Shown: in pieces, positions 1-33,827 of the stretch | How positions within the stretch are numbered: position 1 is the stretch's first letter | Layout of the letters: each line of letters opens with the position of its first letter | IMG/VR virus record: IMGVR_UViG_3300032020_001004 | Location: 1 to 33,827 of that record | Direction: 5' to 3' (one strand) | DNA length: 33,827 nucleotides | Source of the DNA: a virus | Program-made: the position numbers and the translations under genes | Notes under the pieces: generated by a model | Told to the model about the DNA's origin: nothing | What the model saw: only the letters and a program-made list of their open reading frames with translations | Database searches by the model: none

Positions 1-405
1 ATGCGAAGTCGAATTTTCGCGAATCTTGGCTTCTTGCTCCAGATTGCTGGTGTTTTGACAGTTTTCCCGATTGTTATAGGATTGTACTTTGATGAAACGC
101 AGCATGTGATTTCACTTTTTCTTGCATGTGTGGGGTTTCTAGCATGCGGGTTTCTCATGAATGCTTTGTGCGAGAGAAAGGATTTGGACTTCAAATCTGC
201 CAGCGCTCTCATTGTTCTCTCCTTTGTTGCATTGCCGCTCATAGGAGCCATACCCTACTTCTACAATGATCCATTCAACAGCCCAAACCCAGCAGACAGG
301 TTTACCAACGACTACTTTGAAAGCATATCGGGATTCACAACCACAGGCTTCAGTTTCATACAAAACGCTGATGCTCTGCCCAGCCCACATAAGGCAAAAG
401 AGTAG
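1..405 (+). pseudogene. trkH: TrkH-type potassium uptake protein, 5' fragment
   Basis: The N-terminal part of a TrkH/KtrB-family K+ transporter membrane subunit. Visible are three hydrophobic segments (about residues 8-29, 35-55, 67-88) and the first pore-loop selectivity filter TTTGF at 113-117, within the family-typical ESISGFTTTGFS context. Family members run to about 450-500 residues with four such pore repeats. Here similarity stops near residue 127 and the frame closes at 134 (tail PSPHKAKE). The remaining three quarters are not on the far side of the provirus, so the truncation is not simply the provirus splitting the gene. It is host DNA 5' of the tRNA and almost certainly non-functional as a transporter. 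The ATG at position 1 coincides with the window edge, so upstream sequence is unseen. Confidence 0.8.
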
Positions 406-467
406 CGACAAGCAGACCACCTTTCTGCGACTCTATTGGTACTAGCCCAGACGAGAACCTGTAGAAA

Positions 468-476
468 ACTTAAACT
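468..476 (+). promoter_or_regulatory. Candidate TATA element of the tRNA-Leu gene
   Basis: The AT-rich string ACTTAAACT lies about 36 bases before the first base of the mature tRNA. This is the spacing expected of an archaeal TATA box with a short 5' leader. The assignment is by position and composition only. Confidence 0.4.
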
Positions 477-505
477 ACGAAACAGTGTCAACTCTACTGG
501 TTGCA

Positions 506-615
506 GCGGGGGTACCCGAGCCAGGTCTAAATAGGCGGTCAGAAACCTAAGACAAGGGGGAGGACTTAAGATCCTCTGGCGAAGGCCTTCGTGGGTTCAA
601 GTCCCACCCCCCGCA
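506..615 (+). tRNA. tRNA-Leu (anticodon UAA) with probable D-loop intron
   Basis: The acceptor stem GCGGGGG (506-512) pairs with CCCCCGC (608-614). The D stem is CCC (515-517) with GGG (556-558). The anticodon stem is GAGGA/TCCTC (560-564/572-576) around loop CTTAAGA, giving anticodon TAA at 567-569. A long variable arm follows (577-590), and the T arm is GTGGG-TTCAAGT-CCCAC (591-607). CCA is not encoded. The D loop is about 25 nt too long. Removing 531-555 would leave a normal 85-nt leucine tRNA with D loop AGCCAGGTCTAA. Around that segment GTCT (525-528) can pair with AGAC (550-553), next to an AAA bulge and a second helix TAGG/CCTA (532-535/546-549), resembling a relaxed bulge-helix-bulge splice motif. 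The gene is the provirus attachment site and stays complete after integration. Confidence 0.9.
531..555 (+). other. Candidate tRNA intron in the D loop
   Basis: This is extra sequence within the D loop of tRNA-Leu(UAA). It is bounded by an AAA bulge (529-531) on the 5' side and AAG (554-556) on the 3' side, with the four-base-pair helix GTCT/AGAC between them. Cleavage after the second base of each bulge gives a 25-nt intron. Exact ends are inferred and could shift by a base or two. Confidence 0.55.
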
Positions 616-619
616 CCTT
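593..619 (+). other. attL core of the provirus (3' end of tRNA-Leu)
   Basis: A 27-bp sequence beginning GGGTTCAAGTCCC and ending CGCACCTT is repeated exactly at 32550-32576 in the same orientation. It covers most of the T arm, the acceptor 3' strand and four following bases. The left copy is part of the intact tRNA and is followed within 50 bases by the integrase gene, the usual arrangement for tRNA-targeting archaeal integrases. Confidence 0.93.
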
Positions 620-668
620 TATAAGCAAAAATACGGGGGGTTTGTCCTGGCGACGATTTTGAATGCGT

Positions 669-1958
669 CTAGTACTTTTTCTTTTTGAAGATTTTGTGGC
701 CTTCGTATTCGCAGACATATTCAAATCCTGCCTCTACTAGGGAACAGATTTCATTTTCGCTCTTGGCTACTTTTGAGATGTAGTCCTGCTCTTCCTTGAA
801 GAGTTCTTCGGCGAGTTGGACGTAGAGCAGAGTATTCTTTATGCTCTTGTGGCCCAAGAGCTGCATGACGTGAAGGATGTCTTTGGTTCGGTGGTATTCT
901 ATTGTTCCTTTCCAGCGTCGGAACGTGTGGAAGGTGATTCTCAGCATCCTAGAGCTCTGAAGTTTGTTTGCGACGCGTCTTCGCTGTTGACAGAAATTGT
1001 CTCGGTAGTGGTCGAGTGGCTGCTGAGGGTTCGAGAATACTCTGTCTCCATAATTCTTGGGAAGAGTTCCAAGCATGCCTACGAGTTTCTTGCTTATGTG
1101 AACTATGCGTGGGTTGCTGTTTTTTTCTGGAGTGATCCTCACCGTGTTCGTTTCAAAATCGATGTCGTTCCATTTGAGTTGCCAGGCTTCTCCGCTTCTC
1201 ATGCCGGTTTCTTTCAGTGATTGCAGGAAGGTTGCCATGCGTTTGCTGCAGCCCGAGATTAGCTGGTCGATTTCTGTTTCCTTCGGGATGAACGGTAGTT
1301 TCGCGATACCTTTGTAACGTGGTGCTTCCCATTTGCCGCCCACCATTCTTAGAAATGTTGAGTATGCATCGACCGCGTTGGCTTTTCTTCCTTCGCTCCA
1401 CTGTTGTTTCGCTATGATTGTTTTCACGGTTTCAGGATCGTAAAGGTCTGCCCCTCGCTTTGCAAGTATCCGGAGCAGTTTAGATCTGCCCAGAATAGTT
1501 GATTCGCTGTAGCCCTGCTTTTTCATCCACCAGGCGTTTTCGATGATTTTTCCTTTGACGTCTGTTTCGTTTCTCCGCAGAACTTCAGTTGTCTGTTGTT
1601 CTGCCGCCAAGTTTTTCGTCTCCGTGACGCATATTTGGCGAGTAATAACTAAGTCATCACTGGCTTTTATGACATTGGACGAGGTTCTTTCAGCCTTTTC
1701 TCGGGTGCTCCAAGCATTCTTGACGTCGTTTGGATCCGAGAATCGCACGCCGCAATCTCGGCAAAGCCACCGCTGAATTTTATCGCCAAAAGCGGAATAA
1801 CGCAGAGCGTCGCGCCAAAGCTTGTTGGATCCGCAATGTGGGCATAGAGGGCTGACGCCGGCGGAGCCACGCAGACGCTCCGACTCACCGTTTTCGGAAC
1901 CGGCTTCTTTGCCAAATATGCGACTAGCCGTTGAGGTCTGTTGTGTGAGTTCAGCCAT
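669..1958 (-). CDS. int: Tyrosine-recombinase integrase with N-terminal zinc ribbon
   Basis: Catalyses site-specific integration and probably excision of the provirus at tRNA-Leu. An N-terminal zinc ribbon (C39, C42, C66, C69) resembles those that archaeal proviral integrases carry. A SAM-like core-binding region follows at about 130-210 and the catalytic domain at about 225-395. The full catalytic set is visible: R254 in ETGMRSGE, K279, H344 and R347 in HTFRRW, H370 in LLGHKS and the nucleophile Y379 in LLYVQ. The basic C-terminus ends FKKKKY. The gene is intact, unlike the split integrases of fuselloviruses, so integration does not destroy it. The start is the ATG after a GGCGAGGG stretch. 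The preceding 88-residue gene ends 18 bases upstream, so they are probably co-transcribed. Confidence 0.95.
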   Translation of the reverse strand: MAELTQQTSTASRIFGKEAGSENGESERLRGSAGVSPLCPHCGSNKLWRDALRYSAFGDKIQRWLCRDCGVRFSDPNDVKNAWSTREKAERTSSNVIKASDDLVITRQICVTETKNLAAEQQTTEVLRRNETDVKGKIIENAWWMKKQGYSESTILGRSKLLRILAKRGADLYDPETVKTIIAKQQWSEGRKANAVDAYSTFLRMVGGKWEAPRYKGIAKLPFIPKETEIDQLISGCSKRMATFLQSLKETGMRSGEAWQLKWNDIDFETNTVRITPEKNSNPRIVHISKKLVGMLGTLPKNYGDRVFSNPQQPLDHYRDNFCQQRRRVANKLQSSRMLRITFHTFRRWKGTIEYHRTKDILHVMQLLGHKSIKNTLLYVQLAEELFKEEQDYISKVAKSENEICSLVEAGFEYVCEYEGHKIFKKKKY

Positions 1959-1976
1959 TCCCTCGCCACCAGATCC

Positions 1977-2243
1977 TTAAGTAGCGTTCTTCGCTGATTC
2001 TGGCTCGTGCAAAAACAGGATCTTCTTGCTTTTGACTCGTTGAAAGTAGAGCTTGGGGTGTCTTTGTTGGAAGAGTACTAGAGCTGTTCTGTTCTCAAAC
2101 ACGGGATTTGAATAATCGCTATTGTTGTCGAGATGCTGCTTGCAGAATGGAGCCCCTACCTTTGTGTGACCGTTTGCATAGAAGATGTAGCCGGTTATGC
2201 CGGCAGCAGGAGCACCGCACACGACGCAGACCTTATAGTCCAT
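1977..2243 (-). CDS. Small zinc-finger protein, unknown function
   Basis: An 88-residue protein with an N-terminal CVVC pair (residues 6-9), a later C (34) and H (37) in PFCKQH, and a second basic half. The Cys2-CysHis spacing suggests one zinc site, hence nucleic-acid or protein binding. I do not recognise the family. It sits between the 81-residue gene upstream (19-base gap) and the integrase downstream (18-base gap), so it belongs to the integrase transcription unit. Its position might suit an excisionase or integration cofactor, but nothing in the sequence proves that. Confidence 0.65.
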   Translation of the reverse strand: MDYKVCVVCGAPAAGITGYIFYANGHTKVGAPFCKQHLDNNSDYSNPVFENRTALVLFQQRHPKLYFQRVKSKKILFLHEPESAKNAT

Positions 2244-2262
2244 TCGCAGTAGCTTCCTCGTG

Positions 2263-2508
2263 CTATTTGAAGAAGAGTTCGTCTCTGACGGCTTGGCCTA
2301 CTCTCAGGAAGCTCCTTTCATTTTCGCAGAATTCCAAGATTATAATGAGCAGCGGGTCTCTGGCGTCTTTGAACTCTTTGATGAAGCCTGCTTTTCCGGC
2401 TGACACTCTGACTTCAATGTTTTTGTTCTCACCAAGTATCTGGTAGAAACCTATCTTGTCATGTGCGTATCTTGCGAAATCTTCCCATTCGTCAATGACG
2501 TTTACCAA
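2263..2508 (-). CDS. Small hypothetical protein of the integrase operon
   Basis: An 81-residue mixed alpha/beta protein without cysteine motifs or membrane segments; the family is not recognised. The start is a TTG preceded seven bases upstream by a perfect AGGTGA ribosome-binding site, which decides the start despite the rare codon. It is the first gene after the operator pair at 2565-2612. Transcription of this gene, the 88-residue gene and the integrase is therefore probably set by whatever binds there. Confidence 0.65.
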   Translation of the reverse strand: MVNVIDEWEDFARYAHDKIGFYQILGENKNIEVRVSAGKAGFIKEFKDARDPLLIIILEFCENERSFLRVGQAVRDELFFK

Positions 2509-2564
2509 ATTGGTTTCACCTTAGACTATGTTGCTTCAGAAGTTTAAGGGAATTCTGGCACCGC

Positions 2565-2583
2565 CAAAGTATAGTAGACTTTG
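2565..2583. promoter_or_regulatory. Palindromic operator-like site, copy 1
   Basis: An inverted repeat with 9-bp arms CAAAGTATA / TAGACTTTG around a central G, with one mismatch. A near-identical palindrome lies 29 bp away (centre to centre). It lies between the winged-helix gene at 2684-3097 and the integrase operon, as expected for an operator controlling the latter. Confidence 0.55.
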
Positions 2584-2593
2584 GAGAGCTTCA

Positions 2594-2612
2594 CAAAGTC
2601 TAGTAGACTTCG
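2594..2612. promoter_or_regulatory. Palindromic operator-like site, copy 2
   Basis: An inverted repeat CAAAGTCTA / TAGACTTCG around a central G, with one mismatch at the outer edge; the inner 15 bp AAGTCTAGTAGACTT is perfectly symmetric. Together with copy 1 it forms a spaced pair of about three helical turns, suitable for cooperative binding by a dimeric repressor. Confidence 0.55.
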
Positions 2613-2683
2613 CTGGTCCCGGCAAAGTCATCTATCTGAAAACGGACATATCTTTCATCAAAGGATCGCAGTCTGTCAACTTG

Positions 2684-3097
2684 TCAGTCTTTCATGTTAT
2701 CTTTTTGTGTGGTCTTTTCAAAGAACAGTGTTAGGGCGGCTAGCTGTGCAATCAGTGTTTCTTCATTGGCTTCTTTTATGAATATGTCAGGACTGATCTG
2801 GTTGAGGAAGAGAGCAACCTGGGCTCTGGACGTGAGCTGATAGAGTATTGCTTGGGCGCCCGCTTGGGTATTCCGAGTACCTGCTTTGTCTATGTAGCCT
2901 GAATCTTCGAGGGCTTTTACTCTGCGGCTGACGTTGGTGTATTTTGTGTGTCGTAGGCCTCTTTGGGTTTTGATTTTCTTGTGGATTTCGTAGATTGTTA
3001 AGGGGCCTCTTTGGGTCAGGGTTTGGAATATGGTGTGGTTGAGTCGGGCTTCTCGGCCTTTGAAGACTGAGAGTCGTGTGTTTTTGGGTTTGGGCAC
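2684..3097 (-). CDS. Winged-helix DNA-binding regulator
   Basis: A 137-residue protein. Residues about 20-95 form a winged helix: a helix with TIYEIHKKIKT, a recognition segment HTKYTNVSRRVKALEDSGYI and a following wing ending in YQLTSRAQ. This is typical of archaeal viral regulators. The remaining 35 residues are a helical tail that could dimerise. The start is taken as GTG, as no in-frame ATG precedes the domain. Its gene lies directly upstream of the paired palindromes at 2565-2612 and the integrase operon, so it is the natural candidate for the lysogeny/integration repressor. That link is inference. Confidence 0.75.
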   Translation of the reverse strand: MPKPKNTRLSVFKGREARLNHTIFQTLTQRGPLTIYEIHKKIKTQRGLRHTKYTNVSRRVKALEDSGYIDKAGTRNTQAGAQAILYQLTSRAQVALFLNQISPDIFIKEANEETLIAQLAALTLFFEKTTQKDNMKD

Positions 3098-3200
3098 TTC
3101 ATTCGCTTACCGGCAGCATCGGTAAGATCAGAACTATGTGCGGAAGGGCTTATTCACGTTAATTTACACATTTTTGTGTCTACGGGTCTGGGGGAAAACG

Positions 3201-3216
3201 TTTCTGCAGGCAGAAA
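3201..3216. promoter_or_regulatory. Perfect inverted repeat upstream of the winged-helix gene
   Basis: TTTCTGC-AG-GCAGAAA, with seven-base-pair arms. It lies in the 152-base gap before the regulator gene, together with weaker hairpins near 3110-3126 (TACCG/CGGTA) and 3166-3179 (ACACA/TGTGT). It could be an operator or a leader RNA hairpin. Confidence 0.4.
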
Positions 3217-3249
3217 TGCCCTAGCGTAAAATGGCTTTTCGGTTAGTAT

Positions 3250-3543
3250 TTAAACAAAATCTGAGGTCTGATGTTCTTGGACCATGGTCTTGGTGGTTTT
3301 GGATCGTGTTTTGTCGGGGGTGTTTTCGGCATGCCGAAACGTTTTCTCGGGTGTCAAAGTGAGGATGACAGAGTCGTTTTCCAGTCTTACCTCGATGTCG
3401 AAGTCTTGTTTGAGTAACGGCTCGATGGCTTTATGGAATTTTCTGGGTATGTCGAGGGATAGTCGTTCGTACTCGTATGTGTGTTTGGTTTTCAGGTAGT
3501 GTTTCTTTGAGACTCGACGCTGGATCCTAACCAAATCAGTCAC
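3250..3543 (-). CDS. Small basic hypothetical protein
   Basis: A 97-residue protein. A predicted compact beta/alpha core (about 25-70, with LSLDIPRKFHKAIEPLL then alternating strands IEVRL and VILTLTP) is followed by a hydrophilic tail. The core is reminiscent of small archaeal mobile-element proteins of the swapped-hairpin/AbrB size class, but I cannot name the family. The start GTG is chosen from a strong GAGGAG ribosome-binding site five bases upstream. A TATA-like TTTAAATAC lies across its 3' end (3246-3255) and may serve the winged-helix gene downstream. Confidence 0.6.
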   Translation of the reverse strand: MTDLVRIQRRVSKKHYLKTKHTYEYERLSLDIPRKFHKAIEPLLKQDFDIEVRLENDSVILTLTPEKTFRHAENTPDKTRSKTTKTMVQEHQTSDFV

Positions 3544-3580
3544 GATGACTCCTCAGGCCACCAGGTGTGCCGTCATGTGG

Positions 3581-3754
3581 TCAGAATCCTCTTTTCTTGC
3601 CCCGGTATAGCTCTATGTAACCGCATTTTTCACAGTAGAAGACTTTGAGCTTGTCGCCTAGGAAGGCATCTTTTGAAACCAGCTCGACTTCAGATCCTAA
3701 AGCTTGAAAATGTCTGTCTTCCTGCATTTGAGAACCACACTTGGGACACTGCAC
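3581..3754 (-). CDS. 57-residue zinc-ribbon protein
   Basis: A very short gene starting GTG, the only start available because an in-frame TGA stops the frame four codons upstream. It encodes CPKC at residues 3-6 and CEKC at 41-44, a classic two-knuckle zinc ribbon, with the basic end YRGKKRGF. Such solitary zinc ribbons are common in archaeal viruses and usually bind nucleic acid or transcription components; the partner is unknown. A TATA-like TTTATTATT (3792-3800) sits 38 bases before the start, consistent with its own promoter heading the minus-strand early block. Confidence 0.7.
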   Translation of the reverse strand: MQCPKCGSQMQEDRHFQALGSEVELVSKDAFLGDKLKVFYCEKCGYIELYRGKKRGF

Positions 3755-3791
3755 AGCCTGTCAACCCTGCGTACTCACGAAATTTCCGAGA

Positions 3792-3800
3792 ATAATAAAC
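3792..3800 (-). promoter_or_regulatory. Candidate TATA box for the zinc-ribbon gene
   Basis: On the minus strand this reads TTTATTATT, 38 bases upstream of the GTG at 3754. It would leave a short leader of about a dozen bases. The call is positional only. Confidence 0.4.
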
Positions 3801-4154
3801 TGGACCATGAAACAACATCTTTTGCTAATGGAGAGTAGGGTTAAAGTGAAGCTCTCGTATGGTCTTGGATCGATCGGGACAGGTCAAGGTAACAAAGAAA
3901 AACAGATTGTTTTAGATGGGAAAGAGCTGCCAAAAACCCTTTGCGCATATTGGGGCTGGTAAAGGAGAGATCAGCAGCTCTTCCCCACAGGAAAAGTGAC
4001 ACGGCGAACAAGCCAATAAAGCATTTGGCGCGCGGTTCTGTTAACTTGTCATGGGATATAAATCCTTGTTAACTATCGTGAGATGGAAATTTCTGAAGAC
4101 GAGTTCATCTTTTTCGGATTTTGTCAGATCTTCTGTTGATAATGATTGTTAGAT
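3801..4154. other. Intergenic region of about 350 bases with one regulated-looking promoter
   Basis: No convincing protein gene is present; a 73-codon plus-strand frame here has no domain, no ribosome-binding site and unremarkable composition. The clearest signal is a plus-strand TATA-like GATATAAAT (4055-4063) framed by two direct copies of TGTTAACT (4039-4046 and 4067-4074). About 20 bases downstream is an ATG opening an 18-codon reading frame (4083-4139). The transcript would run into the 3' end of the opposite gene at 4155. Confidence 0.45.
4039..4074 (+). promoter_or_regulatory. TATA element framed by direct repeats TGTTAACT
   Basis: Two identical 8-bp repeats, each containing the palindrome GTTAAC, lie 28 bp apart and enclose GATATAAAT. 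A protein bound to both copies would cover the TATA box, so this looks like a repressible promoter. Its only downstream product in the window is an 18-codon ORF or an antisense/short RNA. Confidence 0.4.
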
Positions 4155-4895
4155 TCAAGTTCGAGAGGTTCCGCAGATTACGCAGTTCTGGTTTTGCGAT
4201 AGGTTTCTGGCTCTACAGTGCGGGCATTCCCATGCGGTTCCATCTTCCAATGCTGCTCTGACTACTGTTTCATATTCTAGGACTCTTGGAATCGGTATTC
4301 CTGAAGGTAACAATACCTTTGTTGTTCTTCCTCTGTCAAGTTGAGTTCTCAGTATGTCTAGAGTTCTTCTGTAGAGGTTAAATTCTCGTATATTCCATTT
4401 CCAAAAACTTGGAATTTTCCAAACGCTTTTTCTTCCATAATTTGCTGTTAAGAAATTGGTTCCAGCCTTAGAGTATTCTTCGATCTTTCTTCTGAAAAGT
4501 ATGGCAACTGAAGGGAAATCGCCTAGATTTCTGAGAATGATTGTTGTGTCTTTGCCAAATTTGCCTCTTTGAAACTCATTATAAAACTCGTTGAAGTCCT
4601 GTGTCTTTATTTCGTCTTCGCATTCTTTGTCTTCATAGTTCTGAACATAAGCTAAGTCTGAATGGAAAGTTTGCCCCTGCAAATACATATCCCACAGTTT
4701 GATAACATTATTTCTTCCTCTTACAATGCAACCATAGATCGTTTCTCGCTGGATTTTTGAGTCAGCTTCGAAATTTTCTTTGTAGAAAGCTTGTTGTAGA
4801 AGCAGAATAGTTAAGGGAACATCCTGTTCAACGTATTTCGTAATCATGTCTTGTACTAAGGGGTACACTCTTGAAATTTCACTTGCTTTTCGCAT
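4155..4895 (-). CDS. ParB-partner protein with C-terminal zinc ribbon, unknown function
   Basis: A 246-residue, mostly helical protein that ends in a zinc ribbon: CPHC (residues 224-227) and CVIC (237-240), spaced like RanBP2/double-knuckle ribbons. The central part has conserved-looking aromatic and basic patches (FWKWNIREFNLYRRTLDILR) but no family that I recognise. The ATG overlaps the end of the ParB-like gene by 17 bases, so the two are translationally coupled and probably act together. Composition is AT-richer than the virion genes, as is that of the ParB-like gene, suggesting a shared separate origin. Confidence 0.7.
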   Translation of the reverse strand: MRKASEISRVYPLVQDMITKYVEQDVPLTILLLQQAFYKENFEADSKIQRETIYGCIVRGRNNVIKLWDMYLQGQTFHSDLAYVQNYEDKECEDEIKTQDFNEFYNEFQRGKFGKDTTIILRNLGDFPSVAILFRRKIEEYSKAGTNFLTANYGRKSVWKIPSFWKWNIREFNLYRRTLDILRTQLDRGRTTKVLLPSGIPIPRVLEYETVVRAALEDGTAWECPHCRARNLSQNQNCVICGTSRT

Positions 4896-6276
4896 AGAAA
4901 TGTGTCTCTCTTAGTTCTCTAATCTTTTCTTCAATCTTATCAAATAATCGCAAAGCCTCATTCCACCGAGAACCCAGAATCATACGTTCATTCACTCCCC
5001 AACTAGCAATGGTTTCATAGACTCCGCTAATACCTCTGAGAACCTCCTCAGCTTCATTGATCACTGTAACATCTGTCAGCAAGTTGCCTTCTTTAGCTCT
5101 CTCTATGAAACGAAGTGCATAGTCCTCATTATAGCCATGTGTCTGAATGAATTGGATCACATTCTTCTGCAATTCTGGTTCTTTCAACTCGCCTACTGCA
5201 ACGATAACATTGTGCGGAAGCTTAGTTTTATCATTTAGAATCAATGCTCTGATCTCAGGTTCCATGTTCTTGAGAACGTCCTTTACTTCTGATGATGCAA
5301 GCTCAGCTGCTTTCCCAAGAAACTTTTCATCAGTCAAAAGTTCTCGTTCAACTTTTTGCCTAGTCTCTCCTTCTATTCGCTTTCTCTCTTCTTCAACTCT
5401 CTTCCTTACTTCTCCTTCTTCACGCCTCTTCCTTTCTTGTGTCCTCTCATGTCTCTCTTCTTCTTTTCGCTTCTTCTCAGTCTCTATCTTGGCCTTCTCC
5501 TTAGGCGTTAAAGTTTCCTCACGTTTCCTTTTAGCCTCTCTCCTTAGAACCATAGCTGCTTCCTCAAGCTCTTCAGGGGTCTCAATCTTGACCTCCTTAG
5601 GAACTGAAGCAGTTTTTTTCATCGCTTCCTTTGCTGCTTCAATTCTCCGTTCTTCCATTTCTTGAATTTCAGGCTTAATGGTTTCTCTAAGTTCTGGCGA
5701 GGTAAGTTTTCTCTCTAGAGTAAGGTCGAGTTTGGAAATCAGTGCTTCGGACGAAGCACCACCGTTGAAATATGGTCTTAATTCTTGGATATGACTAATG
5801 CTTAATTGCCCTTCCCAGACAAGATTTTGATATTTTTCTGGGAGTTTAAAGACGTTAAGATGAGCAGCCACTTGTTGTTCACCGTAATCGCATTCTCTTG
5901 ATATTCCTCTTAGGCTCATCCCGTATTCTTCTTGAAGTTTCTTGAAGTAGTATGCTTTCTCTTTAGGCGTATAATCTTGGCGTAGAGTGTTTACTTTCCA
6001 TACCATTCGCCTTGCAGTGTCATCATCCACATCTATGACAGTGACAGGAATAGTTTTGTATCCAAGCTCTTTTGCGAGGCGTGTTCTTCTCTCTCCATCA
6101 ACAAGCTCATAGTATCCATCTTTTTTTCGAACAGTTAATGGAACTAATATTCCGTCTCGCTGAATGCTTCCTCGAATATCCTCCAAATTGAAGCTAAGTC
6201 TTGGTTGATACGGACTTGGTTTGATCTGATCCAATGGAATGTTAATCGTTTTCATAACTGCCTTAGTTTGACTCAT
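4879..6276 (-). CDS. ParB-like partition/regulatory protein with long coiled coil
   Basis: A 465-residue protein from the ATG at 6276; a GTG nine bases earlier is possible. Residues 1-90 are a ParB/Srx-like domain with PSPYQPR and the nucleotide-contacting box GERRTR (61-66). Residues about 115-150 form the ParB helix-turn-helix (SLRGISRECDYGEQQVAAHLN). Residues about 200-320 are an extreme charged coiled coil (RKREE, KKRKEEERHERTQERKRREE), followed by a helical C-terminal domain. ParB proteins bind parS sites, spread, and act as CTPases in plasmid and chromosome segregation. No ParA ATPase is in the provirus, so a role in virus regulation, condensation or partition by a host ATPase is open. 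Confidence 0.85.
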   Translation of the reverse strand: MSQTKAVMKTINIPLDQIKPSPYQPRLSFNLEDIRGSIQRDGILVPLTVRKKDGYYELVDGERRTRLAKELGYKTIPVTVIDVDDDTARRMVWKVNTLRQDYTPKEKAYYFKKLQEEYGMSLRGISRECDYGEQQVAAHLNVFKLPEKYQNLVWEGQLSISHIQELRPYFNGGASSEALISKLDLTLERKLTSPELRETIKPEIQEMEERRIEAAKEAMKKTASVPKEVKIETPEELEEAAMVLRREAKRKREETLTPKEKAKIETEKKRKEEERHERTQERKRREEGEVRKRVEEERKRIEGETRQKVERELLTDEKFLGKAAELASSEVKDVLKNMEPEIRALILNDKTKLPHNVIVAVGELKEPELQKNVIQFIQTHGYNEDYALRFIERAKEGNLLTDVTVINEAEEVLRGISGVYETIASWGVNERMILGSRWNEALRLFDKIEEKIRELRETHFYAKSK

Positions 6277-6277
6277 C

Positions 6278-6412
6278 TTACTCACACTCCTTGACTTTCT
6301 TTATGAGTCTCTTAATAACGTCATCGTATGTTTCTCCCATTTTCCCCAACTCCTTTAGCGATTATCTTACTTCTTTGGATATTTGGATTGTGGTAATTTC
6401 TTCCTTCGCCAT
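6278..6412 (-). pseudogene. Ribbon-helix-helix (antitoxin-like) gene with in-frame stop
   Basis: An ATG at 6412 opens a 44-codon frame that reads through as a textbook short RHH protein: MAKEEITTIQISKEVR, then a TAA at 6362-6364, then SLKELGKMGETYDDVIKRLIKK and VKECE. The frame is unbroken apart from that ochre codon. The sequence on both sides fits the family (strand TTIQIS, helix, GETYDDVI turn, helix). The family is typical of VapB-like antitoxins and small DNA-binding repressors. The second half could be re-initiated at ATG 6331, since AAAGGAG precedes it, but would lack the DNA-binding strand. It ends two bases before the ParB-like start. Confidence 0.7.
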
Positions 6413-6590
6413 TTTATGTTCCCTATAGAGCCTTGTAGTAGTTATGCTAGCGCGCGCGTCGTTACTTGCTGTCCTGACTGGGCAGAAAGAAATGAATGAA
6501 TCTTTGAGGAGATTAGAGATCTGTTGCGTGGCAGTTCTTATGAGAAAGATTATTTGAAGAAGCCAGATTATGTGACATGAGGCTTGGCTG
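6413..6590. other. Divergent intergenic region with gene remnant
   Basis: This separates the minus-strand early genes from the plus-strand accessory island. It contains a GC-repeat tract (AGCGCGCGCG, 6449-6458). On the plus strand, 6500-6580 is an open 26-codon stretch ending in TGA (IFEEIRDLLRGSSYEKDY...) that resembles the tail of a small antitoxin-like protein but has no start codon. I read it as a remnant. Promoters for both directions must lie here; no strong TATA stands out. Confidence 0.4.
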
Positions 6591-6863
6591 TTGAAGACGT
6601 TGAAGATTTCTGATGAGGCTCATGCAAAGTTGACTTCGGTTATTGGAAGGCTTATGGCAGAGACTGGAAAGATGAAGACGTACTCTGACGCAATAGAGGC
6701 TTTGCTAAGCAAGTCGGTGGTGTTGTCGCCTGAGCTTCTGAATGAGGTTGAAACTTTTATGGAGAATAATGAGAAACTGGGTTATGTTACCAGAGAGGAG
6801 TTTGTTCATGATGCCATACGTTCAAGATTGGCATGTCTATTGAAGAAGCAGGTGTTAATCTGA
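6591..6863 (+). CDS. Tandem ribbon-helix-helix protein
   Basis: A 90-residue protein from a TTG start, with ATGAGG eight to thirteen bases upstream as the likely ribosome-binding region. Residues 1-45 form one RHH-like unit (KTLKISDEAHAKL ... TYSDAIEALL). Residues 46-85 form a second unit of the CopG/NikR type (VVLSPELLNEVETFMENNE, then YVTREEFVHDAIRSRL). A duplicated RHH suggests a DNA-binding repressor or antitoxin. The next 350 bases hold no intact toxin gene, so if it was an antitoxin its toxin is lost. It lies at the head of the plus-strand accessory island. Confidence 0.7.
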   Translation: MKTLKISDEAHAKLTSVIGRLMAETGKMKTYSDAIEALLSKSVVLSPELLNEVETFMENNEKLGYVTREEFVHDAIRSRLACLLKKQVLI

Positions 6864-7220
6864 AGATGCAAAGCACGGATAATCTCGATGATGGGAACTA
6901 GATGTCTACAAAGCGCTTGAGACTCGCATTCTTCTTGACAAGCTCAAGGAAATCGTTTTTCTTCTCGAACATTGCATAACACCAATAGTGGTCTAGCTAT
7001 CTCAACTTGGCAGGAATGAAAAAGCTTTTCGCCGAAAAGAAGTCTTGCGCAGCCTTGGCTTTTTGTTAGGGCTTGTGAGCCCGCATCGTAAAGTGCATTT
7101 CCTCAACTTATGTTCAAATCCCCAGCACGAGAAAATCTCATTCGCGCATGGAAGCGGAAGATTTACGTTGAAGCGAAAATACTATAACGCAGTCGAGAAC
7201 TAAGTCATCGGTGAGCAAAA
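6864..7220. other. Intergenic region of 357 bases, possible decayed gene
   Basis: No intact gene is present. A short open stretch at 6902-6990 (DVYKALETRILLDKLKEIVF...) lacks a start and ends in TAG, so it may be a remnant of a partner of the preceding RHH gene. A 15-base perfect inverted repeat, CTTTTCG-C-CGAAAAG, lies at 7025-7039. The end supplies the leader of the DUF262 gene, with a good ribosome-binding site GGTGAG five bases before its ATG. Confidence 0.4.
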
Positions 7221-8273
7221 ATGGATAACAGAGCAGTCATCCATTATCCGATTAACGATTTCATCGGTTGGCAGAACAATGGAGAGCTTGTGCTTGTTAC
7301 CTATTTCCAGAGAAGAGACGTATGGGCCAAAAAAGCGAAGTCATCGTTAATTGATACGATCATGAGAAATCTTCCAATCCCGCTAATAATAATGCGTCAG
7401 AGTACAGATCCAAAGACGGGAAAGACTATTCGAGAAATCGTCGACGGCCAACAGAGGCTTCGTTCAATTTTTGAATTCTACAAAGGAGAGATTCAGATTT
7501 CGAAGACTCACAACAAAGAGCTGGCCAATCTCAAGTTCAGTGATATGACCCCCGCGTTGCAGAACAGATTTAGAGAGTATATGCTCGCCGTCAATGTGCT
7601 TTTTGGTGCAAACGATACCGAAATTCTCGACATATTTGGAAGGTTAAATTCGTACACGCTGGTCCTAAACAGTCAGGAGAAGCTTAACGCCAAATACCAC
7701 GGTGAATTCAAGACCTTCGCATATAGAGAAAGTGCCAAGTACCTTGATTTCTTTAGGGACAATAGAATTCTTTCAAACGCTCGGATAATAAGAATGGGTG
7801 AAGCGGAGTTCTTTTCAGAGCTGATTATTGCCATGATGGACGGGTTACAACATGGGAAACGTGTGGTTGGGACTTATTTCGAGAAATATGACGACGATTT
7901 TCTTGCTGAAAGCGAATTGGCTGACAAATTTTCCGCTGTGACAACACTCATCGAGAACATCTTGGATGAAAAACTCAAATCGACTATCTTTAGAAAGAGC
8001 AATCTGTTCTACAGCCTGTTTTGTGTATTTTACGACCTTCTCTATGGCATGAAAGGTCAAGAACGCCATCGGGTCACGTTTCCAAAGTCAACTTACAACC
8101 AGATAGTGAATATGTTGACGTTCTTGAGTGACCAGGTAGAGAAGGCCGTCCCAGATTCTAGGTTTGTTGAATTCAAACTGGCATGTACAGGCCATGTGGA
8201 CAATCTTAAAGAAAGGACTGTCAGACACAAACATATTAAGGCTGCGATTTTGGAGGCACTTGGAAAGACATAG
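7221..8273 (+). CDS. DUF262-family protein (ParB/GmrS-like fold)
   Basis: A 350-residue single-domain member of the DUF262 family, related to the GmrS half of the GmrSD type IV enzyme and to ParB-like nucleases. Hallmarks seen: YFQRRDVW (28-35), the signature VDGQQRL (74-80), and FGRLN (139-143). The rest is helical. Full-length GmrSD proteins add a DUF1524 HNH nuclease domain, which is absent here. DUF262 proteins are recurrent parts of antiviral systems, where the DGQQR pocket is thought to bind or hydrolyse nucleotides. The gene ends 11 bases before the RelA/SpoT-like gene and the two form a compact operon, so a joint function is likely. Its own activity is not known. Confidence 0.85.
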   Translation: MDNRAVIHYPINDFIGWQNNGELVLVTYFQRRDVWAKKAKSSLIDTIMRNLPIPLIIMRQSTDPKTGKTIREIVDGQQRLRSIFEFYKGEIQISKTHNKELANLKFSDMTPALQNRFREYMLAVNVLFGANDTEILDIFGRLNSYTLVLNSQEKLNAKYHGEFKTFAYRESAKYLDFFRDNRILSNARIIRMGEAEFFSELIIAMMDGLQHGKRVVGTYFEKYDDDFLAESELADKFSAVTTLIENILDEKLKSTIFRKSNLFYSLFCVFYDLLYGMKGQERHRVTFPKSTYNQIVNMLTFLSDQVEKAVPDSRFVEFKLACTGHVDNLKERTVRHKHIKAAILEALGKT

Positions 8274-8284
8274 GAAGATTCGCG

Positions 8285-9310
8285 ATGTCTTCCAAAAGAC
8301 AACGTTTGGTCATACTCTACAAAAAAAGCATTTCAGTCTATGAGAAACTAACAGAGGCAATAAAGCAGATATTGTCGAGCATTGTGGAACAGGAAAACGT
8401 GCAATGCGCGTTGCCTATTCAGGCAAGGACTAAGGACATAGCAAGTTTTTTGGAAAAGGTGGACAGAAAGCAGTATAAGGACCCTTTTTCGCAAATGACT
8501 GACCTAACTGGTTCACGGATTGTTCTCTACTTTGAAGATGATGTACGTTTCATGAAAGACGTAGTGGCGGACAAATTTGTCATCGATTTTGACAAATCCG
8601 TCGACAGAAAAGAAAAGTTGCCGCCTTCGCAGTTTGAATATGCTGGAGTGAACTACGTCGCTTCCCTACCTAAAGACCATCCCTTACTGGCTGAACATCC
8701 AGAATTCAAAGGCAAGCTGTTTGAGATCCAAATCATGACACTCTGTCAACTTTCATGGGAAGAAATGCAGAGAAAAATCGAGTACAAGGCCGAAGACCTC
8801 GTGTCTACTTTGGTAAGTCGTAGACTCTCAATGCTTTGCGCCCTTTTTGAGCTGGCAGACGTCGAATTTCAATATTTGATGCAAAGGGGAATTGAGGAAT
8901 TGCTTGGGCAGCCGATTACACTAAGGTCCATGCGCATTTACTCGAACAAAGCAAGAAGTATCGGTAAAGCCATTTCAGATGGAATGAAGACTGGCGTTCT
9001 TAGCAAGTCTCCGCCAGAAGAAGACGTGGGTTATCTGGATGAGTTATGTGATGCCTGTGTCGTGTTTGGACTCAAAACTTTAGCCGACTTGGATATGCTG
9101 CTGTCGAAGAATGAATCAGTTCCGCATATGTATGCGACCATACGAAAGTACCATGCCAACATACGCGCTGGACCGATAATGTTGGTGTTACTAGCAGTCT
9201 ATCATTCGAATAAGAAAGCCAATAAAGCATTCTTATCGAAGAGAAAATGGCCAGATGAAACGATACGGTTCATCGTCGATAGAAGCAAGAAAGCTGGAAG
9301 GCGGGATTAA
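8285..9310 (+). CDS. RelA/SpoT-type nucleotidyltransferase domain protein
   Basis: A 341-residue protein. Residues about 30-170 match the RelA/SpoT synthetase fold: R48-x-K50...S54..K57...R61 (RTKDIASFLEKVDRK), the metal-binding D73 in TDLTGSRIV, and E147 in FEIQIMTLCQLSWEEM. The key residues of the pyrophosphokinase site are therefore in place, although the usual S-x-H before the last strand reads GVN (121-123). There is no HD hydrolase, TGS or ACT domain. Instead a unique ~150-residue helical C-terminus follows. Archaea generally lack stringent-response RelA, so this is horizontally acquired. Small synthetases of this kind make (p)ppGpp or ppApp-type alarmones, or pyrophosphorylate tRNA in toxic versions. 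Coupling with DUF262 suggests a defence or toxin role. Confidence 0.8.
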   Translation: MSSKRQRLVILYKKSISVYEKLTEAIKQILSSIVEQENVQCALPIQARTKDIASFLEKVDRKQYKDPFSQMTDLTGSRIVLYFEDDVRFMKDVVADKFVIDFDKSVDRKEKLPPSQFEYAGVNYVASLPKDHPLLAEHPEFKGKLFEIQIMTLCQLSWEEMQRKIEYKAEDLVSTLVSRRLSMLCALFELADVEFQYLMQRGIEELLGQPITLRSMRIYSNKARSIGKAISDGMKTGVLSKSPPEEDVGYLDELCDACVVFGLKTLADLDMLLSKNESVPHMYATIRKYHANIRAGPIMLVLLAVYHSNKKANKAFLSKRKWPDETIRFIVDRSKKAGRRD

Positions 9311-9427
9311 CGGTCATTTTGAGAATTCACCGTTTTCAGGTTGAATGCCCATGCCCTGCAAGCTGATACGAGCTAGTCACCTTCTAGTCTTCTATATGAA
9401 AAGGTTAGGTGATTCCTGACGCCGAAT

Positions 9428-10216
9428 GTGGTAGTCTTCGACATTGAGACGTACAGAAATGATTGGAGGACTCCAAAAACTAGACGCGAGGCTTTTGATC
9501 CTGAAAAAAATGCGATAATAACAATTGGCCTTTTTGATGGAAGAAACCCCAGGATTTTTCCGGTCATTCAGGATCTGAACGAAGAGAAGTCGCTGGTCAA
9601 GTCTTTTCTCAAGGAGCTTCAGCAGAGGACTGAATTGATTATTGTTGGGTATAACATCCTACATTTTGATATTCCCTACGTCGTCCATAGGCTCAACTCA
9701 GCTGGACAAGAAGCCGATATGTCGCAGTTTAAACCTTTGGACCTGTTTTGGGTTTTGCCTTATTGGTTGCATAGCTCCTCTGATGGTCGGCGACTTGCAG
9801 GCAGTTTTCCTCAGCTGGGTAGTCTCTGGAAGTTTGAGGATGTTGTGAAGCTCATTCTTAAGCAAGAAGCAAATCCTTTCTCAAATAAGGATATCCCTCG
9901 TCTCTGGGAGATGAGACGTTTTGGTGATATAGAAAAACATCTGGAAAGAGATCTCGTTGATACTTACTCTCTTCTAGAACTGCCTGCGATCAAAGAAACG
10001 ATGGAACAGACCAAAAGGCTTGCTTCAGAGAAGCATCACTGCGAAGAATCCTGCCCTTACAGACGGCCTCTTCAGAAAACTAGTGAAAAGGCAAGCTACT
10101 ATTGTACACTTTTGCAGCATAATGTGTCAGGCGAGACAATACTGTCCGCAGTCGACGTGATTGACTTCTCACTGCCCAAGAGAGGCGTCTCATGGATGCC
10201 ATTATGCAGAAAGTAG
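9428..10216 (+). CDS. PolB-type 3'-5' exonuclease domain protein
   Basis: A 262-residue protein with a stand-alone DnaQ/RNase H-like exonuclease of the family B polymerase kind. Exo I is VVFDIET (D5, E7), Exo II is GYNILHFDIPYV (central D), and Exo III is RDLVDTYSL (final D), with about 50 and 95 residues between them. It degrades DNA (or RNA) 3'-5' with two metal ions. The C-terminus has CHCEESC-like cysteines (HHCEESCPYR) of unknown role. The start is the GTG, because an in-frame TGA lies just upstream. It is separated by 117 bases from the RelA/SpoT-like gene, in the same direction. It could belong to that unit or be a separate repair/defence nuclease. Confidence 0.75.
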   Translation: MVVFDIETYRNDWRTPKTRREAFDPEKNAIITIGLFDGRNPRIFPVIQDLNEEKSLVKSFLKELQQRTELIIVGYNILHFDIPYVVHRLNSAGQEADMSQFKPLDLFWVLPYWLHSSSDGRRLAGSFPQLGSLWKFEDVVKLILKQEANPFSNKDIPRLWEMRRFGDIEKHLERDLVDTYSLLELPAIKETMEQTKRLASEKHHCEESCPYRRPLQKTSEKASYYCTLLQHNVSGETILSAVDVIDFSLPKRGVSWMPLCRK

Positions 10217-10313
10217 TACACTGGCACACGGCGTGGCGGGACTCCTACAGCAAGATAGCAAATGTGATCCACCCAAATTCTCTTTCGAGCACAGATCCCT
10301 CTTAACAAGATAG

Positions 10314-10325
10314 TTTTATAATATC
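10314..10325 (+). promoter_or_regulatory. Candidate TATA box of the restriction-modification operon
   Basis: TTTTATAATATC lies about 60-70 bases before the methyltransferase ATG in a 169-base gap. Between them is a short upstream frame starting ATG at 10354 that overlaps the methyltransferase start out of frame, a possible translational brake. The assignment is by sequence similarity and position. Confidence 0.45.
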
Positions 10326-10385
10326 TGATTGAGCTACTTATCCTAGAAAGTGAAATGGTGCTTCATGCAAGTGGCGAGCTAAAGG

Positions 10386-11354
10386 ATGGAGTCAACCGAA
10401 GTCACATTCATTGATCTATTTGCGGGGATAGGTGGTTGTAGAATAGCATTTGAGAGGACTGGGTGTAGATGCGTATGGTCCTCCGACTGGGATGCTGATG
10501 CCCAAAAAGTCTACGAAGGAAATTTCGGCGAACGTCCATTTGGTGACATAACGAAAATTCCCAGCAGCGATATACCTGACCACGATATTCTCGTCGCCGG
10601 ATTTCCTTGCCCCTCGTTCAGCATAATTGGAGACCGAAAAGGACTCAAGGATCATAACGGAAGCCTATTCTTTCAAATCGAGAGAATACTCAAAGATAAG
10701 AAGCCACGCGCCTTCTTGCTGGAAAACGTCAGAGACCTCAAAAACCACAATCGCGGAAAAACTCTGAAGATTATCCTTGACCGCCTCAATGAGATACCCT
10801 ATTATGTATATTGGAAAGTGCTCAATGCCTTAGACTTCGGACTGCCGCAAAAAAGGGAAAGAATCATGATTGTAGGCTTTCGAGACAATTACAAGTTTGA
10901 ATTTCCTGAAGGACCAAGAAATCGAAAGGACTTGAAGGGCATACTTGAGGATGACAAAAAAGTTCCGAAACAGTATTGGGCTTCAGAGCATATCAAAAGC
11001 AACCGTGCCCGGTCAGTTAGGGGCAAGCAGATCTTTCGTCCCTCTATCTGGCACGAAAACAAAGGCGGCGATATCGGTGTACACCCGTACTCATGCGCTC
11101 TGAGAGCTAACGCGTCCTATAACTATCTTCTCGTAAATGGAGTTAGGCGCCTCACTCCCAGGGAAATGTTAAGATTGCAAGGGTTCCCCGAAGATTTCCA
11201 GATCATGGGTTCATATACGGTTATTCGCAAATTGGTGGGAAACAGCGTTCCCATTCCGATGATACAAGCCGTTGCGGAGAACATGCTGCAATCCATGAAG
11301 TGTGCTGAGACCATCCCTGTCCTGAAGCAAGCAAAACTGTTGGAGGCTTCTTGA
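10386..11354 (+). CDS. DNA (cytosine-5) methyltransferase
   Basis: A 322-residue C5 methyltransferase, modification half of the restriction system. Motif I is DLFAGIGG (10-17); motif IV is GFPCPSFS with catalytic C75; motif VI is ENVR (113-116); motif VIII is QKRERI (155-160). The target-recognition region is about 180-245, followed by the conserved RRLTPREMLRLQGFP (254-268) and motif X GNSVPIPM (285-292). All are complete and in canonical order, so the enzyme should be active. Specificity cannot be read directly; the companion nuclease resembles HaeII, whose site is RGCGCY. Its stop overlaps the start of the nuclease gene. The start is fixed by an in-frame stop just upstream. Confidence 0.95.
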   Translation: MESTEVTFIDLFAGIGGCRIAFERTGCRCVWSSDWDADAQKVYEGNFGERPFGDITKIPSSDIPDHDILVAGFPCPSFSIIGDRKGLKDHNGSLFFQIERILKDKKPRAFLLENVRDLKNHNRGKTLKIILDRLNEIPYYVYWKVLNALDFGLPQKRERIMIVGFRDNYKFEFPEGPRNRKDLKGILEDDKKVPKQYWASEHIKSNRARSVRGKQIFRPSIWHENKGGDIGVHPYSCALRANASYNYLLVNGVRRLTPREMLRLQGFPEDFQIMGSYTVIRKLVGNSVPIPMIQAVAENMLQSMKCAETIPVLKQAKLLEAS

Positions 11355-12436
11355 TGTCAGATGCTAAGCTTGCACTGGACAAAATCATCAGCAAAGGACG
11401 TGTTCAACTTTATAAGCCGATTCAGATTGCCGAAATACTTCACCGAAGTAGAGTCTCCAAAGACATGGATTTGGACGACCTACAGAGTTATCGAAACAGA
11501 AGTAAGCGGTGGAGGGACACAGTATCCCTAAGGCTAGTTGGAAACATCAGCACTTCCAGCCAGAAATTTCAGGACAATCTTTTTGAAGAAAATGCGATGC
11601 TCCCTCAGCTACTCAAGCAACTGGAAGCAATCAACATTTCCAGTAGGGGCATGGTGGAGAACTACATCTATCATCAATGCGAGCAAAGATGGAGCCTTCT
11701 CCTTCAAATAGATGATTACTTGAGCAGGACAACCACCGATATTTTCAAAGTAGAAGAAATGGTCAACTGGTTCACGACTGAACCCGGTCTGAAAAAAAGC
11801 ATCGACAAAGTATACGAGATTTCTGTCCACGCTCTTTTTTCTACAATTGTAGAGGAATTGAAAGCTAAGGTGTCTCTTAAAATCGAGAACCCGGACCCCC
11901 AGATACTTAGCGATTTCAAAGAGTTCATCCGGCTGGTTCTGGGCATCAAGCCGAATGAGACAAAGATATCGCTCCCTGCTATGCTTTATCGGGCTGGAGT
12001 CACCAATGCTGCTGATAAGGGAATCGATATATGGACGAACTTTGGCCCGGTCGTGCAGGTTAAGCACTTGAGTCTAACTAAGGACGAGATCGAAGACATT
12101 GTGGATTCAATAAAATTAGCAGAACGCATCATCATAGTCTGCCTAGACGCTGAAAAAGACGCGATTCGTTCGGTATTGAACCAAATTGGCTGGAGCAGCA
12201 GAATTCAGGGGATAATCACCTTGAGTGATCTGAGAAACTGGTATGATATCTGCCTTAGGAAATACGCATCAACAATGGGAAAGAAAGTGTTGAAATGCCT
12301 ACGAATTGAATTCAGAAGAGAGTTTCCCATGGTTACAGAGATAGACGCATTCTTCAAGGAACGAGGCTATGACGCTGAAAAGCTTACTAGCGAATGGAAG
12401 ATCAGCGGCCAGGCGAAATTATTTGGACTCGGTTAG
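11351..12436 (+). CDS. HaeII-family type II restriction endonuclease
   Basis: A 361-residue protein. The N-terminus (residues about 10-75, with KGRVQLYKPIQIAEILHR and LQSYRNRSKRWRD) is what I recall of the HaeII restriction endonuclease family. A PD-(D/E)xK-like core is visible at 226-238: D226 in GIDIW and QVK (236-238) on the next strand. The gene overlaps the methyltransferase by four bases and runs into the Vsr gene, the standard order of a self-contained type II system. It cuts unmodified incoming DNA at the site protected by the methyltransferase. The family call rests on remembered sequence pattern; the nuclease role is well supported by context. Confidence 0.8.
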   Translation: MMSDAKLALDKIISKGRVQLYKPIQIAEILHRSRVSKDMDLDDLQSYRNRSKRWRDTVSLRLVGNISTSSQKFQDNLFEENAMLPQLLKQLEAINISSRGMVENYIYHQCEQRWSLLLQIDDYLSRTTTDIFKVEEMVNWFTTEPGLKKSIDKVYEISVHALFSTIVEELKAKVSLKIENPDPQILSDFKEFIRLVLGIKPNETKISLPAMLYRAGVTNAADKGIDIWTNFGPVVQVKHLSLTKDEIEDIVDSIKLAERIIIVCLDAEKDAIRSVLNQIGWSSRIQGIITLSDLRNWYDICLRKYASTMGKKVLKCLRIEFRREFPMVTEIDAFFKERGYDAEKLTSEWKISGQAKLFGLG

Positions 12437-12875
12437 CAAAGAAACTCGATCTAAGATTATGAGTAGGATAAAGGGCAAAGACACCAGGCTTGAAAAACAA
12501 TTCTACGCTGCATGGGCCTTAAGGAACATCAAAGAGATCGAATGCAACCCTTCAGATGTCTTGGGAAAACCGGATTTCGTGCACAGAAAATCGAAAACAG
12601 CAGTCTTTCTTGACAGTTGTTTTTGGCATGGATGCGCCCTGCATCTCAGGATGCCTCATTCCAATTCTGACTATTGGAAAGAGAAGATTGAAAGAAACAA
12701 AAAAAGAGACAACCTTGTCACACAAACTCTGAGAAAGGAAGGTTGGTCCGTGATAAGAATCTGGGGGCATTCATTGAAAAGTAGATCCGATTTCGAAAAA
12801 TGGGCCGAAAAAGTTGCGGGAAGCATGCTGAAGAAATCAGCTTCGTCTCAAAAGAGAGAAAGAACAACTATCTGA
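12423..12875 (+). CDS. vsr: Very short patch repair endonuclease (Vsr)
   Basis: 150 residues from the TTG at 12423, chosen because the family begins right there (DSVSKETRSKIMSRIKGKDT matches the usual SPEQRSRNMSRIRGKDT); an ATG further upstream lies deep inside the nuclease gene. Core motifs: LGKPDFV, then AVFLDSCFWHGC with the catalytic Asp on the strand and the Zn-binding Cys/His residues, then YWKEKIERNKKRD and the final strand WSVIRIWGHSL. Vsr nicks next to T:G mismatches that arise when 5-methylcytosine deaminates, and is a common companion of C5 methyltransferases. It overlaps the end of the endonuclease gene by 14 bases. Confidence 0.93.
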   Translation: MDSVSKETRSKIMSRIKGKDTRLEKQFYAAWALRNIKEIECNPSDVLGKPDFVHRKSKTAVFLDSCFWHGCALHLRMPHSNSDYWKEKIERNKKRDNLVTQTLRKEGWSVIRIWGHSLKSRSDFEKWAEKVAGSMLKKSASSQKRERTTI

Positions 12876-13365
12876 GGTCACAGACGGTTTTGGCTCTAAC
12901 AAACTTTTTGAATGGAACTGTCAACTTGCTCTGCACTGGCGAGCAGCCTCCTCGTGGAATAGGATTTTTGAGTTCATCAAGATATTCCAAACAGTATATC
13001 GTGTAGAATTCCTTTCTTCCCCAAGCCGCATTACTTGGAAGCAGATGAGATACTTGGTCTCTACCGACCTTTGGCTTTACGCGCTCTACTTTGCCAACAT
13101 ACGAGACGGATTCTTCATAATAAAATGCGAGGAAGACGTTGTGCATGGCCTTTCTGCGCCATGGCCGAATGTATGTCAACTCTCTCAGAGCCCTTTGAAG
13201 GGAAGAAGATTTTACGGGAACAACAGTAAATCCGCCTTGGATACGCACCGTGTCAAGCATCGAGTAGGATTGACAGTCACCACAAACGAAGATCGTTCCA
13301 TTCTTAAGTCTAAGGATCTCGCCTCTGTTTTTGTCTCCATTGCATATCGCGCATGACATCGGCAC
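12868..13365 (-). CDS. Zinc-finger protein, possibly with EVE/PUA-like domain
   Basis: A 165-residue protein. CAIC (5-8) and CGDC (28-31) form an N-terminal zinc knuckle pair. The remaining 110 residues are beta-rich, with FYYEESVSYVGKVERV, a conserved W (115), YTIYCLEYLDELKNPIP and a C-terminal LTVPFKKF. That pattern recalls EVE/ASCH-type modified-base-binding domains, but the match is weak. The gene converges on, and overlaps by eight bases, the Vsr gene. A reader of modified DNA beside a methyltransferase would make sense; this is speculative. TATAAA 17-22 bases before the ATG suggests a nearly leaderless transcript. Confidence 0.6.
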   Translation of the reverse strand: MPMSCAICNGDKNRGEILRLKNGTIFVCGDCQSYSMLDTVRIQGGFTVVPVKSSSLQRALRELTYIRPWRRKAMHNVFLAFYYEESVSYVGKVERVKPKVGRDQVSHLLPSNAAWGRKEFYTIYCLEYLDELKNPIPRGGCSPVQSKLTVPFKKFVRAKTVCDLR

Positions 13366-13381
13366 TTAATCGACCTTTATA

Positions 13382-13387
13382 TTCGTA
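13382..13387 (-). promoter_or_regulatory. Candidate TATA box of the zinc-finger gene
   Basis: On the minus strand ATATAAAGG stands about 22 bases before the ATG at 13365, as expected for a leaderless archaeal mRNA. A second AT-rich element, GTATTAAATTT, lies 25 bases further upstream and is an alternative. Confidence 0.35.
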
Positions 13388-13426
13388 AGGAAGGATCTCG
13401 GGAAATTTAATACTTATGCGCGCGCA

Positions 13427-13633
13427 TTGCCTAGAAAAGCGACTGATTGGAAGAAGACTCGTAGACTGAAGAAAAGGATCAAGGAACACATGAGGTCTAA
13501 TGGAAGATGGCTAGTAGGCTAATGGACTGAAGAGCAACTGAAGCAAAATACGCACACTATTGTCAGCTGTGGCAAGCTAATAACGCCAACGCCCATAAAG
13601 AATTATCCGGAGATTGAATGGCAACATCGGTAG
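13427..13633 (+). pseudogene. Small basic ORF interrupted by a stop codon
   Basis: From a TTG at 13427 the frame reads 31 residues rich in Lys/Arg (PRKATDWKKTRRLKKRIKEH...), meets TAA at 13520-13522, and continues another 36 codons (WTEEQLKQNTHTIVSCGKL...) to TAG at 13631-13633. The two halves look like one protein with a single nonsense mutation, but I do not recognise the family and the start codon is weak. A perfect palindrome ATGCGCGCGCAT (13416-13427) abuts its start. It lies in the 270-base gap between the accessory island and the virion operon. Confidence 0.35.
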
Positions 13634-13634
13634 A

Positions 13635-15158
13635 CTAGCGCGCAGCGCGCGCTTCTCCGCTCCAAAACAAGTAGACCTTCGATTGCAATAGGAAACCGCA
13701 AATCTTGATCAATACTACAAGCTTCTCCAAACTTGCCTCCTGAATCTTCTTTCTATAATCTTCGCTCCGACCATATGGAAGATTGTAAGAGAAGCTTTTC
13801 AAGAACCGCGGGTGCCTGGACTTCAGGAAAACATCTTTTATTCTTTGAACCTCCAACGATGAAAGAGATTCAACCTTACCTTGCACGTATTTCAGGCTAC
13901 CTAAAATCTCAGTATTGAACTCCAAGTCCTTCAGAACCGCAAGGATCCTTAACGCTTCCTTCGAGGGCTCCTGCACAGCGACTCTTTGCATGCCAGCCTT
14001 CTCAGCGAAAGGATTGTACTTCGCCATGACCGCCGACATTTCCACGTACTCCGTCCCGGCTGACGGCAAAGTCTCTCTGATCAATTTTGCTCCGAGCCCT
14101 ATGGTACGGTATTTTGGGTGCACAACAACACGGCTAATATTACTGAGCTTTGCGTTCACCTCTTTCATTCCGGTCTTCGGCAACACCAGTCTGCGACCGA
14201 AACACGTCGACGGCGGATAACTATACACGATTACACCGCACAGTTCTTGCCATCTCCTCTTCAAACAGAAGATTTTCCTCGGCGCCGGAACTCGGTGACT
14301 TCGGTAATGAAAGGGCGCTAGGGCTCGCCAGTCAACCATTGAGCCCTCTTCAACATACATTTGCTTCACGAGAGTGCACTCAGCAACTCGAATATTCCTG
14401 TGATACTTGACCTCGATCTCTTCTCCGAACCGCTTGTGAACATGAACGTTCGGCTGGAGGTCCTGGAAAAGATCTCTATGAGTAGTGGCTGCCAAAACAG
14501 TCTTGCCCTTTTGCCTGGCGCACTTCTGCAAATTGTAAGCCACGATTCTTGCAGTATCACGATCCAAGGTAGCGGCAAACTCGTCTAGAATCCAGAACTG
14601 AGCCTCACTCTCCAAGAGTTTCGCAATCTTGTACCGGTATTTCTGACCGTCGCTCAGCTCATTGAAGGTCCTGAGAAAGAGAAACGCATCCGACAAGCCC
14701 ACTTTGCTCAGGAGATCCAGGCCCTCTTCAACAGTCTTGCCAACTGTCTCAATCAACGGTTTATCCAGGTCCACGTCGACGTCTGCAATATCAAGAGCCT
14801 CAGCCCCCAGATCCTGCTTGACAGCTCTCAGTAGCACACTCTTGCCGCTGCCGGAGTCTCCGGTAACATACACGATATCCCCGACGCCTATCTTCAACTC
14901 AACGTCCAAGACCGTGAACTTGTGCTCTTCATCGACGCCAAGCCCGAAGGCCTCAGCAACAACCGTTGTCCTGGGAGTCAACTTCACAGCTGTCGAATAG
15001 CTTATGTTGAAACTGAATTTGCCCTGACTTCTATCGTACGTTCTGCGAATCTGGTGAACATGCCAGAACTCACGTCTACAGGTCCTATTGGTTCCCGTCA
15101 CTTTTCTTTCAGCCTGCTTCCGCCTAACCCGATCCAACCGCACCTTCCCTATCCTCAT
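13635..15158 (-). CDS. ABC-type ATPase fused to GNAT-like acetyltransferase domain
   Basis: A 507-residue protein of the type classed as ABC ATPase fused to a predicted acetyltransferase (COG2401). The ATPase part has Walker A GDSGSGKS (100-107), signature LSDGQ (168-172), Walker B FWILDEF (187-193) and H-loop H227 in TTHRD. The C-terminal part has the GNAT acetyl-CoA motif VVVHPKYRTIGLGAKLI (344-360). It has no membrane segments, so it is not a transporter but a soluble ABC protein. Function is unknown; relatives occur in archaea and in viruses. It is the last gene of the minus-strand virion operon, behind two membrane proteins. The ATG is preceded by AGAGGT. The last codons overlap a GC-rich hairpin (13637-13653). 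Confidence 0.85.
   Translation of the reverse strand: MRIGKVRLDRVRRKQAERKVTGTNRTCRREFWHVHQIRRTYDRSQGKFSFNISYSTAVKLTPRTTVVAEAFGLGVDEEHKFTVLDVELKIGVGDIVYVTGDSGSGKSVLLRAVKQDLGAEALDIADVDVDLDKPLIETVGKTVEEGLDLLSKVGLSDAFLFLRTFNELSDGQKYRYKIAKLLESEAQFWILDEFAATLDRDTARIVAYNLQKCARQKGKTVLAATTHRDLFQDLQPNVHVHKRFGEEIEVKYHRNIRVAECTLVKQMYVEEGSMVDWRALAPFHYRSHRVPAPRKIFCLKRRWQELCGVIVYSYPPSTCFGRRLVLPKTGMKEVNAKLSNISRVVVHPKYRTIGLGAKLIRETLPSAGTEYVEMSAVMAKYNPFAEKAGMQRVAVQEPSKEALRILAVLKDLEFNTEILGSLKYVQGKVESLSSLEVQRIKDVFLKSRHPRFLKSFSYNLPYGRSEDYRKKIQEASLEKLVVLIKICGFLLQSKVYLFWSGEARAAR
13637..13653 (-). terminator. GC-rich hairpin at the end of the virion operon
   Basis: AGCGCGC-AGC-GCGCGCT is a perfect 7-bp inverted repeat with a 3-base loop, overlapping the stop codon of the ABC-ATPase gene. 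It could end or protect the late transcript. There is no U-run directly after it, so the terminator call is tentative. Confidence 0.35.
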
Positions 15159-15190
15159 TCATACTTACCTCTAAGACACATTGGAACTGA

Positions 15191-15224
15191 CAAAAAGAGA
15201 AAGAAAGAAAAAAAGGAAAGAGAG
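15191..15224 (-). terminator. Pyrimidine-rich (U-rich) termination tract
   Basis: On the minus strand this is an almost pure pyrimidine tract with runs of five to seven T, directly after the stop of the membrane-protein gene at 15226. Archaeal RNA polymerase terminates at U-rich stretches without a hairpin, so the main late transcript may partly end here, lowering expression of the ABC-ATPase gene. Confidence 0.4.
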
Positions 15225-15225
15225 A

Positions 15226-15621
15226 CTAACTTGTTTTTGCCGACACGATCTTAGCGATTGCACGCCGGAACACCTGGACCACAAACAACAGGACAACGCC
15301 GTATGATATGGGGATGAATTGCGCTACAAGAATCATCAGAGGTTCATAGTAGAAGAAGGTCTCCCCGAATTTCTGCAAGCTGAATGTATCGTTCTTTTTC
15401 AGGACGTTTTGCATGAAACCGCTTAGAGTGCCGTCGATTACCGTTGCCAATAACCCGACAAACGCCGGGTTCTCAAGAAGCTTGTCCAAGCCATTCCCCA
15501 AGTTTCCCAACGCAGAAACCTGGATCACACCGCCCCAGATCAAGCCCTCAACCACCAAGAAAACGGCGGTCACAGCCAAGATCAGCAGAGCAAATCTACT
15601 GTCAATTTTCTTTTCCGCCAT
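15226..15621 (-). CDS. Membrane protein of the late operon (holin-like position)
   Basis: A 131-residue protein with a short charged N-terminus (MAEKKIDSR), a strong transmembrane helix (about 10-31), a weaker hydrophobic segment (about 52-70), and a third membrane helix (about 92-118) followed by a basic tail. Family not recognised. The start is fixed by an ideal GGAGGTGAT ribosome-binding site five bases upstream, suggesting high expression. Together with the preceding 84-residue gene it forms a pair of small membrane proteins at the end of the tail module, where many viruses keep holins. No lysin gene accompanies them, so release by another route is possible. Confidence 0.65.
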   Translation of the reverse strand: MAEKKIDSRFALLILAVTAVFLVVEGLIWGGVIQVSALGNLGNGLDKLLENPAFVGLLATVIDGTLSGFMQNVLKKNDTFSLQKFGETFFYYEPLMILVAQFIPISYGVVLLFVVQVFRRAIAKIVSAKTS

Positions 15622-15734
15622 TACATCACCTCCATTACCAAGAAAAATGCTGGCGGAACCGAAGCCCCCTTATTTGTGGAGAAAGGAGACGCGAAAAGCA
15701 ACAGTCCGAAAAGGACTCGATTCCGCTTTCAGCC

Positions 15735-15989
15735 TTATACATGACGCCCGATCAAAACACCCGTAACTGTACCGATCAAACCAGTGACGGCAGCAAAGAT
15801 CTCACTGTTCCAGACACGCAGAACAACAAGATGCGCTATCTCAAGCGACACGAGACAACCTATCACAACAAAAGAGAATTTGATCAGTAACACAAGCTTG
15901 GGATTAGGCTCAACAATAACTGGGGTCGCCCTTCTCGGACCTTTCGGGGTCAAGGTCCGTGTCAACGCCTTCTTAACCCAATCGGTCAT
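15735..15989 (-). CDS. Small two-helix membrane protein
   Basis: An 84-residue protein with a basic N-terminal 20 residues, then two predicted membrane helices (about 31-54 and 64-82) with a short linker. The second is glycine-rich (AAVTGLIGTVTGVLIG), like holin helices. It overlaps the end of the preceding gene by 17 bases and precedes the larger membrane protein by 113 bases. A role in membrane permeabilisation or virion egress is plausible from size and place only. Confidence 0.6.
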   Translation of the reverse strand: MTDWVKKALTRTLTPKGPRRATPVIVEPNPKLVLLIKFSFVVIGCLVSLEIAHLVVLRVWNSEIFAAVTGLIGTVTGVLIGRHV

Positions 15990-16368
15990 GATGATTACTC
16001 ACATGCTCCTGCTTAGTCCTGTTCTGCAACGACCTTCTCCCACCCATCAGAAAACTATTGAGCAAAATCTGCGCTTCACCAGGGTTAATATGACTTTTAA
16101 CGATCACATCGACCTTCGTGCTCCAGGTAAGCGGAATAGCCGTGTAATCCAAATCGCACAGGCCGTCGCAGTAACGGAAATTATTCTGCACCAGTATGAT
16201 ATGTTTGCTTTTCTGACCAAGCAACCCGAGGTACAAACCCCAACTCACAACGGGAACATCAACATTCATACCAGCACTCAAGCTTTTTCCGATACTCGCG
16301 TCAGTCCATTCAACCTGAACCAGATCGCCAATACTGAGCCTTTTGATTTCTTCCGGTATTTTTTTCAC
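15973..16368 (-). CDS. Hypothetical late protein
   Basis: A 131-residue protein, predicted beta-rich in the first 85 residues (LSIGDLVQVEWTDASIG, VVSWGLYLGLLGQKSKHIILVQ), with a helical basic C-terminus. Family not recognised. The GTG start overlaps the previous stop in a 4-base GTGA, so translation is coupled with the upstream 78-residue gene. Its place after the distal-tail genes suggests a minor tail or host-interaction protein, but nothing specific supports this. Confidence 0.6.
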   Translation of the reverse strand: MKKIPEEIKRLSIGDLVQVEWTDASIGKSLSAGMNVDVPVVSWGLYLGLLGQKSKHIILVQNNFRYCDGLCDLDYTAIPLTWSTKVDVIVKSHINPGEAQILLNSFLMGGRRSLQNRTKQEHVSNHHDRLG

Positions 16369-16601
16369 TTCCTCACCTTCCTACCAGGATTATCTGCGCC
16401 GCGTTTTTTCATGGAGATCAGAATCATTTCCATGGTCGCAATGCGATTCTGAATGGCACAGTTAACGTCTTCGAGGATAATCGCCTGCATCCACTTTGGA
16501 AATTTCAAAATATGCGCTCCAAGACGTTCCCATTTTTTCATCCATTTCTTGCGCAACTCTGTTTCGCGACCCCAATTCTTTAGAACGTCAACTTCCACCA
16601 A
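16365..16601 (-). CDS. Small helical late protein
   Basis: A 78-residue, strongly basic helical protein (KNWGRETELRKKWMKKWERLG, tail GADNPGRKVRK). It begins at TTG with GGAGG eleven bases upstream; the following GTG is an equally possible start. No known domain. It is embedded in the late operon between a tail-region beta protein and the 131-residue gene, with coupled starts, so it is probably a real minor virion or assembly factor. Confidence 0.55.
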   Translation of the reverse strand: MVEVDVLKNWGRETELRKKWMKKWERLGAHILKFPKWMQAIILEDVNCAIQNRIATMEMILISMKKRGADNPGRKVRK

Positions 16602-16604
16602 ATG

Positions 16605-16961
16605 TCATGCCTCCTGCAAAGTCACCGTGAAATATCGCACGTTCTTACCTGCAAGGTTCATTGCATCGATATTTACTGCCAGAACATACACATTCGTGCT
16701 GATGACTCGAACCTCATCGGTCACAGCAAACGCCAACTGTGTTCCAGCCTTGCCTGAATCCTCAAAACTCTTAGCCTGACTACTTGTCCAAGCAACACCA
16801 TTCTCAACAACCCGCAACGTCCAGACCCGGACAACACCCCGAGCCTTAACCTTGCGTTTTGCTTCCCCACTTTCCCAGCGATCCCACTGAGTGTTAATCA
16901 CTTCAAAGCTTTCTGCAAGAGACAAAGCATCGAGAGTTTTCCCGTCTAACGTTACGGTCAT
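16605..16961 (-). CDS. Predicted tail-region beta-sheet protein
   Basis: A 118-residue protein with alternating short strands (VIRVWTLRVV, GTQLAFAVTD, NVYVLAVNIDAM, RYFTVTL) and no cysteine or membrane segments. It is the size and composition of a small beta-barrel virion protein. The start overlaps the stop of the preceding 93-residue gene in ATGA. It follows the large distal-tail protein, so it could be a baseplate or tail-tip component; no named family is visible. Confidence 0.6.
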   Translation of the reverse strand: MTVTLDGKTLDALSLAESFEVINTQWDRWESGEAKRKVKARGVVRVWTLRVVENGVAWTSSQAKSFEDSGKAGTQLAFAVTDEVRVISTNVYVLAVNIDAMNLAGKNVRYFTVTLQEA

Positions 16962-17239
16962 GCTTCCAAATCAACTCCAACCGAGCTCTGCAATGTTGCA
17001 AGAAAAGATTCAGGAAGGTCCTGTTTGCCGGCACGAACTTGGTTGATTATGGCAATCAACACTTCCTTTGCATCTTTAACTGTCAAAGGTCTTCCGAGGA
17101 GCTGCCGGATATTCTTCAGTCGCTCGGCAAGATCAAGATAGTTGAGTTTGAAAGTCTTCGTTGTCTTGTCAGGCATGTCGTAGTTTATTGTGAGGTTGAT
17201 TTCCCCGTTTTCCACAGTGACCTGAGTTATTTTAATCAT
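16958..17239 (-). CDS. Small late protein, tail region
   Basis: A 93-residue protein. The first 30 residues form a beta hairpin (IKITQVTVENGEINLTINYDM); the rest is helical (LNYLDLAERLKNIRQLL ... VLIAIINQVRAGK). Unrecognised family. It lies six bases behind the large distal-tail gene and overlaps the next gene by four bases, so it is part of the same translational unit. Confidence 0.6.
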   Translation of the reverse strand: MIKITQVTVENGEINLTINYDMPDKTTKTFKLNYLDLAERLKNIRQLLGRPLTVKDAKEVLIAIINQVRAGKQDLPESFLATLQSSVGVDLEA

Positions 17240-17245
17240 AACATC

Positions 17246-18286
17246 TCATCTCAGATCCACTGCGATGTGGCTGATACAAGCACCAGTGTGCAGGGAACCT
17301 TTGACGTAGAGAAGCGAAGTCTGCCCGTCAACGATCTCGAAAGTATACGTTGGAGTCTGAATGCCTGTGCCGGAAAGAGAATAATAGTAATCTGTTGCAT
17401 CTCCGAAACTGAAAGCCCTGACTTTACCGACGTACGCGTATTTTGTGGGGTCCGCTAAACCGTCAAGGGGCTCAAGTATCAGATAAAGAGTGCTTCCCTG
17501 CGGAATGTCCAAGGTCACTGGTTGATGAAGAATGTCGTACATGAGCCAGGGACAGGCAATGATGCTGATGTAAACAGTCGTGTTCGCATTATCTTTGCTG
17601 ATTACGAACGTGTGAGCAGATCCAACTGATAATGCTGTGAAATATTCTGCATGCGCTCCATCTCCGCTTCCTGCATCCTGATTTCTAACGTCAAAGCTGA
17701 TTTGCGCGCCATCGACAGCGAGGCTTACACCATTCGTGAAAGAGTCTCCAACATTCTCAAAGTTCGTTTGATCTCCAGCTGTGACCCCGTAAATCTGGAC
17801 TCGAAAGACAGCTTGCTTCAGAGCCCCTATACATGTTTCACGATTCGCCGGTGTTATGCTGATTTGTGAAGAATATGAAGCGAGAAAAGAGCCAACCATA
17901 TCTGAAAACGCAACGAAGCCACAGACGAGTTTGTCAACAGACAACTCTGTACCTGCTCCGCCCGTGCCCATTCTTCCCTCAACCAGAATATCATAGGTTC
18001 CAGCATCCACATAGCAGAAGCATTCATGATGACCGCTCACTGAGGCCGACGCTTCTTCATGCGCCCACACATAGTTCGCACCGACTTTTAATCTAATATG
18101 CCCATTATCGGTACTACCTTTGTGAGCGTCTATATGGAAGATTAAGAGTCCTGCTTTAGGCGTCGTCACGTTCCCATAGTCATGAAGTGTACCCCAACTC
18201 GAGCTAGGCGCAGAATAGTGAGTAGAATTATCAATGAATGTCAATTCAGACTCGATGTCCCTGACCTGTTCGACGAGCAACCCCAT
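17246..18286 (-). CDS. Distal tail / baseplate-type protein
   Basis: A 346-residue protein rich in Gly, Ser, Thr and aromatic residues with predicted all-beta structure, including a first jelly-roll-like part (about 30-125, GLLIFHIDAHK ... CFCYVDAGTYDILVEG) and a second beta region (about 155-345). No enzyme motif. The location directly after the tape measure is where siphoviruses encode the distal tail protein or a tail-tip/receptor-binding component. A GGGAGGT ribosome-binding site lies inside the tape-measure 3' end eight bases before the ATG. It could also be a tail fibre; position favours the distal tail. Confidence 0.65.
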   Translation of the reverse strand: MGLLVEQVRDIESELTFIDNSTHYSAPSSSWGTLHDYGNVTTPKAGLLIFHIDAHKGSTDNGHIRLKVGANYVWAHEEASASVSGHHECFCYVDAGTYDILVEGRMGTGGAGTELSVDKLVCGFVAFSDMVGSFLASYSSQISITPANRETCIGALKQAVFRVQIYGVTAGDQTNFENVGDSFTNGVSLAVDGAQISFDVRNQDAGSGDGAHAEYFTALSVGSAHTFVISKDNANTTVYISIIACPWLMYDILHQPVTLDIPQGSTLYLILEPLDGLADPTKYAYVGKVRAFSFGDATDYYYSLSGTGIQTPTYTFEIVDGQTSLLYVKGSLHTGACISHIAVDLR

Positions 18287-18288
18287 TC

Positions 18289-19551
18289 TCAGAACCTCCC
18301 AGTTCCAATTCTGACCCGTTTATGTGTTGAAGGACCACCGGACGATGAAGCTTCGAGGATAATGTTGTCCAAAATCTTTTCGACTTTCTTGACAGCAAGG
18401 TCCACTGTCCGTTGATCAGCGGATCCTGCCACATAGACGAGCGGACTGTTAATCTCAATCGTTGCGCCAAAGCCGATTTTGTCCAAGGGAATGACGGCTT
18501 CAGGTCCAGCTTCCCCAATTATTCCAAGGGAGGGCCTTGTGAAAATGCCGCCTGCTGCATGATGCGGAATCGCGCCGCCGCCAACTGGAACGCCGATGTT
18601 CCCTGCACTTGTCGAAGTCACTGCCGTGTTTACTGTGCTCATCGCGTTACTGGCTGCCGCACCTATACTCGCGAAGAAGTCAGCGATAGGCTTCAAAATG
18701 TTGTTGTAAGCCCAGACAAGCGCGTCAAACACGGGTTTTATCAAGTGATTGTACGCCCAACTCCACCCATTGCTTAACGCGTTCCATTCTGCCAGAAGAG
18801 TACCGACAAGGAATTTCGCTAAGGGCATCAGAACGTTGTTCCAAAACCATGAGAGTGCTGAACTGACAGGCTGAATCACGTTCGTGTTGAACCAGCTTAC
18901 GGCTCCGCTGACTGCGTTCCATGCAGCAAGAAAAGCGCCTTGCAGGTACGCGCCGATCGTGTTTATCAAATCTCTGAAAGGCTTGCAGTTGTTATACGCG
19001 TAGATTATTCCGGCGATGAGAAGAGCGATTCCTGCAATGACGAGAATTATCGGGTTCGCAGACAGAAAAGTCATGGCGCCAGAGAGTGCCTGCGTGACGG
19101 CCCCCCAATTCTGTATGATGCTTATGACCCCGGTGATTCCAGTGATCAATGTCGGGATGACACTTACAGCCATCATCATCATTGTTTTACGTTGATTTTC
19201 AGCTGCCATGTCTGCTCTTTCAGTAGCTACCTTGAGGCTTTCTTCCGCGAGCATCAATCTGTTCTGAGCATCTATTGCTTGTGCACTGCCTTCCCCGAAC
19301 TTCTCAAGCACTTTGTTCAAGTTATTCTGAGCATCACGAACGGACTCGGCGCTTTTCATCACTGTAAGGTTTGCACGATCTAACGCCACCTGGCTATCTT
19401 TCACGCGGTCAACCATGTTGTAAAGGTTTAGCGCACTCGAAGCAAGGTTGTTGAAACCGAGAACCAGGCTCTTAGCGCTGCTGCCTACTTTACTGATCGT
19501 ACTGCTGGCATTATCGATTGCGTTGAGATTAATTTGAAGACTTGTACTCAT
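18289..19551 (-). CDS. Tape measure protein
   Basis: A 420-residue protein that sets tail length and is threaded through the tail tube. An N-terminal helical region with coiled coil (about 20-120, including a stretch of Q/N/E heptads) is followed by hydrophobic helices (128-175) and Trp-rich repeats (WNAVSGAVSWFNTNVIQP, SALSWFWNNVLMP, WSWAYNHLIKP, WAYNNILKP). Near the C-terminus is the common motif GGIFTRPSLGIIGEAGPEAVIPL (about 337-359). At this length the tail would be short for a siphovirus, around 60 nm. The ATG follows directly after the TGA of the frameshift extension (TGAATG), as in lambda-like gene order G-T-H. Confidence 0.93.
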   Translation of the reverse strand: MSTSLQINLNAIDNASSTISKVGSSAKSLVLGFNNLASSALNLYNMVDRVKDSQVALDRANLTVMKSAESVRDAQNNLNKVLEKFGEGSAQAIDAQNRLMLAEESLKVATERADMAAENQRKTMMMMAVSVIPTLITGITGVISIIQNWGAVTQALSGAMTFLSANPIILVIAGIALLIAGIIYAYNNCKPFRDLINTIGAYLQGAFLAAWNAVSGAVSWFNTNVIQPVSSALSWFWNNVLMPLAKFLVGTLLAEWNALSNGWSWAYNHLIKPVFDALVWAYNNILKPIADFFASIGAAASNAMSTVNTAVTSTSAGNIGVPVGGGAIPHHAAGGIFTRPSLGIIGEAGPEAVIPLDKIGFGATIEINSPLVYVAGSADQRTVDLAVKKVEKILDNIILEASSSGGPSTHKRVRIGTGRF

Positions 19552-19740
19552 TCAAACCCTTCTGCGATTCGTTTTCCCCGTGAACCAGGCAGCCCACTTC
19601 AAAAGAAAAGAAACTTGGAAAGGCGTCAGACTCCCAACATACTCAAGTGTGTACCCGTACTCGTGTGCAATGAAACCAATGACTTGCGCGTCTTCGTTGT
19701 ACTCTATGAAACTGCGGATTTCTTCTCCGGTGGCAAAAAA
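19552..19740 (-). CDS. Tail assembly chaperone frameshift extension (gpT-like)
   Basis: No start codon of its own. In the -1 frame relative to the upstream chaperone gene the sequence from the T-run reads FFATGEEIRSFIEYNEDAQ, continues VIGFIAHEYGYTLEYVG and ends TGKTNRRRV at a TGA that touches the tape-measure ATG. It is made if ribosomes slip back one base on TTTTTTG (19740-19734), giving a fusion of about 177 residues. This is the conserved gpG/gpGT organisation of long-tailed phages: the short form coats the tape measure and the long form recruits tail tube subunits. The frame is open for exactly 62 codons, with protein-like composition. Confidence 0.85.
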   Translation of the reverse strand, partial: FFATGEEIRSFIEYNEDAQVIGFIAHEYGYTLEYVGSLTPFQVSFLLKWAAWFTGKTNRRRV

Positions 19741-20084
19741 CCTTCAGCTTCGCTTAGGAGCTGCAGGATCCTTGCACCCTTGCTCATTGGAAATTTCTTG
19801 ACGTCCTCAAGAGTCAGTTCAGGATAAGCTTTCTCAAGCATTTTCCAAAGCATCAATGTTGAATATTCTTCGTTTGTCTTGGCCTTACTCAAGTCAGCAG
19901 TGTCCTCAAGCACCAGAGGATAGTAATAGATTTCTTCGTCGCCGTCAAGAACCATGTGTTTTTCAGTAGCTTTCTTCACAAGCAGTTTCGGGTCAAATTT
20001 CTTTGCAGTAGCACGGCCTTCGGCTTCTTCCTTCTCGAATAAGCGTTTTCCTCGTTCAGCAGGACTCTCAGGTTTTTCAGTCAT
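19704..20084 (-). CDS. Tail assembly chaperone, short form (gpG-like)
   Basis: 126 residues from the ATG at 20084, chosen because GAGGT stands seven bases upstream; an ORF start 36 bases earlier would run into the tail-tube gene. The protein is charged and helical (ERGKRLFEKEEAEGRATAKKF ... YSTLMLWKMLEKAYPELTLEDVKKF). It lies between tail tube and tape measure, the invariant place of this chaperone. Codon 115-117 carries the slippery GGT TTT TTG. In the zero frame the product ends ...PPEKKSAVS. Confidence 0.85.
   Translation of the reverse strand: MTEKPESPAERGKRLFEKEEAEGRATAKKFDPKLLVKKATEKHMVLDGDEEIYYYPLVLEDTADLSKAKTNEEYSTLMLWKMLEKAYPELTLEDVKKFPMSKGARILQLLSEAEGFLPPEKKSAVS
19734..19740 (-). 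promoter_or_regulatory. -1 ribosomal frameshift site (T TTT TTG)
   Basis: The heptamer TTTTTTG fits the X XXY YYZ rule in the zero frame (GGT TTT TTG). Both tRNAs can re-pair one base back on TTT TTT, after which GCC is read. The -1 frame is closed upstream but open for 60 codons downstream, right up to the tape-measure start. Confidence 0.8.
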
Positions 20085-20106
20085 AGGCAAAACCTCAGAC
20101 AAAATC

Positions 20107-20505
20107 CTAGTACGTTCCAAGCGTCAATGATGCGCCTTCGCCAGAACCGTTCTCGATAACGATACCGGATTGTTCATCTCGCCAGCCATGGTGGAAAATG
20201 ATTGCGTTAGACAACGTGTATTTGGGCTGTCCTACAGGAGTGCTGTTTGCAGGTCCGAGAATGATCGACATCTTTGTTCCAGCAAGAACCTGAGCTGCAT
20301 GCGTCGTGTCGATGAACATTTTCTCGAAACTAAATTTGAAACTCTTGTTTCCACTCTCCAAGACTGCAGGGACGTCGCTTGTGAATTTGTAGTCTTTGAT
20401 AACGTCTGCATCCATGTCGAATGTGACGCCTTTGATGTAGCCAGCTTCAGCACCGTTGATTGTGATACTGCCGTTTCGTCCTATGCCTGGTGTTGTATTT
20501 ACCAT
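20107..20505 (-). CDS. Major tail tube protein
   Basis: A 132-residue all-beta protein (GSITINGAEAGYIKGVTFDMDADVIK, FKFSFEKMFID, KMSIILGP, YTLSNAIIFHHG, ending GASLTLGTY). The pattern of a short beta-sandwich that recognises a 'generic shift' (GVTFDMD...DYKFTSDVPAVLESG) is that of siphovirus tail tube proteins. It stands between neck genes and the tail assembly chaperone, exactly where the tube gene is expected. No sheath gene accompanies it, which argues for a non-contractile tail. It should be among the most abundant virion proteins. Confidence 0.8.
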   Translation of the reverse strand: MVNTTPGIGRNGSITINGAEAGYIKGVTFDMDADVIKDYKFTSDVPAVLESGNKSFKFSFEKMFIDTTHAAQVLAGTKMSIILGPANSTPVGQPKYTLSNAIIFHHGWRDEQSGIVIENGSGEGASLTLGTY

Positions 20506-20514
20506 GTTTTTTCT

Positions 20515-21057
20515 TCAACCTCCAACTTTTTTCTTGCTTTGCGGAGACTTGCTCGAGGCAAATCTCTTTCGCAACAAGTTAGACAGGTGACCTGTCAACA
20601 TCATGTCCAAGAAATCGGACTTGTGAAGCTGAAAATGAGATTCAGGAATACAATGAAACGCGAGCTCCCACTGCTCCAGGTGACTCCGGAGAAACTCTTC
20701 TCTTGTGAAGTCTCTAAGGGCTCGTTCATACTCTTCCTTTCCAGCAATGAAGGCTAAGCCGATCCAAGCCCTATAGTACCTGTCATTTTCACCAATGAAC
20801 AACAGAATCTTCCGGGTGACCGAGAGGAAATGCTGAAAGTTCCGGTCTTTAAGGCTCCCCAAAGACTGCCTGGAGACATCATCAAATCGACCGGAATACA
20901 TTTCTAGCAAGTACGCGTTGAAGAGCTGCTGAAAGACGTGCTCGAGCATTACTGATTGTGGATATCGGGGGCGTGTTTCCGGTAGAAACCTGTCGATGAA
21001 ACGCATGCACAGGTTGACAGCTTTCTTGAGGAGATGCAGTTTCAACTCGGTGCGCAA
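20515..21057 (-). CDS. Hypothetical helical protein within the neck/tail module
   Basis: A 180-residue, nearly all-helical protein with many aromatic and charged residues (KAVNLCMRFIDRFLPE, FQQLFNAYLLEMYSGRF, HLSNLLRKRFASS) and a basic tail KSPQSKKK. The TTG start has GGAAG six bases upstream. I do not recognise the family. Its place between the tail terminator and the tube gene is usually empty in siphoviruses, so this is an extra gene of unknown purpose, perhaps an assembly factor or a regulator. Confidence 0.6.
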   Translation of the reverse strand: MRTELKLHLLKKAVNLCMRFIDRFLPETRPRYPQSVMLEHVFQQLFNAYLLEMYSGRFDDVSRQSLGSLKDRNFQHFLSVTRKILLFIGENDRYYRAWIGLAFIAGKEEYERALRDFTREEFLRSHLEQWELAFHCIPESHFQLHKSDFLDMMLTGHLSNLLRKRFASSKSPQSKKKVGG

Positions 21058-21067
21058 ATCAGCTTCC

Positions 21068-21490
21068 TCAAGGCGTGAAAAACATCAAAGCCCGGAGTCT
21101 GACGACGCCGCCATAGTACAGTTTTCCTCCTGTAGTGATCTCTCCGGGACTGAACATAGTGGGAATAGCATCTCTCACCGTGCTGCTAAGAGTGCGGTCC
21201 GCGAGGATCTTATCGACGACATCGCCCATAACAGGCACAATATCCGTGAACCAGTTAGCAGGTTCTGTTTCACGAATCAAAATGGCAACACTGATGCGGA
21301 TATTGTTGTCAAGCATGCTGCCGAACGCTGCCTGCTCAATGTCAGTCGGGTCAGGACTGATTATCGCCATGGGCAATTCTTGAACTTTGAACTGTTCCCC
21401 TAAGACCACAGTTTTGATCGTCGTTACTGCTTGAAGGGCCGTCTTGACCTGATCGAAAACAGCCTTGTACGAATCATAATACTTTGCCAT
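21068..21490 (-). CDS. Tail terminator / tail completion protein
   Basis: 140 residues from the ATG at 21490, which shares its A with the preceding TGA. The fold prediction fits the tail-terminator (gpU/gp17-like) family: helix YKAVFDQVKTALQAV, strand TIKTVVLG, strand LPMAIISPDPTDIEQ, strand NNIRISVAILI, helix VVDKILAD, then the final strand YYGGVVRLRALMFF. Such proteins cap the tube and join it to the head. Its place after the gp10-like connector and before the tube supports this. Confidence 0.75.
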   Translation of the reverse strand: MAKYYDSYKAVFDQVKTALQAVTTIKTVVLGEQFKVQELPMAIISPDPTDIEQAAFGSMLDNNIRISVAILIRETEPANWFTDIVPVMGDVVDKILADRTLSSTVRDAIPTMFSPGEITTGGKLYYGGVVRLRALMFFTP

Positions 21491-21921
21491 CAATGCACCT
21501 CTTCAGCGAAAAGATCCGTCCACAAGTCAGGAATCTTCTTTTGAACGTCCTCGATTGTTCTGCGCACAAATGGATTCGGCTTGGTCCCCGGATGCCTGAC
21601 AATCGGCGTGAAAACCATTTTTCCATTGACTTTGAAAGCTAAAACCTTCGAGAACACCGGGCGAATTTCATGCGGCGCCGTCCCATACTCAACGTACACG
21701 GCGTAGGGCACAGTTGGACCAACAGATCCTTCCAGACCCTGAACGTGCTTCTCAATGCTTCCAAGCAATTTGCCAGATCTCACCGGAGCCCTGGCACTCA
21801 TCAATGCGTAACCATAATCCACAGCAGCTCTTACGAGCCCAGGCAGAAGTCTTTCTTCGACTTTGTCAGCAAACAGGGAAAGGTCCAAACCCCGCTGCGA
21901 AACCTGAACCTGAATGCTCAA
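21490..21921 (-). CDS. HK97 gp10-like head-tail joining protein
   Basis: A 143-residue protein. Family features: N-terminal helix ERLLPGLVRAAVDYGYALMSARAPVRSGKLLGSI, then the hallmark VPYAVYVEYGTAPHEIRP and the closing HPGTKPNPFVRRTIEDV. The GTAPH...HPGTKPNPF pair is the standard signature of HK97 gp10-type minor tail/connector proteins. The start is TTG, four bases after the previous stop, so translation is probably coupled. Confidence 0.88.
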   Translation of the reverse strand: MSIQVQVSQRGLDLSLFADKVEERLLPGLVRAAVDYGYALMSARAPVRSGKLLGSIEKHVQGLEGSVGPTVPYAVYVEYGTAPHEIRPVFSKVLAFKVNGKMVFTPIVRHPGTKPNPFVRRTIEDVQKKIPDLWTDLFAEEVH

Positions 21922-21924
21922 AGA

Positions 21925-22809
21925 TCAACCAGCTATGACAAGTCTTCGCACGTAGGGCCTGAGCATGCCCTTGAGCTCTTCATTGAAAGCCTCAACCGCA
22001 ACAAGTTTGACGGCCATCTCGTTTACCTGGACCTGTGGGCTCACTTTCCGCTGGAGGATCCCGTGAAGAGCATTTGTGCACATTTGAATGCAGACGTACT
22101 TGATATCGTCCGGTGTTGACGCGTACCCGGCAGTATATGTAATCCTGACACTTTGCTCGTGGATTGCGGGAACTTTGTTGACAAGCATGAGCTGCCCTGC
22201 AGAGAGATTCATGAGGTAATCAGGTTCGGTTACTATCACCCAGTTTGCCGTGATTCCGTACCCTTGATCGTTGTACTCGACTTTTGAAACAGAGAGAACA
22301 GGATAATACAAGAGACTCATCCATGGATACTGAAAATCATGAAACTCGTTTGTGAATGCGAGCCCGTTAATAACAAAGAAACCAGTCGGGACCCGACAGA
22401 AATTCTCGATCATCGACTGCGCAAGGACAATTAGACTGTCTAGGAACGTGGTGAAATCTGAATCACTGGCATAGTTCAAATCTGTGTACGCGATTTTGCT
22501 GTGTGCTTTGATATCAGTGTTTGTGCAATATGTAGCAGATCCGACAGCGCTAACACCTGCAACTACAACTTCATATACGACGCCCCACGAGAAAAGATGG
22601 TCCGAAAGATCCATCGAACTCAAGTTGATCTTGAAGTTGGTTGCTCCCGGATCGCTAGGCCAACAACTGCGACCGCCAAGGTCATCAAGCGGAGTGATGC
22701 TGATGTCTGCAAGAGTCGGGGTTGTTGAGAGCCCATGTGGCACAGTGACAGACGTATTGCCCGCGGTGATTGTTGCTGTTCCCGTTTTCGTTGAATAGAC
22801 AGTTACCAT
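21925..22809 (-). CDS. Head-tail connector (gp6-like) with N-terminal lectin-like beta domain
   Basis: A 294-residue protein. Residues about 115-294 match phage head-tail adaptors of the gp6/gp15 kind: helices DSDFTTFLDSLIVLAQSMIENF, the loop CRVPTGFF, strands, and the helix IKYVCIQMCTNALHGIL, ending in a helical arm. Residues 5-90 form a separate beta domain with the pattern TATITAGNTSVTVPHGLSTTPTLADISITP, seen in small tail lectin-like (H-type) domains. Typical adaptors are only ~100 residues, so this is a fusion. A similar beta motif ends the deacetylase-like protein encoded next door. AGGAGA precedes the ATG by eight bases. Confidence 0.75.
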   Translation of the reverse strand: MVTVYSTKTGTATITAGNTSVTVPHGLSTTPTLADISITPLDDLGGRSCWPSDPGATNFKINLSSMDLSDHLFSWGVVYEVVVAGVSAVGSATYCTNTDIKAHSKIAYTDLNYASDSDFTTFLDSLIVLAQSMIENFCRVPTGFFVINGLAFTNEFHDFQYPWMSLLYYPVLSVSKVEYNDQGYGITANWVIVTEPDYLMNLSAGQLMLVNKVPAIHEQSVRITYTAGYASTPDDIKYVCIQMCTNALHGILQRKVSPQVQVNEMAVKLVAVEAFNEELKGMLRPYVRRLVIAG

Positions 22810-22821
22810 TCTTCTTTTCTC

Positions 22822-24570
22822 CTAGGTCAACTGAGGATAGTCGATTCTTTTCTGATAGAGAGCATACCAATAGAGCGTTCTTGCGTCAACTGCTCCGACC
22901 GGCGTTATTGTGCCCGCGTTATTGATACAGAAGTCTATTTGGAAGTGCGTCCCATTCATGGTCAAGATCGTTGGCTGCAAGACCCAAGCTGTCGAGTTAA
23001 TGTATGCTGTCCCGCTGATTGAGACGAATGTTACGTTTGGTGTGACCCCTAGATTGTGTTTGATCCAAGATCCGTTGATACACGATGTCTGATTGCCCAA
23101 GTTCTCAAGTCTGATATCTGCACCTGCCACTCTCTGTTTGACTTGGAGATTCAGGTAGTAATCGATGTCTCGCCAAGTCAGGACCGGCAAACCATAGCTG
23201 CTCACGTTTCCCATGCACTGATTAAATACAGTGCTCGTCATTGTTCCATGAAACGTCAAGAAAGCAAGTTCCCCGTTTGACCCTGAACCTGTACTGTTGA
23301 CTGCGTACCAGGCAGCAGCGGCAATGACCCCACCCTCAGCTTTTGTCCCATTGAAGTTTGTTTCTGTCGGGAAGTAGCAGCTGAAGATATCTGAGATGTA
23401 ATTCCACGTTTGATTAGGCCATGATTTGTAGTTGCTCCAGCCAATGTAATTGTAGTATTGCCGCACCATCTCAAAATTCGCTGGATGCCCTGATGGAAAG
23501 CCCATCATATCGATACGGACGTTGAGGTTTCGTTCAACCCAGTCTTTGCTTTGCCGGTATTCTTGATCTTGGTCAGCAAGGGTTATTGTTGCTCCCGTCA
23601 TGTCCTTGCTGAGGTATCCGTGGCTGTAGAAACTCCAGCCGGCATCACGCATTTCTTTCAGATTTGTGAGAGTTATGTAGGTAGTGTTGGTTACTCCAGC
23701 CTGTTCTACCCAGCGAGAAACAACTCCTTCGCTTCCTCTGAACCCCCAGATCGTTGTCATGTTCTTGAAATACGTACTGTATTGGATGTAGAGGGTATCA
23801 TCAAAACAGAGCATAAACGCTGCTTTGCTCACAGCATTCAAGTAGCCTTGAACTTCAATGTCTGCGTAAGGCGGCACATTCGGATAATAGTTCAGGGTAA
23901 AGTTGCCTCTGAGAACGACTTTCTCAGTTCCTTTCGTCCCGTTGTTCAGGTGAGTGAAAGCATACTGAACGGCGAGCGTCTGATTCGTGCTTTGATAGGC
24001 GATTTGTCCGGTGCTGCAGTTCTTGACTTTTGCAGTTGTACCGTCAAAATCGACGACGTATGCAACGAGCTGATAAGGATTGGCGAGGACGTCTGTTCTG
24101 TTCTGACCATTGAAAAAGAAACTGTTTGAGCCATAATAATTCCTTGTTCCCTGGTAGTCCTCCAAGATCAGAATGTTAGTTCCATAAACGACCGTGGGAG
24201 CTAGAGTGCAGCCTTTCAAGAGGATTGTTCCGCCGCTCGTCAGATTTCCGACGGCAGCCATTTGGACGGCAGTCTTGTTAGTGTCAAACCAATTCAGCCA
24301 GCCATTCGTCCCGTTTTGCAAGCAATAATAGGCATCGACGGGGCTGATGATGTAGTCAAAAGGTTTCTGAAGCCCACTCAGACTACTGTTCACCGGTGTG
24401 TCAAGTCTATTCTCGATCGAACGAAGTCTCTCTTCAATCGAGATATTAATTGAGATACTAGCTCCAGCATATGCAGCGACAGCTCCACAAAGCAGAATAG
24501 CACATAACATCGCTGTTTTGGACCATGTTAAACCGTTAAGACTGATGCTTTGTCCCTTACTTTCCACCAT
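22822..24570 (-). CDS. Membrane-anchored surface/tailspike-like protein with polysaccharide-deacetylase fold
   Basis: 582 residues from the ATG at 24570, which has GGTGA eight bases upstream and overlaps the previous stop. A transmembrane or signal-anchor helix (19-37) is followed by a short amphipathic helix, a beta-rich region (about 95-245, beta-helix-like: GGTILLKGCTLAPTVV), a NodB-type deacetylase domain (about 250-445) and a C-terminal lectin-like beta domain (about 490-575). In the NodB part CFDD (255-258), SHGYLSKDMT (H317), FPSG (358-361) and FHG (H441) mark the catalytic motifs, but the second metal His of HxxxH is Ser. About 21 N-glycosylation sequons point to an extracellular protein. 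It lies inside the head module, between capsid and connector genes, and may bind or trim host-surface glycans. Confidence 0.75.
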   Translation of the reverse strand: MVESKGQSISLNGLTWSKTAMLCAILLCGAVAAYAGASISINISIEERLRSIENRLDTPVNSSLSGLQKPFDYIISPVDAYYCLQNGTNGWLNWFDTNKTAVQMAAVGNLTSGGTILLKGCTLAPTVVYGTNILILEDYQGTRNYYGSNSFFFNGQNRTDVLANPYQLVAYVVDFDGTTAKVKNCSTGQIAYQSTNQTLAVQYAFTHLNNGTKGTEKVVLRGNFTLNYYPNVPPYADIEVQGYLNAVSKAAFMLCFDDTLYIQYSTYFKNMTTIWGFRGSEGVVSRWVEQAGVTNTTYITLTNLKEMRDAGWSFYSHGYLSKDMTGATITLADQDQEYRQSKDWVERNLNVRIDMMGFPSGHPANFEMVRQYYNYIGWSNYKSWPNQTWNYISDIFSCYFPTETNFNGTKAEGGVIAAAAWYAVNSTGSGSNGELAFLTFHGTMTSTVFNQCMGNVSSYGLPVLTWRDIDYYLNLQVKQRVAGADIRLENLGNQTSCINGSWIKHNLGVTPNVTFVSISGTAYINSTAWVLQPTILTMNGTHFQIDFCINNAGTITPVGAVDARTLYWYALYQKRIDYPQLT

Positions 24571-25000
24571 TCTGTTCACCATATAACTGGATGATTTCCA
24601 GGAGGGCCGTAACTTTCTTGCCCATCCAAGACTGAAGTTTCTCAAATCGCCTGTCTTTTCCCATCGCCAAAAAATACACAGTCACAGGCACAACCGGAGG
24701 CAACTTGCCCTTAATGATCTTGGGCCACCTGCACACTCCGCAGGATCCATGACGCCGCTTCAAATTCTGACCGCACACATCAACACAGTCAGGCACGCCA
24801 AAAAGGCGCATCAAGAAGGTACGTTTGACAGGCTTTCGCTCTGGAACCGAATAGACAGCAAAACTATCGCCCTTCTCATCGACGGCGATTAGAACGTTAG
24901 GATTCAACTTTAGCATGACTGTTAGACCATGAGCCAGAGCTAGGAGCTCTGCGCGACTCATTTTAGTAAGGTCCAACAATTTCAACCATTCCTGAAACAT
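24557..25000 (-). CDS. Hypothetical zinc-binding protein of the head module
   Basis: A 147-residue protein. Cysteines C72, C76, C87 and C90 (PDCVDVC ... HGSCGVC) look like one zinc site in a basic context (KRRHG). The N-terminal part has a helix and a small beta unit (NVLIAVDEKGDSFAVYSVPE); the C-terminus is helical (RRFEKLQSWMGKKVTALLEIIQL). Family not recognised. It stands between the capsid gene and the surface-protein gene, overlapping the latter by 14 bases, so it is probably a structural accessory or an assembly factor. Confidence 0.6.
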   Translation of the reverse strand: MFQEWLKLLDLTKMSRAELLALAHGLTVMLKLNPNVLIAVDEKGDSFAVYSVPERKPVKRTFLMRLFGVPDCVDVCGQNLKRRHGSCGVCRWPKIIKGKLPPVVPVTVYFLAMGKDRRFEKLQSWMGKKVTALLEIIQLYGEQNGGK

Positions 25001-25051
25001 CGAAACTGAAAGAAAAAGGGAAACGAGGTCAGTGAACGCCGTGATTCTTGA

Positions 25052-26146
25052 CTAGCTTTGAGACGTGATTTTCTGGATGCTGTTGGCTACGCCGCCGATT
25101 GACCCGCCGTCCATATGGGTGATAACATAGTTCGAAAGTTCAGTAGGAACCCTGTAGAACTCGACAATGGGCTCTTCTTGGAGACCAGCCCAAACCGCGC
25201 TAACGCCTTTCGTTCCCACGTAAGCCAATGTCTTCACGCCTGCAGGACAGACAGTGTCCCAATACGGATCTGCGTACCAGTCGAGACCAAGGACCTTCGG
25301 AATCTTGCCAGTAGTGAACAAATCTATGAGGGCACTGTAGAATTGCTTGACATCGTAGCTTGTGGTGAATGCGTTCCACATGTTCGCTGGGGAAGTTGCG
25401 ATGAAATCGGGTTGGAATCCGTTGTTAGCGTTGTTCTTGATTGCCGTGGCAACTTCAGCAAACGTGAGGCTTGTGCCCGAAGCAGCACTCAAACTTCCGC
25501 CTGCAGCTGCCGAGAGCGCTACAGTGACATACTTGAAAATGCCGTTCTTAACACATGAACCGTGCACGCGGCCCATTTGTTCAACGAAGTTTATAGCTGA
25601 AGTGTTGGCAAGCAGGTCGGAGATCTGTGTGACTTTACCGAAGGCCTTCATGGTGATTGTTCGTTTCGTCAGACTTGGATCTGCAGCTGAGAGCGCAGAG
25701 CCTTCAGTCCACTCATCAAATCCTGGCTGAGTAATGATTTGAGTGTCAACTGTCTTGCCTGAGCCTTTCGGAACCGTTGCAGGCATGCATAGATCTCGTG
25801 CATCCACCAAGCTCTTAAGTTCCAACAGGGCTCGGGACTGCACCATTGTGGGCAGTGCTATGTTGCTCGTGCTCGTGAGCAACTCCTTAACAGTCATTTG
25901 TGATTGATCGCTTTCATAGAAAGTCTGAAGCTTCTCGGTGAGGGCCTTCTTTTTCTGAAGTGTGAAGAGCTCACGCATCGTAAGTTTACCATACAGTCCC
26001 AGGTCTTCTTTGTTGACAAGCTTTTCCTCAAGCTTTGCCAAACGCTCGTTGATCCGCTGGTCAATCGACTTGACGAAGGTGTCTAAATCGAAAGCTTCCT
26101 TGTTTTGACTCGTATTATCATTCTCCTTTCTGTTTACTTCCCACAT
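25052..26146 (-). CDS. Major capsid protein, HK97 fold
   Basis: 364 residues. An N-terminal charged helical delta-like region (about 15-80: FVKSIDQRINERLAKLEEKLV) precedes the HK97-type core: N-arm and spine around LLELKSLVDARDLCMPATVPKGSGKTVDTQI, the E-loop near 140-160 (EWTEGSALSAADPSLTKRTITMKAFGKVTQISDLL), P-domain helix, and A-domain (PDFIATSPANMWNAF, KVLGLDWYADPYWDTV, VSAVWAGLQEEPIVEFYR). These are regular features of the fold. The position right after the protease/scaffold gene agrees. The protein would form the icosahedral shell and should be the most abundant virion component. The N-terminal segment is likely removed by the adjacent protease on maturation. Confidence 0.9.
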   Translation of the reverse strand: MWEVNRKENDNTSQNKEAFDLDTFVKSIDQRINERLAKLEEKLVNKEDLGLYGKLTMRELFTLQKKKALTEKLQTFYESDQSQMTVKELLTSTSNIALPTMVQSRALLELKSLVDARDLCMPATVPKGSGKTVDTQIITQPGFDEWTEGSALSAADPSLTKRTITMKAFGKVTQISDLLANTSAINFVEQMGRVHGSCVKNGIFKYVTVALSAAAGGSLSAASGTSLTFAEVATAIKNNANNGFQPDFIATSPANMWNAFTTSYDVKQFYSALIDLFTTGKIPKVLGLDWYADPYWDTVCPAGVKTLAYVGTKGVSAVWAGLQEEPIVEFYRVPTELSNYVITHMDGGSIGGVANSIQKITSQS

Positions 26147-26226
26147 TTCGCTCTAGGGCTCGCCCTGGAGAGTCGGAGGGTTGCTGTACCGTTTCATCAA
26201 GAACTGAAGAGACTGAAAAATCCGGA

Positions 26227-27213
26227 TTACTGCGATTTCTTCGTCGCTGCTGCAATGAGTTCTTGGCTTACAATGCGAAATGCATCACTCTTGTCTAGGC
26301 CTTCGCTGCGGAGTTGGTGAAAACGAGCCCAGAAACCTTCCTTCGTCAACAGACATTTACACGGTTCTTTCTTGGGCTCTTCCTTCGGCTTCTTCAGTTG
26401 CTCGAGTTCGCTTTTCAAAGCTTCATACTTGCCTTGAAGGTCTTCGATCTTCTCAAGAACTTCACTGTCTCCAACACTAGCAGCCTTAGCGTCCACAACT
26501 GAAACTTTTTCAGGGTCAGCTTCTTTTTCTGCTACTGGATCCTTGTTTTCAGCGTTCTTTTCTTTTTCTTCCTTTTCCATTCTTATCCCTTTGAAACTTT
26601 CAACCAGTTTCTCAACCGGCATAATACGAGTAAGAGGCACTCCTGGAAGCACATCTTTTGTCAACAAAGCAAGACCCGTGAATACGAGTCCTTTACACGT
26701 CCAGCCTTCAGGAGTCAATTCCGTGCCCCTTAGACAATCTGCTTCAATACTGACATGGACAACATCGCCTTTCTCAATCAGTTCAAGAGCCTTAGAGCCC
26801 TTCGCGACGCGCAACAAACATTCAACGCAGTTGTCTTCATAGTCAGCATCGTAAACTTGCACTTCAGGGGCCAATTCAGGCGTATGGTTCCAATCAGGTA
26901 TCTTACCGATTAGGGACCTGGCAGCCCTGAGGAGCTCATCCTCCGTGTAGAGGTTGTTGTTCATGCTTGAAAGCGGGAAGAGAGCTTCGACCTTGAAGTA
27001 TTTGGCCTGGTCATCTTCCTTGAGAAATTGGATATAGGGCTCGGTCCAACTGAACTTTTCTTGTGGACTCTGATAAGGTTTGGTGTCATCAAGTCCGAGT
27101 TTGTTGAGCCAGGCATAATAGTAACCTTTCCCAGTGTCACATTCTTTGTGGTCTTGGCAGTACCGCCACATGAAGGCCTGATAGATCTTTTCAAAGTCAG
27201 GATGCCTAGGCAT
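26227..27213 (-). CDS. Prohead protease fused to scaffold
   Basis: A 328-residue protein. Residues about 70-205 resemble prohead (assemblin-like) proteases: H110 in DWNHTPE is a candidate catalytic His, and S155 in VVHVSIEADC lies in the usual 'VSI/VSV' strand, followed by the GLVFTGLALLTKDVLPGVPLTRI block common to these proteins. Residues about 210-290 are highly charged coiled coil (KEEKEKNAENKD, DLQGKYEALKSELEQLKKPKEEPKKEP), the scaffold part. A helical C-terminus (FHQLRSEGLDKSDAFRIVSQELI) probably contacts the capsid. Protease and scaffold in one polypeptide is known in tailed phages. AAGGA stands seven bases before the ATG. The catalytic residues are inferred. Confidence 0.75.
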   Translation of the reverse strand: MPRHPDFEKIYQAFMWRYCQDHKECDTGKGYYYAWLNKLGLDDTKPYQSPQEKFSWTEPYIQFLKEDDQAKYFKVEALFPLSSMNNNLYTEDELLRAARSLIGKIPDWNHTPELAPEVQVYDADYEDNCVECLLRVAKGSKALELIEKGDVVHVSIEADCLRGTELTPEGWTCKGLVFTGLALLTKDVLPGVPLTRIMPVEKLVESFKGIRMEKEEKEKNAENKDPVAEKEADPEKVSVVDAKAASVGDSEVLEKIEDLQGKYEALKSELEQLKKPKEEPKKEPCKCLLTKEGFWARFHQLRSEGLDKSDAFRIVSQELIAAATKKSQ

Positions 27214-27214
27214 T

Positions 27215-27472
27215 CTATATCCTTCCCATCAACAAGATGAGCAAACACTTACAATGAGGATGAACATTCGGATACCAAACCCAATCATTAGGACCCTTCA
27301 CCAAATACTGAAAAGTCCTTTCAGCATCTTCATCACTCATGATCCGCTTGTCGTACTGCAAACATTTCTGACAAGCATCTGGGCTCGTAACATACATGAA
27401 GCTGAGGTTGGACTCAGCCAACAGATCCAGAAGCAACGCCGTCTTTGTCAAGATCCTTAGCGAGTTTTTCAT
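27215..27472 (-). CDS. Head morphogenesis (SPP1 gp7 / Mu F-like) C-terminal fragment
   Basis: 85 residues from an ATG inside the portal gene, or 68 from a TTG that overlaps the portal stop. The informative part is SPDACQKCLQYDKRIMSDEDA...PNVHPHCKCLLI: two CxxC-type pairs and the HPHCKC box, exactly the end of the minor head protein (gp7/MuF) domain of phages. Phage members have 200-400 residues; here only this zinc-binding-like tip remains as an independent gene. It follows the portal and precedes the protease gene by one base, the normal position. It may be a true minimal version or a reduced gene. Confidence 0.7.
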   Translation of the reverse strand: MKNSLRILTKTALLLDLLAESNLSFMYVTSPDACQKCLQYDKRIMSDEDAERTFQYLVKGPNDWVWYPNVHPHCKCLLILLMGRI

Positions 27473-28817
27473 ACAATTCCAACCGCTTCTTGCTTTCAGC
27501 ACTCAGGTTCGCAGCAGTTCCGGCAGGAACGAACCTGCTGTCAACCATCAGATCCTTGCCAGCATCCTCAGGATACCCGAGACGCTGACGAGCCCACGCA
27601 GGAGACACAATCGCATGTTCAATCTCGCCCTGCAACATCTTACTCAAAGCTTCTTTATCTTCGCTCTTCAGCGGTCTCCAAGTCATCTTAACAGGACTCT
27701 TGGTCTGGACCATTGAGAAGATGCTGCTCTCATGCATCCTTTTCAAGACACGCTGATAACCACGGACCTCAGCCTCCAAGATCCTCTCCTGATACTCGGC
27801 TGTAGCCATCGTAGTTGTACCGCCAAATCCCAAGGCAGCTTCTGGTACTCCGAGCCCTGCAACAAGATTACGAGTGAAATGATTCAACAACGGATCAATC
27901 GTCTGTCGACCGCCAACACTTGCACTCTGATAAACTTCCTCAATACTCTCGATCGTCCCGTCGTTGAAGACGTCTTCTCCAGGCTTCCGATTTATGATAC
28001 TGTTCTTGATCCGGTCAAAAGTTGGTTTGTCGACAGGATTCGTTGCGCTTCCGATATTGATGAGCAAGAGAGGATCCGCCCGACGTCGAGCAATCCAAGG
28101 CAACTTCTCCTCCATAAACAACAATGACTTGATCGTCGGGAGGACGCGACGTAGAGAGCTGACACCAAAAAGGCTCCAGGGCTCGGCATTGAATCTTAAC
28201 TCAAGAATCTCTTCAGGCTTGTACCTCACAATCTTTCCAAAATCGGGCTGGTACACGTACTCAGTTACTTGACCGTCTATGTCGGGTTTCTTACCCATTC
28301 TCATCGGGTTGAGCGCCAGAAGTTTCGTGCCTTTGTCTTTCTGGATCCGCCAATACATGTTCCCGAAAAGAATAGCATACAGAGAACCGTCCCGGACAAC
28401 AATGTCCGCTTGAACCTCAGTTAGAAAATCATTGACGCTGCTTATGCTTCCTTTATCGTTGCTTTCAAGGTCGTACCCCATCTGCCAAATCATGAACTGT
28501 TTGACGTCGACAGCCCGACCAACATACGGAACATAATAGTACGCGTCCAGGTAATCTTGAAAGTCACCAAAGTCTTCCGGGTACTTCACGCCTGTGATCG
28601 TGCCAACACTGACCTTTGCAGCTGTAGCCGGGTTGACCGTAGCCTCAATCAACTTGGCGCTCTGGAGTCTCCCACGGATCTTTGTCTCGGAAGCCTGCTG
28701 AGGCTGCTCTGAACTTGCAATAAGATAGGCTCCAGACACTTTGCCCTCTACAGCAACGAGCCCCTGCAACTTAGGTTTTTCAGGATCCTTCCTTTTCCTG
28801 CGCGGCCAACCCTTCAT
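27414..28817 (-). CDS. Portal protein
   Basis: A 467-residue protein of the HK97/SPP1 portal type that forms the dodecameric DNA channel at one capsid vertex. After a basic N-terminus come the clip/wing-type elements: YYVPYVGRAVDVKQFMIWQMGYDLES, FLTEVQADIVVRDGSLYAILFGNMYWRIQKD, the LNPMRMGKKPDIDGQVTEYVYQPDF 'DG-Y' turn, EILELRFNAEPWSLFGVSSLRRVLP, and the C-terminal helix region with LGVPEAALGFGG and TATAEYQERILEAEVRGYQ. These blocks are typical of the family. It overlaps the terminase by four bases (ATGA) with GGAGATAA as ribosome-binding site. Confidence 0.92.
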   Translation of the reverse strand: MKGWPRRKRKDPEKPKLQGLVAVEGKVSGAYLIASSEQPQQASETKIRGRLQSAKLIEATVNPATAAKVSVGTITGVKYPEDFGDFQDYLDAYYYVPYVGRAVDVKQFMIWQMGYDLESNDKGSISSVNDFLTEVQADIVVRDGSLYAILFGNMYWRIQKDKGTKLLALNPMRMGKKPDIDGQVTEYVYQPDFGKIVRYKPEEILELRFNAEPWSLFGVSSLRRVLPTIKSLLFMEEKLPWIARRRADPLLLINIGSATNPVDKPTFDRIKNSIINRKPGEDVFNDGTIESIEEVYQSASVGGRQTIDPLLNHFTRNLVAGLGVPEAALGFGGTTTMATAEYQERILEAEVRGYQRVLKRMHESSIFSMVQTKSPVKMTWRPLKSEDKEALSKMLQGEIEHAIVSPAWARQRLGYPEDAGKDLMVDSRFVPAGTAANLSAESKKRLELYEKLAKDLDKDGVASGSVG

Positions 28818-30232
28818 TTCTTATCTCCAACAGTTCCGAAATCAACAAGACCCAACGTGACAGGATGCCTTGCAGCACCGTAGACTGCGAGTGCGCTGGC
28901 CCAAAAAACGTCATCATGACTGCCTTCAGGATGAGTGAACTTGATGTGCCCCGTCTTCAGGAGTTCGAATTTCTCAACGTTAAGCTCAGCAGTCAAGTCA
29001 ACATCACGAAGAGAATCAGCCGGCTTATATGGAATCTTAACTTCACCAGCACGCATCTTCTCACGCAAAATCGTCGCCATCTCCTCTTTGCTTTGAAGAG
29101 AGAAAGTCACGCCAGTCACGTTTGAGACACCACTTTTCCGCATATCCTCAACGATGTAATCGCCGACGCCTGTGACATCTGCATACACCGAACCTACAGT
29201 AGACCAGCGATCCCGAATACTCTTCACATAGCCGATCACACTGGCATACTCAGTTTTCAGTGGAAACCGGTGCACGTGGACAATTTTAAGCGCATTCTGA
29301 ACCTTCTGCACCACCACAACAACACTTGCATCCTGGTGCTTGCCGAAGTCTACCCCAGCATAGTACTGGCCAAGCGAAACCTGCTCATCGAAATCCAGAA
29401 GCCCGAGCTGACTGTCAATACAGCTGACAATCAAGCTTTGAGTCAGCCAGGCGTCGACGTCTTCGACAAATACTGCGCCAAACTCTCTCTGAAAACGTTC
29501 ATCAGGCAGCTGCGCGTGCATCTCATCGATGAAACTTTGCTTGATCAAGCCAGCCTTCACGACGTCTTCCCAAGTAATAGTGTGCTTGCTGAAGTCCTCG
29601 CTCATGCACATCCTGTAAAACACGCTATCCTTGTTCCAAGGAGTTGAAGAAGCAACTAGGGCTCCGTCTGTCGTTGAAAGCATCGGATATAGAACGTTCC
29701 AGAAGACGAGTTCATCGTCCTTGAAGAAATTTGCTTCGTCACATATGACTCTGTGAGCCGTGTAACCTCGTAAGAGCTGAGGACTATTCGGCAAGATGAT
29801 AATCCGGGAAAGGTTTCGAGCCCTTATTACCGTTCGCTGCTGCTTCTCAATAAGAGCCCTATACACATTTCTGGGGAGACTTCCCAGGTAGTCTTGGATC
29901 CTGTCTCCCATGATCATGCTTTGCCGTAGTGATGGCGCCACCACAAGCGTCAAAGTCTTCGGATGTGTCAAAGCAAACCAGATGGCACTTAAAGCCAGCG
30001 TAGTCGTCTTCCCGGCCTGCCGGCTCCAGCGGACCGCAATACGCTTACTCGGATCTCTGAGCAGCCGCTCCTGGTAATCAGTCGGTTTAAAGTTGAAAAG
30101 GACCTTAACGAACTCTAGAGGATCCTGCGGAACCTGAATGGGCTCGGGCTTGGCCTTATCTTGCAGTTTTTCAACTTGACGCCAAAGGGCCTCAGGGCTC
30201 TCTGGCAAGCTCTTCCAGGAAGAGGAGCTCAC
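28814..30232 (-). CDS. terL: Terminase large subunit
   Basis: A 472-residue DNA-packaging motor. ATPase part: adenine-binding YQERLL (53-58), Walker A SRQAGKTT (70-77), Walker B VICDEA (162-167) with catalytic E, coupling motif SSTPW (195-199). Nuclease part of RNase H fold: D295 in AGVDFGKHQD, D352 in YADVTGVGD and the D440-D441 pair in SHDDVFWASALAVY. Every essential residue is present, so packaging should be functional. Start is GTG, overlapping the upstream stop in GTGA; no ATG is available nearby. It leads the virion genes and is followed by the portal gene. Confidence 0.96.
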   Translation of the reverse strand: MSSSSWKSLPESPEALWRQVEKLQDKAKPEPIQVPQDPLEFVKVLFNFKPTDYQERLLRDPSKRIAVRWSRQAGKTTTLALSAIWFALTHPKTLTLVVAPSLRQSMIMGDRIQDYLGSLPRNVYRALIEKQQRTVIRARNLSRIIILPNSPQLLRGYTAHRVICDEANFFKDDELVFWNVLYPMLSTTDGALVASSTPWNKDSVFYRMCMSEDFSKHTITWEDVVKAGLIKQSFIDEMHAQLPDERFQREFGAVFVEDVDAWLTQSLIVSCIDSQLGLLDFDEQVSLGQYYAGVDFGKHQDASVVVVVQKVQNALKIVHVHRFPLKTEYASVIGYVKSIRDRWSTVGSVYADVTGVGDYIVEDMRKSGVSNVTGVTFSLQSKEEMATILREKMRAGEVKIPYKPADSLRDVDLTAELNVEKFELLKTGHIKFTHPEGSHDDVFWASALAVYGAARHPVTLGLVDFGTVGDKK

Positions 30233-30558
30233 ACAGGAGCAACGTCCTTCTCCGTTTTCAACCGGGCAAGAGCCTTCTTGATCTCATCTAAATCGGCAAG
30301 CTTCTTTGGACGCAGACTAAGACCCAGCAAGCGAGCAGCCAATTTCATGTACTGCAGACTTAACTTCTGCTTTTTCTCAGCTGCAAACTGATGAGCAAAC
30401 TCGTAACATTCCTCAGCCAAGAGACGCGCCAGATCATCGCGCGCATAATAACTCTGTGCACGCATAAAGCCTCCAGGCTTGACTTTTCGAGCTAAACGCG
30501 CAAACGCCCTGTAGTAGTACGAATGTTGAAAAAAAGAATTCTTTTTTTTATCATGCAC
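30229..30558 (-). CDS. Small helical protein, possible terminase small subunit
   Basis: 109 residues from GTG at 30558, chosen for the AAGGAAG about ten bases upstream; a TTG 30 bases earlier is an alternative. The protein is basic and all-helical (YYYRAFARLARKVKPGGFMRAQSYY, DDLARLLAEECYEFAHQF, LQYMKLAARLLGLSL). Position immediately before, and coupled to, the large terminase is that of the small subunit, but a helix-turn-helix is not obvious. It overlaps the end of the 77-residue gene by a few bases. The first codons contain an A8/T7 palindrome (30529-30548). Confidence 0.55.
   Translation of the reverse strand: MHDKKKNSFFQHSYYYRAFARLARKVKPGGFMRAQSYYARDDLARLLAEECYEFAHQFAAEKKQKLSLQYMKLAARLLGLSLRPKKLADLDEIKKALARLKTEKDVAPV
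30529..30548. repeat. Perfect 20-bp A/T palindrome
   Basis: Seven A, GAATTC, seven T: a perfectly symmetric 20-mer inside the first codons of the putative small terminase, one base short of the stop of the gene upstream. Possible roles are DNA bending, a protein-binding site (for example the packaging start), slippage during translation, or partial U-run termination. Confidence 0.5.
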
Positions 30559-30784
30559 GCTGGAAACTTCCTTGCCCTCGACTATCAACCAAAACCTCGC
30601 CCTTCATCACATCCGGCACGACGCAGACTTGAACAGGAATAGGCCCAGCCAACTTTGCGAGAATATCATCCTGCGATAATTTACAGATAGTCTCCGCGCG
30701 CAGAGAATCCTGGAAGCTATGTTGAAAGATTAAGCCTCGAATCTGCCGTCTCAGAATACTTTCAGGACTTCTTTTATGCCTCAA
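30551..30784 (-). CDS. Small hypothetical protein, first gene of the late operon
   Basis: A 77-residue protein from a TTG start with AGAGGT just upstream. Basic N-terminus (RHKRSPESILRRQIRG), helical middle, and a beta-like end (VQVCVVPDVMKGEVLVDSRG). No recognised family. It heads the minus-strand virion operon, with a TATA-like element about 90 bases before it (30871-30876). It could be a DNA-binding component of packaging or simply a leader gene. Confidence 0.5.
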   Translation of the reverse strand: MRHKRSPESILRRQIRGLIFQHSFQDSLRAETICKLSQDDILAKLAGPIPVQVCVVPDVMKGEVLVDSRGQGSFQRA

Positions 30785-30870
30785 AAACCTCTAGAACCTC
30801 CGCTCACGCCACGTTAACCGAAGGAAAGGACGCAGCGAACCAGAAACTTGCGACTGGACTTGTCTAATTG

Positions 30871-30880
30871 ATATAATGGG
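30871..30880 (-). promoter_or_regulatory. Candidate late-operon TATA box
   Basis: On the minus strand CCCATTATAT (continuing CAATT) lies about 90 bases upstream of the first late gene. A second AT-rich palindrome, CTTTTAAAAG (30890-30899), lies 15 bases further upstream, adjacent to the stop of the preceding regulator gene. One of them probably drives the ~15-kb virion transcript. Confidence 0.4.
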
Positions 30881-30900
30881 CAATTCGCCTTTTAAAAGCT

Positions 30901-31401
30901 TTATGCAGGCAAATCAACGTCAAATCGCGGCTTTTCACCGTTACCCCACGTCTCAAACCCAAAACCTGTAAGAGCCCACTTGTGCCCTCGTTTCTCAAAC
31001 AAGTCTTCACCAGTCTCAAGTCTCAACCGTTTATTCATTCGCAAGATTCTTCTGCTCACATGCCAATGATGAAGATGATATTCAGGCAGACGTGCAGCGA
31101 CATCTTTCGGAAAGATGCCGCCTCGACCGACTTCGAAAACATGCTGCAGAATCTCCAAATCCACTTGATCTACACAAGCAAGTTTCTGTATCAAAGGCGT
31201 GTCAAAATGAAAGTAGCCGGCGCCCTTCAAACCGTTGAGAATTACGCGTTGCATGTCTCTAAGTTCATGGATCTCTTTTTTGACGTCTTTCAGAAGTTGC
31301 AGAGTGTATTTGAGGCGACCTATTTTCTCCTCTTTTGTACGCCCTCTTCTATGATGTTGCACACTGCTTGGGCCAGAAGCTTGTTCGATCTGTTCACTCA
31401 T
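30901..31401 (-). CDS. Coiled-coil winged-helix regulator
   Basis: 166 residues from the ATG at 31401, preceded five bases upstream by GGTGG. Residues about 15-60 are basic and coiled-coil (KEEKIGRLKYTLQLLKDVKKEIHELRD). Residues about 75-150 form a winged helix (QVDLEILQHVFEVGRGGIFPKDVAARLPEYHLHHWHVSRRILRMNKRL, then the wing FEKRGHKWALTGFGF). It lies between the outer regulator and the late promoter. It is a reasonable candidate for the activator or repressor of the virion operon; there is no direct evidence. Confidence 0.7.
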   Translation of the reverse strand: MSEQIEQASGPSSVQHHRRGRTKEEKIGRLKYTLQLLKDVKKEIHELRDMQRVILNGLKGAGYFHFDTPLIQKLACVDQVDLEILQHVFEVGRGGIFPKDVAARLPEYHLHHWHVSRRILRMNKRLRLETGEDLFEKRGHKWALTGFGFETWGNGEKPRFDVDLPA

Positions 31402-31556
31402 GGAAACCACCAACATCAACATACTGGAAAGTTAGGCCTGTTTGATCTACATCCATAGGGCTCGTGTAGGCTCGTCTTGAAAACAATGGTCTTTTCCCAT
31501 GCCTTGTATAGGGCTCAAAAAAGCCTTCTGAACACTTGAAGACCGACAAACTCAAC

Positions 31557-32414
31557 TTACCTGACATAGAAGTCTAGCCTCTTCTGATCCGGTCCTACGG
31601 CCTCGTTTTGACTCAACCCAATATCCACAAGCTTTCTCAATGCCCCAGTGAGCTCCTCAAGATCCACATGCAACGCCTGAACCTGACCCTCCAGCTTCTT
31701 CACGCGCTCCGGCATAAGCAAATACTCAATCGCAGCATCCCGACTGAAATGCTCAAGCTCACCTTGATCCACACCCGGGCTATGATCGATCTTCCTCTCC
31801 GGCGTACTCACACAGAAATACCTGCTCAACAACTTCGCAACAGGATCATCAACCTTCAACTCGTAACCCCGACATAATTCACCCTCACTCAGCCTGCAAC
31901 CATACTTCATCATCAAACTCTTAGCAACCCTGTCAGCCAAGTTCTTCGCCAAAACAAACAACTCACCAGGATGCTTACCATACAAAGTCTCCACATGCAC
32001 AATCCAACTTCGCGTAGTATGCCTCACATACACACCCATCTCCAACCCCAACAACGCAGTCCAATTCACCATCTCCACACGCCTAAAATCAACAGGCAAA
32101 CAACCCTCAGCCACAATCGCAAAGCGCACCTGACACCTGTCCAGCCGATACACACCACTACCGAACACGACGTCCTCACATGATCCGAGAAAAGTTTTAC
32201 CTCGACCTGTCAGCTGATAGAAAACAGCTCGGCTGCGCACCTGCCGCTTCACAAGACCGCATTTTTCCAGCTTATTCAAGTAATAAGTAACATGCTGTCT
32301 GCTCCAGCCATAGATACGACCAATCTTCGCAGGATAGTCTTCAACCTCAACCCGCTTAAGGATAGGGATTACTCGAGTGCGAACAGTACTGAAGTCAAAT
32401 TTGACTTTTGACAT
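31557..32414 (-). CDS. Winged-helix regulator or replication-associated protein
   Basis: 285 residues from the ATG at 32414. Residues about 10-75 make a clear winged helix (YPAKIGRIYGWSRQHVTYYLNKLEKCGLVKRQVRSRAVFYQLTGRGKTFL). Residues about 80-200 are a mixed domain (VRFAIVAEG, WTALLGLEMGVYVRHTTRSWIVHVETL, LFVLAKNLADRVAKSLMMKYG). The last 60 residues hold a coiled coil (LEGQVQALHVDLEELTGALRKL). Similar long winged-helix proteins are found in archaeal plasmids and viruses as regulators, and some are suspected replication initiators; none of this is proven here. TTTGAC/GTCAAA elements cover its start, suggesting autoregulation. It is the gene nearest attR. Confidence 0.7.
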   Translation of the reverse strand: MSKVKFDFSTVRTRVIPILKRVEVEDYPAKIGRIYGWSRQHVTYYLNKLEKCGLVKRQVRSRAVFYQLTGRGKTFLGSCEDVVFGSGVYRLDRCQVRFAIVAEGCLPVDFRRVEMVNWTALLGLEMGVYVRHTTRSWIVHVETLYGKHPGELFVLAKNLADRVAKSLMMKYGCRLSEGELCRGYELKVDDPVAKLLSRYFCVSTPERKIDHSPGVDQGELEHFSRDAAIEYLLMPERVKKLEGQVQALHVDLEELTGALRKLVDIGLSQNEAVGPDQKRLDFYVR

Positions 32415-32454
32415 CCGAACACAAGAATTTTGACTTCCACGACCTCTTGTCAAA
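32394..32454. promoter_or_regulatory. Cluster of TTTGAC / GTCAAA elements
   Basis: Five copies in 61 bases: GTCAAA (32394-32399) and TTTGAC (32400-32405), together a perfect 12-bp palindrome, then TTTGAC at 32407-32412 and 32429-32434, and GTCAAA at 32449-32454. They span the start codon and upstream region of the outer winged-helix gene, as expected for an autoregulatory operator with several sites. Confidence 0.5.
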
Positions 32455-32526
32455 TACAGCACCTAGCAGGCGCCGAGTTCCAGCTTGGGAAAAAAAGGGA
32501 AAGAAGCTGCGGAGAAAACGCTTAGC

Positions 32527-32540
32527 TGGCGATATCGCCA
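32527..32540. repeat. Perfect 14-bp palindrome beside attR
   Basis: TGGCGATATCGCCA is fully symmetric and ends nine bases before the attR core. Its location on the viral side suggests a recombinase or recombination-factor binding site belonging to attP. Confidence 0.5.
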
Positions 32541-32549
32541 CCTCGATGA

Positions 32550-32576
32550 GGGTTCAAGTCCCACCCCCCGCACCTT
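32550..32576 (+). other. attR core of the provirus
   Basis: The exact second copy of the 27-bp core found in tRNA-Leu (593-619), same orientation. The bases 5' of it do not form the rest of a tRNA, so this is the partial, virus-derived copy. Downstream host DNA shows T-runs (32585-32602) that may have been the original terminator of the tRNA gene. Confidence 0.93.
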
Positions 32577-32726
32577 GCATACGCAGCTTTTTCGCGTTTT
32601 TTCAACCAAAACACCCCTACCCCCTAGGGCCCCATTCAACCTCTGAACTGCACTCTCACAAGTGTGCCTATGGAATGCGAATGGTTTATCCGAGATTGAC
32701 TACCAAAAGAAAAAAGGGATGTGATT

Positions 32727-33773
32727 TTACAGAATTGACTCCCTGTTCATCGGAAATGCTGTTGTCGCCCTTATGTCGTCAGTACCTAGCACAAATTGTG
32801 TGATCCTGTTCAGTCCTATTCCGCATCCAGAGTGCGGGACTCCACTGTTCTCGTAGAATTCAAGGTACCATTTGAAGTCATCTATGCTTCCGCCTTTCTC
32901 GACAAGCTGTTTGAACATCGATGAGTCAAGTAGTCTCTCGCGGAGTTTCTCGTGTCTGTACTCTCTTTCTGCTGCGCCCACTGCTTCGCCGCTTGAAGGC
33001 ATAAGCAGGTCTGCACTGTTGACGACTGCTGGGTTCTCATCGTTTTCTTTCATGTTGAAGAATTTTATGTTCTTCGGGTAGTGTGTGATGAAAAGCGGTT
33101 GATTTCCTGTGACAGTGACTAGCAGTTTTTCGTGATTGTTTTTGAGGTCGTCGCCCCATTGGACTCCGAGGTCTGAGAGCATTTCGACAGCTTTTGTGTA
33201 TGTCATTCTCTGGAAAGGTTGTTTGACTCTTCTGAGTCTTTCTATGTCGACGTTGAGAAAAGTGAGCTCTTCAATGCTTTCTTTGAGTGATAAGTCTATC
33301 ATTGAGCATATTGTGCTTTCAATGTGATGCAAGAGTTGTTCGAAGTCTCCTGTGAATTCCAGTTCGATCAGAGTGAATTCGGTCAAGTGTCGTCCGTCAA
33401 CCATGGATTCTGCGCGGAAGCTGGGTCCGATACACCATACTTTCTTTAGGAATGGTGTCAGAACTTCGAGGTAGAGTTGTCCGGTTTGGCTAAGGTATCT
33501 TTTGGGTCCGAAATAGTCTATTTCGAACATCGTCGCGATGTTTTCGCATGCACCTGTTGCCTTTGTCATGTGTGGAACTACGACTTCGCTGAAACCTTGT
33601 TTTTCGAAATATTCTCTGGCGCCTTTCAGCAGACTTGACTCGATCTTCACAATTGCGTGCAGTTCCGGTGCAGGCAGGAGTCTGTGCCTATTGTTTGTGG
33701 CTTTCAAAAGGTCAAGACGAATTTGTTTTCCGTTTGTTTCGGTTTTTTGAATCTCGCTATTTTGGGTCTCCAT
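32727..33773 (-). CDS. AsnRS-like asparagine synthetase (AS-AR type)
   Basis: 348 residues from the ATG at 33773, because the 18 extra residues upstream do not resemble the family. It is a class II aminoacyl-tRNA synthetase catalytic domain: motif 2 PSFRAESMVDGRHLTEFTLIELE (about 117-139) and motif 3 GCGIGLNRITQFVLG with TTAFPMNRES at the end, the Asx-specific pattern. The N-terminal OB-fold that binds the anticodon in AsnRS/AspRS is missing. That is the hallmark of the archaeal enzyme shown to make asparagine from aspartate and ammonia with ATP rather than charge tRNA. A host housekeeping gene, outside the provirus. Alternative: an AsnRS paralogue of other function. Confidence 0.85.
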   Translation of the reverse strand: METQNSEIQKTETNGKQIRLDLLKATNNRHRLLPAPELHAIVKIESSLLKGAREYFEKQGFSEVVVPHMTKATGACENIATMFEIDYFGPKRYLSQTGQLYLEVLTPFLKKVWCIGPSFRAESMVDGRHLTEFTLIELEFTGDFEQLLHHIESTICSMIDLSLKESIEELTFLNVDIERLRRVKQPFQRMTYTKAVEMLSDLGVQWGDDLKNNHEKLLVTVTGNQPLFITHYPKNIKFFNMKENDENPAVVNSADLLMPSSGEAVGAAEREYRHEKLRERLLDSSMFKQLVEKGGSIDDFKWYLEFYENSGVPHSGCGIGLNRITQFVLGTDDIRATTAFPMNRESIL

Positions 33774-33827
33774 GACCCGCACCGACAATCCTAGCTCCAC
33801 TCTAATAAATCTTTTCCACAATTTCAT

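Follow-up and report, generated by a model that had tools for sequence, protein, structure and literature searches.

Where does a viral protein act when it combines a membrane anchor, many N-glycosylation sequons and a polysaccharide deacetylase domain and yet is encoded among the head genes of a tailed virus? Such a gene lies in a 33.8-kb IMG/VR virus record (the window, meaning the whole stretch analyzed). The initial annotation of this DNA offered three roles for the product: a glycosylated capsid decoration, a receptor-binding protein, or a superinfection-exclusion protein displayed on the host.

Gene context and host

The late block of the window is encoded on the minus strand. It runs from a 119-aa gene in the small-terminase position through the large terminase, the portal, a gene in the protease position and the capsid candidate to a 147-aa gene, the gene under study, a head-tail adaptor, tail-completion-type genes, tail-type genes and a short tape measure (Table 1). 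The site that lies between this 147-aa gene and the adaptor is hereafter called the slot, and it was compared in about 25 related contigs, which are given L numbers. The portal and terminase were assigned through Pfam and PHROGs and both lie upstream of the slot gene. The initial annotation had the frame, length and place of the gene right, to which the minus strand can be added, as well as its neighbors, with terminase, portal and capsid-type genes upstream and the phrog_442 head-tail adaptor downstream. The longest open reading frame of the slot gene, 22822-24645, begins with TTG and encodes 607 aa. The 582-aa form begins at the ATG of position 24570; this start has a ribosome site of the GGTGA type and overlaps the 3' end of the upstream 147-aa gene. 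Because the slot gene overlaps a gene of the capsid block, its late expression is expected.

Table 1. Features of the slot and its neighbors in the window
Feature	Position	Strand	Remarks
Major capsid protein candidate	25052..26146	-	Phage_capsid_4 Pfam match below its cut-off
147-aa conserved gene	24557..25000	-	Bounds the slot on its upstream side; shares 14 bases with the slot gene
Slot protein (membrane-anchored, sequon-rich, NodB)	22822..24570	-	582 aa
Membrane helix	24460..24516	-	Residues 44-62 of the 607-aa frame; conserved in 7/7 homologues
Coiled-coil-like stretch and conserved NSS/NST sequon behind the helix	24376..24459	-	From alignment; coiled coil predicted from sequence
Middle region	23845..24375	-	Less conserved; start resembles a beta-helix cap (predicted)
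NodB polysaccharide deacetylase domain	23137..23844	-	Residues 268-503; motifs CFDD, SHGYLSKD, FPSG, LTFHG
Ser346	23608..23610	-	Replaces the second metal-binding His of MT2; invariant in 7/7 homologues
C-terminal domain	22825..23133	-	Residues 505-607; conserved in NodB-type slot proteins
Knob domain (tailspike-type / H-type-lectin-like)	22528..22809	-	Fused to the head-tail adaptor N-terminus; AlphaFold pLDDT 88
Head-tail adaptor core	21925..22527	-	phrog_442

The other half of the window encodes an integrase, ParB, a GmrSD-type protein, a RelA/SpoT-domain protein and a HaeII-type restriction-modification set with Vsr. Within it, genes for GmrSD/NsnA-like and RelA/SpoT-domain proteins, an exonuclease, a C5 methylase, the HaeII endonuclease and Vsr are clustered at 7221-12875 (+) as defence-like cargo. 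The late half also contains an ABC-type ATPase fused to a GNAT acetyltransferase-like region (13635-15158, -), and a 366-aa viral protein at 32727-33827 (-) is asparaginyl-tRNA-synthetase-like and related to asparagine synthetase A families. Matches to the portal came from haloarchaeal viruses in 15 of 18 records, the top terminase score was to Halogranum tailed virus 1, and the integrase is closest to archaeal XerA. Two scans of genome contigs with the slot protein and the capsid protein as queries found no provirus or host genome. The host of this tailed virus is likely an archaeon, and probably an uncultured one.

Anchor, sequons and the NodB domain

The signal anchor read in the initial annotation is supported by a single N-terminal membrane helix (KD 2.07 over 19 residues) that all seven homologues conserve. 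Some 21 N-glycosylation sequons had also been noted, and exactly 21 were counted in the 582-aa form, all of them beyond the membrane helix and thus on one side only. The 607-aa form has 22 sequons against 8.3 expected, and none of 5000 shuffles reached this number. Compared with the 61%-identical proteins of L006 and L007, 19/21 and 20/21 sequons are kept, versus 18/28 and 20/29 of the other Asn residues. The Ser or Thr at +2 is kept at 20/21 sites, whereas other Ser and Thr residues are kept at 45/76 or 44/76 (p 0.001 and 0.0007, Fisher test). In each of these two homologues, 7 of the 20 kept +2 sites carry a Ser/Thr swap that leaves the sequon intact, and such swaps occur at 15/49 kept sites of other slot variants. 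In pooled structural (capsid and tail) genes of 50-75% identity, 41/78 sequons are kept and swaps are seen at 0/47 kept sites, with control sites partly repeated across genomes. Chance sequon richness was ruled out by the shuffles and the conservation tests. On this evidence, the sequons of the slot protein are selected as sequons.

When 293 open reading frames of at least 150 aa were ranked by sequon excess, the top ten consisted of slot proteins and one C-anchored surface-type protein of L019. The latter (3-1736) is a repeat protein of 577 aa that is anchored at its C-terminus and has 24 sequons against 9.4 expected; it is encoded upstream of the protease gene and represents a different type of surface protein, and the slot of L019 has no member of the anchored family. 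Two membrane-helix proteins of L045 (5085-6308 and 8619-10704) are likewise enriched, with 13 versus 4.2 and 29 versus 12.1 sequons, and their genes lie close to an anchored slot-type gene, within a gene context of another kind. Some beta-helix variants (L016, L021) are weakly enriched. As a counterpoint, the small 132-aa tail-type protein at 20107-20505 (-) of the window has 5 sequons against 1.2 expected; it would be a cytoplasmic virion protein, yet it is sequon-rich.

The archaeal oligosaccharyltransferase works outside the membrane. Only sequons in use would be expected to evolve in the way described above, and their use requires export because the transferase acts outside. Therefore, the slot protein is probably exported and glycosylated rather than being part of a virion built in the cytoplasm. 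Structural proteins of the archaeal tailed virus HRTV-DL1 do stain as glycoproteins (PMC10384203), so sequons are also compatible with a location in the virion, which keeps a virion spike among the alternatives.

The deacetylase domain was found again by database searches: the one-genome Pfam search scored it at the curated cut-off, all seven homologues matched PF01522 (best E 1.9e-6), and the polysaccharide deacetylase PDB 6dq3 was matched at E 1.2e-5 and 3.3e-7. The Asp-Asp of MT1, the Pro of MT3 and the His of MT5 that characterize NodB/CE4 enzymes are present, and MT2 reads SHGYLSKD or SHGWYSID in all seven homologues, without the usual two His. Motif alignment with phage G gp673 and HFTV1 gp31 confirmed the His-to-Ser change that had been pointed out in the initial annotation. 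One possible but somewhat doubtful explanation is that the domain is a dead enzyme kept as a glycan-binding module, which would make the protein a simple adhesin or decoy; it concerns the head only and is compatible with any localization. The loss of the second metal His to Ser in all seven homologues agrees with it, and NodB pseudoenzymes have precedent (PMC10967932). Against it, the catalytic Asp pair, the first His, the Asp six residues past it and the MT5 His are all invariant in the seven homologues, a different enzyme fold occurs in at least one sister head, and the NodB domain has the lowest dN/dS of the slot protein (0.04-0.13). As purifying selection is strongest in this most constrained part, the domain is not decaying. 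Across the slot gene, dN/dS is 0.07-0.14, which ruled out a decaying pseudogene. The domain may be an altered-metal-site enzyme or a binding module. At the sequence level, the NodB fold family, the membrane helix and the selected sequons of the slot protein can be regarded as established.

The remaining parts of the protein agreed less closely with the initial annotation. Its beta-helix-like region amounts at most to a cap-like stretch before NodB, full beta-helices being found in sister proteins. The lectin-like end is at best partly supported: the profile match of the C-terminal domain to the knob domain of the adaptor is not significant (E 0.067), and an identical fold for the two is not claimed. 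The full-length AlphaFold model built from the seven homologues had a pLDDT of 29.

Exchangeable heads and the adaptor knob

The slot protein is not unique to the window but belongs to a family. Across the related contigs, the slot either lacks a gene or encodes a protein in which the anchor is retained and the head differs. No slot gene is present in L010-L014 and L017, which makes the gene accessory; L012 lacks it, yet keeps an 85%-identical protein after the tape measure (g346). NodB slot proteins occur in the window, L002-L005 and L006/L007, the last two even though their capsid gene has no match to that of the window. Beta-helix heads (PF13229/NosD) are found in L016/L028, L035 and L027, and beta-helix-like or unassigned heads on the same anchor in L003 (a second gene), L018/L029 and L021/L037. 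The L030/L032 slot encodes a metallophosphoesterase (PF00149, E 3e-10) with a beta-helix-like region, and L043, L044 and L046 encode fibre/collagen-like proteins of up to 1154 aa. All anchored slot proteins have in common the anchor, the coiled-coil-like stretch and an NST/NSS sequon. The window and L021 differ in their heads with capsid genes 96% identical, whereas the slot proteins of the window and L005 are 91% identical with capsid genes at a dS of 2.25. Therefore, different heads are exchanged on a common anchor, and slot genes are transferred from one backbone to another. The sequence comparison thus establishes swappable heads and accessory status.

Other genes were observed in and around the slot. 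Small exported or holin-like membrane proteins occupy slots without an anchored gene in L033 (10467-10880), L034 (10375-10722) and L019 (6145-6606), and one lies beside the anchored gene in L043 (5265-5705); the window gene at 15226-15621 is similar to the holin-like ones. Extra proteins are encoded between slot gene and adaptor in L016 (12618-14496), L018 and L035, among them a 115-124-aa protein that matches phrog_1084 and, weakly, tail fibre families. The large terminase gene of L034 (866-2873) is split by a 217-aa open reading frame, possibly an intron or insertion.

The adaptor of the window has an extra N-terminal domain of about 90 aa, the knob, which is absent from the adaptors of empty-slot viruses. 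In L016, L018 and L035 the knob is a separate gene of 85-99 aa, in L006, L007, L043 and L046 it is fused to another protein, and a true copy inside the slot protein was seen only in L003. The best Foldseek matches of the knob model were C-terminal domains of tailspikes, namely the Pam1 tailspike in the PDB and pectate-lyase tailspikes in BFVD (E 4e-6, TM 0.72), with weaker structural matches to H-type lectins. A knob, in many cases joined to the adaptor, was present in 15/15 complete carriers of the slot gene and 0/9 complete non-carriers, a contrast inflated by relatedness and adjacency. Between the window and L005, the slot gene and the adaptor have dS values of 0.55 and 0.30, respectively, compared with 2.25 for the capsid gene and 2.49 for gp10, and dS is saturated or high on both sides of the pair. 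The low dS of slot gene and adaptor between such flanks indicates that both moved as a unit. Judging from these comparisons, transfer of the slot gene together with the adaptor and its pairing with the knob are established.

Where the protein may act

The explanation we prefer is a membrane-tethered tailspike-like protein that modifies or masks surface glycans of the producing cell, and taken as a whole it has not quite an even chance of being correct. Its parts differ in strength: export and display on the host surface are probable, and modification or masking of the receptor on the producing cell is a tentative proposal, rather below even. In this view, a membrane anchor has taken the place of the particle-binding end of a tailspike-like protein. 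The protein would be co-expressed with the late capsid genes, a timing suggested by the overlap with the 147-aa gene, and would sit in the host membrane with its C-terminus facing outward, where the host would N-glycosylate it. The swappable head, here NodB, would modify or cover a surface glycan used for attachment by the virus or a competitor, and the virus-producing cell would then no longer capture progeny or superinfecting particles. The related tailspike-type knob on the virion neck, at the N-terminus of the adaptor, may be the partner in specificity. Modification or masking of an attachment site agrees with the expected late co-expression, with a gene that is accessory and paired with the knob, and with glycan-active heads that can be swapped. 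Among the three roles first proposed, host-surface display fits best because the sequons are selected and the helix is retained in all variants. A glycosylated capsid decoration is less probable, though NodB capsid turrets are proven in HFTV1 (Haloferax tailed virus 1).

Alternatively, the protein may be a spike on the head or neck of the virion, similar to the HFTV1 NodB turret and held by the hydrophobic helix or the adaptor knob, which binds or trims glycans at adsorption. Tailspike-like heads and a gene within the capsid block are as expected of a virion protein, the knob co-occurs with the slot gene, co-transfer with the adaptor might reflect a physical link to the neck, and the turret head gp31 of HFTV1 is itself a NodB protein from the head-connector region. 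We nevertheless consider a spike unlikely: gp31 has neither a membrane helix nor sequon enrichment, cytoplasmic assembly explains neither the helix that is always kept nor the selected sequons, and the same tail genes are retained in viruses without the slot gene.

Late remodelling of the envelope, in which an enzyme on the outer side of the membrane, to which it is tethered, would trim glycans of the S-layer or matrix to allow virion exit, has a similarly low probability. It would agree with the late expression expected from the overlap with the 147-aa gene, with enzyme heads of several kinds and with the holin-like membrane proteins within or adjoining the slot in L019, L034 and L043, but the gene is missing from many relatives and several heads are plain beta-helices or fibres without a known enzyme motif. 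Superinfection exclusion in lysogens, as the initial annotation had it, is possible, and a classical moron expressed from a provirus would suit both the integrase encoded in the window and an accessory, swappable gene. Such a moron is quite improbable, as the start of the slot gene overlaps the upstream capsid-block gene, which apparently leaves no space for a promoter of its own and speaks for late expression. The slot gene and the knob could together form a paired receptor system like the haemagglutinin and neuraminidase of influenza, in which the knob on the virion neck binds a glycan and the matching enzyme, tethered to the host membrane, destroys or masks this receptor, the two being exchanged as a cassette; we regard this as unlikely.

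The recognition and alteration of host surfaces by viruses of uncultured archaea is an almost unknown field. The slot provides a natural head-swap panel (deacetylase, phosphoesterase, beta-helix and fibre) on one anchor, paired with a virion knob, and suggests that tailspike parts may serve not only on the particle but also on the host membrane. The idea that tailed viruses have receptor-destroying surface proteins thereby becomes directly testable. In the open-licence papers searched, we found no account of tailspike-like proteins that are membrane-tethered and sequon-selected and have exchangeable heads.

Phage T5 Llp is an example of a virus-encoded membrane protein for receptor masking or superinfection exclusion, and such proteins are small. 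Like them, the slot protein is virus-encoded and accessory, with a predicted location on the host surface. To our knowledge, no receptor-masking or exclusion protein is a tailspike-like glycoprotein with swappable enzyme heads. With the CE4/NodB deacetylases (PDB 6dq3; phage G gp673) the slot protein shares PF01522, MT1, the first MT2 His, the MT3 Pro and MT5, but it has Ser for the second MT2 His. NodB on an archaeal tailed virus is already known from HFTV1, the closest precedent, in which gp31 forms a trimer on the turret base of the virion and is proposed to act on host surface glycans (PMC12494034). Both NodB proteins belong to tailed viruses and are encoded in the head-connector region before the tape measure. 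However, both metal His are present in gp31, which has 3 sequons where 4.3 are expected, and the slot protein is not a soluble, helix-free turret head of this type; a direct profile match between the two was not found, so that the link consists of the NodB motifs only. With phage tailspikes and fibres (cyanophage Pam1 and the pectate-lyase type) the cassette shares the predicted C-terminal fold of its knob, and the sister slot heads share right-handed beta-helix or fibre/collagen-like bodies. The slot protein differs from them in that its N-terminus is a membrane helix and not a particle-binding domain, its sequons are selected, and its gene lies between the capsid and adaptor genes.
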